NCBI GenBank assembly: GCA_902604855.1
Contig: CACLAF010000004.1
Span: 1-64,000 of the forward strand
From: an uncultured SAR86 cluster bacterium
Lineage (GTDB): Bacteria > Pseudomonadota > Gammaproteobacteria > Magnimaribacterales > Magnimaribacteraceae
DNA: 64,000 nucleotides
Direction: 5' to 3'
Shown here piece after piece: positions 1 to 64,000 of this stretch (its first letter is position 1; every line of letters begins with the position of its first letter). A model generated the notes under the pieces. It was not told where the DNA came from. It searched no databases and saw only the letters and a program-made list of their open reading frames with translations. The position numbers and the translations under genes were made by a program.

Positions 1-2
1 AT

Positions 3-797
3 GAAGACACACTTGATAGAAAAGAGATAGTTATTAAGGATTATAATCAGATGGTTAAAGAGGCAGAACAAGACGCAAAGCCATACTTCTTCGATTTTCC
101 AGAAAGCCCGGTAGAAGTAAGGGCGGTGCCTGAGTACTCAGAAAAGACCGCTGCAGGGGGTTATTATCAATCACCCAGTTTAGATGGTTCGCGACCTGGA
201 GTCTTCTATGCAAATCTATATGACATAAAGCAGACACCAAAGTTTGGAATGAGAACATTAACATTTCACGAGGCCGTACCCGGACATCACTTCCAAATAG
301 CATTGAATTTGGAAAACGACGAACTAACTTTGTATAGGCGTCTTGGATACAGAACTTCAGCCTATACTGAGGGCTGGGCCCTTTATGCTGAACAATTAGG
401 AGTTGAAGTAGGGATGACTAAAAGTCTCTATGATGAGTTGGGAGTGCTTCAAAGTGAAATGTTCAGGGCTAACAGATTGGTAGTAGATACTGGCTTACAT
501 TACAAAAAATGGACTAGGGAAAAAGCTATGGACTACATGAAAAAAGTTACAGGGATGTCTGATACTGAGGTAAGGGTTGAGATTGAAAGATATATTGTTT
601 GGCCAGGACAAGCTACCAGTTACAAGATGGGTATGATAAAAATCTTAGATCTAAGAGATAAGGCCATGAACGAACTGGGTGCAAAATTTGATCTTAGAAA
701 ATTTCATTCAATTGTGTTGGATCAAGGCATAGTACCTTTATTTATCCTAGATGATTTAATAGATGAATGGATAAATGAGGAGAAAATTGTTAATTAG
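3..797 (+). CDS. DUF885 family metallo-hydrolase, C-terminal part (5' end outside window)
   Basis: This is the C-terminal ~264 residues of a DUF885 protein, a family of secreted or periplasmic zinc-dependent (gluzincin-like) hydrolases or peptidases usually near 600 residues. The frame is open from base 3, upstream of the first ATG at 51, so the gene continues beyond the left edge. The zinc signature HEAVPGHH lies at about 267-290, and the downstream YTEGWALYAE segment supplies the probable third ligand, the glutamate at about codon 107 counted from the ATG at 51. Signal peptide and N-terminal half cannot be seen. The substrate is unknown. Family assignment is firm; partial status is seen directly. 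Confidence 0.88.
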   Translation, partial: EDTLDRKEIVIKDYNQMVKEAEQDAKPYFFDFPESPVEVRAVPEYSEKTAAGGYYQSPSLDGSRPGVFYANLYDIKQTPKFGMRTLTFHEAVPGHHFQIALNLENDELTLYRRLGYRTSAYTEGWALYAEQLGVEVGMTKSLYDELGVLQSEMFRANRLVVDTGLHYKKWTREKAMDYMKKVTGMSDTEVRVEIERYIVWPGQATSYKMGMIKILDLRDKAMNELGAKFDLRKFHSIVLDQGIVPLFILDDLIDEWINEEKIVN

Positions 798-866
798 GTT
801 TTAATTCAAAAAATTTAAAGCCGCTTAGATTGTTAAGTATGGAGTGGTAGAAAATATTACAATTTC

Positions 867-1274
867 TCATAAGGCTGAGTGACAAGAGTCACATTCAAGT
901 TTTCGGCAAAGTTTATAATTTTTTAAATGCGCAAAAACAATAAGTGATGCTCCGATAGCAGTAAATAATTTCTCTCCGAACTCACCCCAAATAACTGTGC
1001 CAATAGTTACAGCAAAAATCAAAGCAATGATCCCGATCAGTCCAGTGACAAAAAAGCTTAATTTTGAATGATTTCTCATTCCTCTAAAGAGTGCATAAAG
1101 GCTTACTGGTATTGCAAGTAATAATAGCAGGTAATGTATCAATTCGTTGTTATATGAAAGCGTTACGTAACCTGAAAACAAAACTAACAATATAGGTACC
1201 AACAAACAATGAGCCAAACAAATAAGCGATAGGCTAATTGCTGTTTTATCTGAATATTCTTGTGTAACTTTCAT
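867..1274 (-). CDS. MerC-domain inner-membrane protein
   Basis: About 135 residues with four hydrophobic segments and the MerC-like motif CLAHC followed by a proline in the first helix, as in MerC-type metal-transporting membrane proteins. The C-terminus carries a second Cys/His cluster (CRKLECDSCH). MerC itself imports Hg(II), but chromosomal MerC-domain proteins without mer genes are of unknown metal specificity, and no other mer gene is here. I chose the ATG at 1274; the frame extends to a GTG at 1295. It converges on the DUF885 gene. An AT-rich inverted repeat sits just upstream. Confidence 0.72.
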   Translation of the reverse strand: MKVTQEYSDKTAISLSLICLAHCLLVPILLVLFSGYVTLSYNNELIHYLLLLLAIPVSLYALFRGMRNHSKLSFFVTGLIGIIALIFAVTIGTVIWGEFGEKLFTAIGASLIVFAHLKNYKLCRKLECDSCHSAL

Positions 1275-1300
1275 TATGTTTTGAAGGCGGTGCACTTTAA

Positions 1301-1318
1301 ATTATTAAATCTAATAAT
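1301..1318. promoter_or_regulatory. AT-rich inverted repeat upstream of the MerC-domain gene
   Basis: Arms ATTATTA and TAATAAT separated by AATC. It lies 27 bases upstream of the chosen ATG, where a metal-responsive repressor of the Fur/Zur class could bind. The base composition is so AT-rich that a chance palindrome is a real possibility. Confidence 0.25.
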
Positions 1319-1344
1319 ACAAATTTAAATTTATTAAATTTTTA

Positions 1345-1866
1345 CTAAACAATATTGCTATCAATAAGAACAGCTATGAGTAATGCTGGTTCAGTCCCAT
1401 TATTTACCCAAGCATGATTTGTCCCCCTTTGGACAACAACATCGTGCGGTTGAAGTGCTACCTCCTCTTCATCCAGAATCAGAGTGACATCTCCTTTGAG
1501 GAGAATAATATAATCAATGGTATTGGTCTCATGCATTGCTGCATTTCTAGAGGTATCAACTCTGTGATGAGCTGCTCCCATTTTCTCAAAAGCCTCTGCG
1601 GTAGCGGCTTCTATTACCTCCTGAGGAACTCCTTCTGGAACTGGATTAATCTGAAAATATCTGAATTTTGTTCCGTCTTTAACTGGCGACAACATAATAT
1701 CTATATCTGCTCTGTCATTATCTGACTTTGTTTCGAATCCCGATCCATCTGTATTCCAGATTTCAAATAATCCTCCAGCATCCTCTCCCATCGATCTGGC
1801 AGGAGGTCCGTCTATTGAAATGATGGATTTGCCATTTTCATTGTGGCCAGTAATTATTCGTCTCAT
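1345..1866 (-). CDS. Cupin-domain protein
   Basis: A 173-residue protein with a single cupin_2 barrel in the C-terminal half (about residues 105-165). Histidines near 112 and 151, in the contexts MHETNTID and GTNHAW, are the likely metal ligands. The N-terminal ~100 residues are not recognised as a separate domain. It is the last gene of a three-gene minus-strand run with the hydrolase (19-base gap) and the 2OG oxygenase, which suggests a shared small-molecule pathway. Whether it is an enzyme or a sensor cannot be decided from sequence. Confidence 0.8.
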   Translation of the reverse strand: MRRIITGHNENGKSIISIDGPPARSMGEDAGGLFEIWNTDGSGFETKSDNDRADIDIMLSPVKDGTKFRYFQINPVPEGVPQEVIEAATAEAFEKMGAAHHRVDTSRNAAMHETNTIDYIILLKGDVTLILDEEEVALQPHDVVVQRGTNHAWVNNGTEPALLIAVLIDSNIV

Positions 1867-1885
1867 CTTATTCTCCCTTATATGT

Positions 1886-2812
1886 TTATTGACTATGTTC
1901 TAAAAGAAACTGAATGGAGTCTTGCATTGATGATCTCCTTGCTTGCCAATTACAACCCAAGTGGGCCCCTATGTTTGCTCTGTCTTTGAATAATTTTGTT
2001 CTCTCATGTGGCTCATTCATCATAGTTTTTTTTCCTTCTACATCTAGATGATAGTGTGTGCCATCTCTTCCGACAATTGTATGTCTTCTCCCAACCGCTA
2101 TTGCATTAGGCACGAATACCACAGGATCTACAGAATCAAAAGAATGATGACTATCATCATAAGTAATTATCTTACTATTCCCTCCGTTCTCATTAATGGC
2201 TGGAGATAATTCTTCTATCAGTACAGATGGCGTGTAATCATCCTCTTTACCAATCAAAGTTAAGATGGGTGCGTTACTCCAACGCATTTCTTCTGGCCAC
2301 ATAAAGGCACCAGGATAAAATGCTAAGTGCCCTGCAAATCTTTCACCTGTTGGTGCTAATTTTTCAGCTAAAGGCTCCCATGCTGAATAAATAGCTGAAC
2401 TTCCCCCAAGGCTCCATCCAGCAATGAAGATTTGATTAGAATCTATATCAGGATGATTGGATAAAAGTTTAAGCGCATTAAAGCAATCAGCTAGAACTGT
2501 AGCTAAAGTTACTTGCATTTGGTCTTCCACAATAGAGACAACACCTCTAGCATCAAAACTATTTACTCTAAATATGGCAAAGCCATTATTAAGAAAGTTT
2601 ACTGAGTGCTCATGGTGGTGTCCTCTCCAGCCCATACTGCCATGCATACAAATAACAAGAGGATATTTCTTCTTCTTTTGGTCAGGAAAGATAAGAGACC
2701 CAAACATCTGTTGTTCTTCAGAAGGCCTCGAATTTAAAATATGGAAGAATTCAAACGGATTGGATGACTTGTAAGCAATTACACCCTCATCACCTGATTG
2801 AAATTTATGCAT
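1886..2812 (-). CDS. Dienelactone-hydrolase-like alpha/beta hydrolase
   Basis: A 308-residue alpha/beta-hydrolase. The nucleophile elbow GWSLGGS places Ser at about residue 134, HGSMGW near 57-62 forms the oxyanion region, and an acid (Asp 191/192 in GKEDDYTP) and a His (222/223 in DDSHHSFDS) complete the triad. No signal peptide is evident, so it is cytosolic. The gene starts 4 bases after the stop of the upstream 2OG oxygenase, so translation is probably coupled. It could be an ester, lactone or peptide hydrolase; the substrate is unknown. Confidence 0.82.
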   Translation of the reverse strand: MHKFQSGDEGVIAYKSSNPFEFFHILNSRPSEEQQMFGSLIFPDQKKKKYPLVICMHGSMGWRGHHHEHSVNFLNNGFAIFRVNSFDARGVVSIVEDQMQVTLATVLADCFNALKLLSNHPDIDSNQIFIAGWSLGGSSAIYSAWEPLAEKLAPTGERFAGHLAFYPGAFMWPEEMRWSNAPILTLIGKEDDYTPSVLIEELSPAINENGGNSKIITYDDSHHSFDSVDPVVFVPNAIAVGRRHTIVGRDGTHYHLDVEGKKTMMNEPHERTKLFKDRANIGAHLGCNWQARRSSMQDSIQFLLEHSQ

Positions 2813-2816
2813 ATTA

Positions 2817-4025
2817 CTAGTCTAATTGTTTCTTAAAACGTTCTCCGCGCTCTTTTGCAAGTTTAAAGGCTGCCTGTGTTTCAGCCTTGACCTCATCATT
2901 TTGTTTTTGACGTAACTCAGCATACTCATCAGCCCACCAGCGCTTAGTTACCTGCGGAAAGGTCCCCATACGATTTACGCTAGCATTTGCACCTCTGTCT
3001 CGTCCAGACTCATACCCTGCCACACCTAAGGAATCAGCTTCAGATTTACCGAAAGGAATCAGATCTCCTTCCATTTTAGGCAATAAAAAATAAGGCATTG
3101 AAACTCTAGTTTCTCCTTCGGGTATCAAGGTTGTATTAACACGGTGTAAGGTGGCTGAATATCTTCCTTCACTCAGGTGCATTAAAGTTCCACCGGTATT
3201 GACGATGACAGATCCCGGGATAACTGGTACATGGTATTCACCAGGTGCTGTTTGACAAGTAACGGGGGCATCGATCCACTGGCCTTCTCCGGCAACAACT
3301 TGCAATCCAGGACGATCGTTGATCAGCAAAGCTATAAATGGGGGCCCATCTATATGGGCACCTACTTTATCACTTGTGAATTTTTTATACTCTTTTCTGA
3401 CATTTTCCCGATCCTTTTCGGCAAATGCATCAATGCTGTAATTATGATTAAGGCTCGCGGCCAGGTCTGGATTATCAAAATCAAAATATTCACGGAATGA
3501 TTCAACGTCTTCACCCAGAGACTCGACAATGGCCTCCCCCAGTTCATGAGTAAGGCGATGGTAACAATCATTCAGCTCATCTATTAAAGGTCGAAATCCT
3601 GGCAATGACTCGTCTTCAGGCCACGTATTTGGTCCGCGAAAGAGTCTGTGGTGAATTGGTTGAGATTTATCATCGTAGTCACATAATGATTCTTGTTCGA
3701 ATCCATACTGGAAAGCTTCTATAACTTGGCCAAAACCACGATCAGAAGGAGTAGGCAAACTATAGCCACGAAAATATGGTGTATTGGATATATGAGCGGT
3801 TTTTTTTAATTCCATTGGTGAATCAAAAAAGCCGCGCACTTCACGAAATGCACGCTTTTGAAATTCATCCGACAATCCGGGCGCATGAGTAAGAACCATA
3901 AATCCAAATTCAGATAATGCGTAAGATAAGTCCTCAAAAAACTTTTCCGGATTTGACTCACGATCAAGCCAATCAACTTTAGGCAGCTCAAGGCTCGCAG
4001 CATTACTATCTATGTTATCTTTCAT
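2817..4025 (-). CDS. 2-oxoglutarate/Fe(II) oxygenase, isopenicillin N synthase-like
   Basis: A 402-residue double-stranded beta-helix oxygenase. The iron triad is visible as His224-x-Asp226 (HIDGPP) and His294 (ATLHRVN), with the 2-oxoglutarate-binding Arg307-x-Ser309 pair. An N-terminal non-haem dioxygenase domain occupies about residues 14-130. The family hydroxylates or desaturates small molecules; IPNS itself does not use 2OG, but the R-x-S here supports 2OG use. First gene of the oxygenase-hydrolase-cupin run. The ATG at 4025 is the first in frame. The substrate cannot be named. Confidence 0.85.
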   Translation of the reverse strand: MKDNIDSNAASLELPKVDWLDRESNPEKFFEDLSYALSEFGFMVLTHAPGLSDEFQKRAFREVRGFFDSPMELKKTAHISNTPYFRGYSLPTPSDRGFGQVIEAFQYGFEQESLCDYDDKSQPIHHRLFRGPNTWPEDESLPGFRPLIDELNDCYHRLTHELGEAIVESLGEDVESFREYFDFDNPDLAASLNHNYSIDAFAEKDRENVRKEYKKFTSDKVGAHIDGPPFIALLINDRPGLQVVAGEGQWIDAPVTCQTAPGEYHVPVIPGSVIVNTGGTLMHLSEGRYSATLHRVNTTLIPEGETRVSMPYFLLPKMEGDLIPFGKSEADSLGVAGYESGRDRGANASVNRMGTFPQVTKRWWADEYAELRQKQNDEVKAETQAAFKLAKERGERFKKQLD

Positions 4026-4056
4026 CTTATCTCCCCAGATTCAAATGTGATCTATT

Positions 4057-4854
4057 TCATCCATGTTTTTTTATTAAGTTTATTGCCCATTTCTTAACAT
4101 TCGGGTTTTTTTCAATATCCAGAATGAATTCTTGTCCAAATCCTCTATAAAAAACAGTAGATTTTTTCTCATTCTCCCACTTCATTCTATTTAAAAAAAG
4201 ATCTTTTGAATCTTGAAAGTATTTGGAGGGCAGCTTCCATCTCGATCTGGTTTTATTTTTTTCAGTAAAAATTAAATCATCATGAGTAAACTTAAATAAA
4301 CCATGGCCTCGATCAAAAATTTTTCTTTTGTTAAGTTCTAATTTTTTCTTAGCTATGTAAATTGTGTTGTTAGAAAATTTCGAGGTATCTCCATATCCAT
4401 GGGGGTGTTGAATATTATTCTCAAAAAGATAACTTTTAATTTCTTTTGATCCCTCAATTATTTTCTCTATTTGCAGCCAACCAAATAAATGATGCAAATC
4501 TCTGCCATTTACTGAAAAGTTTTTAAACCATCCAAAAAATAAAAACAAATCTCCAGGACCTACATTATTATTCTTTAATTCAGTCTGAGATGCACTTGCT
4601 TGTCCAAAAATGCCAATTTTTTCGTTTAGCAATGGATCATTATGGCAATAATCCGTATCTCTAACCTTAGCTGAAACTTCTTTCAATAATTTAGAACCTG
4701 AAATGCCATTAAAATCTAGGTCTTTGTATTTTTTTGGTGAAGGATGATTTTGAGGGATAGGTATAGAAAAAAGACTTCCGTCATTGAATATAGGTGAAGC
4801 ACTACCACCCGCCCTTGAGTCAAAGCCCTTTCTACTTAATATTAATCTTTTCAA
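4057..4854 (-). CDS. Nmad3-family protein (nucleotide modification associated domain 3)
   Basis: A 265-residue protein whose start (ILSRKGFDSRAGGSASPI), the PIP motif near 32-35, GPGDLFLFFGWF near 99-110, HLFGWLQI near 122-129 and the GHGLFKFT segment match what I recall of the Nmad3 family. That family was predicted computationally to act in modified-nucleotide or nucleic-acid modification systems, and no biochemical activity is known to me. No methyltransferase, helicase or restriction partner lies beside it, so it appears stand-alone. Family assignment is from memory of the conserved blocks; function is open. Confidence 0.7.
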   Translation of the reverse strand: MKRLILSRKGFDSRAGGSASPIFNDGSLFSIPIPQNHPSPKKYKDLDFNGISGSKLLKEVSAKVRDTDYCHNDPLLNEKIGIFGQASASQTELKNNNVGPGDLFLFFGWFKNFSVNGRDLHHLFGWLQIEKIIEGSKEIKSYLFENNIQHPHGYGDTSKFSNNTIYIAKKKLELNKRKIFDRGHGLFKFTHDDLIFTEKNKTRSRWKLPSKYFQDSKDLFLNRMKWENEKKSTVFYRGFGQEFILDIEKNPNVKKWAINLIKKHG

Positions 4855-4870
4855 CTAGCCCATAGACATA

Positions 4871-5230
4871 TTAACCAAAGCCAATAGAACAGAAACCAGA
4901 ATATATAATCAACATTCCTTCATCAATTGTGCTGAGCCTGCCTTCTACACCCATGTCTCCTCCTACGAGATAAACTGTTCCTTTGTCGGTTTCACCTGCT
5001 CTAAAAATTTCCTGTGTGTCCAGATTGGCCAAAAGTGAATTTTCCATAGGTAGTGATAAACCATCACCAAATATGTCCCATATATCTTCATAGCCAGCGG
5101 TACCAATCCAGGCTCCAGAAGAAATAGAGTAAGCCTCACCAGACATAAAATTACAGCTGACGGTAGCTGCCTTAAGGTTGGGCGATAAAAATAAAACTAA
5201 AAAGATTAGTTTAAGTAGATTTTTTTTCAT
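4871..5230 (-). CDS. Small secreted protein of unknown function
   Basis: A 119-residue protein with a clear Sec signal peptide: a basic MKKNLLK start, a hydrophobic core, and probable cleavage after LKA at about residue 21. The mature part is Gly-rich, has two Cys residues (after the signal at about 26 and near the C-terminus at about 114) that could form a disulfide, and no recognised domain. It lies 16 bases upstream of the Nmad3 gene on the same strand and may be co-transcribed with it. The ATG at 5230 is preceded by AGGAGC-type Shine-Dalgarno sequence. Confidence 0.65.
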   Translation of the reverse strand: MKKNLLKLIFLVLFLSPNLKAATVSCNFMSGEAYSISSGAWIGTAGYEDIWDIFGDGLSLPMENSLLANLDTQEIFRAGETDKGTVYLVGGDMGVEGRLSTIDEGMLIIYSGFCSIGFG

Positions 5231-5269
5231 AAAAGCTCCTTGTTTGCTGTATTTATATATCGATTTATC

Positions 5270-5472
5270 TCATTCTACAAATGGGCCATCTTTTTTTGAT
5301 AAACGTCCTGTGCCCCTAAGAAAAAAATAGTAGGTACATGCAGCAAGCATTACTGTACTGAAAAGATCACCTTCATCAAAAAAAAATCATAGGCTGCATA
5401 AAATGTTACAGCCAAAGAAATTATCCAAAAATGTCTGCCGTATTTTGCTAAAAAATTCTTAATCATGATCAT
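5270..5472 (-). pseudogene. Small membrane protein gene broken by a one-base frameshift
   Basis: On the minus strand an ATG at 5472 (or 5466) opens a hydrophobic frame (MIKNFLAKYGRHFWIISLA...) that hits a stop shortly after a run of nine A/T bases at about 5378-5386. One extra T in that run would join it to a second frame, DEGDLFSTVMLAACTYYFF onward, ending ...GPFVE at the TGA at 5270-5272. The joined product would be about 67 residues with two membrane segments. The 203-base length is one short of a multiple of three. It may be a decayed gene, a phase-variable tract or a sequencing error. Confidence 0.5.
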
Positions 5473-5516
5473 TAACTATATCATCCCAATAAATTCTTAT
5501 GAGTGTAAGAGTTTAT

Positions 5517-5687
5517 TTAGTCTTTGCACTGCAAAATTTTTGAGTAAGTTACAATCCAAACAAGCACATAAAGAGGAAGAACATAATCCAACCTTACCTC
5601 ACCAAAAACTATATCTATTGGTATTAACATAAGAACTAGCAGAGCTTGTATTAGCAAGAGAGTTTTGACTGACAGATTAAATTTCAT
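5517..5687 (-). CDS. Putative 56-residue membrane protein
   Basis: A short frame starting MKFNLSVKTLLLIQALL and ending SKILQCKD, with two hydrophobic segments (about residues 9-25 and 37-47) separated by a short charged loop. It fills the otherwise empty stretch between the giant autotransporter and the frameshifted small gene, on the same strand as both. No Shine-Dalgarno sequence is obvious and no family is recognised. Support is the coding-like amino-acid composition and the fit to the gap. Confidence 0.4.
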   Translation of the reverse strand: MKFNLSVKTLLLIQALLVLMLIPIDIVFGEVRLDYVLPLYVLVWIVTYSKILQCKD

Positions 5688-5740
5688 TAATTATTTGGCA
5701 TGTGAGTTATTCCAGAAAGGGTCTCTAACTAATTTCACTA

Positions 5741-8700
5741 TTAAATACTCAACATTAGCTCAAGAAAACAAATTTCTGATGACGAGAGATCATTGCTAGA
5801 AATACTTGAGTAGTCAGAAAAATAGCTAGATCTACCTTGCCATCTGCAACCAAGATTAGTGGTCATATCGGTAGAAATTTCAAGTATTAATCCTAAGTCA
5901 ACTTCCCAATTATGAGTTTTCACTCCATCATCCAATAGCAATACGTAATTTATATTAGGCCCTTCTACGTTGTAATACATATTCTGGCTAGAAGTTTCCG
6001 AGTAATCTAGGCCATATTCTAAGGTTAGATATGGCATTGCATTATATTTTGATCCTACAAAAAGATAGCTGATATCAGTTCCAATTGAAGCCTTAACATT
6101 GGATAGTGTTAGTTCATCGAAAGTTAATGCTGCTTCACCGCCTAATTCACTAAATTTATCAAACTCAGTATATGAAGCATCAAGTCTAAGATAAGGAGAA
6201 ATTTGCCAGTTGCTTGACTCACTACTGAATGAACGGATGAAAGCAAGAGATCCAAATATCTGATCAGCCTCTCGTTGCCCTATTAAAAGTTCTTCACCAT
6301 CCAGTCGATCTGAGTCAAATTCTAATCTACTAATCCCTAAAATAAATTGTAATGCTTTATTTCTATCATCGAATTTTCCATATGTTGAAAAGCTATAGTT
6401 TCTAGACTCTACGTGAGAATCATTATTTCTATTTATTGGTTTAGCCTCTCCTAGACCAAAGGCAAAACCAAATAGATTTCCATCATTATTTAATCTATCA
6501 ATTCCTACATGGAAAGATCTTTCATCCAGAATTCTTGTACTGTTTTTGTTTTTACGAAGAGTAAATTCTCCAAATTCACCATCAATCCATACTGACCAAT
6601 CTCCAAGCAGTTCCCTGAGCTCGCCTTCAGCCGTTACTTTCACAGGATCTGACACCCAATCTTTGACGGTTGACTCAATTTGATCTAAATCTTGAGAACT
6701 CTCAGCTTCTTCTCGCTCATTATAAATGTTAGAAATTTGGATATCAGGATCAGTATCTGCGAGGCTTATATCCTGATTATAGTATTGAGGGTTTGTAACT
6801 AGTGAGTAGGAATGGTAAGAAGATTTTGAAATGATAGATGCTGATGATTTAGGATTATCAAATTCTGTTACACAGAAATAATTTTCATTAGGATCTGTCC
6901 ATACTTTCGGATCATCTGTGAGTGTGTGGGTGTAAACTAAATTCTTGCCTAATTGTGCATTTGAAGACTCTAAAAGACTCACAATAATTTTTTTATCCCC
7001 TGTGGTAAAACCAAATCTTTCTGGTGGAATACCATCGATGAAAATAATGGCAGATTTGAGCCCAGCCTCTATATTTAACATTCCTTCTCCAAATGAGAAG
7101 TTTTCTGTGCTTGATGAGCCAGTAATATTAAAATCAAGAACGACATCTTCGGGTGCAATTTTAGATAAATGCACTTTTATCTTCAAAGATGGATCGGTTT
7201 TGGGCCCACTAGAATTGATAGTACATAGCTCTAAGATTGGCAGTTCAACAAAATTATCATCGCGTTCATTAATGCTCATATTCTTAATTGAGTCGATAAC
7301 ATTATTGTTAAAATTAACTTTTAAACGATTCAAGCCTTGTTGTGCTGAAGTCTTCATCCTTTTAGAAATTACATTAACATTTTGATCAACCCAACGAGTT
7401 GCAATCTGTAACATAGCTTTCGCATTATCAATGACAGGCTGCTTTAAAGTAGGATCCGTCAATATGATGGGGGTTTTAAAATTGAACTCACTTTTATCAC
7501 TTATGCCTCTATATGAATTGCCTATAATGTCTATAAATACGGTGTTTTCAATTAATACGTAATATTCTGTTTCATACTCAAGATCCGTTGGTAAATTAAT
7601 TGTTATTGTCTCTGTCCCGCAACCTGCTACAGACTCATTTGGTAAACTGACAGCAAAAGAGGAAGAATTATCTTCTGATTCAATATTAATTGTGCCTGAT
7701 TCACAATTCACGATTTTGTTAAACGTCAAGACGATATCGCTATCCACTGGAACCCTGGTGCTATCATCTTTGGGGTCAGTTCCAATTAGGATTGGTCTTT
7801 TATCATCGTCATTTGCCAATATTGTGTGAGTATAAACATAGTCCTCTCCCAGAGTTGCATTGGTAGGATTAGACAAGGTCATGATAATCGTTTCGTCTTC
7901 CTCGGCCAGGTCGTCATCAATAATGGTAGGAATGGTTATGATGCCGGTATTTTCGCCAGCAACAATTATTAAAGTACCATTGTCTAAATTATAATCGACG
8001 CCTGATCCAGTTGCCGTTCCTGTTAATTCATAATCCACTGATATTTCCTTGCCAGAAACCATAGATAAGTCAACTGTAATGCTTATTGATGGGGAAGGCT
8101 CATCGCTTTCGGAGCTGTTAATATTAAAATCTATGTCAGGAAGACTATCATTATCATTAATGGTATAAGTATGGACATTATCAGCCCCTAAGGTTGCATT
8201 GCTTGGATTTGATAAAGTTACTATCACCGTCTCATTTTCTTCATCCAATAGATCATCGATAATATCTGTTATCGTAATAGTTCCAGTTGTTTCGCCAGCA
8301 CTTATCGTGAGCGTTCCATCAGCTAAGGTGTAATCTGTACCGGAGCCTGTAGCAGTCCCAGTAACCGCAAAGTCAAGTGTTACATTTTGAGTGGGCGCAA
8401 CAGATAAATCTAAAGTTAAGGCTGCAGAAGTTATAGATTCATCACCATTTGAAGTTGGAGCACTAAAGTTAATGATCGGAGTAGTGTCATTATCAATAAT
8501 TGTAAAAGTATGGGCATTATCATTACCCAGAGTTGCATTGACCGGATTAGACAAAGTAATAATTATTGTTTCATCAGGCTCATCAAATGGATCATCAACA
8601 ATACTCGCAATGGTAATCGTGCCGCTAGTTTCACCCGCATTAATAGTTAGTTTTCCAGCGCCAAGAGTGTAATCTTCTCCTGATCCAGTTGCAGTACCTG

Positions 8701-11700
8701 TTATTGCATAATCAACTGTCACATTTTGATTTGATACAGCAGATAAATCTACAGTTAGGCCTGCAGAAGAAACTGATTCAGCTCCGCTTGAGCTGGATGT
8801 ATTAAAGTCAATTTCGGGAGGATTGTCATTATCAGTAATAATGGCAGTATGGACAATATCACTCCCAAGGATCGCACCGGTTGGATTTGATAAAGTGATG
8901 ATTATTGTTTCATCAGCTTCATCTGCTTGATCATCTACAATCGATGGAATGACTATTGTTCCACTTGTTGCGCCCTCCTCAATGGTCACGCTGCCAGATG
9001 ATAATGAGTAGTCTGTGCCTGATCCAGCAGTGCCCCCGGTGACTCCATAATCAACCTGAATTGCTGTAGAAGCTGCAAAGAGAACACCAATAGCTATTGA
9101 TCTCGTAGTAACTGATTCCGAATCAGTGGAGGTCGAAGTAGAAAATGCTACTGTTGGTGTACCATCGTTATCACTTATGGTGTAAGTGTGTAAACTATCA
9201 TTTCCAAGAACAGCATTATTTGGATTAGATAAAGTAATGATTACTGTCTCATTAGCTTCGTCCAGATCATCATCAACAATTCCAGCTATTGTGATGGTTC
9301 CAGAAGTACCACCAGCACTTATAGTTAGGGTTCCGTTAGCAAGAGTATAGTCAGTGCCAGAACCTGTAGCCGTTCCTGTAACAACGTAATCCACAGTAAT
9401 GTTGCTACTTGAAGCTGCAGATAAATCAACAGTTAAAGCTACTGATGATATATCTTCAGCACCGTTTGAACTTGCAACATTAAAGTCGATTGTAGGCAAA
9501 CCATCGTCATCAGCAATGGTAAAAGTATAAACATCATCACTACCTAAAGTAGCATTACTAGGACTTGATAAAGTTATGATTACCGTTTCGTCTGGTTCAT
9601 CCGCAGAATCATCGACAATATTTGCAATCGTTATTGTGCCTGTTGTGGAACCTGCAGCAATACTTAAGGTTCCATTTATAAGCGTATAGTCTATTCCTGA
9701 TCCACTAGCTGTGCCTGTAACTGCGTAATCGACCGTTACGGTTTCGCTAGAAGGCCCAGATAAATCCACTGTAATAGCCTTAGAAGATATAGATTCAGCT
9801 CCACTTGAGCCGGTAGAATTGAAGTCAATGGTTGGAGTAGTGTCATTGTCAGTGATAGTGTAAGTATGAACTTTGTCAGCACCCAGAGTTGCATTACTTG
9901 GGTTTGATAGTGTCATAACAACAGTTTCATCAGCTTCGTCTATAGAGTCGTCAACTATGCTAGCAATTGTTATCGTGCCAGTTGAGGACCCAGCATTAAT
10001 TGTTAGAGTTCCACTCCCGAGAGTGTAATCAGTGCCTGTGCCTGTTGCAGTTCCAGTTAAAGCATAATTAACAGTGACGGCTTTTGCAGAAACTGCAGAT
10101 AAATCAACAGTAATGGCTTTGGAGGAAACTGACTCGGCTCCAGTTGAGCTTGAAGTATTAAAATCAACTACTGGAGCATCGTCATTATCAGCGATGGTAT
10201 AAGTATGAATAGTGTCATTGCCCAGAGTTGCGTTACTTGGGTTGGAAAGAGTCAGAACAACGGTCTCATTATCTTCATCTAAAGAATCATTAACAATACT
10301 TGCGATAGTAATTGTTCCACTTGTTATTCCTGAGTTGATGGTTAGGGTCCCATTCGCAAGTGTGTAATCGGTACCGGAGCCTGTCGCAGTTCCTGTCAAA
10401 GCATAATCAACTGTGACAGTTTGACTGGAAGCTGCAGATAAATCCACCGTAATAACTTTGGACGATACTGATTCAGCTCCACTTGAGCTTGTAGTATTGA
10501 AGTCTACAGCTGGTGCGTTATCGTTATCAGTAATGGTGTAAGTATGTACTTTATCACTGCCAAGGGTTGCATTACTGGGGCTCGACAAAGTAACGATAAC
10601 GGTCTCATTGGCTTCATCTAAAGAATCATCAATAATTCCTGCTATCGTAATTAAGCCTGTTGTTGATCCTGCGCTTATGGTGAGCGTTCCATTCGCAAGT
10701 GTGTAATCGGTACCTGATCCAGTCGCAGTTCCTGTAATTGCATAATCAACTGTTACGTTTTGACTTGACGCGGCGGATAAATCCACAGTTAAACCTGCCG
10801 AAGAAACCGATTCAGCTCCACTTGAGCTTGTAGTATTGAAGTCTACAGCTGGTGCGTTATCGTTATCAGTAATGGTGTACGTATAAACGCTATCACTGCC
10901 CAGCGTTGCATTGTTTGGGTTGGATAGGGTCAAAATGACTGTCTCATTAGCTTCATCAGCTGCATCATCAATAATGCTAGAGATAGTTATAGTCCCAGTT
11001 GATGCGCCCGCATTGATAGTTAAGGTGCCATTGGCTAAGGTGTAATCAGTGCCAGATCCAGTTGCAGTTCCAGTCACCGCATAATCAACTGTTACGTCTT
11101 GTGCTGAAACTGCTGATAAATCCACAGTAATGGCTTTTGAAGATACTGATTCCGCACCACTTGAACTGGTGGTATTAAAATCAACAGCTGGTGGATCATC
11201 ATTATCAGTAATGGTGTAAGTATGAGCGTCATCACTGCCCAAGGTTGCATTACTGGGGTTCGACAAGGTCACGATGACGGTTTCATTTGCTTCGTCTAAT
11301 GAGTCATTAACAATGCTACCGATTGTAATAGTCCCGCTTGTTTCACCGGCATTGATGGTTAGAGTTCCATTGGCTAAGGTGTAATCAGTGCCAGATCCAG
11401 TTGCAGTTCCTGTAAGAGCATAATCAACTGTTACGTTTTGTCCTGAGACTGCTGATAAATCTACAGTCAAGCCTGCTGAAGAAACTGACTCGGCATCACT
11501 TGAGCTTGTGGCATTGAAGTCAACTACTGGTGCATCATCATTATCATTAATTGTATATGTGTGAGCATCATCACTACCCAAGGTTGCATTACTGGGGTTC
11601 GATAACGTAACTATGACTGTCTCATTAGCCTCATCAATTGAGTCATCGATAATACTTGATATATTTATAGTCCCACTTGATGCGCCCGCATTGATAGTTA

Positions 11701-14700
11701 AGGTGCCATTAGCTAGCGTGTAATCAGTGCCTGATCCTGTTGCAGTTCCAGTCACCGCATAATCAACCGTTACGTCTTGTGCTGAAACTGCAGATAAATC
11801 TACAGTCAATGCTGTAGAAGAAACTGATTCCGCATCACTTGAGCTGGTGCCACTAAAATCAACCACTGGCGCGTTATCATTATCGGTGATGGTATAAGTA
11901 TGAACAAGAATGGTGCCTGGATCTGCGTTTGACGGATTAGATAATGTGATAATGACTGTTTCATTCACCTCATCCAAAGAGTCATCAACAATTCCAGCAA
12001 TAGTAATTGTCGTTGATGTTGAACCTGCCGCAATAGTTGCAGTACCATTAGCCAGGGTGTAATCAGTACCCGATCCAGTTGCAGTTCCAGTCACCGCATA
12101 ATTAACTGTCACATCTTCTGCCGAGGTTGACGTTATATTGACTGTGATGGATTTAGAAGATGATGATTCAGCTCCGCTTGAAGTAGCATCGGCAAAAGAT
12201 ATATCTCTGTCTCCTTCTGGCTCCTGAATTGTGAATGTATGGACATTATCACTACCTAAAGTTGCATTACTTGGACTTGATAAAGTAAGAATGACGGTTT
12301 CATTTGGATCAGTGACTCCATCGTTAACAATCCCAGCTATTGTGATAGTTCCTGTTGTTGATCCTGCACTTATGGTGAGTGTTCCATTAGCTAGCGTATA
12401 GTCTGTACCTGATCCAGTCGCAGTACCGGTAACTGCATAATTTACTGTCACATTTTGTCCTGAGACTGCTGATAGATCGACTGTGACAGCTTTGGTAGAT
12501 ACAGATTCTAACCCGCTAGAACTAGTCAATTCAAAATCAACTACTGGGGCGTTATCATTATCAGTAATGGTATAAGTATGTGCATCATCACTTCCTAGAG
12601 TTGCATTACTGGGGTTAGACAACGTAACGATGACTGTCTCGTTTGCTTCATCCAACGAATCATCAACAATGCTTCCAATGGTAATGATTCCGGAAGTTGC
12701 ACCAGCACTTATAGTGAGTGTTCCGTTGGCTAAAGTGTAATCTGTACCAGAGCCTGTTGCAGTTCCGGTAACTGCATAATCAACCGTTACGTTTTGACTC
12801 GATGCAGCCGATAAATCTACCGTGATGGGTTGTGAAGACACAGATTCAGCTTGATTCGAGCTAGTGGTATTAAAATCAACCACTGGGGCGCTGTCATTAT
12901 CGTTGATCGTATAAGTGTGAGCATCATTGCTTCCTAGAGTTGCATTGGTTGGGCTAGATAAAGTAACGATAACTGTCTCATTGGCTTCATCTAGAGTGTC
13001 GTTAACAATGCTAGCAATGGTGATGGCTCCAGATGAAGAGCCGGCGCTTATGGTGAGTGTTCCATTAGCTAGCGTGTAGTCTGTGCCTGATCCAGTCGCA
13101 GTACCGGTAACTGCATAATTAACAGTAACATTTTGACCAGACGCCGCAGATAAATCTAACGTGATGGCTTTGGCAGATACGGATTCCGCCCCATTTGAGC
13201 TGGTGGAATTGAATTGAACCACTGGCGCGTTATCATTATCAGTAATGGTGTAAGTGTGAGCATCATCACTTCCTAGAGTTGCATTGCTGGGGTTAGACAA
13301 CGTAACTATGACTGTCTCGTTTGCTTCATCTAGAGTGTCGTCTACAATGCTAGCAATGGTAATCGTGCCAGATGTCGACCCAGCAACTATAGTTAGCGTT
13401 CCATTGGCTAAAGTATAATCAGTACCAGATCCAGTTGCAGTTCCCGTAACAGCATAGTCAACCGTTACGTTTTGACTCGATGCAGCCGATAAATCTACAG
13501 TCAATGCTGCAGAAGATTCTGATTCAGCATCAGTTGAGCTGGTGGTATTAAAATCAACTACTGGGGCGTTATCATTATCAGTAATGGTATAAGTATGAGC
13601 ATCATCACTTCCTAGAGTTGCATTACTGGGACTTGATAGAGTAATGATTACTGTCTCATTGGGCTCATCTAAACCATCATCGACAATTCCTGCTATTGTA
13701 ATAGTCCCAGATGTTGCACCAGCACTTATAGTGAGTGTTCCGTTAGCAAGTGTGTAATCAGTGCCTGATCCTGTTGCAGTTCCTGTAACAGCATAATCTA
13801 CAGTCACATTTTGGGTTGATGACGCAGATAAATCTACCGTGATGGCCTGAGAAGATACTGATTCAGCATCACTTGAACTAGTAGTATTAAAATCAACTAC
13901 TGGCGCGTTATCATTATCAGTAATGGTGTAAGTGTGAACGCTATCACTACCCAAAGATGCATTACTGGGACTTGACAAGGTGACGACGACTGTCTCATTG
14001 GCTTCATCTAGGCTATCATCAACAATCCCCGCTATTGTAATAGTTCCAGAGGTTGCTCCCGCATTGATAGTTAAAGTGCCATTAGCTAAGGTATAGTCTG
14101 TACCGGAGCCTGTTGCGGTTCCTGTAACTGCATAGTCAACTGTTACATTTTGTGCAGAGGCTGCAGACAAATCTACCGTGATGGCCTGAGAAGATGCTGA
14201 TTCAGCTTGATTCGAGTTAGTGGTATTAAAATCAACTACTGGCGCGTTATCATTATCAGTAATGGTATAAGTATGAGCATTATTACTTCCTAAAGTTGCG
14301 TTGCTTGGGTTTGAAAGAGTAACAATTACAGTCTCATTAGCTTCATCGAGAGAGTCATCGACGATACTGCCAATGGTGATGGTACCAGATGTTGCACCAG
14401 CACTTATGGTTAGCGTTCCATTGGCTAGAGTGTAATCAGTGCCTGATCCAGTCGCAGTTCCTGTAACTGCATAGTCAACCGTTACGTTCTGTGTTGAAGC
14501 GAATGATAAGTCTACAGTTAAGACAGTAGAGGAAACAGATTCTGCTCCGTTGGAACTGGTGATATTAAAATCAACAGTTGGGTTCGCAGCTCTAGTTATA
14601 ACTCGAATATAGTCACCTGGCTTACCATTTTTCGAGCCAAATCTTAATGTTCTTTTGTCAGATCCAATTGATACCCAGTCACCAGACTGAGTTGAGCTTG

Positions 14701-15265
14701 TTGTGCTGCTACCATAATGAACATGATCTTCGGTCTGCCTTGCACTGAAACCACTATTACTTGAGGTTGGATAGGTTGCACTTAATTTATCTACATAATC
14801 GAAATCAACAGTCATTGAGGGGTCTGTCCAGTATCCTAATATTTCATAATCAAATACTATTTCACCAATCATTGAGGTTCGATCAGATTTATTGCTATGC
14901 TGGTCATTAATAAAAACTAGGTAAGAATTGGCAGGAGTATTCCCAAATACAATTGAAGTCGCACTTCCAGTAGGAACATAGCCAAGGCCACTAAAGTTAT
15001 AAGTATTGGTGCATATGGAGCTACTCTGGCCTTGCTGACAGATTGCTGTTCTTTCAGGAGTGATGATAAAGTCAAATCCCGAAGATGATCTTTGACCATC
15101 CATGCTTTGTTTTCGAGCCCTAAAATCTGTGGCGCTACTGTTGATTTCTACATAGGAATTAGTGCTTGCAATACCATCTGCATGGACTTGTATAGACAAC
15201 AATCCAACAAATAATAGAAATGCACCTTTGTAAAAGGATCTTGTTAAATTCACCCTTATTTTCAA
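5741..15265 (-). CDS. Giant Calx-beta repeat autotransporter (surface protein)
   Basis: About 3,174 residues from my preferred TTG start at 15265, which follows GGTGGGG by 5 bases and gives a classic signal peptide (KIRVNLTRSFYKG then a hydrophobic core ending VHA). The frame opens at an ATG at 15325, but that codon lies inside a palindrome without a Shine-Dalgarno sequence. After a unique N-terminal domain of about 200 residues come 20 tandem Calx-beta domains (113 residues each, ending DNDNAPVVDFN-like), an Ig-like SbsA/Big_5 domain (TDPKDDSTRVPVDSDIVLTFN), a diverged extra Calx-beta unit, and a C-terminal ~290-residue autotransporter beta-barrel (from about 6615 to 5741). Calx-beta units bind Ca2+ through Asp/Glu clusters such as DDSLDEANET. 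It is likely an adhesin or matrix protein displayed by type V secretion. The last residue is Ile rather than the usual aromatic residue. Confidence 0.88.
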   Translation of the reverse strand: MKIRVNLTRSFYKGAFLLFVGLLSIQVHADGIASTNSYVEINSSATDFRARKQSMDGQRSSSGFDFIITPERTAICQQGQSSSICTNTYNFSGLGYVPTGSATSIVFGNTPANSYLVFINDQHSNKSDRTSMIGEIVFDYEILGYWTDPSMTVDFDYVDKLSATYPTSSNSGFSARQTEDHVHYGSSTTSSTQSGDWVSIGSDKRTLRFGSKNGKPGDYIRVITRAANPTVDFNITSSNGAESVSSTVLTVDLSFASTQNVTVDYAVTGTATGSGTDYTLANGTLTISAGATSGTITIGSIVDDSLDEANETVIVTLSNPSNATLGSNNAHTYTITDNDNAPVVDFNTTNSNQAESASSQAITVDLSAASAQNVTVDYAVTGTATGSGTDYTLANGTLTINAGATSGTITIAGIVDDSLDEANETVVVTLSSPSNASLGSDSVHTYTITDNDNAPVVDFNTTSSSDAESVSSQAITVDLSASSTQNVTVDYAVTGTATGSGTDYTLANGTLTISAGATSGTITIAGIVDDGLDEPNETVIITLSSPSNATLGSDDAHTYTITDNDNAPVVDFNTTSSTDAESESSAALTVDLSAASSQNVTVDYAVTGTATGSGTDYTLANGTLTIVAGSTSGTITIASIVDDTLDEANETVIVTLSNPSNATLGSDDAHTYTITDNDNAPVVQFNSTSSNGAESVSAKAITLDLSAASGQNVTVNYAVTGTATGSGTDYTLANGTLTISAGSSSGAITIASIVNDTLDEANETVIVTLSSPTNATLGSNDAHTYTINDNDSAPVVDFNTTSSNQAESVSSQPITVDLSAASSQNVTVDYAVTGTATGSGTDYTLANGTLTISAGATSGIITIGSIVDDSLDEANETVIVTLSNPSNATLGSDDAHTYTITDNDNAPVVDFELTSSSGLESVSTKAVTVDLSAVSGQNVTVNYAVTGTATGSGTDYTLANGTLTISAGSTTGTITIAGIVNDGVTDPNETVILTLSSPSNATLGSDNVHTFTIQEPEGDRDISFADATSSGAESSSSKSITVNITSTSAEDVTVNYAVTGTATGSGTDYTLANGTATIAAGSTSTTITIAGIVDDSLDEVNETVIITLSNPSNADPGTILVHTYTITDNDNAPVVDFSGTSSSDAESVSSTALTVDLSAVSAQDVTVDYAVTGTATGSGTDYTLANGTLTINAGASSGTINISSIIDDSIDEANETVIVTLSNPSNATLGSDDAHTYTINDNDDAPVVDFNATSSSDAESVSSAGLTVDLSAVSGQNVTVDYALTGTATGSGTDYTLANGTLTINAGETSGTITIGSIVNDSLDEANETVIVTLSNPSNATLGSDDAHTYTITDNDDPPAVDFNTTSSSGAESVSSKAITVDLSAVSAQDVTVDYAVTGTATGSGTDYTLANGTLTINAGASTGTITISSIIDDAADEANETVILTLSNPNNATLGSDSVYTYTITDNDNAPAVDFNTTSSSGAESVSSAGLTVDLSAASSQNVTVDYAITGTATGSGTDYTLANGTLTISAGSTTGLITIAGIIDDSLDEANETVIVTLSSPSNATLGSDKVHTYTITDNDNAPAVDFNTTSSSGAESVSSKVITVDLSAASSQTVTVDYALTGTATGSGTDYTLANGTLTINSGITSGTITIASIVNDSLDEDNETVVLTLSNPSNATLGNDTIHTYTIADNDDAPVVDFNTSSSTGAESVSSKAITVDLSAVSAKAVTVNYALTGTATGTGTDYTLGSGTLTINAGSSTGTITIASIVDDSIDEADETVVMTLSNPSNATLGADKVHTYTITDNDTTPTIDFNSTGSSGAESISSKAITVDLSGPSSETVTVDYAVTGTASGSGIDYTLINGTLSIAAGSTTGTITIANIVDDSADEPDETVIITLSSPSNATLGSDDVYTFTIADDDGLPTIDFNVASSNGAEDISSVALTVDLSAASSSNITVDYVVTGTATGSGTDYTLANGTLTISAGGTSGTITIAGIVDDDLDEANETVIITLSNPNNAVLGNDSLHTYTISDNDGTPTVAFSTSTSTDSESVTTRSIAIGVLFAASTAIQVDYGVTGGTAGSGTDYSLSSGSVTIEEGATSGTIVIPSIVDDQADEADETIIITLSNPTGAILGSDIVHTAIITDNDNPPEIDFNTSSSSGAESVSSAGLTVDLSAVSNQNVTVDYAITGTATGSGEDYTLGAGKLTINAGETSGTITIASIVDDPFDEPDETIIITLSNPVNATLGNDNAHTFTIIDNDTTPIINFSAPTSNGDESITSAALTLDLSVAPTQNVTLDFAVTGTATGSGTDYTLADGTLTISAGETTGTITITDIIDDLLDEENETVIVTLSNPSNATLGADNVHTYTINDNDSLPDIDFNINSSESDEPSPSISITVDLSMVSGKEISVDYELTGTATGSGVDYNLDNGTLIIVAGENTGIITIPTIIDDDLAEEDETIIMTLSNPTNATLGEDYVYTHTILANDDDKRPILIGTDPKDDSTRVPVDSDIVLTFNKIVNCESGTINIESEDNSSSFAVSLPNESVAGCGTETITINLPTDLEYETEYYVLIENTVFIDIIGNSYRGISDKSEFNFKTPIILTDPTLKQPVIDNAKAMLQIATRWVDQNVNVISKRMKTSAQQGLNRLKVNFNNNVIDSIKNMSINERDDNFVELPILELCTINSSGPKTDPSLKIKVHLSKIAPEDVVLDFNITGSSSTENFSFGEGMLNIEAGLKSAIIFIDGIPPERFGFTTGDKKIIVSLLESSNAQLGKNLVYTHTLTDDPKVWTDPNENYFCVTEFDNPKSSASIISKSSYHSYSLVTNPQYYNQDISLADTDPDIQISNIYNEREEAESSQDLDQIESTVKDWVSDPVKVTAEGELRELLGDWSVWIDGEFGEFTLRKNKNSTRILDERSFHVGIDRLNNDGNLFGFAFGLGEAKPINRNNDSHVESRNYSFSTYGKFDDRNKALQFILGISRLEFDSDRLDGEELLIGQREADQIFGSLAFIRSFSSESSNWQISPYLRLDASYTEFDKFSELGGEAALTFDELTLSNVKASIGTDISYLFVGSKYNAMPYLTLEYGLDYSETSSQNMYYNVEGPNINYVLLLDDGVKTHNWEVDLGLILEISTDMTTNLGCRWQGRSSYFSDYSSISSNDLSSSEICFLELMLSI
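7810..14590 (-). repeat. 20 tandem ~339-bp Calx-beta coding repeats
   Basis: Twenty in-frame units of about 339 bases (113 codons) run from the NPTVDFN unit near 14590 to the PDIDFN unit ending near 7810. The middle units are nearly identical in protein and very similar in DNA, with blocks such as AVTGTATGSGTDYTLANGTL repeated. Units 8 (RDISFADATSSG) and 17-20 are more diverged. Homogeneous centre and diverged ends are what unequal crossing-over or gene conversion produces. Copy number may vary between strains and may be miscounted in short-read assemblies. Confidence 0.9.
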
Positions 15266-15303
15266 AACAACCCCACCAAAAAAAATTCCGGCCTGAATTC
15301 TAT

Positions 15304-15332
15304 ATAAATAATGACAAATTATCATTATTTAT
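15304..15332. promoter_or_regulatory. Perfect 11-bp inverted repeat, probable operator of the giant autotransporter gene
   Basis: Arms ATAAATAATGA (15304-15314) and TCATTATTTAT (15322-15332) are exact reverse complements around a 7-base spacer. The element is 39 bases upstream of the preferred TTG start and covers the frame's upstream ATG. The inner part resembles a Fur-type box (repeated AATGAT/ATCATT elements), so iron or zinc control is possible. It lacks a GC stem and a T-run, so it is a poor terminator candidate. Confidence 0.5.
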
Positions 15333-15362
15333 ACTGAAATAACTGGTATTGGTAAAAGTGAA

Positions 15363-15767
15363 CTATTCCTCAGTTACTGATTGTTTTAGAGTAAATATTA
15401 AAACAGCACTTTGAATTAAAAACATTGTAGAAAACATAAAGACATTAAGTGGGATCCCAATTATCAAAGGTTCAGGTACGCCCTCACCGGTTGCAGCTCC
15501 TCCATAAAGTGACATAGTTGCAGCTGAAAAAACAAAGCCTAAATGTATACAAAGACTAAGAAATGCAGGCAATAACTTGTTTTTTTTCACCCATAACAAA
15601 TATATGCCTAAACAAAAGATAAGGAAATTAGTTGAAAGTCTCCATACTTCATGGACTCGCGCGTGTTCATCCCAGTCAGGGTTAAATAAGTGGCTTGAAC
15701 CTATATCAACTATTATTGGAACTATTCCTCCAACAATTAAGCATAGAGTAGTTATATATTTGCCCAT
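15363..15767 (-). CDS. Four-helix membrane protein, possibly DUF6640-like
   Basis: A 134-residue protein with four predicted membrane segments. After the first helix the block SSHLFNPDWDEHARVHEVWR resembles the conserved HxFNPxWxxHAxxH signature I associate with DUF6640-type proteins; this match is from memory and moderate. Function is unknown. It ends 30 bases before the palindrome upstream of the giant autotransporter gene and starts about 35 bases after glmS on the same strand. Confidence 0.6.
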   Translation of the reverse strand: MGKYITTLCLIVGGIVPIIVDIGSSHLFNPDWDEHARVHEVWRLSTNFLIFCLGIYLLWVKKNKLLPAFLSLCIHLGFVFSAATMSLYGGAATGEGVPEPLIIGIPLNVFMFSTMFLIQSAVLIFTLKQSVTEE

Positions 15768-15802
15768 CTATTTAACTTTGTACTCTAATTCTCTGTTCAA
15801 AC

Positions 15803-17638
15803 TTACTCCACCGTCACAGACTTAGCGAGGTTTCGTGGCTGATCAATATCGGTGCCTTTAAGGATGGCAACATGATAAGCAAGTAGCTGTAATGGGATCG
15901 AGTAAATTAGAGGAGCAATCAGCTCAGGGACTTCTGGCAGTTCAATAAACTTAGTTATTGATTCATCTTCCTGATGAGCAGCAGAGTGTCCAAATACATA
16001 TAGCTTTCCTCCACGCGCCCTAACTTCTTCTAAGTTTGATTGAAGTTTTGCAAGCAAATCGTCATTAGGAGCCACTGCAACAACAGGCATTTCTGAATCA
16101 ACGAGAGCCAATGGTCCATGCTTTAGTTCTCCTGCAGGATATGCTTCTGCATGTATGTAGGAAATTTCTTTAAGCTTTAATGCACCTTCCATAGCTACTG
16201 GATAATGAATGCCTCTACCCAAAAATAGAGCATGTTCCTTTTGATCAAAATCCTCTGCCATTTCAATAATTTGATCTTCAAGCAACATCACTGAATCCAA
16301 AGAATCAGGAAGCGCTCTGAGTGAATTATTTATGGCATTTTCTGCGGCTGACGATAGACCATGATGCCTTCCAAGAATTAAAGTTAACATCAATAAACCA
16401 ACGAGCTGAGTAGTAAAGGCTTTTGTTGAAGCAACACCAATTTCAGGGCCTGCTTTTGTTAGAAATACTAAATCAGATTCTCTCGCTAAAGAGCTAGAAG
16501 GAACATTGCATATACCAAGGCGGGCTAAGTAGCCTGAATCTTTGGCAGCACTTAAGCAAGCAAGCGTATCTGCTGTTTCACCAGACTGAGAAATCGTTAT
16601 AAACAGGGTATTTGGTGCCACTACTTTATTTCTATATCTAAATTCACTTGCCACTTCTACGCTGCAGGGCAAACCAGCAAGACCTTCTAACCAATATTTA
16701 GCTACTGTTCCGGCATGGAAGCTAGTTCCACAAGCTACAATCTGGACAGCTTCTACTTTTTTGAAAATATCTGGAGCAATTGGACCGAAGATTTCTTCCT
16801 GAACACCAGAATCAGTCAGTTGTCCTTCTAACAGGCCTTTAATTTTTGACGGCTGCTCATTAATTTCTTTTAGCATGAAGTGCCTATATTGACCTTTATC
16901 AACGGTCTCTCCTAGAGATTTAGCAACTACAACAGGTCTTTCAACTTCAGTATCATCTAGATCCCAGTAGCGAATTTCTTCAGATGTGATTTCAGCAAGA
17001 TCACCCTCTTCAAGAAATACGAAATTCTCAGCAAAATCTGCCAAAGCAAGTTGATCTGAAGCTATAAAATTTTCACCATTGCCGATACCGATAACCAAAG
17101 GACTTCCTTTTCTGGCTGAAGCCAAAATGCCTGGTTCGCTCTCACAAACTGCACCTATTGCATAAGCCCCTCTAAGATCTTTAACAGCAGCTCTCAAAGC
17201 TTCGATCAGGGATATTTTATTTTCATTCATTTTTGCATGAATCAAATGAGCTATGACTTCTGTATCTGTTTCTGACTCAAAAACATATCCTAAAGCTTTA
17301 AGCGTGGTTCTAATTTCTTGATGATTTTCAATTATTCCATTATGAATAACGAAAATATTATTATTAGAATGATGAGGATGTGCGTTTGTCTTGGTTGGAA
17401 GGCCGTGAGTTGCCCATCTGGTATGAGCAATACCCGTATTACCGTTCACAGGATTTTCATCAATTGAATTTTGCAGCTCAGCTACCTTACCAGTGCTTTT
17501 AAATACCTTTATTTGTTCTGTTTCATCGAAGATAGCAAGGCCTGCTGAGTCATATCCTCTATATTCCTGACGTAAAAGACCTATTAGCAGTTTATCTACT
17601 GAAGGTTTGCTGGAAGCTACTCCGATTATTCCACACAT
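15803..17638 (-). CDS. glmS: Glutamine-fructose-6-phosphate aminotransferase (GlmS)
   Basis: A 611-residue, full-length enzyme that makes glucosamine-6-phosphate from fructose-6-phosphate and glutamine, the first step to UDP-GlcNAc for peptidoglycan and lipid A. The N-terminal glutaminase starts MCGIIG with catalytic Cys2. Two SIS sugar-phosphate domains follow, with the QSGETADT motif, and it ends PRNLAKSVTVE as usual. It lies 3 bases after glmU, giving the usual glmU-glmS pair behind the ATP synthase genes. I saw no glmS ribozyme or GlmY/Z-type element. Confidence 0.98.
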   Translation of the reverse strand: MCGIIGVASSKPSVDKLLIGLLRQEYRGYDSAGLAIFDETEQIKVFKSTGKVAELQNSIDENPVNGNTGIAHTRWATHGLPTKTNAHPHHSNNNIFVIHNGIIENHQEIRTTLKALGYVFESETDTEVIAHLIHAKMNENKISLIEALRAAVKDLRGAYAIGAVCESEPGILASARKGSPLVIGIGNGENFIASDQLALADFAENFVFLEEGDLAEITSEEIRYWDLDDTEVERPVVVAKSLGETVDKGQYRHFMLKEINEQPSKIKGLLEGQLTDSGVQEEIFGPIAPDIFKKVEAVQIVACGTSFHAGTVAKYWLEGLAGLPCSVEVASEFRYRNKVVAPNTLFITISQSGETADTLACLSAAKDSGYLARLGICNVPSSSLARESDLVFLTKAGPEIGVASTKAFTTQLVGLLMLTLILGRHHGLSSAAENAINNSLRALPDSLDSVMLLEDQIIEMAEDFDQKEHALFLGRGIHYPVAMEGALKLKEISYIHAEAYPAGELKHGPLALVDSEMPVVAVAPNDDLLAKLQSNLEEVRARGGKLYVFGHSAAHQEDESITKFIELPEVPELIAPLIYSIPLQLLAYHVAILKGTDIDQPRNLAKSVTVE

Positions 17639-17641
17639 AAT

Positions 17642-18988
17642 TTATTTCTTCTTGTTCAGATTAACTTGTTTGCCTCTTGCTACAGCAAGTTTACCCTTAG
17701 GAACGTCCTTGGTTATAACTGATCCGGCTCCTGTATATGAGTTTTCTCCAAGAACTAATGGCGCAACAAGTGAGCTATTAGAGCCTATAAATGTTCCATC
17801 TGCAATTATGGTTTTATGCTTATTTTTTCCATCATAGTTACAGGTTATAGTTCCAGCACCGACATTCACTTTAGTTCCTAGTCTTGCATCGCCCAAATAA
17901 GTAAGGTGTTTGGCCTTGGAGTTTTTACCAATATTGCTTCTATTAGCTTCAACAAAATTACCAAGCTCAGCACCTTCAGTTAGCTCACTACCTCCTCTGA
18001 TTCTCGCAAAGGGTCCAATCTTGCAGTTTTTTCCAATTACGCTATCTTCTAATACAGTATTGGCATAAATAGTGGTGTTGTCCTTAACACTACAATTAGA
18101 AATGTAGCAATTAGGTCCTACATGAACATTCTTTCCTAAGACATTGTTACCATCAAAAATATTATTGATATCTACAAAAGAGTCTTGACCAATGTTGATA
18201 TTTCCTCTGATGTCTATCCTTGAAGTATCGGCAATAGTTACGCCATTTTTGAGCAAATCTTCTGCTAATTTTTTTTGATAAGCCCTTTCAAGCTCATGCA
18301 ACTCCTTTTTGTCGTTGGCACCACCAACTTCAAAAGGGTCGCATAAAGTGGACACAACATCTACTGAATAGTTATTGGAAATTTCAACCAGATCGGTCAG
18401 ATAATATTCTTTGGCTGCGTTGTTGTTTTTGATTTTAGAAATAAATTGTTGAAGCAGGCTGGTTTTGATCGCTAAGATGCCAGAATTAACTTCTCTTATT
18501 TCTTTTTCAGTTGATGATGCATCTTTGTGTTCAGTAATTTTTTGAACATTTTTCCTAGAACCACGGATAATTCTGCCATAACCTGTGGGGTCATCTTTTA
18601 TGAAGGTCAATAACGAAAGTTTTCCTTTTGATGCTGATTTTATTAGCCTATTTAATGTATTCTTCTTTACCAAAGGAACATCGCCGTAAAGGATTACAGC
18701 TACAGAATTCTTTCTAATATTAGGTAGTGCTTGCTTAACGGCATGAGCTGTTCCTAGCTGTTTTTTTTGTTTTACAAAGCGTAGTTTTTTTTGAGAAACA
18801 AGACCTCTTTCAACCTCTTTAGATTTATAACCAACCACAATTGAGGTTTTAGAACTCCGAAATGAATCGACCGTATCAATAAGATGCTGGATCATGGGCT
18901 TACCTGCCAAATTCGCAAGCACTTTGGGAGAATCTCCTCCCATCCTTGTGCCTTTACCGGCAGCTAAAATTATAAAATCTATATTCAT
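17642..18988 (-). CDS. glmU: Bifunctional GlcNAc-1-phosphate uridyltransferase / GlcN-1-P acetyltransferase (GlmU)
   Basis: A 448-residue bifunctional enzyme that acetylates glucosamine-1-phosphate and then uridylylates it to UDP-GlcNAc. The N-terminal pyrophosphorylase has LAAGKGTRMGGDSPK near residues 8-22. The C-terminal left-handed beta-helix is built of hexapeptide repeats (for example IGKNCKIGPFARIRGGS) and contains the acetyltransferase region NYDGKNKHKT. The length is normal. It lies between atpC (43-base gap) and glmS. Confidence 0.98.
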   Translation of the reverse strand: MNIDFIILAAGKGTRMGGDSPKVLANLAGKPMIQHLIDTVDSFRSSKTSIVVGYKSKEVERGLVSQKKLRFVKQKKQLGTAHAVKQALPNIRKNSVAVILYGDVPLVKKNTLNRLIKSASKGKLSLLTFIKDDPTGYGRIIRGSRKNVQKITEHKDASSTEKEIREVNSGILAIKTSLLQQFISKIKNNNAAKEYYLTDLVEISNNYSVDVVSTLCDPFEVGGANDKKELHELERAYQKKLAEDLLKNGVTIADTSRIDIRGNINIGQDSFVDINNIFDGNNVLGKNVHVGPNCYISNCSVKDNTTIYANTVLEDSVIGKNCKIGPFARIRGGSELTEGAELGNFVEANRSNIGKNSKAKHLTYLGDARLGTKVNVGAGTITCNYDGKNKHKTIIADGTFIGSNSSLVAPLVLGENSYTGAGSVITKDVPKGKLAVARGKQVNLNKKK

Positions 18989-19031
18989 TGGAACAATGGC
19001 GCATTCGCCCCAAGTGGTTTTTCTTATTTAA

Positions 19032-19445
19032 CTACTTCTTACGCAGTTTCTGCAAGGCTTTTAACCTGGCAGCTGCCTCAGCTAGTTGTGCTGATGCTAG
19101 AGAATAATCCATTTCTGATTTTTGATCTTCTAGTTCTCTTTCTGCTAATTCTTTTGCTCTTTCAGCGGCTGCTGAGTCTATGTCATCAGCTCTCTCGGCA
19201 ACATCCGTTAAGAGGGTTACCTCTCCAGGCTGCACTTCTAGGAATCCACCTGAAGCAAAAAATATCTCTTCTTCTCCTCCCTCCAACACCAGCTTGACTG
19301 GACCAGGCTTTAGGTTGGTAAGAAGCGGAGCATGTCTCGGTGTAATAGCAATTTCACCAGCACCACCTTCAGCGCTCAGTAGCTCGACAGGTCCAGAAAA
19401 AAGCTCTCCTTCTGGACTAACTATATTGCACTGGATAGTTGACAT
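19032..19445 (-). CDS. atpC: ATP synthase epsilon subunit
   Basis: A 137-residue F1 epsilon subunit: an N-terminal beta-sandwich (QCNIVSPEGELFSGPVELLSAEGGAGEIAITPRHAPLL) followed by a C-terminal helical hairpin rich in Ala/Glu that can brake ATP hydrolysis. Last gene of the atp operon, 3 bases after atpD. Confidence 0.97.
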   Translation of the reverse strand: MSTIQCNIVSPEGELFSGPVELLSAEGGAGEIAITPRHAPLLTNLKPGPVKLVLEGGEEEIFFASGGFLEVQPGEVTLLTDVAERADDIDSAAAERAKELAERELEDQKSEMDYSLASAQLAEAAARLKALQKLRKK

Positions 19446-19448
19446 TGA

Positions 19449-21727
<2,279 letters not shown>

Positions 21728-21733
21728 AAAAAA

Positions 21734-23278
21734 TTACCAGGTTTGAGTCTCCATAAACTTATCTAGAGCTTCTTTAAAGGCACTTTGGATGTCATCACCG
21801 TACTCTCCTGTCTCGGACACTTTGTCCATAAGCTCTTTATGTTCAGAGTTCATATACGCCAGTAAACTTTTTTCAAAGTCTCTAATTTTTTCAACTTCTA
21901 CCTTCCTAAGGTAGCCTTCATTTGCCGTGAATAGCATCAATCCCATTTCGGCTACAGACATAGGTGAAAATTGATCTTGTTTTGTGAGTTCTGTGACCCT
22001 AACTCCGTGCTCAAGCTGCTCTTTGGAAGCCTCGTCTAGATCTGAGGCAAACTGAGCAAACGCTTCTAACTCTCTGTACTGAGCTAGGGCAGTTTTAATA
22101 CCGCCACCAAGTTTTTTAATGATGGGTACCTGAGCCGCACCGCCAACCCTAGAGACAGAAATACCTGGATCCATAGCTGGTTTCAATCCCGAACTAAACA
22201 AAGAAGACTCTAAGAAAATTTGACCATCAGTAATGGAAATTACGTTAGTTGGTACAAACGCGGATACGTCGCCGGCTTGTGTTTCAATTATTGGAAGAGC
22301 TGTCAAAGATCCTGTTTTACCTTTAACTTCACCGTTGGTATGTTTTTCTACATATTCTTCGTTTACTCGCGCTGCTCTTTCTAGAAGTCTTGAGTGTAAA
22401 TAGAAAACATCACCCGGATAAGCTTCCCTTCCTGGCGGTCTTCTAAGTAGTAATGACATTTGTCTATAAGCGACAGCTTGTTTAGACAGGTCATCATAAA
22501 TTATTAAGGCATCTTCACCTTTGTCTCTGAAATACTCACCCATAGAGCAAGCAGCAAAAGGTGCAATGTACTGCATAGGAGCTGGGTCTGCTGCACCGGC
22601 CACAACAACAATAGTGTTTTCCATTGCTCCATACTGCTCAAGCGTTCTGACCACTTGTGCAATTGAGGATTGTTTTTGGCCAATAGCTACATAGATACAT
22701 TTTACGCCAGTATCTTTTTGATTAATGATTGCGTCGATAGCAATTGCCGTCTTGCCAGTTTGTCTATCGCCAATAATCAACTCACGCTGACCTCTACCAA
22801 TGGGGACCATGCTATCAACAGCCTTTATTCCAAGCTGTACAGGCTGGTCAACTGATTTTCTAGAGATCACACCCGGAGCAACCTTTTCGACCGGGGCAGT
22901 GATATCAGTTTGGATTTCGCCCTTACCATCTATTGGTTCTCCTAAAGAATCTACAACCCTTCCCATAAGGGCCTCACCTACTGGTACCTCTAAAATTCTA
23001 CCGGTACATTTAGCTGATCCTCCCTCCGCAAGAAGCTTGTAGTCTCCCAAAATTACAGCGCCTACAGAATCAACTTCAAGGTTAAGGGCCATACCCATAA
23101 CTCCGTGCTCAAATTCGATAAGCTCTCCGTTCATAACTTCACCTAAGCCATGTATTCTTGCAATACCGTCGGCCAAGAAAACGATTGTGCCTTCATTGCT
23201 CGGGGTGGAGGCAGTATCAAGTGCATCAATCTTCTGTTTGATAACCTGACTAATTTCTGATGGGTTTAATTCTTCCAT
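21734..23278 (-). CDS. atpA: ATP synthase alpha subunit
   Basis: A 514-residue F1 alpha subunit with the non-catalytic nucleotide site. The Walker A loop GDRQTGKT is at residues 170-177, and the [11 protein letters not shown] block typical of alpha subunits is present. The N-terminal region opens [17 protein letters not shown], which contacts the delta subunit. Length and gene order are standard. Confidence 0.99.
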
Positions 23279-23282
23279 TGTA

Positions 23283-23795
23283 TTATTTGATTTGATTTCT
23301 TAATTTTTCAAGTTTTCCTTTAATGCTGTAATCAGTAACTTCATCACCGCATTTGATAGAAAAACCACCTATTAGACTGCTGTCGATAACCTGTTCTACC
23401 ATTAAAGAGTCTCCATATCGACCCTTCAGCGAATCAGTAACCTTTTCTAGTTGTTCCGGCGATAGCTCAAAAGCGGAAGTTATTACAACTTCGCTTGAAC
23501 TTTTCGTACCAGAGAGTAGCTTTCTGTATTCTTTGCTTATATGAGGAATCAAGGATATTCTTTTTGATTTCCCCAAAACCTTAACTAAATTGCTTGTTTT
23601 ACTCTCAATTTGACCTTCAAACAAAGACAAAAATACTTCTGTTTTTTCTTTATAGGCCAGCTTAGGAGAATCGATAAGCATCTGTACCTCAGGGGTCTCA
23701 AGTGCAAGCTCTAATTGCTCAAGATCAACTTCCCACCCGTCTGAGTGATCATATATGGCTTGTGCGTAGGGTCTTGCTATGGTTTCAAAATTCAA
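23283..23795 (-). CDS. atpH: ATP synthase delta subunit
   Basis: A 170-residue peripheral-stalk subunit (OSCP homologue) linking F1 to the b subunits. It starts [17 protein letters not shown], the usual six-helix N-terminal domain, and ends with the [28 protein letters not shown] block typical of the family. It is followed 4 bases later by atpA. Confidence 0.97.
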
Positions 23796-23797
23796 AA

Positions 23798-24268
23798 TTA
23801 TAACTCCTGAGCTATTTGATCAATAATTTGTGAGTTCTTATCTTTGTCTATCTCTGAACCAAGTAATTTCTCTGCTCCGGCGACAGCTAAAGCAGCAACT
23901 TCTGATCTGAGTTCTTCTTTAGTCCTCTTAGCCGCCTGGTCGAGATCACTTTGTGCGGAAACCTTTATTCTTTCAGCTTCCTCGTGAGCACTTGATTTAG
24001 CATCTTCAACAAGTTGATTGGCTCTAGCATTTGCCTGGTTTACTAAGTCAGCAGCCTCTTTTTTTGCTGCCTCTAAAATCTCTGCTTTTTTTAGGTGGGC
24101 TTCATCTAGCTCTCGCTTACCTCTGCTTGCCGCCTCTAATCCATCAGAAATTTCTTTCTCTCTTTCTTCTAGAGCCTCAAGGATATATGGCCATACATAC
24201 TGCATGGTAAACCACACAAAAAAAACAAAAGCCAAAAGCTGGCCGAATAATGTGGCGTTAAAATTCAT
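23798..24268 (-). CDS. atpF: ATP synthase b subunit
   Basis: A 156-residue peripheral-stalk subunit: one N-terminal membrane helix (FGQLLAFVFFVWFTMQYVWPYI) followed by a long charged coiled coil rich in Ala, Glu and Lys. It sits 2 bases before atpH. One b gene is present, so the stalk is a homodimer. Confidence 0.97.
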   Translation of the reverse strand: MNFNATLFGQLLAFVFFVWFTMQYVWPYILEALEEREKEISDGLEAASRGKRELDEAHLKKAEILEAAKKEAADLVNQANARANQLVEDAKSSAHEEAERIKVSAQSDLDQAAKRTKEELRSEVAALAVAGAEKLLGSEIDKDKNSQIIDQIAQEL

Positions 24269-24291
24269 TCAAAAACTCCGGGCTTAGTTGT

Positions 24292-24522
24292 TTATGTAAA
24301 TAGAAATAAAAGACCGATAGCTAATGAAACTATGGGTATTGCATCCACTAATCCCATGCCAATCAATAATTGAGTGAATAGGTAAGGTTGAAGTTCAGGC
24401 TGTCTGGCAATTCCTTCAAGGTATTTTGCAGTAATTAGACCAACACCGATTCCTACGCCTATAGCGCCTCCACCTGTTAGTAGGGCTCCTGCGACCCTTC
24501 TTATAGCTTCTGCTTCTTCCAT
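24292..24522 (-). CDS. atpE: ATP synthase c subunit (proteolipid ring)
   Basis: A 76-residue hairpin of two membrane helices that forms the rotor ring. The proton-carrying acid is Asp60 in GMGLVDAIP and the polar loop is ARQPE at 39-43. The extra polar residues that mark sodium-driven rings in helix 1 are absent, so proton coupling is expected. An AGGAG Shine-Dalgarno sequence precedes the ATG. Confidence 0.98.
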   Translation of the reverse strand: MEEAEAIRRVAGALLTGGGAIGVGIGVGLITAKYLEGIARQPELQPYLFTQLLIGMGLVDAIPIVSLAIGLLFLFT

Positions 24523-24543
24523 TTTATTCTCCTTAGATAAAAA

Positions 24544-25461
<918 letters not shown>

Positions 25462-25475
25462 TTATTTCGGGCGTG

Positions 25476-25504
25476 ATTATAAAGACCCTGCTCTGAGTCT
25501 CCAA
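25476..25504 (-). promoter_or_regulatory. Sigma-70 promoter of the atp operon
   Basis: On the minus strand TTGGAG (25504-25499) and TATAAT (25481-25476) are separated by 17 bases. Transcription would start near 25469, about 8 bases before the atpB ATG at 25461. No Shine-Dalgarno sequence is present between, so the atp messenger from this promoter would be almost leaderless. Confidence 0.6.
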
Positions 25505-25533
25505 GCACTAATATATTTTTTTAATAAAAATTT

Positions 25534-26538
25534 TTAGAAGGATGAGATCCACGATTCGATTACTCTGTTCAACTCTTCAGGTTTTTCTTGCGACATCCAG
25601 TGACCAGAATCAATTGTCTTTTCGGTAAGTTTTGTGCAATTTTCCCTCATAAAATCTGGCCAAGAAGTGGATAGAGTGTCACAAACATAATCATAAGATG
25701 CGTGAACAAACAAAGAGGGCATGGTTAATTTTTTATTGGTTATGGTTTGGTCAAATGCTTCGTTAGAGTCCCCATTGACATACCAAGAATTTGGCCCAAA
25801 AAAAGTATTCTTTTTAAGGTATTTGGCATAAACAGAGGCCTCTTCTTCAGAAATTAAATCGGTATCAATTGGTACAAGAGAAACATCTGGTATTCCGCCC
25901 ATTAACTCGAACCACCCATCATTTTTTCGTATTGAGGCATTAAAAGAGGGAAGCCCCACCCCAGAAGGATCTCCTTTCCTAAAACACAACCTCACAAAAC
26001 TATCAGGGTTTTCATCCATCTCTTCCTGGGCCTTTTCGAAATTTTCGTAATAGAAAAACATATAATCCCATTGAGCGGCTGGGTACTCTTTTTCAGGGTA
26101 AATCTCTCTATTGACCTTATCTAACATGTTTTTTGGGTGGGCTCCGAAACCATATGGAACGCAGAGGCTTGCAACGGCTGTTGTTAGGTTCGGATGATGA
26201 AGTGCCATATTCCAGGCAACGGGAGAGCCCCAATCATGACCTATCCATATAGCGCTTTCCTTTTTTGTGGATTGCAATAACTCAACCATGTCTTGAATAA
26301 TTTCTTCCTGACAGTATGCGCCCTTATCGCAATAAACCGTTGAGCGGCCGTAGCCTCTCATATCTGGGGCAATTGCCCTGTATCCCCTTTTTCCAAAATA
26401 CTCAAGTTGATGACGCCAGCTTAAAGATAATTCTGGCCATCCATGAGTCATAATTATTAGGTCGCCATCTTTTGGGCCACATGCTAAATAAAATGTTTTG
26501 TGCCTATCAGTCTCTATGTGGTGTTCTTCAATCTCCAT
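25534..26538 (-). CDS. Epoxide-hydrolase-like alpha/beta hydrolase
   Basis: A 334-residue cytosolic alpha/beta hydrolase of the soluble epoxide hydrolase type. HGWPE (32-36) forms the oxyanion hole, HDWG (101-104) supplies nucleophile Asp102, and the C-terminal DSGHWMSQEKPEE supplies the catalytic His. A long cap domain lies between. The Asp nucleophile excludes a serine esterase; a haloalkane dehalogenase is possible but less likely. It follows parB by 15 bases and occupies the position where atpI is usual, so it may be read through from the parAB transcript. Confidence 0.8.
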   Translation of the reverse strand: MEIEEHHIETDRHKTFYLACGPKDGDLIIMTHGWPELSLSWRHQLEYFGKRGYRAIAPDMRGYGRSTVYCDKGAYCQEEIIQDMVELLQSTKKESAIWIGHDWGSPVAWNMALHHPNLTTAVASLCVPYGFGAHPKNMLDKVNREIYPEKEYPAAQWDYMFFYYENFEKAQEEMDENPDSFVRLCFRKGDPSGVGLPSFNASIRKNDGWFELMGGIPDVSLVPIDTDLISEEEASVYAKYLKKNTFFGPNSWYVNGDSNEAFDQTITNKKLTMPSLFVHASYDYVCDTLSTSWPDFMRENCTKLTEKTIDSGHWMSQEKPEELNRVIESWISSF

Positions 26539-26553
26539 ATTCGTGTTTATTGT

Positions 26554-27402
26554 TTATTTAATTTTTTCGATAATTCCCTGAAGCGCCGCAAGGCTTTTAT
26601 AGCTGATAATCAATCTTCCTTTTCCTTTTTTATTGTGTTTTATTTCTACCGTCGAACCCAAAACCTCAGTTAATTCTTTCTCGAGAGAAACTGTGTTTGG
26701 GTCCTTGGTTGATTCTGATTTGCTTTGGTTTTTTTTGTTACCAGAGAGTTTGTTGGCAATTGCCTCACATTCTCTTACCGACAGTGATTCAGAAACCACT
26801 CTGGTAGCACAATCAAGTTGGTCATTATCGTTTAAAGTTAAAAGCGCTCGTGCGTGACCCATTTCAATCTTGCCTTCTTGAAGTAATTCCTGGACTTCTG
26901 TTGAGAGCGATAAAAGTCTAAGGAGGTTTGTTATGGTGGATCTGGACTTTCCTACTGAGACGCCCAACTGTTCTTGTGACAAATTAAACTCTCTTTGAAG
27001 CCTGAAAAGACCCTTTGCCTGATCAAGGGCGTTGAGATCTTCTCTTTGAAGGTTTTCTATTAAGGCTATTTTGGCTGTTTCTTCATTGTTCCAGTCTCTA
27101 ATAATCGCTGGAACTGAATTAATTCCAGCGAGTTGCGCCGCTCTCCACCTTCTCTCGCCAACCACTATCTCGAACCTTCCTGAAGCCAGCCTTCTCACAA
27201 CCAAAGGTTGGAGAATTCCTTGTTCTTTTATGCTTTGCGAGAGCTCCTCAAGAGTAGACTTGTGCATTTTTGTTCTGGGTTGATACTGTCCCGGGGCCAA
27301 GTCATCTAAGGGAATCTGGGTAACCGCAACTCCCTCGGGCTTGGACCTATCTCCCAAAAGAGAGTCTAGTCCAGTACCTAGGCTAGATTTGTCTTTGTTC
27401 AT
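26554..27402 (-). CDS. parB: Chromosome partitioning protein ParB
   Basis: A 282-residue ParB. The CTPase/DNA-loading motif GERRWRAA is at residues 82-89, and the helix-turn-helix (LSQEQLGVSVGKSRSTITNLLRLL) follows, with a C-terminal dimerisation domain. It loads at parS, spreads as a CTP clamp, and works with ParA to segregate origins. Its start overlaps the end of parA by 20 bases. Confidence 0.97.
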   Translation of the reverse strand: MNKDKSSLGTGLDSLLGDRSKPEGVAVTQIPLDDLAPGQYQPRTKMHKSTLEELSQSIKEQGILQPLVVRRLASGRFEIVVGERRWRAAQLAGINSVPAIIRDWNNEETAKIALIENLQREDLNALDQAKGLFRLQREFNLSQEQLGVSVGKSRSTITNLLRLLSLSTEVQELLQEGKIEMGHARALLTLNDNDQLDCATRVVSESLSVRECEAIANKLSGNKKNQSKSESTKDPNTVSLEKELTEVLGSTVEIKHNKKGKGRLIISYKSLAALQGIIEKIK

Positions 27403-28177
27403 TAACGTTATCGCTATACTGTTCTTCCATCTTGCCTATTAATTCACCGGCCAGAGCAAGATAAGCTAAAGAGCCTTTGGCGTTGGGCTCATAAGACAGA
27501 ACGGACTTACCAAAACTAGGGGCTTCTGCTAATTTTATATTTCTAGGAATGACTGTTGAGTAGAGTTCGCTGGAAAAATGTTTTTGCAACTCTCCTGTTA
27601 CCTGTTGGCCGAGTTTATTACGAGGGTCAAACATGGTCCTTACGACTGCCTTCAATTGTAGGTTGTGACCTGTGCTGTCATTTAATTGTCCCACGGTCTC
27701 TAAAAGTCCGGCCAGGCCTTCAAGGGCAAAATATTCACACTGCATTGGAACAAGCAAGTCTTTGGCAGCTCTTAATCCATTGAGGGTTAATAAATTTAAA
27801 GAAGGCGGGCAGTCGATTATGATATAGTCGTACTTTTCATTGATGTCATTTAGGTAGTTTAAAAGGGCCCTTTCTTGGCCCCCACCTCCTCTTAAGAAAG
27901 ATTCTGCGGCTATAAGCTCCGGGCCAGATGGCATAATGTCATAACCCATCTCTGTTCCAAAAACAACTTCCCCTTGTGTTCCCATTAAAGCTGCCGCAGA
28001 CCCTTTAGTTTGATCACACTTTTTTATACCAGATCCGGTGGTTGCATTTGCCTGTGGGTCCAGGTCCACCAATAGGACAGCTCTTTTCATTGCGCTCAGA
28101 GAAGCTGCTAGATTTACAGCAGTAGTTGTTTTTCCAACGCCGCCTTTCTGGTTTGCTATAACTAATGTATTAACCAT
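27383..28177 (-). CDS. parA: Chromosome partitioning ATPase ParA (Soj)
   Basis: A 264-residue Walker-type ATPase with the deviant Walker A loop KGGVGKTT at residues 11-18 and the DLDPQANATTG block. It lacks the N-terminal HTH of plasmid type Ia ParA, as expected for chromosomal Soj. It overlaps rsmG by 8 bases and parB by 20, so the four genes mnmG-rsmG-parA-parB are one tightly packed operon. Confidence 0.97.
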   Translation of the reverse strand: MVNTLVIANQKGGVGKTTTAVNLAASLSAMKRAVLLVDLDPQANATTGSGIKKCDQTKGSAAALMGTQGEVVFGTEMGYDIMPSGPELIAAESFLRGGGGQERALLNYLNDINEKYDYIIIDCPPSLNLLTLNGLRAAKDLLVPMQCEYFALEGLAGLLETVGQLNDSTGHNLQLKAVVRTMFDPRNKLGQQVTGELQKHFSSELYSTVIPRNIKLAEAPSFGKSVLSYEPNAKGSLAYLALAGELIGKMEEQYSDNVNEQRQI

Positions 28178-28754
28178 TGTTTTGTTCTGCTTCTATTGTA
28201 ACCAAGATACGCGTCTTGTCTTTCGCTTTTGAAGGAAATTTATCAATTTTTTTTAGAAGGTAACCAGGTGGTATTCTTTCCTGATCAAACTGCTCTAGAG
28301 TCTTCATGAGCTTAAGCTCGACTCCTTTTTTTTGGAGTAAGGGCGCTGTTAAGCTAATGATAAACTCCGTAGAGCCTACTGCCCTGCAGACTATGTCAAA
28401 TGATTCGGGAAAAGTTTTAGTTTCTGCTCTTTCGATCCTTTGGTTTATGACTCTTGTGTTTTGCAGGCCCAGGCGCGAGGTGGTGTGTAATAGAAATGAT
28501 GATTTCTTGGTGTTGCTTTCTATTAAATAAAATTCTTTATTGGGGTTGATAATAGCAAGCGGTATGCCCGGAAGCCCGCCCCCACTTCCAAGATCAACTA
28601 TGTTTTTTTTTAACAAGGGGGAAATTATCAAAGAGTCTGCTATGTGATCGTCGATTTTTTGGGCTTGTTTTTTAGATATCAGATTGTGGGTTTTGTTCCA
28701 GGCAACCAAGTGGGCTTTATATTCTGCGAGCAGGTTGGTTTGGTCTTTACCCAA
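28170..28754 (-). CDS. rsmG: 16S rRNA (guanine527-N7)-methyltransferase RsmG
   Basis: A 194-residue SAM-dependent methyltransferase that modifies G527 of 16S rRNA. The SAM loop [16 protein letters not shown] is near residues 50-65. It overlaps mnmG and parA by 8 bases each, the ordinary gidA-gidB-soj arrangement. Confidence 0.95.
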
Positions 28755-30609
28755 GGGCCTGTCTTTCCTTTTTCAAGTAGATCATTAGTAAAGAAATTGC
28801 TGCAGGAGTGACGCCTGGGAGTCTTGAGGCTCGGGCCAGGCTCCTCGGCCTTGCTTCAGATAGTTTTTGTTTTACTTCATTAGATAGCCCAACCACTTTC
28901 TCGTAGTTTATGTGTTCTGGGATTGGGGTGTTTTCGTTTCTTTGCAATCTCTCTATGTCGATTTTTTGCCTTTTTATGTAACCCTCGTATTTAACAGAAG
29001 CTTCTATTTCATCAACCGCGTTCGGGGCCAGTGTTGTTCCTCCTTGGGGCAAGTGTGAATGAAGCACTTTGGGGCGTTTTAACATGTCTAAGAGGCTAAT
29101 GTTGTTTGAAACGCTCTCACCTGTTTGTTCTTTTATTTTTTTGGCTTCTGGTGTGTTTGGTTTAAGTTTGTCTTTTTTTAATCTTAGGATTTCCTGGGTT
29201 GTAGTGTGTCTTTTTTCTTGATATTTTTGCCATAACAAGTCTGAAACTATGCCGAGCTTTCTGCCCTTTTCTGTTAGCCGCATGTCTGCATTGTCTTCTC
29301 TAAGTATCAGTCTATATTCTGCTCTACTAGTAAACATTCTATAAGGTTCTTTTGTACCAAGGCTAACCAAATCATCTATCAAAACCCCTATATAGGCCTC
29401 GTCTCTTTGTAGTTCGAATGCGTCTTGGTTGGTTGCTCTAAGTGATGCATTTATTCCTGCCATTACGCCTTGAGCTGCTGCCTCTTCGTATCCTGTGGTT
29501 CCATTAATTTGACCCGCGAAAAATAAACCCGAGATTGTCTTTGTTTCTAGAGAGTGTTTTAAGCCTGTGGGATCAAAGAAATCGTACTCTATTGCATACC
29601 CGGGTCTTACTATTTTTGCGTTTTCAAAGCCTTTAATAGATTTTATGAGCTGTTTTTGAGCTTTCAAAGGTAGGCTTGTTGAAATGCCATTTGGATAAAT
29701 AAGATCTGAATTGAGTCCTTCCGGCTCAGCGAATATCTGATGAGAGTCTCTTTCTGAAAATCTCATAACTTTATCTTCAATAGAGGGGCAATACCTTGGT
29801 CCTACACCCTCGATCACACCTGAATACATGGGTGATTCGTCAAGATGGTTTAATATTACCTGGTGTGTTGTTTGGTTGGTGCGTGTCATGTAGCAATTTA
29901 ACTGCTCAGGTCTTTCGCTGGCTTGGGAAGTATAAGAAAGAAGTGGTGTTGGAGTATCGCCTGGTTGTGGTGAAAGAAGAGACCAGTCTATTGTGTGTTT
30001 ATTCAGTCTGGGGGGTGTTCCCGTTTTTAATCTGCCAACTTTTAAATTTAGACCTCTAAGTTTTTGAGCCAGTTTGTCGCTAGAGGGGTCCCCTATTCGC
30101 CCGCCCGGAGATTGTTCCAGACCGGTATGCATTACTCCCCCAAGAAAGGTTCCTGTTGTTAAAATTACTGAATTGGAAGATATTTTCTCCCCTTTTTCGG
30201 TTATTACAGACTTAATGGTTGAATTTATAATATTCAGGTCAACAACTGAGCCTTCCATAATTGTGAGGTTGACAGAAGAAGATAGAAAGTTTTGTATTGC
30301 AGCCTTGTAAAGCTCTCTGTCGGTTTGCACTCTAGTGGCCCTTACGGCTTGCCCTTTTGTAGAATTAAGAACGCGGTAATGTATGCCTGCTTTATCAGTC
30401 GCTCGAGCCATCAAACCCCCAAGGGCGTCTACTTCCTTGGCCAGGTGACTTTTGCCTATGCCTCCAATTGCAGGGTTGCACGACATTTCACCTATCTTTG
30501 ATTTATCATGAGTAATAAGTAAGGTTTTTACGCCGAACCTGGAACATGCTTCTGCGGCCTCAACACCTGCGTGCCCCCCACCTATGACTATTACATCGAA
30601 CTTATCCAC
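28747..30609 (-). CDS. mnmG: tRNA uridine-34 5-carboxymethylaminomethyl modification enzyme MnmG (GidA)
   Basis: A 620-residue FAD enzyme that with MnmE builds the (c)mnm5 group on U34 of certain tRNAs. The FAD-binding [10 protein letters not shown] is near residues 11-20, and [13 protein letters not shown] and the conserved [12 protein letters not shown] block are intact. The start codon is GTG at 30609-30607, read as [12 protein letters not shown], and it lies inside a perfect DnaA box. Confidence 0.98.
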
Positions 30610-30610
30610 A
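30602..30610. promoter_or_regulatory. DnaA box overlapping the mnmG start
   Basis: The perfect consensus TTATCCACA. It covers the GTG start codon and first bases of mnmG, so the box also encodes the start. Bound DnaA would be expected to affect mnmG expression. A one-mismatch box, TGTGGAAAA, lies at 30687-30695. Confidence 0.6.
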
Positions 30611-30842
30611 GTTTAAAAAAATCGAATTTATTTTGTTTGTTAATTATATTTTAACTTAGTTCGTTATTATTAGGGACCTCAATACCTGTGGAAAACTAGC
30701 ACGATCCTTTCTTTTTATTGATATGTCCCAGACAAGAAAGCTGTAGAAAACCAAATTATATACTCTCTATTAATTTGTATATTTGGTTAATAAAAAAAAA
30801 TAGACACAAATTAAATAATATTTTTCAACAGCGTTTGAACAG
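30610..30842. other. AT-rich mnmG-mnmE intergenic region, alternative origin or promoter region
   Basis: A 233-base gap without a convincing gene. It holds one DnaA-like box at 30687-30695 next to the perfect box at the mnmG start, two TATAAT hexamers on the minus strand (30643-30648 and 30755-30760) that could serve mnmG, and long A/T runs. In E. coli the origin lies beside mnmG, so this is a second origin candidate. Confidence 0.4.
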
Positions 30843-32159
30843 CTATTTACCTATACAAAACTCTGAAAAAATTTCACCCAGAAGGTCGTCCGCACTCATA
30901 GGTCTTAAGATGTCACCAAGGGCCGCATGTGCAGACCTCAAGTTTTCTGCAACCAACTCTAATACTTCTCCTTCAGCTAAAGACGTTAGGGCCTCCTCCA
31001 AAAAAAGACCCCCACTTCTTAAAGAAATCGCATGTCTTTGTCTGGACAGAAACACAGTTTCTTCTCCCTCGTCTATCCCTAATCTTGCAATTAATGCTTT
31101 AAGCAACTCCTCAACCCCCTTACCAGTAGAGCACGATAAGTAGAAAGTGTTGTTTTTATTGGAGAACTCACCTTCAAGTAAGTCAGACTTATTCAACACA
31201 GTCAAAGAATCACCCAAGCCCCCCTGAAATTCTTGAACGGCTGTTGCGTCTTGCACTAAGAGGCTTAAGTTTGACTTTTTAATAATTTCTTTTGATCTCT
31301 TTATACCCTCTTCTTCAACAGGTCCTTCAGGGTTAGACCTAACCCCAGCTGTATCAATAAATTCTATGAGAGTGCCCCCGATATTCAAAGATGTTTTTAC
31401 TAAGTCGCGCGTAGTTCCAGGGGCTTCAGAAGTAATTGCCAGGTCTTCGCGAGCCAAGAGGTTCAATAAAGAAGACTTTCCGGCGTTCGGAGGCCCCACA
31501 ATAGCAACCGAATAACCATCTCTTAACTTCACTCCTTCTTTTACACGAGACAGCAATTCATTTATCTCGACGTGATAGCCCTGGAGCTCCTTTTTGACAG
31601 ACTCAAGAACAGAACCGTCAATCTCCTCTTCTGGAAAATCTATATTTGCCTCAACAACAACTCTTGCTTTAACAATTCCATCAAGCAACAAATTTATTTG
31701 TTCAGAAAATTGCCCCGAGAGTGACGAGTTGGCTGCCACAACAGCCGTTTCGCTTTGAGCATTTATTAAATCAGCCACAGATTCAGCCTGAACCAGGTCA
31801 ATTTTTTCGTTTAGAAATGCGGTTTTTGTAAATTCTCCTGGCTCAGCGACTACTGCACCACGATTAACGGCCTCTTCAACCACTAAATTCACTATAGTTG
31901 GATTTCCATGACAATGGAACTCAACCACGTCGTCTCCAGTGTAAGAGTTAGGAGACTTAAAAAAAACAACCATACCATCATCTATTTTAAATCCTCCAAG
32001 TGACTTTATAGAACAACGCTTAAAGCGCCAGGCCTCCGCGAGTTGCCCGCACATACCTTCGGCTATGCTCTTAGAGAGCTCTCCAGACATTCTAATTATT
32101 GAAACACCACCCCTTCCTGGAACAGTTGCAGGAGCAATAATAGTTCTATTTTTACTCAA
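30843..32159 (-). CDS. mnmE: tRNA modification GTPase MnmE (TrmE)
   Basis: A 438-residue GTPase, partner of MnmG in U34 tRNA modification. An N-terminal tetrahydrofolate-binding domain is followed by a helical domain carrying the inserted G domain with GPPNAGKS at residues 222-229, the TTRD switch, DTAG and NKSD. The invariant C-terminal CIGK is present, supplying the catalytic Cys. It is slightly shorter than the usual 450-455. It follows yidC by 15 bases. Confidence 0.98.
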   Translation of the reverse strand: MSKNRTIIAPATVPGRGGVSIIRMSGELSKSIAEGMCGQLAEAWRFKRCSIKSLGGFKIDDGMVVFFKSPNSYTGDDVVEFHCHGNPTIVNLVVEEAVNRGAVVAEPGEFTKTAFLNEKIDLVQAESVADLINAQSETAVVAANSSLSGQFSEQINLLLDGIVKARVVVEANIDFPEEEIDGSVLESVKKELQGYHVEINELLSRVKEGVKLRDGYSVAIVGPPNAGKSSLLNLLAREDLAITSEAPGTTRDLVKTSLNIGGTLIEFIDTAGVRSNPEGPVEEEGIKRSKEIIKKSNLSLLVQDATAVQEFQGGLGDSLTVLNKSDLLEGEFSNKNNTFYLSCSTGKGVEELLKALIARLGIDEGEETVFLSRQRHAISLRSGGLFLEEALTSLAEGEVLELVAENLRSAHAALGDILRPMSADDLLGEIFSEFCIGK

Positions 32160-32174
32160 AGCTGATAAAGCTCA

Positions 32175-33830
32175 TCAGCCAGAGCCAACAGACCCAGTTC
32201 CATGCTTGGCACCTCTCGAATACCACCACTGCTGAAATATTTGAATAATCATATTCACAAGCCAATACAAAACTAAGCCTGACGGGAACCAAGCAAAAAT
32301 AACAGCAAAAATAAGAGGAAAGAACTTCATCATCTGGGCTTGCATTGGGTCCGCATTAGGTGGAGTAGGTGTAAGTTTTTGAGAAAGGTACATGCCAGCC
32401 CCATTAAGAATAGGAAGAATAAAGTAAGGATCCATGGCTGATAAGTCATCTATCCATAAAAAGAAGGGAGAATGCCTTAATTCAACGGTTTCAAGTAAAA
32501 CCCAATAAAAAGCCAGGAAAAAGGGCATTTGAGCTAACATCGGTAAGCAGCCCCCAAGCGGATTTACCCCCTCCTTTTTATACACCTCCATCAATTCTTG
32601 GCTCATAGCCTGTCTGTTATCTCCGTGTTTCTCTTGTAAAAGCTGCATTTTGGGTGCCAATTCTCTCATCTTGCCCATTGATACATAGGCTTTTGCTGAA
32701 AGAGGCCAAGTTAAAAGCTTCAAGGCAACAGTAAGAAAGATAATTGCCAAGCCCCAGTTATTGAAAAGACTGTATCCGAGGTCTAAAAACCAATACATAG
32801 GCTTACCTAACCACCATAAAAAACCGTAATCTACGGTTAGATCAAGGTTTTCTTCAATTTCAACAAGCTGCTTAGGTAGTTTAGGGCCTACATAAAGTGT
32901 GTTTTGTGTAGATACTGTCTCTCCATAGGAAAGAACAGAATCTCTAGAGGTGTAACCTAAAGAGTATCTTCCAGAATTTTCTCCATACCTTCCCTGGTAG
33001 AGATATTCTTTGTTTTGATCTGGAATCCACGCAGACAAGAAGTAGTGTTGTATTAAAGCAACCCAACCCCCTGCGGACTTGTTCTGATATGAAGACTCCC
33101 TTATGTCATCAAAATCATATTTTTCATAAGTATCTTTTGTAGATGAAAAGACAGGACCAAGATAGGTATACATCAAACCACCCTCTTCTACTGCCGAGCC
33201 GTCTCTTTCAATAACCACATAAGGTGTGACTGAAATATCTTCACCCAAAACTGAGCTCACCTTGTCATCAATTTTTAATGAATAACCTGTATTTTCGATT
33301 TCTATTTTTCTCGAAAAATTTAACCCACCAGATGTGCCTTCAAGAATATAAACTTTTAAACTTCCCTCGCCAGATTGCTCTGTTATTTTTTCAAATTGTG
33401 GATTCAAATATCCTTGAGTTCGAGTGTAAAAACCACTGTTTGCAAAATATACATTTTCTCTTCCAGAGTTGGCATCATAGGTTTTTCCAAATATATTGAA
33501 CCTCTCCTCCGAGCCCTTCTCTTCCGATATGTTTTTTAAACTCGAAACCTCAAATCTTCCTGTTCTCGATTCAACCAATAAAGACAAATCGTTATTTTGT
33601 ATTTCAAAATAATTAAGTTCTTGAGCGGCAACCTCAACCGGCCTTTTACTTGCTTCTGAAAGGGGAGCAAGAGGCTCTGAAAGTGAACGCTCACTATCAC
33701 TAAAAGTAATGATTTCTATTTGTTCTTGGGAAGAACTATCATGGATGTCGTTGTCTATCGGCCACTGCAAAAGAAGGTAATAAAGGGTAAGGCCAATTCC
33801 TACTATCAAGGATGTTTTAATCACGTCCAT
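32175..33830 (-). CDS. yidC: Membrane protein insertase YidC
   Basis: About 551 residues from the ATG at 33830 ([23 protein letters not shown]); an upstream in-frame start at 33851 would add 7 residues. An N-terminal anchor and a large periplasmic beta domain precede the conserved five-helix insertase core (from about [32 protein letters not shown]). It inserts Sec-dependent and independent inner-membrane proteins, including the ATP synthase c subunit. It overlaps yidD slightly. Confidence 0.97.
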
Positions 33831-34053
33831 GCTTTGATTCTCCAGGCACATTATCTATTCCACTACCGCCCCAAGGATTACACCTAATGATTCTTTTTAC
33901 GGCGAGGACAGAGCCTCGATAAGTCCCATGAACTTTCAAAGCTTCCAGCGCGTACTGAGAGCAGGTTGGATGGAACCTACAGTTTTGGCCTAACATTGGG
34001 CTCAAAAACCTTTGGTAAAATTTTATAATCCTTATAAGCGTTTTGTTAATCAT
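33817..34053 (-). CDS. yidD: Membrane protein insertion efficiency factor YidD
   Basis: A 78-residue YidD/DUF37 protein with the family signature [15 protein letters not shown] and the [17 protein letters not shown] block. It is a membrane-associated amphipathic protein that helps YidC-dependent insertion. It overlaps both rnpA (8 bases) and yidC, the normal arrangement. Confidence 0.96.
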
Positions 34054-34384
34054 TATTGCTAGTAAACTTTTCCCAGATTTTATCTAAGTCTTTTTTAAGC
34101 TCCTCTTCTTTTCCTTTTAAATTTTTTTTTACATACACAATAAAGTCTTTATGGGGCAATTCTAAAACCTTTGCAAGAAAACTTCCTTTTATTTTTCTCT
34201 TTATATTATTTCTGTCAACAGCAAGCCTATTGTCCTTCTTCCTTATGGCTACCCCTATTCTTGAAAAGCCCAACGAATTATCTTTTGAAAGAAGCAATAT
34301 GTTTTTGGTGGAATGTTTTTGATCAGGTCTATCGAAAATATCACCAAAACCTTCTTTAGATGATATGGAGCGCTTAGGGCTCAT
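34046..34384 (-). CDS. rnpA: Ribonuclease P protein component
   Basis: A 112-residue basic protein that assists the RNase P RNA in 5' maturation of tRNAs. The family motif appears as the basic run [18 protein letters not shown], near residues 52-70. The ATG at 34384 directly abuts the rpmH stop codon (34385-34387), so translation may be coupled, or a start inside rpmH may be used. The RNase P RNA gene is not in the window. Confidence 0.93.
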
Positions 34385-34519
34385 TTAGACAGTGAGGGAG
34401 AGCCTCCCCTTTTTCCTTCTGTTGCTTAGCACCTTTTTACCTCCGAGTGTAGAGTTTCTAGAGCGGAAACCATGGGTTCTGGCTCGTTTGATTTTACTCG
34501 GCTGATATGTTCTTTTCAT
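34385..34519 (-). CDS. rpmH: 50S ribosomal protein L34
   Basis: A 44-residue protein, [18 protein letters not shown] through to KKGRLSLTV, a textbook L34. It is the first gene of the leftward rpmH-rnpA-yidD-yidC-mnmE operon and diverges from dnaA. Confidence 0.98.
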
Positions 34520-34605
34520 AGTGCTTAAAAGGTAATTGGGATCCGAATGATAGAGTTTTTGTTGATCTAAGACAAGTAAAATAATTAAAACAATATATCA
34601 ACAAG

Positions 34606-34614
34606 TTATCCACA
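34606..34614 (-). promoter_or_regulatory. DnaA box 1
   Basis: Perfect TTATCCACA, 59 bases upstream of the dnaA ATG. Confidence 0.75.
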
Positions 34615-34634
34615 TTAAATATCTGTGTTTATAC

Positions 34635-34643
34635 TGTGGATAA
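34635..34643 (+). promoter_or_regulatory. DnaA box 2
   Basis: Perfect TGTGGATAA, inverted relative to box 1, 29 bases downstream of it and 29 bases before the dnaA ATG. Confidence 0.75.
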
Positions 34644-34672
34644 CTTTATTAATCTATATATAATCAAAGTTT

Positions 34673-36043
34673 ATGACCGAATTGCACTTTTGGGGAGAAT
34701 GTAAGAAAACTTTAGAAAGAGATTTGCCTGTAGAGGAGTATTCTACATGGATTGCACCACTAACTCTAGAACAAAATAATGGCTCAAACCCCCTTTCTTA
34801 CAGCGTTTTAGCTCCAAACAAGTTTATATCTGATTGGGTAGAAGACAATTACGGAATAACCATTAAAGAGAGATTAAGTGCTATTACTAGCATGAGAGAC
34901 CTAAATCTTAATTTTGAAATATTTGTAGACTACCATGACAAACGCTCTGACGGAGATCCAGGAAGTGATAGTAATACACCTGCAACTGCAACAAGAGAGG
35001 CCCAGCCCGCGGAGGTTTCTAAAAAGAGCAACCTAATAGATAATTTTACTTTTGAAACTTTTGTAGAGGGCAAGTCTAACCACATTGCATTGGCTGCTTC
35101 CAGGCAGATAGGCGATGGCCTTAGAAATTCATATAACCCTCTTTTTATATATGGCGGAGTAGGACTGGGCAAAACTCACCTGATGCATGCTGTGGGAAAT
35201 GAGATTTTGAAACAAGACCCCAACAAGAAAATAGCTTATGTTCATTCAGAGAAGTTTGTGAGTGATATGGTGAAATCACTACAATTAGGAGCAATTAATG
35301 AATTTAAGCAACACTATAGATCTTTAGATGCGCTATTGATTGATGATATTCAGTTTTTTGCAAAAAAGGAGCAGTCGCAAGAAGAATTATTTCACACTTT
35401 CAATTCTTTACTGGAAAGAGGAAGTCAGATGATTCTAACTTGTGATAAATATCCTAAAGAAATTGATGGATTAGAGGATAGACTAAAGTCGAGATTGGGA
35501 TGGGGACTGCCTGTTGTCATAGAGCCACCCGAGTTAGAAACACGAGTTGCAATACTTTTAAGCAAGGCGATAAGTTTGAATCATGAGCTTGATGAAGAAT
35601 CAGCTTTTTTTATAGCCCAAAAAGTAAGATCGAATGTAAGAGAGCTTGAGGGCGCTTTAAAAAGAGTTATTGCGAACTCGAATTTTACTGGAAGACCAAT
35701 ATCTGTTGACTTAATCAAAGACTCTTTAAAAGACCTTTTAGCTATTCAGGCAAGACAGGTAAGTGTAGAAAATATTCAAAAAACTACAGCTGAGTATTAC
35801 AACATAAAAATGAGTGATATCCTCTCCAAAAGAAGAAGCAGGTCCGTGGCCAGACCAAGACAGATGGCGATGTTTTTGTCTAAAGAGCTAACAAATTACA
35901 GTTTGCCTGAAATAGGCGAGTCTTTTGGTGGAAGGGACCACACAACAGTTATACATGCTTGTAAAAAAATAAACGAACTTAGGTCTTTTAACCTTGATAT
36001 AGAAGAAGATTATAGAAAGCTTTTAAGAGTTTTAACTATATAA
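34673..36043 (+). CDS. dnaA: Chromosomal replication initiator DnaA
   Basis: A 456-residue AAA+ initiator. The N-terminal DnaB/DiaA-interaction domain is followed by a variable linker (about 88-120), the AAA+ core with Walker A GGVGLGKT at 161-168 and Walker B DDIQFF, and the C-terminal HTH with [11 protein letters not shown] that reads DnaA boxes. First gene of the dnaA-dnaN-recF-gyrB operon. No Shine-Dalgarno sequence is obvious before the ATG. Confidence 0.99.
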
Positions 36044-36050
36044 TGTAAGA

Positions 36051-37151
36051 ATGAAGTTCATCACGGAAAAAGCACAAATAGTTGACTCTCTTCAAAATGC
36101 TGCAGCTGTGGCTGAAAGACGCCAAACAATACCCATCTTAGCAAACTTAAGGTTAAAAACAGTTAACGGAAAATTGGAAGTTACTGCAACTGATTTAGAA
36201 ATACAAATAAAAACTTATTCTGATTTAATTGAAATTCAAGAAGAGGGTGAAACCACAGTTTCTGCAAGAAAAATGTCAGAATTATGTAGGTCATTGCCGG
36301 AAGGTGAAAATGTTAACTTTTCTCTATCAAATGGAAAATTAACTGTCAGCTCCAGTAATTTTCATGCTGATTTTGCAACAATTTCTCCAGATGACTTCCC
36401 TGAAATAGAAATCAGTGAAGAGCAGACACCAATTACTGTTGAGTCCAGTGTTCTAAAAAGGTTATTATCTAAAACTTCATTTTCTATGGCTTCACAAGAT
36501 GTGAGATATTATTTAAATGGTATGCTTTTAGAGATAGAAGGCAATAAGATAAATGGAGTTGCAACTGATGGGCACAGATTGGCATTTTCATCAGCAACAA
36601 CTAATGCTTCAGATTTAGATGTAAAAAATATTCTTCCAAGAAAAGCAGTTCTAGAACTTTCAAAACTTCTTTCACCTAAAGAGGGAGTTGTAGAGCTCCT
36701 CCTGGGTGCCTCTTATGTTGATGTACGGTCTGAAAACCTAAGTTTTTCAAGCAAATTAATAGATGGAAAGTATCCAGACTATAATAAAGTTTTTCCAACC
36801 GGTGAGCCTCTGCCTTTAGAAATAAGTAAAGAAATTCTTCAATCAGCCCTCTCTAGAGCCTCTGTTTTATCAAATGAAAAGTATAGAGGTGTCAGATTTC
36901 AGTTATCTGAGAATAAGCTTAAGCTTACTGCTAACAATCCAGAACAAGAATCAGCCGAAGAAGAAGTAGATGTCATTTATAAAGGTACTGATCTCGAAGT
37001 TGGGTTTAATATAGGATATTTACTAGATGTTCTTAACTCCATAGAAAGTGAAACTGTTTCTTTTGAATTCTATGGCGAAGATTCTAGTTGCATTATCAAA
37101 GAACAAAATTCTGAAGATGACGTGTATGTCATCATGCCAATGAGGCTGTAA
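36051..37151 (+). CDS. dnaN: DNA polymerase III beta sliding clamp
   Basis: A 366-residue three-domain clamp (MKFITEKAQIVDSLQNAAAVAERRQTIPILANL at the start, YVIMPMRL at the end, the usual C-terminus that forms the protein-binding pocket). It is 7 bases after dnaA, and its stop overlaps the recF ATG by one base. Confidence 0.99.
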   Translation: MKFITEKAQIVDSLQNAAAVAERRQTIPILANLRLKTVNGKLEVTATDLEIQIKTYSDLIEIQEEGETTVSARKMSELCRSLPEGENVNFSLSNGKLTVSSSNFHADFATISPDDFPEIEISEEQTPITVESSVLKRLLSKTSFSMASQDVRYYLNGMLLEIEGNKINGVATDGHRLAFSSATTNASDLDVKNILPRKAVLELSKLLSPKEGVVELLLGASYVDVRSENLSFSSKLIDGKYPDYNKVFPTGEPLPLEISKEILQSALSRASVLSNEKYRGVRFQLSENKLKLTANNPEQESAEEEVDVIYKGTDLEVGFNIGYLLDVLNSIESETVSFEFYGEDSSCIIKEQNSEDDVYVIMPMRL

Positions 37152-38221
37152 TGCCTCTCAGGAGGCTTCACCTAAAGAACTTTAGGCTTTTTCTAGATAA
37201 AGTCTTCGTCTTCTCTGATGGAATAAATCTCATATTAGGTGAAAATGGTTCAGGAAAAACAACAGTTTTAGAGTCATTAAATGTCCTGTTAACTGGAAAT
37301 TCTTTTAGAGCAAAGGAAACCAGAGAATGTATTCATTCCGATAAAGAATTTTATAATGTATCTGCAAAAGGTACTATTAAAGACAAAAACCTTACTCTTT
37401 TTGTCGAAAATAGTCACTACAAGAGACTATTTTCAAAAAGAATGCTAGGAGAAATATCTGTAAAAAAGGGAGAGTTATATTTTTTGCAAGTTGTACTCGC
37501 TAAAAATCTTAAAATGATAGATGGAGAACCAGAAATCAGAAGGGAGTTTTTTAATGATCTTATGTTCCACGTGAAACCTGAGATAAAAAAATTATATCAT
37601 TCCTACCTTAAAGCACTTAAACAAAGGAATAGGTCGCTAAAGAAAAAGCTTTCTAGTTCAGAAGTTTCCTTGTGGAGTAAAGAGCTGTCAGAATTGGGTT
37701 TAAAACTTAGCCTTGAGCAATATAATTTTTTTAAGGTTTTTAAAGCCCATACATTAGAATCAATGGAAAAAAATATATCTAATGGCTCTTTTAATTACCT
37801 TGATAAATTAGGTGTAACTTTTTCAAAAGGGTGGGAACGCTCAAAAAAACTAGAAGAGTCTTTGTTGGAAAATCTTGAGAGGGATATGGCATTGGGCTAT
37901 ACATCAAAAGGGCCTCATAGAATGGACTTTACATTTACTGTTGAAAATAAAAAAGCTTCCTCTAACCTTTCCCGAGGTCAGATTAAAATATTGATTTTAT
38001 TAGTTTTTTTATCAAGTATAAATCTTTTGAGAGACTTAATGGATACAGAAATTCTTCTTATGATAGATGATCTTGGGTCTGAACTAGATTTGAGCAACCT
38101 CACATCTATAGTAATGAAGATTCTTGAATCTGAGAATCAAATAATCTTAACAGGGATTGAGGGTGAAGAGATGCATAAATCTTTAAAAAAAATGACAAAC
38201 TTTACACAGATTAATATCTAA
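37151..38221 (+). CDS. recF: DNA replication and repair protein RecF
   Basis: A 356-residue SMC-like ATPase that helps load RecA at gaps. Walker A GENGSGKT is at residues 30-37, the ABC signature appears as LSRGQIKIL and Walker B as LMIDDLGSELD. Its start shares a base with the dnaN stop. It contains a parS-like 16-mer. Confidence 0.96.
   Translation: MPLRRLHLKNFRLFLDKVFVFSDGINLILGENGSGKTTVLESLNVLLTGNSFRAKETRECIHSDKEFYNVSAKGTIKDKNLTLFVENSHYKRLFSKRMLGEISVKKGELYFLQVVLAKNLKMIDGEPEIRREFFNDLMFHVKPEIKKLYHSYLKALKQRNRSLKKKLSSSEVSLWSKELSELGLKLSLEQYNFFKVFKAHTLESMEKNISNGSFNYLDKLGVTFSKGWERSKKLEESLLENLERDMALGYTSKGPHRMDFTFTVENKKASSNLSRGQIKILILLVFLSSINLLRDLMDTEILLMIDDLGSELDLSNLTSIVMKILESENQIILTGIEGEEMHKSLKKMTNFTQINI
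37563..37578. promoter_or_regulatory. parS-like ParB loading site inside recF
   Basis: TGTTCCACGTGAAACC differs from the bacterial parS consensus TGTTTCACGTGAAACA at two positions and keeps the CACGTG core. It sits about 3 kb from the dnaA start and about 10 kb from parAB, where origin-proximal parS sites are expected. Confidence 0.65.
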
Positions 38222-38232
38222 TTATGTATTAA

Positions 38233-40722
<2,490 letters not shown>

Positions 40723-40728
40723 TTTGAA

Positions 40729-41424
40729 CTAAGAATTTAGTTTTTTTTCTACCCACTCTTGTACATCGCTTGCTGATTGCTTTGAGTCTTCAACATAAAA
40801 AGGCTCCCCAATAATTAAAGTAATTATTCCAGGTTTTTTAATAAATTTATGTGCTGGCCAGCAATCTCCCGAGTTGTGACATAATGGCAACACCATAACG
40901 CCATTTCTTTTGGCCAACTCAAAACTACTCCTTGCATATTTTCCAACCCTACCAGCTTTGACCCTTGTTCCTTCTGGGAATAATAAAACATACATACCCT
41001 TCTTCAATCTATCCGAGCCTTCTTCAAGTGTTTGTAAAATAGCTTCTTTTGGTTTGTTTCTATTAATTGCAATTGGATTTAACATTTTCATTGCCCAGCC
41101 CCAAAGAGGGATGTACAACAATTCTTTTTTCAGTAAGGTACACATGGGATGAAAAAGGTATTGCATCGAATAGGTTTCCCATTGACCTTGATGATTAGAA
41201 ACAATGACACATGGTTCAGTTGGTAAATTCTCTTTTCCAATAACCTCAACTTTAATCCCGCAAGATATATGTAAAAACCAATTAGCAAATTTTGGCCATT
41301 GTGAAAAAAGCTTTAGTCTATCTTCCAGTCCTAAAAAGGGCCCGATTACACAGGCTAAGAAACTAGCTATTATTCCTGAGCTTAAATAGCCAAGGTAAAA
41401 AATAGTAGATCTTATAACAATCAC
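40729..41424 (-). CDS. plsC: 1-acyl-sn-glycerol-3-phosphate acyltransferase (PlsC)
   Basis: A 231-residue membrane acyltransferase making phosphatidic acid. An N-terminal membrane segment is followed by the H-x4-E form of the catalytic motif (NHQGQWET) and the glycerol-phosphate-binding FPEGTR. It converges on gyrB with 6 bases between stops and overlaps gmhB by 4 bases. Confidence 0.9.
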   Translation of the reverse strand: MIVIRSTIFYLGYLSSGIIASFLACVIGPFLGLEDRLKLFSQWPKFANWFLHISCGIKVEVIGKENLPTEPCVIVSNHQGQWETYSMQYLFHPMCTLLKKELLYIPLWGWAMKMLNPIAINRNKPKEAILQTLEEGSDRLKKGMYVLLFPEGTRVKAGRVGKYARSSFELAKRNGVMVLPLCHNSGDCWPAHKFIKKPGIITLIIGEPFYVEDSKQSASDVQEWVEKKLNS

Positions 41425-41969
41425 TTTTGGATCTTTAAAATATATTCTGCAGCTTCAAGCAGGCTATTAAAACAATGCTCGTCAGGAGGACTTATATCCG
41501 TACCATACACCTTATCTCCATAACCGCCAGTTTTAATGAGCATAGGAACACAACCATGTCTTCTCCCTGCCAAAATGTCTGACTCTTTGTCTCCTATAAA
41601 ATATTTTCCTTTGAGATCAACATTCATAGTCTTCTCAATATCTTCCAGAAGGCCAGTCTCAGGCTTTCTACATTTACATTTAGTTTCAGGTGCATGAGGA
41701 CAGTAAGCGATATAAGAAATTTCCCCTCCTACTTCTTTGAGCAGTTCTTTCATATAGTCATGAATTTTTAATAAATCAGCGTCTGTAATAATTTTTTTTT
41801 CAATACAAGCCTGATTTGTGGCAATCGCAACCTTAAAGCCATATCTGTTTAGAAGTGCAATAGCCTCTAAGCTACCTTTAATAGGCTCAAAATCTTCAGG
41901 TCTAGTCACATAAGTCATGAGGTCAACATTAATAACCCCGTCCCTGTCTAAGACCAAAACGTCGTCCAT
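41421..41969 (-). CDS. gmhB: D-glycero-beta-D-manno-heptose-1,7-bisphosphate 7-phosphatase (GmhB)
   Basis: A 182-residue HAD phosphatase in the ADP-heptose pathway for LPS inner core. The nucleophile motif LDRDGVINVD has Asp8 and Asp10, and the zinc-binding loop CPHAPETKCKCRKP is present. It lies between plsC and the glycyl-tRNA synthetase, as in pseudomonads. Confidence 0.93.
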   Translation of the reverse strand: MDDVLVLDRDGVINVDLMTYVTRPEDFEPIKGSLEAIALLNRYGFKVAIATNQACIEKKIITDADLLKIHDYMKELLKEVGGEISYIAYCPHAPETKCKCRKPETGLLEDIEKTMNVDLKGKYFIGDKESDILAGRRHGCVPMLIKTGGYGDKVYGTDISPPDEHCFNSLLEAAEYILKIQK

Positions 41970-41975
41970 TAGTTT

Positions 41976-43325
41976 CTAAATATTATAATTTTGTGTCAAA
42001 AAATTTCTAATTTCGTCTATTTTCAACCTTTTTTGATCCATTGAATCTCTATCTCTTATAGTAACACTATTGTCTTCAAGAGTTTGGAAATCGACGGTGA
42101 TACAAGCAGGTGTACCAATTTCATCATGTTTTCTGTAGTTTTTACCGATGTTACCAGTATTTTCTAGAAGAACTCGCCCTTCAATTGTGCGCTGTAAATC
42201 ATTTTTTAAATCTATTGATGTCTTTACTATAGAATTTTCATTCCTTTTAAGAGGAATAACTGCTATTTTTATAGGTGAAAGGTGTGGTTTTAGAGATAAA
42301 ACGGTCCTTTCTTTATTGTTTTCAAGACTCTCAACCTTATATGCTTCGTTGAGAATAGCTAAGAAGCCCCTATCAACCCCAGCAGAAGGTTCAATTACGT
42401 ATGGAACAACCCATTTCTTAGTTTCTAGGTCTTGAACAGCTAGTTTTGCATTGGATTGAGTATTTTCTGCAACAGTTGCATCTATGTTAAGTTCCTTTTG
42501 ACCCCTAGTATGCGATCCTAGATCAAAATCAGTCCTATTGGCTATTCCTTCGAGTTCCTCTAGGCCATGCGGAAAATTATACATAATGTCCACAGTGGCT
42601 TTAGAGTAATGTGCTAACTCATCACTAGGAACATGATAAAGCTCTAAACTATCTTTGCTTACTCCTTGATCTTCCCACCACTGCAATCTTAAATTAGTCC
42701 ACTTTTTATGCCATTCCTCATCTTCACCAGGTTTTACAAAAAATTCCAGTTCCATTTGTTCAAATTCGCGCACTCTGAAAATAAAGTTTCTAGGCGTAAT
42801 TTCATTTCTAAACGCTTTACCCATCTGAGCGATACCAAACGGAAGAGGGTGAGGATTAGAATCTAAAACATTTTTAAAATTGGTAAAAATATTTTGTGCT
42901 GTCTCAGGTCTTAAGTAAGCAAATGAATTACCATCCTCAATCGGTCCAACATTTGTTTTGAACATTAGGTTGAACTGTCTTGGTTCTGTTAAATCTTCTT
43001 TTTTACAATAATCTGGTACCTGATCTGCTCTAAACCTTTCACCACAACTTTTACAGTCTACCAAGGGATCAGTAAAGGTATTCTCATGTCCAGAATATTT
43101 TAGAACCAGCGGATTGGTTAAAATGGATGAGTCTATTCCTTCTATATCATCTCTTTCATATATCATGGATTTCCACCATGATTTTTTGAGATTATTTTTG
43201 AGTTCAACACCTAGAGGGCCGTAATCATAAAGCCCCTGAAGACCCCCATAAATTTCATTAGATTGAAATATGAAACCTCGCCTTTTACATAAAGATACTA
43301 AGTCTTCCATGGAGGTATTTTTCAT
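41976..43325 (-). CDS. glyS: Glycyl-tRNA synthetase, single-chain alpha2 type
   Basis: A 449-residue class II synthetase of the dimeric type found in eukaryotes, archaea and some bacteria. Evidence is the N-terminal [35 protein letters not shown], a CKSCG...C zinc region near residues 88-110, the motif 2 block [25 protein letters not shown] and the C-terminal anticodon-binding domain. Most gammaproteobacteria use the unrelated alpha2beta2 GlyQ/GlyS instead. The position between lpxL-like and gmhB genes is where glyQ-glyS sits in pseudomonads. Confidence 0.95.
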
Positions 43326-43357
43326 AATGTTAGTGAGTACTTACTATGTTTTAATTG

Positions 43358-44233
43358 TTATTTATATATGGAATCTAGCTCTGTTCTCTTAAATTTCTTA
43401 TATTCCCAAGAATACTGTCCAGGTAACTTCATTATACATTTTTCAAACTCGTTATTCATTTTATCTACTCCTTCTTGAATATCAGAAGATAGATCAATTT
43501 TGCTATCGAAATGAATAACAAAACCTTTGCCGTTTTCTTTTCTCTCACAATACATCAAGTGAGCAACGCATCCAGTTCTTTGTTGTAATTTCGGTAAAAG
43601 AGACATGGAATAGATTTCACTATTGAAAAACTTTGAGATTATGCCAGCTCCTTTCTTTGGGACCTGGTCAGATGCTACAGCTACCAACTTTTTATTCTTT
43701 AAAGCGGAAAGCATATCTTTTATTCCGCTTACATTTATATCGACCATTTTTACACCAGATTTATTTCTTGAATTAGTGATAATATTATCCAAGTCTTTAT
43801 TTTTTGGTTGCGTATATGGAATTGTGCAATCTGTATGTTGGCCAAGAAAATTTATGATAATTTCTATATTACCGATGTGGGGAGTAAAAAGTAGAACACC
43901 TTTATCGGATGACAATGAACTTTTAATTTCAGAAAAATTTTCAACATCGATAAACCCCTGTTTTTTTTTATAATCCTTCTTGCCCCAAACAAGTCCTGCT
44001 TCAAGCAAATTCATTATGCTGTGAAACAAGCTATCTCTTAATATGGAATTAATTTGCAAGGAAGTTTTGTGAGGAAAGACTAATTTAAGATTAGCTTCAG
44101 AAACTCTTCTATGCTTATTTGGCAGTGTAAATAGCAGAAGGGCTAAAACTTTCCCTATATAGAATAGCCCTTTATAAGGAATTGCTTCTAAGCTTTTAAT
44201 GATTAATATATATAACACGTCATAACGCAACAT
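43358..44233 (-). CDS. Lipid A biosynthesis acyltransferase (LpxL/HtrB family)
   Basis: A 291-residue inner-membrane acyltransferase with an N-terminal membrane segment and the H-x4-E catalytic motif in FTPHIGNIEII. The family adds secondary acyl chains to lipid A. Which chain (LpxL- or LpxM-like) cannot be told. It lies 7 bases before trkH reads on the same strand, 32 bases before the glycyl-tRNA synthetase gene. Confidence 0.88.
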   Translation of the reverse strand: MLRYDVLYILIIKSLEAIPYKGLFYIGKVLALLLFTLPNKHRRVSEANLKLVFPHKTSLQINSILRDSLFHSIMNLLEAGLVWGKKDYKKKQGFIDVENFSEIKSSLSSDKGVLLFTPHIGNIEIIINFLGQHTDCTIPYTQPKNKDLDNIITNSRNKSGVKMVDINVSGIKDMLSALKNKKLVAVASDQVPKKGAGIISKFFNSEIYSMSLLPKLQQRTGCVAHLMYCERKENGKGFVIHFDSKIDLSSDIQEGVDKMNNEFEKCIMKLPGQYSWEYKKFKRTELDSIYK

Positions 44234-44240
44234 ATGTCAC

Positions 44241-45692
44241 TTAATTTCTCCAAAAGGCTGGAGTAAATATCAAAAGCAGTGTGAATATTTCTAATCTCCC
44301 TAGCAACATTGCCATACAAAGTGCAAGTTTTGAGCCATCGGAAATATCCTTATAATTCTCGGCAACAATTCCTAGTCCAGGACCTAGATTATTCAAAGTA
44401 GCTCCTACTGCCGAGAATGCGCTTAGAAAATCTATGTTTTGAGACAAGAGAAACATTAATATAATTAGAAAAGTGGCCACATAGACTGCAAAGAATCCCC
44501 ACACAGATTCTGAAACTCTTGGATCTAATGATTTTTTACCAAACTTTATTGTCACAACTGCATTAGGATGAATAAGCTTGGTTATTTCGCTGGATCCCTG
44601 TCTTATGAGAATAAGGGCTCTTATGACCTTGATTCCACCACCAGTAGAACCAGCACAAGCTCCTATAAAAGCTGCTATGAGAAGCATAATTGGAACAAAT
44701 AAGGGCCAACTTGAATAGTTTGAAGTTAGAAAACCAGTAGTTGTTCCAATAGAGACTGCTTGAAACACACTGTCTACTATTATTTCATCATATATATTAT
44801 TGCTAAAGTAGAGAGTAAGATAAGTTATGAAAGCTGTGCTTGCTAATAATGACAGGTAAAGCTTTACTTCAGAATCATAAAAATAGTGAAACAACCTTTT
44901 TTTAGTCCAAGCCAAGTAATGGAGTGCAAAATTTACACCTGAAATAACCATAAATACAATTGCAGTCCATCTTAAGCTGCTATTCTCAAAATAAGCAAAG
45001 TTCTCATCATGAGTTGAAAAGCCTCCGATAGATATAGTTGAAAATGCATGACTTATTGCATCAAACCAGCTCATTCCAAAATACTTGTATAAAAATGAAC
45101 AGGATATTGTCATCAATACATAAACAAACCACAAAGCCTTTGCGGTCTGAGTGATTCTGGGTGTTAGCTTGGAGTCTTTAAGAGGTCCAGGAGTTTCTGC
45201 TTTGTATAGCTGCATGCCTCCAACTCCCAATAAAGGAAGAACTGCCACAGCAAGGACAATAATACCCATACCTCCCAGCCACTGCAGTAAATGGCGGTAG
45301 AAAAGCAAGGACCTAGGCATTTCATCTAAACCTACCAAAACTGTTGCGCCCGTAGTCGTTAAACCTGAGATCGACTCAAATAGTGAGTCAATGTAAGAAA
45401 CTCCTTCTAAATCCGCTAAAAAGAATGGAATTGACCCAAAAAATCCAAGAACTGTCCAGAAATAAATAGTTATTATAAAACCATCTTTTGTCCTTAGATC
45501 TCCATCCTTTTCTGAAGATAAAAAATAAAGAAAACACCCTATAATGAAAGTTATAAAGCCAGTTAAACCAAAGTTATAAATAAATCCAGTTTCTTGCATG
45601 AAGTAAGCCAGAAACGCTGGTAAAAAAAGTCCTACTCCACTGAATAACATCAAAAGTGCGCCTAGTATGCTGGTTGTATAGGGAAACTTCAT
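44241..45692 (-). CDS. trkH: Trk potassium uptake membrane subunit TrkH
   Basis: A 483-residue ion-conducting subunit with about ten hydrophobic segments and the four pore loops of the Trk/Ktr family (TTTGATVL, STISIGGFSTHD, VSIGTTTGFLTS, AVGATLNNLGPGLG). It follows trkA by 2 bases, so the channel and its regulator form one unit. Confidence 0.96.
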   Translation of the reverse strand: MKFPYTTSILGALLMLFSGVGLFLPAFLAYFMQETGFIYNFGLTGFITFIIGCFLYFLSSEKDGDLRTKDGFIITIYFWTVLGFFGSIPFFLADLEGVSYIDSLFESISGLTTTGATVLVGLDEMPRSLLFYRHLLQWLGGMGIIVLAVAVLPLLGVGGMQLYKAETPGPLKDSKLTPRITQTAKALWFVYVLMTISCSFLYKYFGMSWFDAISHAFSTISIGGFSTHDENFAYFENSSLRWTAIVFMVISGVNFALHYLAWTKKRLFHYFYDSEVKLYLSLLASTAFITYLTLYFSNNIYDEIIVDSVFQAVSIGTTTGFLTSNYSSWPLFVPIMLLIAAFIGACAGSTGGGIKVIRALILIRQGSSEITKLIHPNAVVTIKFGKKSLDPRVSESVWGFFAVYVATFLIILMFLLSQNIDFLSAFSAVGATLNNLGPGLGIVAENYKDISDGSKLALCMAMLLGRLEIFTLLLIFTPAFWRN

Positions 45693-45694
45693 TT

Positions 45695-47062
45695 CTATTC
45701 GGGAGAGAAGGTTTCTTTGACTTGCTTTATAACACCTTTGTCTGTTAAAAATACTATAACATGGTCGTTCTCCCTTAAATGAACGTGATCATGCGCTATC
45801 TTCCCTTTATTGTCTCTTATTAGAGCACCAATGGTAGCTCCATCTGGCAAAGATATCTCACCTAACTCTTTACCAATACTACTTTTCTTTCCAGAGGGTG
45901 ATTCTTTTGCAATAGCTTCGATTGCCTCTGCCGCACCTCTTCTTAATGAATGCACTTTTACTACATCCTTTCCCTCTATTTCTGCTATAAAAGTTCCAAT
46001 CGTTATTTGGGAGGGCGCAATAGCTATATCTATACCTTTATCTTGAACAAGATCTACATAAGCTGGATTATTAATTAGTGCCACTACTTTATGAGCTCCC
46101 ATGTCTTTTGCTAGCAGACATGACATTACATTTGCCTCATCATCATTTGTTACGGCAGCAAATACGTCAGTCCCTTCAATATTTTCTTCATGAAGCAAAT
46201 GCTTATCGCAAACATTGCCTTCCAGTACTATGGATTGTTCCAACTTTTCCGATAATCTTTTCGCCCTGTTGTGATCAGAGTCTATGATTTTTACTCTGTG
46301 ATTTTTTTCAATTCTTTTCGCCAATCTACTTCCTATCTTGCCTCCGCCAGCTATTATTACGTTTTTATAGGGTTCCTCTTTTTTACGCATTTCATTTACA
46401 ACTTTAGAAGCTTCCCCTTTTTTTGATATGAAAAATACTTCATCGCCAGCACTTATAGTTGTTTGGCCTGTTGGCACAATTGATTGACCGTCTCTAAAAA
46501 TAGCCGCTACGCGAGAATCAACTTTGGGCATATGTTTTTTTAGATCTCCTATTTCGTGTCCTATCATAGGACCTCCATCTACAGCCTTTACGGCTACTAG
46601 ATTGAGCTGACCTTGACCAAATTCCATAACCTGTAAGGATCCAGGAACTTCAATCAGTCCCTCAATATGATCTGTGATAAGTTGCTCTGGGCTTATGTGA
46701 ATATCCACTGGAATTTGTCCTGATTCCATTGCTTCTTTTGTTTTACCTTTTAGATAAGAAATTTCCCTGACCCTGGCAATGGTTTTCACAGAATCATTTA
46801 ATACTTTAGATATCATGCAAGACACTATGTTAATCTCATCACTTCCTGTTACAGCTACAACCATGTCTGCCTCTTTGATGCCAGCTGTAACCTGAATATT
46901 TGGATAAGATGCGCTGCCAAGTACCGTTCTTATGTCAGCTTCTTCTTCTAATTTATGCAGTTTGACAGGATCATTGTCTACAATGGTTAAATCATTTTCC
47001 TCAGACAATAGGTTCGCTAGCGTGCTTCCTACAGCTCCGGCCCCCAAAATGACTATTTTCAC
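45695..47062 (-). CDS. trkA: Trk potassium uptake regulatory subunit TrkA
   Basis: A 455-residue cytosolic gating protein with two RCK_N NAD(H)/nucleotide-binding Rossmann domains (GAGAVGSTLANLL at the start and GGGKIGSRLAKRI near residue 240), each followed by an RCK_C domain. It binds TrkH and gates K+ uptake. Confidence 0.97.
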   Translation of the reverse strand: MKIVILGAGAVGSTLANLLSEENDLTIVDNDPVKLHKLEEEADIRTVLGSASYPNIQVTAGIKEADMVVAVTGSDEINIVSCMISKVLNDSVKTIARVREISYLKGKTKEAMESGQIPVDIHISPEQLITDHIEGLIEVPGSLQVMEFGQGQLNLVAVKAVDGGPMIGHEIGDLKKHMPKVDSRVAAIFRDGQSIVPTGQTTISAGDEVFFISKKGEASKVVNEMRKKEEPYKNVIIAGGGKIGSRLAKRIEKNHRVKIIDSDHNRAKRLSEKLEQSIVLEGNVCDKHLLHEENIEGTDVFAAVTNDDEANVMSCLLAKDMGAHKVVALINNPAYVDLVQDKGIDIAIAPSQITIGTFIAEIEGKDVVKVHSLRRGAAEAIEAIAKESPSGKKSSIGKELGEISLPDGATIGALIRDNKGKIAHDHVHLRENDHVIVFLTDKGVIKQVKETFSPE

Positions 47063-47120
47063 AAGTTTATTTAAGACAACTTTTAATTGATTATAATCCT
47101 ATTTTTTCAATAGAGAATAA

Positions 47121-48071
47121 TTATTGGATAGTAAGATCGAAATTTTCATTTTCTCTTATGAGGTCAATATAGCCAGCAATAAAATCTTTACCGGAGACTT
47201 TATTTTTTCCTTCCATTTGTACTTGCTCTATCAATATCGCTGAAGCATCCTTACAAAAAACAACCAACTGATCGTCTTTAATGCTGATGTAACCTGGATC
47301 AAGATTGACATCTGATTCAAAGTTTTGGGCTCTATGTATCTTAATCCTTTTCCCTCCTAAAAAAGTATGCGTACCATATTTTGAGCTTAAAGCATTTATT
47401 TTTCTAATTATTTCTGTGGAAGAATTACCTTGCCAATCGATCTGTAATAATTTTTTATCAATTTTCGGCGAAAATGTTGCTTTAGTTTCGTCCTGAGCTT
47501 GATGATTGATAGTCCCAGATTCGAGGTTATCCAAAAAGGAAACTAATTTTTTTTCACTGAGCTGAATAAACTTCTCTTCAACTCTAGATAGAGTATCATT
47601 TTGTTCAAGTGGACATTCATGCATTTCATAAACCGGACCTTCATCTAAACCTTGTGACATTTCCATATAACTTATCCCAATGTTTTTGTCTCCTGACATG
47701 ATTGCATGCTCCATTGGTGATGCGCCTCTCCATCTAGGCAGTAGGGAAGCATGAATATTGACACACCCAAATTTGGGCAGCTCTAGTATATCCTTTGGAA
47801 GGAGAAGTCCATATGCAACTACTAGTATCAGATCCGGATCTGTATTTTTTAATTTATCAAATACCTCTTTTGTTTTAAGAGATTCTGGTTGGTACACATC
47901 TATGTCATTGTCTAATGCAGTTTGCTTTACTGGACTCAGATTGATCTTTTTCCCTCGACCAGATTCTCTATCTGGTTGTGTTAGTACGCTCAAGACCTCA
48001 TGCTTAGAGTGCAAGACAATCTCTAAATGTTTGGCAGCAAAGTCAGGAGTTCCTGCAAAAATAATTTTCAT
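47121..48071 (-). CDS. fmt: Methionyl-tRNA formyltransferase
   Basis: A 316-residue enzyme that formylates initiator Met-tRNA. The catalytic N-H-D set is in NIHASLLPRWRGASPMEHAIMSGD, with a C-terminal OB-fold domain. It is 3 bases after def. In many relatives rsmB follows fmt before trkA; here it is absent. Confidence 0.97.
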   Translation of the reverse strand: MKIIFAGTPDFAAKHLEIVLHSKHEVLSVLTQPDRESGRGKKINLSPVKQTALDNDIDVYQPESLKTKEVFDKLKNTDPDLILVVAYGLLLPKDILELPKFGCVNIHASLLPRWRGASPMEHAIMSGDKNIGISYMEMSQGLDEGPVYEMHECPLEQNDTLSRVEEKFIQLSEKKLVSFLDNLESGTINHQAQDETKATFSPKIDKKLLQIDWQGNSSTEIIRKINALSSKYGTHTFLGGKRIKIHRAQNFESDVNLDPGYISIKDDQLVVFCKDASAILIEQVQMEGKNKVSGKDFIAGYIDLIRENENFDLTIQ

Positions 48072-48074
48072 GAG

Positions 48075-48578
48075 CTACCCTCCTTTTGCTTTTAAGAGTT
48101 TTTTTCTAATCATTTCTCTTTTGATATTAGAGATAAAATCAACCATCATCTTTCCATCAAGGTGATCCATTTCATGTTGAATTACTACTGCCAAAAGGTC
48201 ATTTGCCGAAAGTAATTTTCTCTCTCCGTCAATGTCGAGATATGAAATTTCAACTGAACCAGGCCTTTTAAGTTCTTCATAAAATCCAGGAACGGAGAGG
48301 CACCCTTCAGAAAATATTTTTTTATTTGGATCAATAATTTTTTTTATTTCGGGATTTATTAATATCAAGGGCTCATCTTTAGACTCACTTATATCCAAGA
48401 CAATAACTCTTTTGTGAACATTTACTTGAGTAGCTGCTAAACCTATACCCGATCCTTGATACATAGTCTCTAACATATCTTGGGCCAGTTTCTTAATGGA
48501 ATCGTCAACTAACTCTACAGTTTTTGCAACTGTGCGTAGACGCGGGTCAGGGAATATAAGTATTTTTAATAATGCCAT
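48075..48578 (-). CDS. def: Peptide deformylase
   Basis: A 167-residue metalloprotease that removes N-formyl groups from new proteins. All three motifs are present: [17 protein letters not shown] and QHEMDHLDG, giving the Cys and two His metal ligands and the catalytic Glu. It is divergent from purE. Confidence 0.98.
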
Positions 48579-48626
48579 TATTTAATTTCGATATATTAGT
48601 ATACAATTTTTGTTTTGGAGAAAATT

Positions 48627-49121
48627 GTGACTGTAACCGTATCAATACTAATAGGGTCTGAATCAGATTTGGACTTAGCAAATAAGTGTTCTGAAACTCT
48701 GGATTCACTTTCAATTTCAAATTCAATTCAAGTTCTTTCGGCTCATAGAACCCCAACCCTTCTTGAAAGTCATATAAGAGAATGTGAAGCAGGCGGTACT
48801 AAAGTTTTTATTGCGATGGCTGGATTGGCGGCGCACTTAGCAGGTGCTGTAGCCTCTAAAACAGTTCTTCCTGTTATAGGAGTTCCCGGCGACGGGGGTC
48901 CTTTAAGCGGCATGGATGCTCTTTTGTCTACCGTACAAATGCCAAAAGGTATTCCGGTGGCAACGGTTGCAATAGGTTCTGCCGGAGCAATTAACTCCGC
49001 ATACTTGGCAGCACAAATGTTGGGTATAGAGTCTTCTGAAATACAAGCAGCATTGTTAAAAGTAAGACAAGACGGAATTGAAGCAATAAAAGAATCAAAT
49101 AAGAAGCTAGAAAATTCTTAG
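48627..49121 (+). CDS. purE: N5-carboxyaminoimidazole ribonucleotide mutase (PurE, class I)
   Basis: About 164 residues. Class I PurE converts N5-CAIR to CAIR in purine synthesis, with GSESDLD, SAHRTP and the AMAGLAAHLAGAVA block. I chose the GTG at 48627, which is 6 bases after GGAG; the frame opens at a TTG at 48615 that overlaps this GGAG. PurK, the usual partner gene, is not adjacent. It is the first gene of a purE-tsaC-aroE run. Confidence 0.95.
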   Translation: MTVTVSILIGSESDLDLANKCSETLDSLSISNSIQVLSAHRTPTLLESHIRECEAGGTKVFIAMAGLAAHLAGAVASKTVLPVIGVPGDGGPLSGMDALLSTVQMPKGIPVATVAIGSAGAINSAYLAAQMLGIESSEIQAALLKVRQDGIEAIKESNKKLENS

Positions 49122-49125
49122 AAAG

Positions 49126-49659
49126 ATGAGCTCTCTTGGCTCTGTTCTTCAACACTTAAAGTCCGGAAAACCTATAGCTTATCCGACCGAAGGAGTTTGG
49201 GGCTTAGGATGCGACCCTGAAAACCAGGATGCAATTGAAAACCTATTAAGACTCAAGGCACGTTCTCATGAAAAGGGATTAATTTTGATTGGTTCAAAAT
49301 TTGAGCATTTCCTCAACTTTTCTTATGTAGAAGATTACAAGGATAAACTATTATCTAAATGGCCAGGACCCCATACCTGGTTAGTGCCCTCAAAATCAAA
49401 CTTGTGCCCCCTTATTAGGGGAAATAACGATAAGGTTGCTTTAAGACTAAGCAATCATCAGATCGTATGTAATTTATGCGATGCTTTTGGTGGCCCAGTT
49501 GTTTCGACTTCGGCCAATAAAGAAGGGCAACCTACTTTAAGTGGACCAGATGAGATTTTAGAATATTTTCCTGAAGTTAAGGTGTTAAATGGCAGACTAG
49601 GCGGCCTTGAAAAACCTTCTACCATTCAAGATGTAGTCACGGATATAATTCTGAGGTAG
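49126..49659 (+). CDS. tsaC: Threonylcarbamoyl-AMP synthase (TsaC/RimN)
   Basis: A 177-residue YrdC-fold enzyme that makes threonylcarbamoyl-AMP for the t6A37 tRNA modification. Visible blocks are AYPTEGVWGLGCDP, the KARSHEKGLILIGS substrate region and VVSTSANKEGQPTL. It is the short TsaC form, without the Sua5 C-terminal domain. It is 4 bases after purE. Confidence 0.95.
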   Translation: MSSLGSVLQHLKSGKPIAYPTEGVWGLGCDPENQDAIENLLRLKARSHEKGLILIGSKFEHFLNFSYVEDYKDKLLSKWPGPHTWLVPSKSNLCPLIRGNNDKVALRLSNHQIVCNLCDAFGGPVVSTSANKEGQPTLSGPDEILEYFPEVKVLNGRLGGLEKPSTIQDVVTDIILR

Positions 49660-49661
49660 TT

Positions 49662-50477
49662 ATGACAGAATTAAAAAAGTTTGCAGTAATAGGCAGTCCG
49701 ATCGATCATTCCCTTTCTCCCAAGATACATTTAATTTTTGCAAAAGAATTAGGTATAGAAATTACTTACGAAGCAATCAATGTTGAACCGCAGCATTTCG
49801 ATTCTTCTGTTACTAGACTTTTTGAAAAGGGGTACGCAGGACTGAATGTTACTTTACCCTTAAAAGAATTGGCTTTTAAACTTGCCGATGAATTAAGTGA
49901 TGACTCTAATTTGTCTGGATCGGTCAATACCCTTTGGAAAGAAGAGGGCATTATTTACGGTGATAGTACAGACGGAAAAGGCCTGATCAGAGACCTTCAA
50001 GAAAAGAAAATAAATCTAAAAAATAAGGAGATAGTCATTTTGGGAGCTGGTGGATCCGCAAAAGCGATTATTCCAAGCTTGCTTAAAGAAGATCCACAAA
50101 GAATAAGTATTGGTAACAGAACGATTTCAAAAGCTGAGGAGCTCTTAGAGAGCTTTTCCTCGTTCAGAGATAAAATGAATCTTTTTCAAATGACCGATAA
50201 TTTAAATTTTAAGCCTGAAATTCTCATTAACAGTACTTCTGCGGGCATAAAGAATCAAAGTCTTGAATTACCTGAGGATATACTGACAAAAGACATGTGT
50301 ATTTATGACCTTTCTTACTCTTTTGAAGATACTCCTTTTCTAAAGTTAGCGAAGTCTAAGGGCATAGAAAATTATCATGATGGAATAGGGATGTTAATTC
50401 ATCAAGCGGCCCTGAGTTTCAAAATCTGGACCGGACAAGTACCTAATTCTAGTATAAGTAAAGACGAGCTTTTGTAG
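49662..50477 (+). CDS. aroE: Shikimate dehydrogenase
   Basis: A 271-residue NADP-dependent enzyme of the shikimate pathway. The N-terminal substrate domain has GSPIDHSLSPKIH and NVTLPLKELAF with its catalytic Lys, and the Rossmann domain has LGAGGSAKAI and NRTISKAEEL, where the Arg favours NADPH. It is 2 bases after tsaC. Confidence 0.96.
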   Translation: MTELKKFAVIGSPIDHSLSPKIHLIFAKELGIEITYEAINVEPQHFDSSVTRLFEKGYAGLNVTLPLKELAFKLADELSDDSNLSGSVNTLWKEEGIIYGDSTDGKGLIRDLQEKKINLKNKEIVILGAGGSAKAIIPSLLKEDPQRISIGNRTISKAEELLESFSSFRDKMNLFQMTDNLNFKPEILINSTSAGIKNQSLELPEDILTKDMCIYDLSYSFEDTPFLKLAKSKGIENYHDGIGMLIHQAALSFKIWTGQVPNSSISKDELL

Positions 50478-50522
50478 CATTTTTGTTGTTTATAAACTTT
50501 AAATAAGTTTAGCTTTTAACTA

Positions 50523-50551
50523 TTGTTTGAGGTATCTGATTGGTTTAGAAT
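50523..50551 (+). promoter_or_regulatory. Probable sigma-70 promoter of the cytochrome oxidase operon
   Basis: TTGTTT (50523-50528) and TAGAAT (50546-50551) with a 17-base spacer, in the 124-base gap between aroE and coxB. Both hexamers are near consensus and the operon has no other obvious start. A TSS near 50558 would leave a leader of about 44 bases without a clear Shine-Dalgarno sequence. Confidence 0.5.
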
Positions 50552-50601
50552 ACGCTCGCTGTTCGGTACGCCCACCTACAAAAATAAATATATAAAATTT
50601 A

Positions 50602-51750
50602 ATGGCTTATATTAGAAAAGTTTTCACAGGGTTTATCCTTGTATTGCCTCTCATATTTTCATCGCTTATTTCTTCCGAAAGTTCAGATTACAACATGCCG
50701 ATTGGTGTGACTGAAGTTAGTGAGAGTATCTTTGGTCTCCACATGCTCATATTTTGGATATGCGTTGTTATTGGAGTAATAGTTTTCTCGATAATGTTCT
50801 GGTCCTTATGGAAGTATAGAAAATCTAAAGGAGCAGTTGCTGCAGATTTTGACGATAATTTTTGGTTGGAGATAGGTTGGACTGTAGCTGCAACCTTAGT
50901 TCTTGTCTGGATGGCTGTTCCATCTACTCAGGTAATGGTTGAAGCGTATGATGATGCTGAAGGTGAAATAAACATACTTATTACGGGTCATCAGTGGAAA
51001 TGGCATTATGAATACCTAGAAGACGAGGTTGGTTTTTTCAGTAACTTATCTACTAGCCAAGAGCAAATAGATGGTGAAGTGCCAAAGGGAGAGTTTTACT
51101 TAAGAGAGGTTGATGAACCTTTAGTCATTCCAACAAATACGAGAGTTAGATTTTTAATTACCGGAAATGATGTTATCCATTCATGGTGGGTACCTGACTT
51201 TGCAGTAAAACAAGACGCAATACCTGGTTTTATAAATACAGCTTGGACAAATGTGCCTGAACCAGGAATTTTTAGAGGGGCTTGCACAGAACTCTGTGGT
51301 ATTAAACATGCTTTCATGCCTGTAGTAGTAAGGGCTGTAGAAAGAGAAGAATTCGATGCATTTATAGCTGAGAAAGTGGCCTTAGCTGAAGAAGAGAGGA
51401 TGCTTACCTCAAAGGTTTGGACTAAGGACGAGCTAATGGCAAGAGGTGAAAGTTTTTATGCCACGAACTGCGCAGCCTGCCATCAAGCCAACGGACAAGG
51501 GATACCGCCAGTATTCCCTTCTTTGGTAGGAAGCCAAATTACCATGTTTGACAGCAACAAACATATAGAAATATTAATGGAAGGAGTACAAGGGTCAGCA
51601 ATGGCAGCCTTTGGCGAATCCTATAGTGAAGTAGATATAGCCTCTGTAATAACTTATACAAGACAAGCTTGGTCTAATGGTGAAAAAGGAGATGGTGTCA
51701 TTGTTACTCCACAAGATATCGTCGCATATAAAAATAGAATTGATTTATAA
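50602..51750 (+). CDS. coxB: Cytochrome c oxidase subunit II with fused cytochrome c domain
   Basis: A 382-residue subunit: signal peptide, two membrane helices, then a cupredoxin domain with the CuA ligands His193 and CTELCGIKHAFM (Cys228, Cys232, His236, Met239). A C-terminal cytochrome c domain (about 280-360) carries CAACH at 290-294 and the candidate axial Met334. This is the caa3-type arrangement. First gene of the oxidase operon. Confidence 0.97.
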   Translation: MAYIRKVFTGFILVLPLIFSSLISSESSDYNMPIGVTEVSESIFGLHMLIFWICVVIGVIVFSIMFWSLWKYRKSKGAVAADFDDNFWLEIGWTVAATLVLVWMAVPSTQVMVEAYDDAEGEINILITGHQWKWHYEYLEDEVGFFSNLSTSQEQIDGEVPKGEFYLREVDEPLVIPTNTRVRFLITGNDVIHSWWVPDFAVKQDAIPGFINTAWTNVPEPGIFRGACTELCGIKHAFMPVVVRAVEREEFDAFIAEKVALAEEERMLTSKVWTKDELMARGESFYATNCAACHQANGQGIPPVFPSLVGSQITMFDSNKHIEILMEGVQGSAMAAFGESYSEVDIASVITYTRQAWSNGEKGDGVIVTPQDIVAYKNRIDL

Positions 51751-51762
51751 AGGAAATAAATT

Positions 51763-53349
51763 ATGAGTACAGTAGTAGAATCACACGACCACGGACATCA
51801 CGGTCCGGCAAAAGGCCTTTCTAGATGGCTTTTTACAACAAATCATAAAGATATAGGTACTTTGTATTTATGGTTTAGCTTTATCATGCTTTTTATCGGC
51901 GGAGCCATGGCAATGGTAATAAGAGCTGAGCTTTTTCAACCAGGACTTCAGATAGTTCAACCTGAATTCTTTAATCAGATGACCACTAACCATGGTTTGA
52001 TAATGGTTTTTGGAGTAATCATGCCAGCTTTTGTAGGTCTTGCTAACTGGATGTTGCCTATGCAGATAGGAGCACCTGATATGGCTTTACCAAGATTAAA
52101 CAACTTGAGTTTTTGGTTGCTACCCATGGCTTTTGGTATATTAATTTCAACCTTGTTTATGCCTGAAGGTGGACCAAACTTTGGATGGACCTTCTATGCA
52201 CCCCTGTCAACAACCTATGCTCCCTCTACTGTTAATTTTTTCATTTTTTCAGTTCACATAATGGGTGTGTCATCGATATTGGGTTCGATAAACATCATTA
52301 CTACTATCTTTAATATGAGAGCGCCTGGAATGACTTTAATGAAAATGCCTCTTTTTGTTTGGAGTTGGTTAATAACAGCTTATTTGCTTATTGCGGTTAT
52401 GCCTGTTTTAGCAGGTGTTGTAACCATGATGTTGATGGACATAAATTTTGGTACAAGTTTCTTCAATGCTGCCGGTGGTGGAGATCCAGTTTTGTTTCAA
52501 CATGTCTTTTGGTTCTTCGGTCATCCTGAAGTCTATATCATGATCTTACCAGCTTTCGGTATTGTTTCTCATATCATTGAGACATTCTCCAGAAAGCCAA
52601 TTTTTGGATATTCTTCTATGGTTTACGCTATGGCTTCAATAGCAATTTTATCTTTCGTTGTCTGGGCTCACCATATGTTTACAGTCGGTATGCCTTTAGC
52701 AGGAGAGTTATTCTTCATGTACTCAACAATGCTTATTGCTATTCCTACCGGAGTGAAGGTTTTCAATTGGGTTGCAACAATGTTTAGAGGTTCAATTACG
52801 TTCGAAACTCCAATGTTATTTTCCATTGCTTTTGTGGCGTTATTTACAATTGGTGGATTTTCAGGATTAATGCTTGCAATAGTACCTGCAGACTTCCAGT
52901 ATCATGATACTTACTTTGTAGTTGCACATTTTCACTATGTTCTAGTGCCGGGCGCACTATTTGGAATAATAGCTGCTGCATACTATTGGCTACCAAAGTG
53001 GACAGGAAATATGTACGACGAGACACTTGGAAAATTACATTTCTGGCTAACATTTATATCTGTAAACGTTACTTTCTTCCCAATGCATTTTGTCGGATTA
53101 GCTGGAATGCCTAGACGATATCCTGATTATGCACTTCAGTTTGCCGACTTCAACGCTCTAATAAGCGTTGGTGCCTTTATGTTTGGTTTAACTCAGCTTT
53201 TATTCTTATTTATTGTTATTAAAACAATAAGATCAGGTAAACAAGCTAAGCCGGAGGTTTGGGAAGGTGCAGGAGATCTAGGTTTGGAATGGACGTTAAC
53301 TTCACCTCCTCCTTATCACTCATTTACAGTTCAACCGCAAGTAAAATAG
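51763..53349 (+). CDS. coxA: Cytochrome c oxidase subunit I
   Basis: A 528-residue twelve-helix haem-copper oxidase core. The haem a ligand region (NHGLIMVFGVIMPAF), the CuB region with the His-Tyr crosslink (WFFGHPEVYIMILPAFG) and VAHFHYVLVPG are intact. The K-channel Tyr marks it as an A-type oxidase. An AGGAAA Shine-Dalgarno sequence precedes the ATG. Confidence 0.99.
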   Translation: MSTVVESHDHGHHGPAKGLSRWLFTTNHKDIGTLYLWFSFIMLFIGGAMAMVIRAELFQPGLQIVQPEFFNQMTTNHGLIMVFGVIMPAFVGLANWMLPMQIGAPDMALPRLNNLSFWLLPMAFGILISTLFMPEGGPNFGWTFYAPLSTTYAPSTVNFFIFSVHIMGVSSILGSINIITTIFNMRAPGMTLMKMPLFVWSWLITAYLLIAVMPVLAGVVTMMLMDINFGTSFFNAAGGGDPVLFQHVFWFFGHPEVYIMILPAFGIVSHIIETFSRKPIFGYSSMVYAMASIAILSFVVWAHHMFTVGMPLAGELFFMYSTMLIAIPTGVKVFNWVATMFRGSITFETPMLFSIAFVALFTIGGFSGLMLAIVPADFQYHDTYFVVAHFHYVLVPGALFGIIAAAYYWLPKWTGNMYDETLGKLHFWLTFISVNVTFFPMHFVGLAGMPRRYPDYALQFADFNALISVGAFMFGLTQLLFLFIVIKTIRSGKQAKPEVWEGAGDLGLEWTLTSPPPYHSFTVQPQVK

Positions 53350-53350
53350 T

Positions 53351-53899
53351 TTGGAAGCAACAAAAACATTACGTAATCTAATAGGTATCGTCGTAGGTAT
53401 GTTTGCCTTCGGTTGGCTGCTTGTCCCTATGTATGACGTATTTTGTGAGATCACTGGATTGAACGGCAAGGTAACTGGCCCGAGTTCTTTGAGTCAAGAA
53501 TCACTTGCAATCACTGAGCAGAGAGAACTCCTGGTTCAGTTTATGACGCATAATAATGAATCAATGCCTTGGTTTTTTGATTCAGAAAAATCTCAGATGA
53601 GGGTCATTACTGGAAATCAATATGAAGCTACTTTTGTCTTCCACAACACAACAGCAAAAGAGATGGTTGGACAGGTAATTCCTAGTGTTTCACCGGGAAG
53701 AGGTGCGGAATATTTCCATAAGACTGAATGTTTTTGTTTTGAGAGACAGGTTTTAGCTGCAGGAGAAAGAATCGAACTGCCCGTAAGGTTTATAATCGAT
53801 CCTGCCCTGCCTGAAGAAATTGGATCTTTAAGTCTTGGCTACACACTATTTGATATAACAGACAGAGTACAACCGGAAAAAGAAATAGCTAAATTATAA
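53351..53899 (+). CDS. ctaG: Cytochrome c oxidase CuB assembly protein CtaG/Cox11
   Basis: A 182-residue copper chaperone: one N-terminal membrane helix followed by a periplasmic domain with the copper-binding Cys pair CFCFE. It delivers Cu to the CuB site of subunit I. The frame begins with TTG one base after the coxA stop; the first ATG, at about 53399, would cut the membrane helix, so TTG or an unusual start is likely. Confidence 0.93.
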   Translation: MEATKTLRNLIGIVVGMFAFGWLLVPMYDVFCEITGLNGKVTGPSSLSQESLAITEQRELLVQFMTHNNESMPWFFDSEKSQMRVITGNQYEATFVFHNTTAKEMVGQVIPSVSPGRGAEYFHKTECFCFERQVLAAGERIELPVRFIIDPALPEEIGSLSLGYTLFDITDRVQPEKEIAKL

Positions 53900-53911
53900 A
53901 AAGGGGAGATT

Positions 53912-54826
53912 ATGTCACAACAAGCTTATTACGTACCTGAATCTAGCAAGCTACCTTTTGCGATGGCTATAAGCCTGCTTGTTTTCATCATTGGTGCAGC
54001 GAAGACAGTTATAGATGCTGGAACTGAATCCAACTCCTACATGATACTGCTTCTTTCATTCGCGATGATATGGGTAACGATGTATTTTTGGTTTAAACAG
54101 ACGATTATTGAAAATCAAGCTGGGTTAAATAATCCTATGCTCAAGGATTCATATGTATATGGAATGGCTTGGTTTATTTTTTCAGAAGTAATGTTCTTCT
54201 TTGCTTTCTTCTTTGCTTTGGCTTACATAAGAAATTTTGCCGTTCCATGGTTGGGAGGCGAAGGAGAAAAGGGTCTTGCGAACATGTTATGGCCAGGATT
54301 TGAAGCAAGTTGGCCTTTGATGATAACCCCTGATCAGGCAGTATTTGCTGGGCCTGAGAAGGATATGTCTCTCGCTACTGCATACGCCTCAGGCGGTTTA
54401 GGGGGTGTTTTAGGATGGTTACCATTATGGAATACAGTACTTTTATTAACTTCAAGTCTGACAGTTCATATAGCCCATTTAGGACTTAAAAACGGAAATA
54501 GGAAACAATTTAATCTTTGGCTCGGTGCAACTTTAGTTCTTGGCTATGCTTTCGTAGTAGTACAAGGCATTGAGTATTATGAGGCATATACCCATTACGG
54601 ATTAACACTTAACACTGGTATTTATGGAACCACGTTCTTCATGCTCACAGGCTTTCATGGTTTTCACGTATGTCTTGGCGCTATAATTTTGACTATAATG
54701 CTTTTTAGGAGTTTGAAAGGACACTTTTCTTCTGATGATCATTTCGGTTTTGAGGCCGGATCATGGTACTGGCACTTTGTAGACGTTGTTTGGGTTTGCC
54801 TAGTCGCTTTTGTATACGTAATGTAA
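53912..54826 (+). CDS. coxC: Cytochrome c oxidase subunit III
   Basis: A 304-residue seven-helix subunit with MFFFAFFFALAYIRN and the C-terminal HFVDVVWVCLVAFVYV typical of subunit III. A strong GGGGAG Shine-Dalgarno sequence precedes the ATG. The gene converges on DUF2909 with 4 bases between. Confidence 0.98.
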   Translation: MSQQAYYVPESSKLPFAMAISLLVFIIGAAKTVIDAGTESNSYMILLLSFAMIWVTMYFWFKQTIIENQAGLNNPMLKDSYVYGMAWFIFSEVMFFFAFFFALAYIRNFAVPWLGGEGEKGLANMLWPGFEASWPLMITPDQAVFAGPEKDMSLATAYASGGLGGVLGWLPLWNTVLLLTSSLTVHIAHLGLKNGNRKQFNLWLGATLVLGYAFVVVQGIEYYEAYTHYGLTLNTGIYGTTFFMLTGFHGFHVCLGAIILTIMLFRSLKGHFSSDDHFGFEAGSWYWHFVDVVWVCLVAFVYVM

Positions 54827-54830
54827 AACG

Positions 54831-55028
54831 TTAAACACCAGGCCCAATTTGCCCAGTAATAAAACCATAAACTAGAGTTATAAATAAAACTACAGCAATA
54901 GAAACTCTGACGCCCAAGCTATGAACGGTTCTTTTGGAAGACCCTCCATCTTTTATTAGAAAGAAGGCACCTCTAAATAGACTAATAAACATAGCTACGA
55001 TTAGGAATAATATAAAGTATTTGATCAT
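54831..55028 (-). CDS. DUF2909 twin-transmembrane protein
   Basis: A 65-residue protein with two membrane helices and a Gly/Lys/Arg linker (DGGSSKRTVHSLGVRVSI), matching the DUF2909 family. It sits antisense inside the oxidase operon between coxC and surf1, the same place and orientation as in pseudomonads, which suggests a role in oxidase assembly, though none is established. Confidence 0.85.
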   Translation of the reverse strand: MIKYFILFLIVAMFISLFRGAFFLIKDGGSSKRTVHSLGVRVSIAVVLFITLVYGFITGQIGPGV

Positions 55029-55070
55029 CTGAAAGGACGTGAATTATACACTTAGGATGACAAAAAAAAT

Positions 55071-55769
55071 ATGAGTAAATTTAGTCCAGGAAAATTAATG
55101 ACTGCCTTTGTAGTGTTTTTTTTCCCTATCTTAATCTACTTGGGCTCATGGCAAGTAATGAGAGGGCTAGAAAAAAAAGACATAGTTAGTCAACATTATG
55201 AAAATAAATCTTTACCAGTTATCAGCGAACAAGAAATGACTACATTGAATTCTGGAAACCTTATTTATAGATCAGTGAGTCTTGAAGGAGAATATCAACC
55301 AGAGTCTTATATATTGGATAACAGGCTTTACAGGCAAGAAGCAGGTTATGAGATTTTTACAGCTTTTGAAACATCTGAAAACAATCTTTTTCTTGTGAAC
55401 AGAGGATGGGTTTCAAAAGAAGATTTCAATTACGAGGAAGGAACCGAGACATATCAAGAAAAGGTGTCTATTCAAGGAGTTCTTTCTCCATTCAAGAGAT
55501 TTGGATTGAATTTAGTTAATCAAACATACCTTGAGGACTGGCCCAAGTTAGTCCAGCAGGTGGATTATGAAACTACAAAAAATGAAATAAGTGATTCTAT
55601 AAATAAATCAGTTATTCAATTGTCTGCTGCATCAATCGGCGCCTTTGAGCCAATCTGGAAGCCGGTTGATTTAAAACCATCCAGACACTTTGGATATGCC
55701 CTGCAATGGTTTGGTTTGGCATTGGTTTTAATATGTTCATATTTTTATTATGGATATAAGAAGGACTAA
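55071..55769 (+). CDS. SURF1 family cytochrome oxidase assembly protein
   Basis: A 232-residue SURF1/Shy1 protein with one membrane helix at each end and a periplasmic domain. The N-terminal GSWQVMRGLEKK and the ILDNRLYRQEAGYEIFTAF / LVNRGWV blocks are typical. It assists haem a insertion into subunit I. Confidence 0.93.
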   Translation: MSKFSPGKLMTAFVVFFFPILIYLGSWQVMRGLEKKDIVSQHYENKSLPVISEQEMTTLNSGNLIYRSVSLEGEYQPESYILDNRLYRQEAGYEIFTAFETSENNLFLVNRGWVSKEDFNYEEGTETYQEKVSIQGVLSPFKRFGLNLVNQTYLEDWPKLVQQVDYETTKNEISDSINKSVIQLSAASIGAFEPIWKPVDLKPSRHFGYALQWFGLALVLICSYFYYGYKKD

Positions 55770-55771
55770 AT

Positions 55772-56356
55772 ATGATAATTAGCAAACAAAATTCTGGAAG
55801 AATAGTTGCATCTTTAATTTTTCTTACACCTATTATTGTTCTTTTTGCCAGTTCAGCTTTGTTCTACAGTGGATATTCTCCTCAAGGCACAATCAATAAA
55901 GGTACACTACTTGATGATCCCATTCAGTTAAGTGAGTTAAAGCTTGATGTTGATTCAGGACCTTTGAAAGATGAGTTTCCGGGGAAATGGTCAATCGTAC
56001 AATTTGTTTCAGGAGACTGTTTAGAAAAATGTTGGGATACGCTGTATTCTTCGAGACAAATTAACATAAGACTTGCTAAGAATAGCGATAGAGTTGTCAG
56101 ATATCTTATAAATATAGGTACCAATAATTTATCCAGCCAATCTATTGAAAAGATTTCTGAAGAATATCCTTCACTGTTTATCGGAACAATTCAGTCAGAG
56201 CTATTGCCTTTGTCGGTTTCAGAAAAATTACAAGACTCTCCTTATGTCTTATTTGATCCTTTAGGGAATGGGATATTAATTTATGACTCCACTTTGCCCA
56301 GTGGCGAATTATTAGAAGATATTAAGAAAGTCCTTCAAAACTCAAAAATAGGATAA
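55772..56356 (+). CDS. Membrane-anchored thioredoxin-fold (Sco-like) oxidase assembly protein
   Basis: A 194-residue protein with one N-terminal membrane helix and a periplasmic domain that looks thioredoxin-like. FVSGDCLEKCWDTL holds a C-x3-C pair (Cys83, Cys87) as in Sco proteins, but the usual downstream His is not evident. The equivalent slot in pseudomonad operons holds an uncharacterised gene. A thiol or copper role is inference. Confidence 0.7.
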   Translation: MIISKQNSGRIVASLIFLTPIIVLFASSALFYSGYSPQGTINKGTLLDDPIQLSELKLDVDSGPLKDEFPGKWSIVQFVSGDCLEKCWDTLYSSRQINIRLAKNSDRVVRYLINIGTNNLSSQSIEKISEEYPSLFIGTIQSELLPLSVSEKLQDSPYVLFDPLGNGILIYDSTLPSGELLEDIKKVLQNSKIG

Positions 56357-56358
56357 CA

Positions 56359-57336
56359 ATGGAACGAATAAAAACACTTTCACTATGGTCGGGTATTCTC
56401 GGTTTTGTCGTAGTTGCACTTGGAGCTTGGACTAGGCTTGCTGATGCTGGATTAGGATGTCCTGACTGGCCAGGCTGTTATGGTTTCGTAACAATCCCGG
56501 TTAGTCCTGAAGAGATTGACATAGCTAATGCCAAATTTCCAGACACTCCTTATGAGGTAGCTAAAGCTATTCCTGAAGTAGTCCATAGATATTTTGCAGC
56601 AGCACTTGGCTTTATGATTCTTTGCATAGCCTTTCTAGCTTTTCGTTACAAGGACTTACCTTCAGATGTAAGAAAACTAAGCTTCTTTTTAATCGCTTGG
56701 GTAATCATGCAGGGAACTTTTGGTTACTGGACAGTTAGTCTAAAGTTATGGCCACAAGTTGTAACAACTCATCTTATGTCAGGCTTCTTAACTACCGGAC
56801 TTCTATGGTTACTTTATTTCAAAACAAAGGATCGTTTACAAAATAGAACGACATGGAATTTTGGGGCAACCACAAAGAAGTTATTCAATGTCTCTATCGT
56901 ATTAGTGGCAATTCAGATATTTTTAGGAGCTTGGACTAGCACAAATTATGCCTCTTATTCATGTGTAGACTTCCCTTTATGTCAAGGACAAGTACTGCCT
57001 GAATCAAATTTCAAAGAAGGATTTAATTTTTTTCAAAGCATCGGCCCAAATTATCTTGGAGGACAACTAGATCACGAGTCTAGAGTAGCAATTCACATTA
57101 CACATAGATTTGGAGCAGTCATAGTTACAGCTTTCCTCTTATTTCTGAGCTATCACTTGTATGTAAGGAGGTTCGCTCTTCTATCGGTTGGGCTTATAAG
57201 CTTTTTAACTCTTCAAGTATTGCTTGGAATTTCAAATGTTATTTTTGCATTGCCACTATTAATAGCTGTAGGTCATAACTTAGGTGGGTTATTATTGATT
57301 ACTTATCTGGGAGTCCTACGACTTAGAGAAACATAA
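56359..57336 (+). CDS. ctaA: Haem A synthase (CtaA/COX15)
   Basis: A 325-residue eight-helix enzyme converting haem O to haem A. The N-terminal half begins LGAWTRLADAGLGCPDWPGCYG, with the conserved Glu/His and Cys pair, and EVVHRYFAA gives a haem-ligand His. The second half has HITHRFGAVI and VGHNLGG. Confidence 0.96.
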   Translation: MERIKTLSLWSGILGFVVVALGAWTRLADAGLGCPDWPGCYGFVTIPVSPEEIDIANAKFPDTPYEVAKAIPEVVHRYFAAALGFMILCIAFLAFRYKDLPSDVRKLSFFLIAWVIMQGTFGYWTVSLKLWPQVVTTHLMSGFLTTGLLWLLYFKTKDRLQNRTTWNFGATTKKLFNVSIVLVAIQIFLGAWTSTNYASYSCVDFPLCQGQVLPESNFKEGFNFFQSIGPNYLGGQLDHESRVAIHITHRFGAVIVTAFLLFLSYHLYVRRFALLSVGLISFLTLQVLLGISNVIFALPLLIAVGHNLGGLLLITYLGVLRLRET

Positions 57337-57339
57337 TTT

Positions 57340-58215
57340 ATGACGGGAGTTTTATCAAATTGGAGAGGCTATCTAGAGCTGACCAAGCCAGGAGTACAAG
57401 CACTTTTGTTTGTATCTTGTGCAAGTGGGATGCTCATTGGATCGGATTTTAATCCTCCAATAGAAGTATTCTTTTTTGGATTGATTGGAATAAGCTTCTT
57501 AGCCGCATCATCCGCCGTAATAAATCATTTTTTTGATAAGCAAATTGATTCGAAGATGATTCGAACCTCTGAAAGACCATTAGTGATGGGTGATATTACA
57601 GATAAGGCAGCCATAAGTTTTTCTGTCCTTTTATATGTAGTTGGTGCATTAATGCTTTTGTATTTCACCAATTTCCTCACATGGATTCTGACAACTCTGA
57701 CTTTTATATTTTATGGGTTTATTTATACAAAATACCTTAAATTCATGACAAGCCAAAACATTGTTATAGGAGGTCTTGCCGGTGCGATGCCACCATTACT
57801 CGGATGGACGGCAATCTCCAATACGATAGAACCAAATGCTTTACTACTTGTTCTTATAATAATGGTTTGGACTCCTCCTCATTTCTGGGCCTTGGCTGTT
57901 TATAGAGTTGATGATTATGCTGATGCAGAGGTTCCTATGTTGCCTGTACAAAAAGGAGTTCCTTTCACAAAACAACATATACTTCTTTATACAGTACTCC
58001 TTATCGTCGCCACTATGCTTCCATATACTGTTCAGATGTTTGGTGAAATCTATTTGATTTCAGCACTTATACTGGGGTTAATTTTTTTAGTTTATTCTTT
58101 CAGGCTATACAGAGACGACACTAATGCTCTTGCAATGCCTACCTTTGCTTATTCCATATTTTATCTTGCTGCTTTATTCGCAGCGATGCTAATCGATCAT
58201 TTTATTTACCTGTGA
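57340..58215 (+). CDS. ctaB: Protohaem IX farnesyltransferase (haem O synthase)
   Basis: A 291-residue UbiA-fold prenyltransferase making haem O from haem B. The two Asp-rich motifs are NHFFDKQID and YRVDDYADAEVPML. It precedes sco1 with an overlap of 4 bases and supplies the substrate of CtaA. Confidence 0.97.
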   Translation: MTGVLSNWRGYLELTKPGVQALLFVSCASGMLIGSDFNPPIEVFFFGLIGISFLAASSAVINHFFDKQIDSKMIRTSERPLVMGDITDKAAISFSVLLYVVGALMLLYFTNFLTWILTTLTFIFYGFIYTKYLKFMTSQNIVIGGLAGAMPPLLGWTAISNTIEPNALLLVLIIMVWTPPHFWALAVYRVDDYADAEVPMLPVQKGVPFTKQHILLYTVLLIVATMLPYTVQMFGEIYLISALILGLIFLVYSFRLYRDDTNALAMPTFAYSIFYLAALFAAMLIDHFIYL

Positions 58216-58838
58216 GTAGAGGAATATTTATAACCGTTGCTAGCTGTCTAGGATTGATAGCATTAATATTAGCTTTATTCTTATCTAGATTTTATACACC
58301 AAGAGAACTAACCCAAGATGAATACAAAATGCTGGGGGCATATTTTATAGATCCACCAAGACAACTTTCCGAATTCCAGTTAATCGACGATAAGGGACTA
58401 ACTTTTCTTCCAGAGCAATTCAAGAACAAATGGAATATTCTATTTTTTGGTTTCACATACTGCCCTGATATTTGCCCTTTAACCATGAAACAAATGTCTG
58501 ACGTGAAAGAATCATTAGGTGATATTGCACAGAAAATAAGAATCTTTCTTGTCTCGGTGGACCCAGATAGAGATAAACCTGAGAATTTAAGAGTTTATCT
58601 TGATAACTTTGATAGCGAATTCATTGGCCTTACTGGCGAAATTGATCAGATTTATAGGTTTTCAACTCAAGTAAATGCGCCTTTTTTTCCTGTAGTTAAC
58701 AATACTGAACCTAATTACACTGTAGACCATTCTGGAAGCCTAGTTTTGATAAATCCTGAAGGTGAATATGCAGGTTTTTTTAGAGCTCCGCATGACACAG
58801 ATAAGATAATAAAAGCCCTTGCTTCCGCGATAAATTAA
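58212..58838 (+). CDS. SCO1/SenC family copper chaperone
   Basis: A 208-residue membrane-anchored thioredoxin-fold protein. It has FTYCPDICPLTMKQ with the Cu-binding C-x3-C and the third ligand His in VDHSGSLVLINP. It delivers copper to the CuA site of subunit II. The start is GTG at 58212, overlapping the ctaB stop. Last gene of the oxidase operon. Confidence 0.95.
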   Translation: MSRGIFITVASCLGLIALILALFLSRFYTPRELTQDEYKMLGAYFIDPPRQLSEFQLIDDKGLTFLPEQFKNKWNILFFGFTYCPDICPLTMKQMSDVKESLGDIAQKIRIFLVSVDPDRDKPENLRVYLDNFDSEFIGLTGEIDQIYRFSTQVNAPFFPVVNNTEPNYTVDHSGSLVLINPEGEYAGFFRAPHDTDKIIKALASAIN

Positions 58839-58859
58839 ACTTATATTGCGCTATCTATT

Positions 58860-59141
58860 ATGATCTTGAAACGAAAACTTGCACTCTTCTTAGGGTTGCT
58901 TTTTGTGGTTGGTATTTCAGCCGATCCAATCATACACTCTTTTGAAGAAGAAGATGAACATCACCATGAGGTTCATCCGTCTGCTGATTGTCAAGTTTGT
59001 GAAACAGAGTCATTTAAAGCGCAAGATCCGAAAGTTAATGAGGAATACGTCTTAGTAACGAACATTTCAATTAGCTCCGTAGATGATCAATTTTTACTTT
59101 ATTCTGGTAATTTCAGTGCTAGGGCACCACCAAACTCTTAA
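58860..59141 (+). CDS. Small secreted His/Cys-rich protein preceding the TonB receptor
   Basis: A 93-residue protein with a signal peptide cleaved after about residue 21 (GISA/DP). A metal-binding-like stretch EEEDEHHHEVHPSADCQVC (His34-36, His39, Cys44, Cys47) follows, and the C-terminus ends ARAPPNS. The Cys/His pattern plus the RAPP end recalls DUF2946-type small proteins that accompany metal receptors, a loose resemblance. It lies 43 bases before the TonB receptor gene. A periplasmic zinc-binding role is inferred. Confidence 0.6.
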   Translation: MILKRKLALFLGLLFVVGISADPIIHSFEEEDEHHHEVHPSADCQVCETESFKAQDPKVNEEYVLVTNISISSVDDQFLLYSGNFSARAPPNS

Positions 59142-59147
59142 GTTTAT

Positions 59148-59165
59148 TTAAAAAATATTTTTTAA
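59148..59165. repeat. 18-bp perfect AT palindrome before the TonB receptor gene
   Basis: TTAAAAAATATTTTTTAA, fully self-complementary, between the small secreted protein gene and the receptor gene. It contains no G or C. It could be an operator or a weak hairpin that tunes expression between the two genes, or chance in AT-rich sequence. Confidence 0.3.
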
Positions 59166-59184
59166 TTTAAATTTAGGAGAAAAC

Positions 59185-61449
59185 ATGAAAGTTTCCTTTT
59201 ATATGCTCATGGCGATGAGCTTAATAGTAACGCAAATAAATGCTGATGAACCGACACCTCTTGATACAGAAAAAGTAGACGAAGTTGTAGTTACTTCTTC
59301 AATTCTTAATACAAGTAGGATATTAAATCCTCTATATGTTATCGATGGAGATGAAATAAAAGATGACGCAACTACCTCACTAGGTGAAGCAGTTGATAGT
59401 TACTTAGGTGTTTCAATTGCCGATTATGGTGCTGCAGTTGGTCAGCCAATCATCAGAGGTATGTCTGGACCTCGAGTGAAAATTCTAAAAAATGGAATGG
59501 TCAATAGAGATGTCTCAGGACTTGGTGTAGACCATTTAAATGATGTTGATTTACATGACATCGAACAAATTGAAATCATCAAAGGACCATCCTCTTTACT
59601 TTATGCCAATGGAACCATTGGTGGAATTATCAATGTTGTAAATAATACCATTGCTAGGGAGGATTTTGACGGTCAAGAAGTTAATGCAGGATTGGAAACT
59701 CAATCCGCAAATGATGGTGATATTCAAGAGTTCAATTATAAAAATCTCTTAGGCGGATGGCTTAATTTTAGTCTGGGCTATAAAAACACCGAATTAGGCA
59801 ATTTTGATATACCTGATGGAGCTGTAGTTCACGAAGAAGAAGATCATGGCGATGATGATCACGATGAACATGAAGAAGAAGCTCTTTCTTATGTTGAAAA
59901 CTCTGATTTTGCTTCTGAAGCAAAGCAATTCGGTGTTTCGAGAACAGGAGAATGGGGATATTTCGGAATGAGTTATGAAAATTTAGAGAGCTTATATGGA
60001 ATACCTTTTCACGGAGACGAGCACGGAGACGAGCACGGAGACGAGCACGGAGATGATGATCATGATGACGAGCACGGAGACGATGATCACGATGACGATG
60101 AGCACGGAGATGAGCATGAGGGAGAGAGAATTTTCTCTACTACTGACCAAACGAGCTATAACTTAGCCGGCTTATACAATATTAACGGAGGCTTAATTAA
60201 TTCTATAAGCTATAACTGGAGAGACACAGAGTACTCTTTGACAGAAGCTCATGCAGAAGAAGAAGGTCATGATGATCATGAAGAAGAAGAGCATGAAGAA
60301 CATGCACCAACTGTCTTTACAAATGATGCAACCGAGTACGGCGCTATCTTTGATCTATCTTCAGACTCATTTACTCAAAAAGTAGCATTAAATTTTGTTG
60401 ATGAAGATTCCTCAATTGTTGGTGAAGAAGCTTTTATGAACCCTGCTAATAGTGAAGAGTTCACTATTGGTTATTTCGTCAGTACAGACTTTGACCTATT
60501 TTATCTTGATGCAGGCTTTAGACTTGATCAAATAGAGAGGACTGGAAGTGTCACTGATGAAGATCATGGAGACATCGACTACTATAAGGTAGATGATGAC
60601 ACTAATAGTTTCGCTCTTACTCTCGGCAGAGATATAAATGACAGTCTGGATATAAGCGTAGGTTTTGCTAGTGTTGAAAGATTGCCTTCAGTAATTGAGC
60701 TTTTCATGAATGGTCCACATATGGCAACTGGAAGACTTGAGACTGGTAATCCAAACCTTCAAAGCGAAACTTCGGATAATTTTGATATAACATTAAACTT
60801 TGATAATGGTAATTTTTACGCATCAGCAAGTTACTACATAAATGACGTAGATAATTACATAACACTGCAAGACGAGCTCGATGATCATGACGAACACGGA
60901 GATGACGACCATGGCGATGATGATCACGATGATCATGGCGATGATGATCACGGAGATGATCATGATGATCATGCAGCACATGCTAATTTGATTCACGCTA
61001 ATTACATTCAAGAAGACGCAGAATTCAAAGGTTATGAATTTGAGATCGGAACAACTGTGAGCTTAGGATCCGGTGATTTAACATTCTCTTTTGGAAGAGA
61101 TGATGTCACTGCAGAATTTTCTGATGGACATAATGTACCTAGAATAAATCCCGCAAGAAATATCTATTCTTTGACTTATGTTGAAAACGATTGGGTTTTC
61201 AAAATGAGCTTGAAAGATGTTGATGAGCAAGACGAAATAGGTGAGGGAGAGACTGTTACTGAATCCTATCAATTGCTAAATGCTAGATTAACAAAAACCT
61301 ATGATTTACCTGGTTCAGCTGAATTAAAAGTTTCTATCTTTGGTAGCAATTTGCAGGATGAAGTTGCAAGAAATCATTCATCATTTGTTAAGAATGAAGT
61401 GCCTCTAGCTGGAAGAAATTATGGTGCTAAATTTAACTACAAGTTTTAG
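59185..61449 (+). CDS. TonB-dependent receptor with His/Asp-rich loops (ZnuD-like, probable zinc uptake)
   Basis: A 754-residue outer-membrane receptor: signal peptide (MKVSFYMLMAMSLIVTQINA), a TonB-box-like DEVVVT at 32-37, a plug domain (about 45-160, with QPIIRGMSGPRVKIL and GPSSLLYANGTIGGIINVV), then a beta-barrel ending YGAKFNYKF. Four His/Asp/Glu-rich loops lie near 59827-59880, 60010-60123, 60246-60303 and 60879-60978, two of them built of DEHG/DDDH repeats. Such loops are known in ZnuD zinc receptors; substrate assignment is inference from that. A Shine-Dalgarno AGGAG precedes the ATG. Confidence 0.85.
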   Translation: MKVSFYMLMAMSLIVTQINADEPTPLDTEKVDEVVVTSSILNTSRILNPLYVIDGDEIKDDATTSLGEAVDSYLGVSIADYGAAVGQPIIRGMSGPRVKILKNGMVNRDVSGLGVDHLNDVDLHDIEQIEIIKGPSSLLYANGTIGGIINVVNNTIAREDFDGQEVNAGLETQSANDGDIQEFNYKNLLGGWLNFSLGYKNTELGNFDIPDGAVVHEEEDHGDDDHDEHEEEALSYVENSDFASEAKQFGVSRTGEWGYFGMSYENLESLYGIPFHGDEHGDEHGDEHGDDDHDDEHGDDDHDDDEHGDEHEGERIFSTTDQTSYNLAGLYNINGGLINSISYNWRDTEYSLTEAHAEEEGHDDHEEEEHEEHAPTVFTNDATEYGAIFDLSSDSFTQKVALNFVDEDSSIVGEEAFMNPANSEEFTIGYFVSTDFDLFYLDAGFRLDQIERTGSVTDEDHGDIDYYKVDDDTNSFALTLGRDINDSLDISVGFASVERLPSVIELFMNGPHMATGRLETGNPNLQSETSDNFDITLNFDNGNFYASASYYINDVDNYITLQDELDDHDEHGDDDHGDDDHDDHGDDDHGDDHDDHAAHANLIHANYIQEDAEFKGYEFEIGTTVSLGSGDLTFSFGRDDVTAEFSDGHNVPRINPARNIYSLTYVENDWVFKMSLKDVDEQDEIGEGETVTESYQLLNARLTKTYDLPGSAELKVSIFGSNLQDEVARNHSSFVKNEVPLAGRNYGAKFNYKF
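60010..60123 (+). repeat. 12-bp tandem repeats encoding a His/Asp/Glu loop
   Basis: Three perfect copies of CACGGAGACGAG (60010-60045) followed by diverged copies, encoding HGDE/DDDH units in an extracellular loop of the TonB receptor. Copy-number change would alter loop length without breaking frame. Confidence 0.85.
60879..60978 (+). repeat. Second His/Asp repeat tract in the TonB receptor
   Basis: Imperfect 12- to 15-base units of GATGATCATGACG/GATGATCACGG type encode a DDHDEHGDDDHGDDDHDDH stretch. It marks another metal-binding loop. Confidence 0.75.
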
Positions 61450-61495
61450 TTAGAAGAGCTTTTATAAGGCTAGCTTGTACTAAAGGCATTACAGT

Positions 61496-61532
61496 AAAAA
61501 GGGTCAAGATACGAATCTTGACCCTTTTTTTT
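61496..61532. terminator. Strong Rho-independent terminator after the TonB receptor
   Basis: A perfect 10-bp stem, GGGTCAAGAT (61501-61510) and ATCTTGACCC (61515-61524), around an ACGA loop, followed by eight T bases and preceded by five A bases, so it could also stop leftward transcription. It ends the secreted protein/receptor transcript before the cupin gene. Confidence 0.95.
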
Positions 61533-61576
61533 AAAAAATAATATAATGATTTAAAGGAATATATTAGGAGAAAACT

Positions 61577-62032
61577 ATGGAAAATTTAATTCAATTCAAT
61601 GAGTCTGAAATAGACTGGAAACCTGCACCCGGACCAGATGGAGAACCCTTGGATCATGTATCCTTGTCCTTTTTGAATGTAGATGAGAACGCCAAAATAG
61701 TTGATCTCTTATTCAAATTCTCTGCTAACGAAAAAATACAAATGCATAGACATTGCTCTAACTACAGTACTTTTACTGTTCAAGGCGAGTTAAAAACTTA
61801 CTACCCTGACGGAAGCTTGAAAAGTATTCGTCCTGCAGGAGTATTTAAGGCAGGCACTCCTGGAGAACCTCACACGGAAGGTGGTGGAGATGAAGATGTT
61901 ATTGTTTATTTCAGTTTACGTCCTTATACAACTACCGATCCAATTTATGAACTTTTGGACGAAAATATGGAAGTTGTTCAGATGATGAATTTTGAGGCCT
62001 TACAAGAACTAAATGAGGAATACTCAGCTTAA
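61577..62032 (+). CDS. Cupin-domain protein (ChrR/acetylacetone dioxygenase-like)
   Basis: A 151-residue single-cupin protein. Candidate metal ligands are His57 and His59 (MHRHCSNYSTF), Glu71 and His99. The pattern resembles ChrR-type and small dioxygenase cupins, so it may be a metalloenzyme or a sensor. It is transcribed alone after a strong terminator with an AGGAG Shine-Dalgarno sequence. Substrate unknown. Confidence 0.75.
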   Translation: MENLIQFNESEIDWKPAPGPDGEPLDHVSLSFLNVDENAKIVDLLFKFSANEKIQMHRHCSNYSTFTVQGELKTYYPDGSLKSIRPAGVFKAGTPGEPHTEGGGDEDVIVYFSLRPYTTTDPIYELLDENMEVVQMMNFEALQELNEEYSA

Positions 62033-62050
62033 GCTGCAATCTTAAAAATT

Positions 62051-62494
62051 TTAGTTATTGCCCCTGATAGCGTAGAAAGTTCCCAATAGCAAAAGAAATA
62101 ATTGCTCGCTGGCAAAGAGAACAGATCCTCTCTCTCCGAAAAATATTCCCCAATCCGAGTGGGCTATTAACAAAGCGAATATCATTATCACCCCTATTGC
62201 TCCACCAGATACTCTAGTTACTAGGTGGCCTAGCTGGACCATTGGCTTAGCCAAAATTCCACCTACTATTATTCCTAATCCAGCCAATATTTCTCCCCAT
62301 GCAACTAAGTATGCAGATGCCTCTGCAAGAGGAACTCCCTTAGAGTCTAGATAACCTATAAAACCATCAGAAATAGGTAATTTTCCATATCCATGTAAAA
62401 AGAAAGCTATACCAAGGCCTAGCCTTAAAAGCCAATCAGCAATGCCACTTAAAGGCGCTGCGATTCCGTCAAAAAAGTTATTTATTTTTTCCAT
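62051..62494 (-). CDS. DoxX family membrane protein
   Basis: A 147-residue protein with four membrane helices and the DoxX-type blocks LLRLGLGIAFFLHGYGKL and ILAGLGIIVGGIL. DoxX family members have varied or unknown roles in quinone and redox biology. It follows the saccharopine-dehydrogenase-like gene on the minus strand. Confidence 0.82.
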   Translation of the reverse strand: MEKINNFFDGIAAPLSGIADWLLRLGLGIAFFLHGYGKLPISDGFIGYLDSKGVPLAEASAYLVAWGEILAGLGIIVGGILAKPMVQLGHLVTRVSGGAIGVIMIFALLIAHSDWGIFFGERGSVLFASEQLFLLLLGTFYAIRGNN

Positions 62495-62522
62495 TTGTTT
62501 ACTCTACATTCAATAAATTTAA

Positions 62523-63722
62523 TTACCAACTTCTAAATATATTAACCATTTCTGGACCATTTGTATTGATATCTTCATCGTAATCCAGGGCATCACTCAT
62601 ACCATTAAGTTCTTTAAAAAAATCATAAGGATTTATGGCTCCCTCAGGAGCAAAAACTCCTTTTCTTTGAATTTTTCCATCTATTAAAAGTTTTAAGCCA
62701 CAAGCCAGGGGAATACCCGTAGCTTCACCCATACTTATCAGGCCAGAGGATTTGAATGTTGCTGTGCATGCTGCCTGTTGACCATCTTTCTTTCCTGAGG
62801 CTACCGCATACAGAGGAGGAGGATCTTCAGAATTTGCACTACTTAGATCAATACCATTTTCTATTCCCGACTCCTCTAGTTCTTTCCTTTTATCTGAAGA
62901 TAGATTCTGGACAATACTTGCAGCTTTTTCTACAGAGATAATTTTCCAATCGACAAGTTTCATAATCCATTTGAGTAAACCGAAGCCACTGCCGTGAGCT
63001 AAATTAATGCTATTTTTGATCGAATCAAAGTGATGAGGAAAAGTAATCGCTTCTGGATGTCCAAAAATACGAGGTTTAAAGTTATTAAAACCAGGTAAAT
63101 CGACTTCAATTTCTTTCAATGGCTTGACCATCTTTGCCTCACCTTTATCTTGTATTCTGACCTTTCCAGTCATTTGCTGAACGGCATGAATCATGGCGGC
63201 ATTCAGTCCAGATTGGGATGATTCTTCCTCTGGCGCAGCACCATCCATAGTCCAGCCAGTATAAAGTGTCTCAGTTTCATCTAATTCTTGTATCGCAGTA
63301 GCTCCAAGCATATTTGTAAGACCTGGACTTGCACCCATTCCAAGAATCGCTGTTATTGAGTTACTTTCTGCCTTTTCGTGTAACGCAAGCATTTCTAGGG
63401 TCGGCTCCCAGTCGTCATTTATATCAAGGTAGTGGCAGGATTTATCAATAGCAGCTTCTAAAATAGGAGGTCCATATTTATAGAAGGGGCCTACGGTGTT
63501 TATAACCACATCTACTTTTTCCATTTCCGACTTTAGTGCATTAGTATCCGTTACATCCAAACCAATACCTGAAACTTTTTCGTTCATAGATGTCGCAAAT
63601 GCTATTGCAGCATCAGCATTGATGTCAGCAACAATTACCTCACTAACATTATCAAAGGCCATACAGGTTGCGACGGCAAATCTACCCATTCCGCCACTTC
63701 CACCAAGAGCTAATACCTTCAC
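62523..63722 (-). CDS. Saccharopine-dehydrogenase-like NAD(P) oxidoreductase
   Basis: A 399-residue protein with an N-terminal Rossmann fold (LGGSGGMGRFAVATC) and the saccharopine dehydrogenase blocks VINTVGPFYKYGPPILEAAI and ASPGLTNMLGA. Many such proteins are not lysine pathway enzymes and act on other substrates. The ATG follows the upstream monooxygenase gene by 9 bases. Confidence 0.82.
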   Translation of the reverse strand: MKVLALGGSGGMGRFAVATCMAFDNVSEVIVADINADAAIAFATSMNEKVSGIGLDVTDTNALKSEMEKVDVVINTVGPFYKYGPPILEAAIDKSCHYLDINDDWEPTLEMLALHEKAESNSITAILGMGASPGLTNMLGATAIQELDETETLYTGWTMDGAAPEEESSQSGLNAAMIHAVQQMTGKVRIQDKGEAKMVKPLKEIEVDLPGFNNFKPRIFGHPEAITFPHHFDSIKNSINLAHGSGFGLLKWIMKLVDWKIISVEKAASIVQNLSSDKRKELEESGIENGIDLSSANSEDPPPLYAVASGKKDGQQAACTATFKSSGLISMGEATGIPLACGLKLLIDGKIQRKGVFAPEGAINPYDFFKELNGMSDALDYDEDINTNGPEMVNIFRSW

Positions 63723-63731
63723 GAATTTATT

Positions 63732-64000
63732 TTATGTTTTGATGATGTCAAATATTCTAATTGACGGTGCTGCTTCACAAAGAGCCGTAACAGCATCTAA
63801 AGTACCATCATCTGTTCTAAATTGAAGATATTTATCATAATGTTCTTTACTATCCCATACTTCAGTAAAGACCCAGTTGTTTGGATTTTCTGTATTGTAG
63901 GTAAGGTCAATTCCCTGGCACCCATCATAGGCTCTAGTTACCTTAAAGGCTTCAGTGCAAATACCGGTAAAGTTATCCTTTTCACCTTCTTTGAGGGTTC
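63732..64000 (-). CDS. Antibiotic biosynthesis monooxygenase (ABM)-type protein, 5' end outside window
   Basis: The C-terminal ~88 codons of an ABM-fold protein, read in the frame ending ...IRIFDIIKT and stopping at 63732-63734. WVFTEVWDSKEHYDKYLQFR is the typical YgiN/ABM core. Such proteins are quinol or small-ring monooxygenases, or their relatives. It is the first visible gene of a minus-strand run with the saccharopine-dehydrogenase-like and DoxX genes. Confidence 0.75.
   Translation of the reverse strand, partial: TLKEGEKDNFTGICTEAFKVTRAYDGCQGIDLTYNTENPNNWVFTEVWDSKEHYDKYLQFRTDDGTLDAVTALCEAAPSIRIFDIIKT

Follow-up and report, generated by a model that had tools for sequence, protein, structure and literature searches.

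Fibrillar adhesins share an anatomy in which a conserved far end is carried on a repetitive Ca2+-type stalk and held by an outer-membrane anchor, and gaps in the annotation of their N-terminal parts have been described (PMC9210967). A variable number of stalk units is the plan of the periscope proteins, among them SasG, Rib, Sgo_0707 and CdrA, in which high DNA identity between repeats drives rapid changes of length between strains (PMC8201768). Tandem Calx-beta domains with predicted interdomain Ca2+ have been described in BapP, a surface protein of the marine gammaproteobacterium Pseudoalteromonas tunicata that combines 7 Calx-beta-matching repeats and further BIg_9 repeats with a beta-propeller at the N terminus and may be secreted by a type I system (PMC12153261). 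Long surface stalks of Ca2+-binding Ig-like or Calx-beta domains are also built by giant RTX/type I adhesins such as LapA and SiiE, and in type Va autotransporters such as EstA (3kvn) and Hap a signal peptide and an N-terminal passenger precede a C-terminal PF03797 barrel. The window that we analyzed comprises the first 64,000 nucleotides of a contig from an uncultured SAR86 bacterium (CACLAF010000004.1), and the feature of interest here is a giant gene that combines elements of these systems. SAR86 bacteria are considered to be streamlined, free-living plankton, and our literature search returned no paper that connects them to a protein of such a kind, whether autotransporter or Calx-beta.

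Domain layout of the giant gene

The gene is an open frame on the minus strand, which also carries all the parts described below, and it runs without interruption for 3,194 aa from an ATG at 15325 (5741..15325). A TTG at 15265, 20 codons downstream of this ATG and preceded by GGTGGGG, is the likelier start because full-length homologues (beginning MKIRLDLF.. or MKVRQDLF..) align with it, giving a product of 3,174 aa. From the TTG, a probable Sec signal peptide is clear by eye (MKIRVNLTRSFYKGAFLLFVGLLSIQVHA / DG; 15179..15265) and is conserved in the copies at loci L040 and L045. It is followed by a 202-aa N-terminal domain, the tip (aa 50-251; 14573..15178), and by 20 tandem Calx-beta units, each exactly 113 aa long (aa 252-2511; 7793..14572), which extend from unit 1 (14234-14572) to unit 20 (7793-8131). 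The remainder contains a Big_5 Ig-like domain (7472..7807; Pfam E 6.5e-12), a degenerate 21st Calx-beta unit (aa 2703-2805; 6911..7219) and a C-terminal autotransporter barrel region (5744..6754; Pfam match 5855-6529); the sequence ..LELMWNF forms the C terminus of many orthologues in other families.

The Pfam search matched Calx-beta (PF03160) in 20 stretches (E 2.7e-206) and Autotransporter (PF03797) at E 2.7e-24, with both the Big_5 and the PF03797 matches exceeding curated cut-offs, and it matched no RTX repeats in the giant protein. PF03797 was also matched in 15 of 15 aligned orthologous C termini, and the C terminus scores 31.3 bits against TIGR01414 (cut-off, 16). Matches to bPH_4 and DUF4929 were dropped, as their best stretches fall inside the Calx-beta repeats. 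A preliminary description of this DNA had proposed a giant Calx-beta autotransporter of about 3,170 residues with 20 units of 113 residues, followed by Big_5 and barrel domains; the single intact frame (3,174 to 3,194 aa) and the domain search bear out these dimensions and domains, and the orthologous C termini further support the architecture. AlphaFold was run on shallow alignments (15 and 3 sequences), from which the Calx-beta part was usable and the models of the tip (pLDDT below 50 over most of its length) and of the barrel (pLDDT 33) were too poor; the identity of the barrel rests on the profile matches.

The predicted structure of the Calx-beta part, a check that had been suggested for one unit, found NCX1 structures as its best Foldseek matches (E 5.9e-13; NCX CBD12 fold), and phmmer against NCX1 gave E 4.5e-10. 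Acidic residues E11, D46, D73, E77, E80, D106 and D108 are kept in 18 to 20 of the 20 units and align with acidic segments of NCX, where we take them to correspond to the calcium ligands. Such conservation of ligand-aligned acids in nearly all 20 units makes a Ca2+-stiffened stalk plausible, and the Ca2+ concentration of sea water is ∼10 mM.

Between stalk and barrel lies sequence without repeats, which includes a helical segment and a linker of low conservation. This arrangement would be compatible with cleavage of the passenger and its release as a Ca2+-binding matrix or scaffold, a biofilm or aggregate glue rather than a cell-bound rod, and processing is common among type V passengers. Biofilm adhesins such as BapP, moreover, contain Calx-beta units (PMC12153261). 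We nevertheless find release improbable, given that Pfam detected no protease domain in the giant protein and that a planktonic cell would gain little from a released 300-kDa protein.

Divergence and turnover of the stalk units

Pairwise identity between units ranges from 42 to 91% for protein and from 52 to 85% for DNA, with the best pair at 91% and 85%, respectively, and a median dS of 1.55, many pairs being saturated beyond estimation. The central copies are therefore far from the near-identity first attributed to them, and the picture of a homogenized center with diverged ends does not hold either: mean protein identity is 86% inside the membrane-distal block of units 1 to 6 (12539..14572), the mutually most alike, 81% inside units 9 to 13 and 59% inside units 14 to 20 (7793..10165), with divergent units 7 and 8 in mid-array, such that only the membrane-proximal end is diverged. 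With silent sites near saturation, the likeness of the units is due mainly to protein selection and not to recent copying, and the array is old.

Recent homogenization is ruled out by the same near-saturated silent sites, and codon scrambling, in the sense of selection against DNA identity, is unsupported, since conserved residues use the same codon in 47% of cases, above and not below the 38% obtained after codon shuffling. Strong recent gene conversion in the window array was likewise rejected: the longest run of silent identity falls short of significance in register (P 0.26) and reaches borderline significance in a single shifted register (P 0.046), and only the mean clustering of silent identity along the units is raised (P 0.0045 or less). 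This pattern indicates weak, old exchange between units. A clear exchange tract, of 27 silent codons and 102 identical bp, is present between units 3 and 4 of the copy at L040 (genome G078).

Four copies of the gene are contiguous and carry 20 (window), 21 (G012), 19 (G036) and 12 (G078) units, so that length, which the preliminary description expected to vary from strain to strain, varies between relatives, here species-level genomes represented by one genome per species. The nearest full-length copy is that of G012 (locus L032), from the same genus, with neighboring genes 89 to 93% identical in DNA. Window units 7 to 20 pair one to one with its units 8 to 21, with units 14 to 20 averaging ∼96% DNA identity. 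Window units 1 to 6 stand against seven units and match units 1, 2 and 4 to 7 at 83 to 88% (∼86% overall) as a patchwork with pieces best matched elsewhere. Silent-codon identity to G012 rises along the array, from 0.62 in units 1 to 6 through 0.81 in units 7 to 13 to 0.90 in units 14 to 20 (Spearman rho 0.86, p 1e-6), while the tip is 99% and the C-terminal module 94.5% identical. Two landmarks of the array, the EPxGDR linker that follows unit 7 and unit 17 with its VTGGTAGSG sequence, can be recognized in copies belonging to another family. The low silent identity of the distal block beside a near-identical tip indicates that this block has its own history, which could reflect either units exchanging with one another or a different allele of the block having taken its place. 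Some exchange between units, as originally proposed, thus stands, but in an array that is old and with turnover mainly in the distal units, beside an almost frozen tip.

These comparisons also bear on whether the array is partly an artefact of assembly with a wrong unit number, which we consider highly improbable. The host genome is a 1.36-Mb draft in 24 contigs (83% complete), and contigs stop within the array in most relatives that carry the gene, both of which would suit an artefact. However, all 20 units are distinct and the longest exact repeat in the array is 71 bp, which together with the like architecture of the closed, one-contig genome G036 makes collapse or misassembly unlikely, and the colinearity of units 7 to 20 with the independent assembly of G012 indicates that the array is probably correct.

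Distribution of the gene and the tip domain

The tip or the barrel was found in 19 of 203 SAR86 genomes (15 each), scattered over families, and the gene is accessory in SAR86. Between families the tip shares 66 to 92% and the C-terminal part 67 to 75% protein identity (dS ∼0.6 to 1.5), and the gene is 70 to 92% identical between families whose glmS is 51 to 54% identical. Measured against the window genome, this same 51 to 54% protein identity of GlmS in other families goes with a dS of 1.6 to 4, and their AtpA shows 70 to 77% with silent sites near or at saturation. By this comparison the gene is younger than the families and must have moved horizontally between them. Viral carriage was considered and rejected, as a scan with the tip picked up nothing beyond a short motif, shared by chance, in small proteins of phages and a scan with the C-terminal part gave nothing.

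Several individual observations were made alongside this survey. The closed genome CP097973.1 holds a copy lacking tip and signal peptide (L039:6968-13072), and since its frame begins inside a Calx-beta unit the gene has probably decayed there. The SAR86 gene is also carried, at 84% identity, by a contig (L033; PAEG01000098.1) that is labelled Acidimicrobiaceae MED867 and is probably misbinned. AtpA of the window (21734-23278, minus strand) is 77% identical to that of the same-genus genome G018, yet GlmS is 92% identical, and one lineage may have had its atp region replaced.

The neighbors of the window gene are glmS, a gene for nucleotide-modification associated domain 3 (Nmad3; 4057-4854, minus strand) and small orphans, and no ABC, HlyD or TolC genes lie beside it. 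The gene is near glmS and the Nmad3 gene in family f1 and in some f3 genomes, and it is located elsewhere in G036 and G056. In three f3 genomes it directly abuts a gene resembling those for ceramidases (PF04734 at E 1e-4, under the cut-off; L040:13029-14543, L043:1739-3232 and L045:4787-6298), which is also close by at L042 and L048. This gene is present in 8 of the 19 carriers and 29 of the 184 non-carriers (Fisher p 0.01, without correction for kinship); with 8 of 19 carriers and absence from the window genome, an obligate partnership is ruled out.

Two other proteins of the host genome deserve mention. A second giant protein of 3,461 aa with RTX, Calx-beta and cadherin-like domains (L009:2362-18781; G000 contig C2) is accompanied by ABC transporter, HlyD-like and TolC-like genes and is a type I secreted adhesin, which places two giant surface proteins in one 1.36-Mb genome. 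At 59185-61449 (plus strand) the window encodes a TonB-receptor-like protein of 754 aa into which several His/Asp/Glu-rich stretches are inserted (HGDEHGDDDHDD); these are likely metal-binding loops and are the source of the tandem repeats near 60 kb.

No relatives of the tip were found in Pfam, NCBIfam or PDB sequences, and in a sample of 369 gammaproteobacterial genomes its profile matched SAR86 genomes only, being absent from the 365 genomes outside SAR86. Between families f1 and f2 the tip is 89 to 92% identical and the C-terminal part 70 to 73% at about equal dS (0.67 to 1.1), and dN/dS is ∼0.07 in the tip versus 0.15 to 0.21 in the C-terminal barrel module, making the tip the most constrained part in this comparison; the contrast is weaker in f3, and G078 reverses it (tip 68%, C-terminal part 72%). 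On these grounds we take the tip to be a conserved orphan domain that had been overlooked in the preliminary description, as had the spread of the gene across SAR86 families and the contig breaks within the array of most relatives. Its constraint in f1 and f2 speaks against the filament being mainly a shield or spacer toward grazers, phages or neighbors, with the stalk coat mattering and the tip merely a cap, as a passive cap would not need constraint and, under phage or immune escape, an exposed tip would be expected to be the most variable part. A shield would fit the variable stalk length and the accessory status of the gene, and large marine Synechococcus proteins are discussed with respect to grazers (PMC9387257), but overall we regard it as unlikely.

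A proposed contact fiber and its relation to known systems

We hypothesize that the protein is probably a type-V-anchored, "periscope"-like fibrillar adhesin that carries its conserved tip on a stalk of variable length; we infer surface display, Ca2+ rigidity, ligand binding and the relevance of length. The C-terminal barrel would insert into the outer membrane and the passenger would be exported, and in type V secretion the N-terminal domain ends up farthest from the cell. The 20 Calx-beta units, probably Ca2+-locked, would build a stiff stalk of ∼80 to 90 nm (our own estimate, assuming ∼4 to 4.5 nm per Ig-like unit) that holds the conserved tip away from the cell, where it could bind a ligand presented by a particle, cell or polymer. 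Unequal exchange between units would alter stalk length over evolutionary time, mainly in the membrane-distal block, with tip and anchor module staying fixed, and the accessory gene would be passed between SAR86 families. Against this reading count the absence of any match of the tip to an adhesive family, the low pLDDT of the tip and barrel models, repeats too dissimilar in DNA for the rapid length change of periscope proteins, and the weaker or reversed tip contrast in f3 and G078. The persistence of a gene occupying ∼0.7% of the genome as an accessory element, and its transfer between families, suggest that some specific physical contact, be it with a particle, an alga or another cell, repays the cost. 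More tentatively, the tip might found a new adhesive family, limited to SAR86 in the searched genomes, that rides on a Ca2+ stalk of exchangeable length and is passed between families as a mobile contact organ, which would give streamlined plankton, supposed to be free-living, a single shared and specific attachment target. As a short, expressible domain, the tip offers a target for ligand screening.

The proposed fiber resembles LapA and SiiE in its long stalk but differs from them in having neither RTX repeats nor adjacent type I secretion genes; the second giant protein of this genome, at L009, is of that RTX/type I kind. With type Va autotransporters it shares the probable signal peptide, N-terminal passenger and C-terminal PF03797 barrel, although its passenger is a Calx-beta array where theirs is an esterase or a beta-helix (typical, not obligatory), and in sequence it is only marginally related to EstA (E 0.054). 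BapP, too, belongs to a marine gammaproteobacterium and builds a surface protein from Calx-beta units in tandem; the SAR86 protein, in comparison, has 20 such units, an orphan tip and the autotransporter barrel.

The likeness to periscope proteins extends to the tandem-domain stalk, the distal N-terminal domain, the predicted surface anchor and a unit number that varies between relatives (here 12, 19, 20 and 21). We do not file the SAR86 protein as a standard periscope protein because the repeats, tested for high DNA identity, share only 52 to 85%, and their near-saturated silent sites indicate slow recombination. Length variation, which in periscope proteins is usually linked to high repeat identity, is thus uncoupled from it in this stalk, which has a type V barrel for its anchor and whose variation is seen between species-level genomes.
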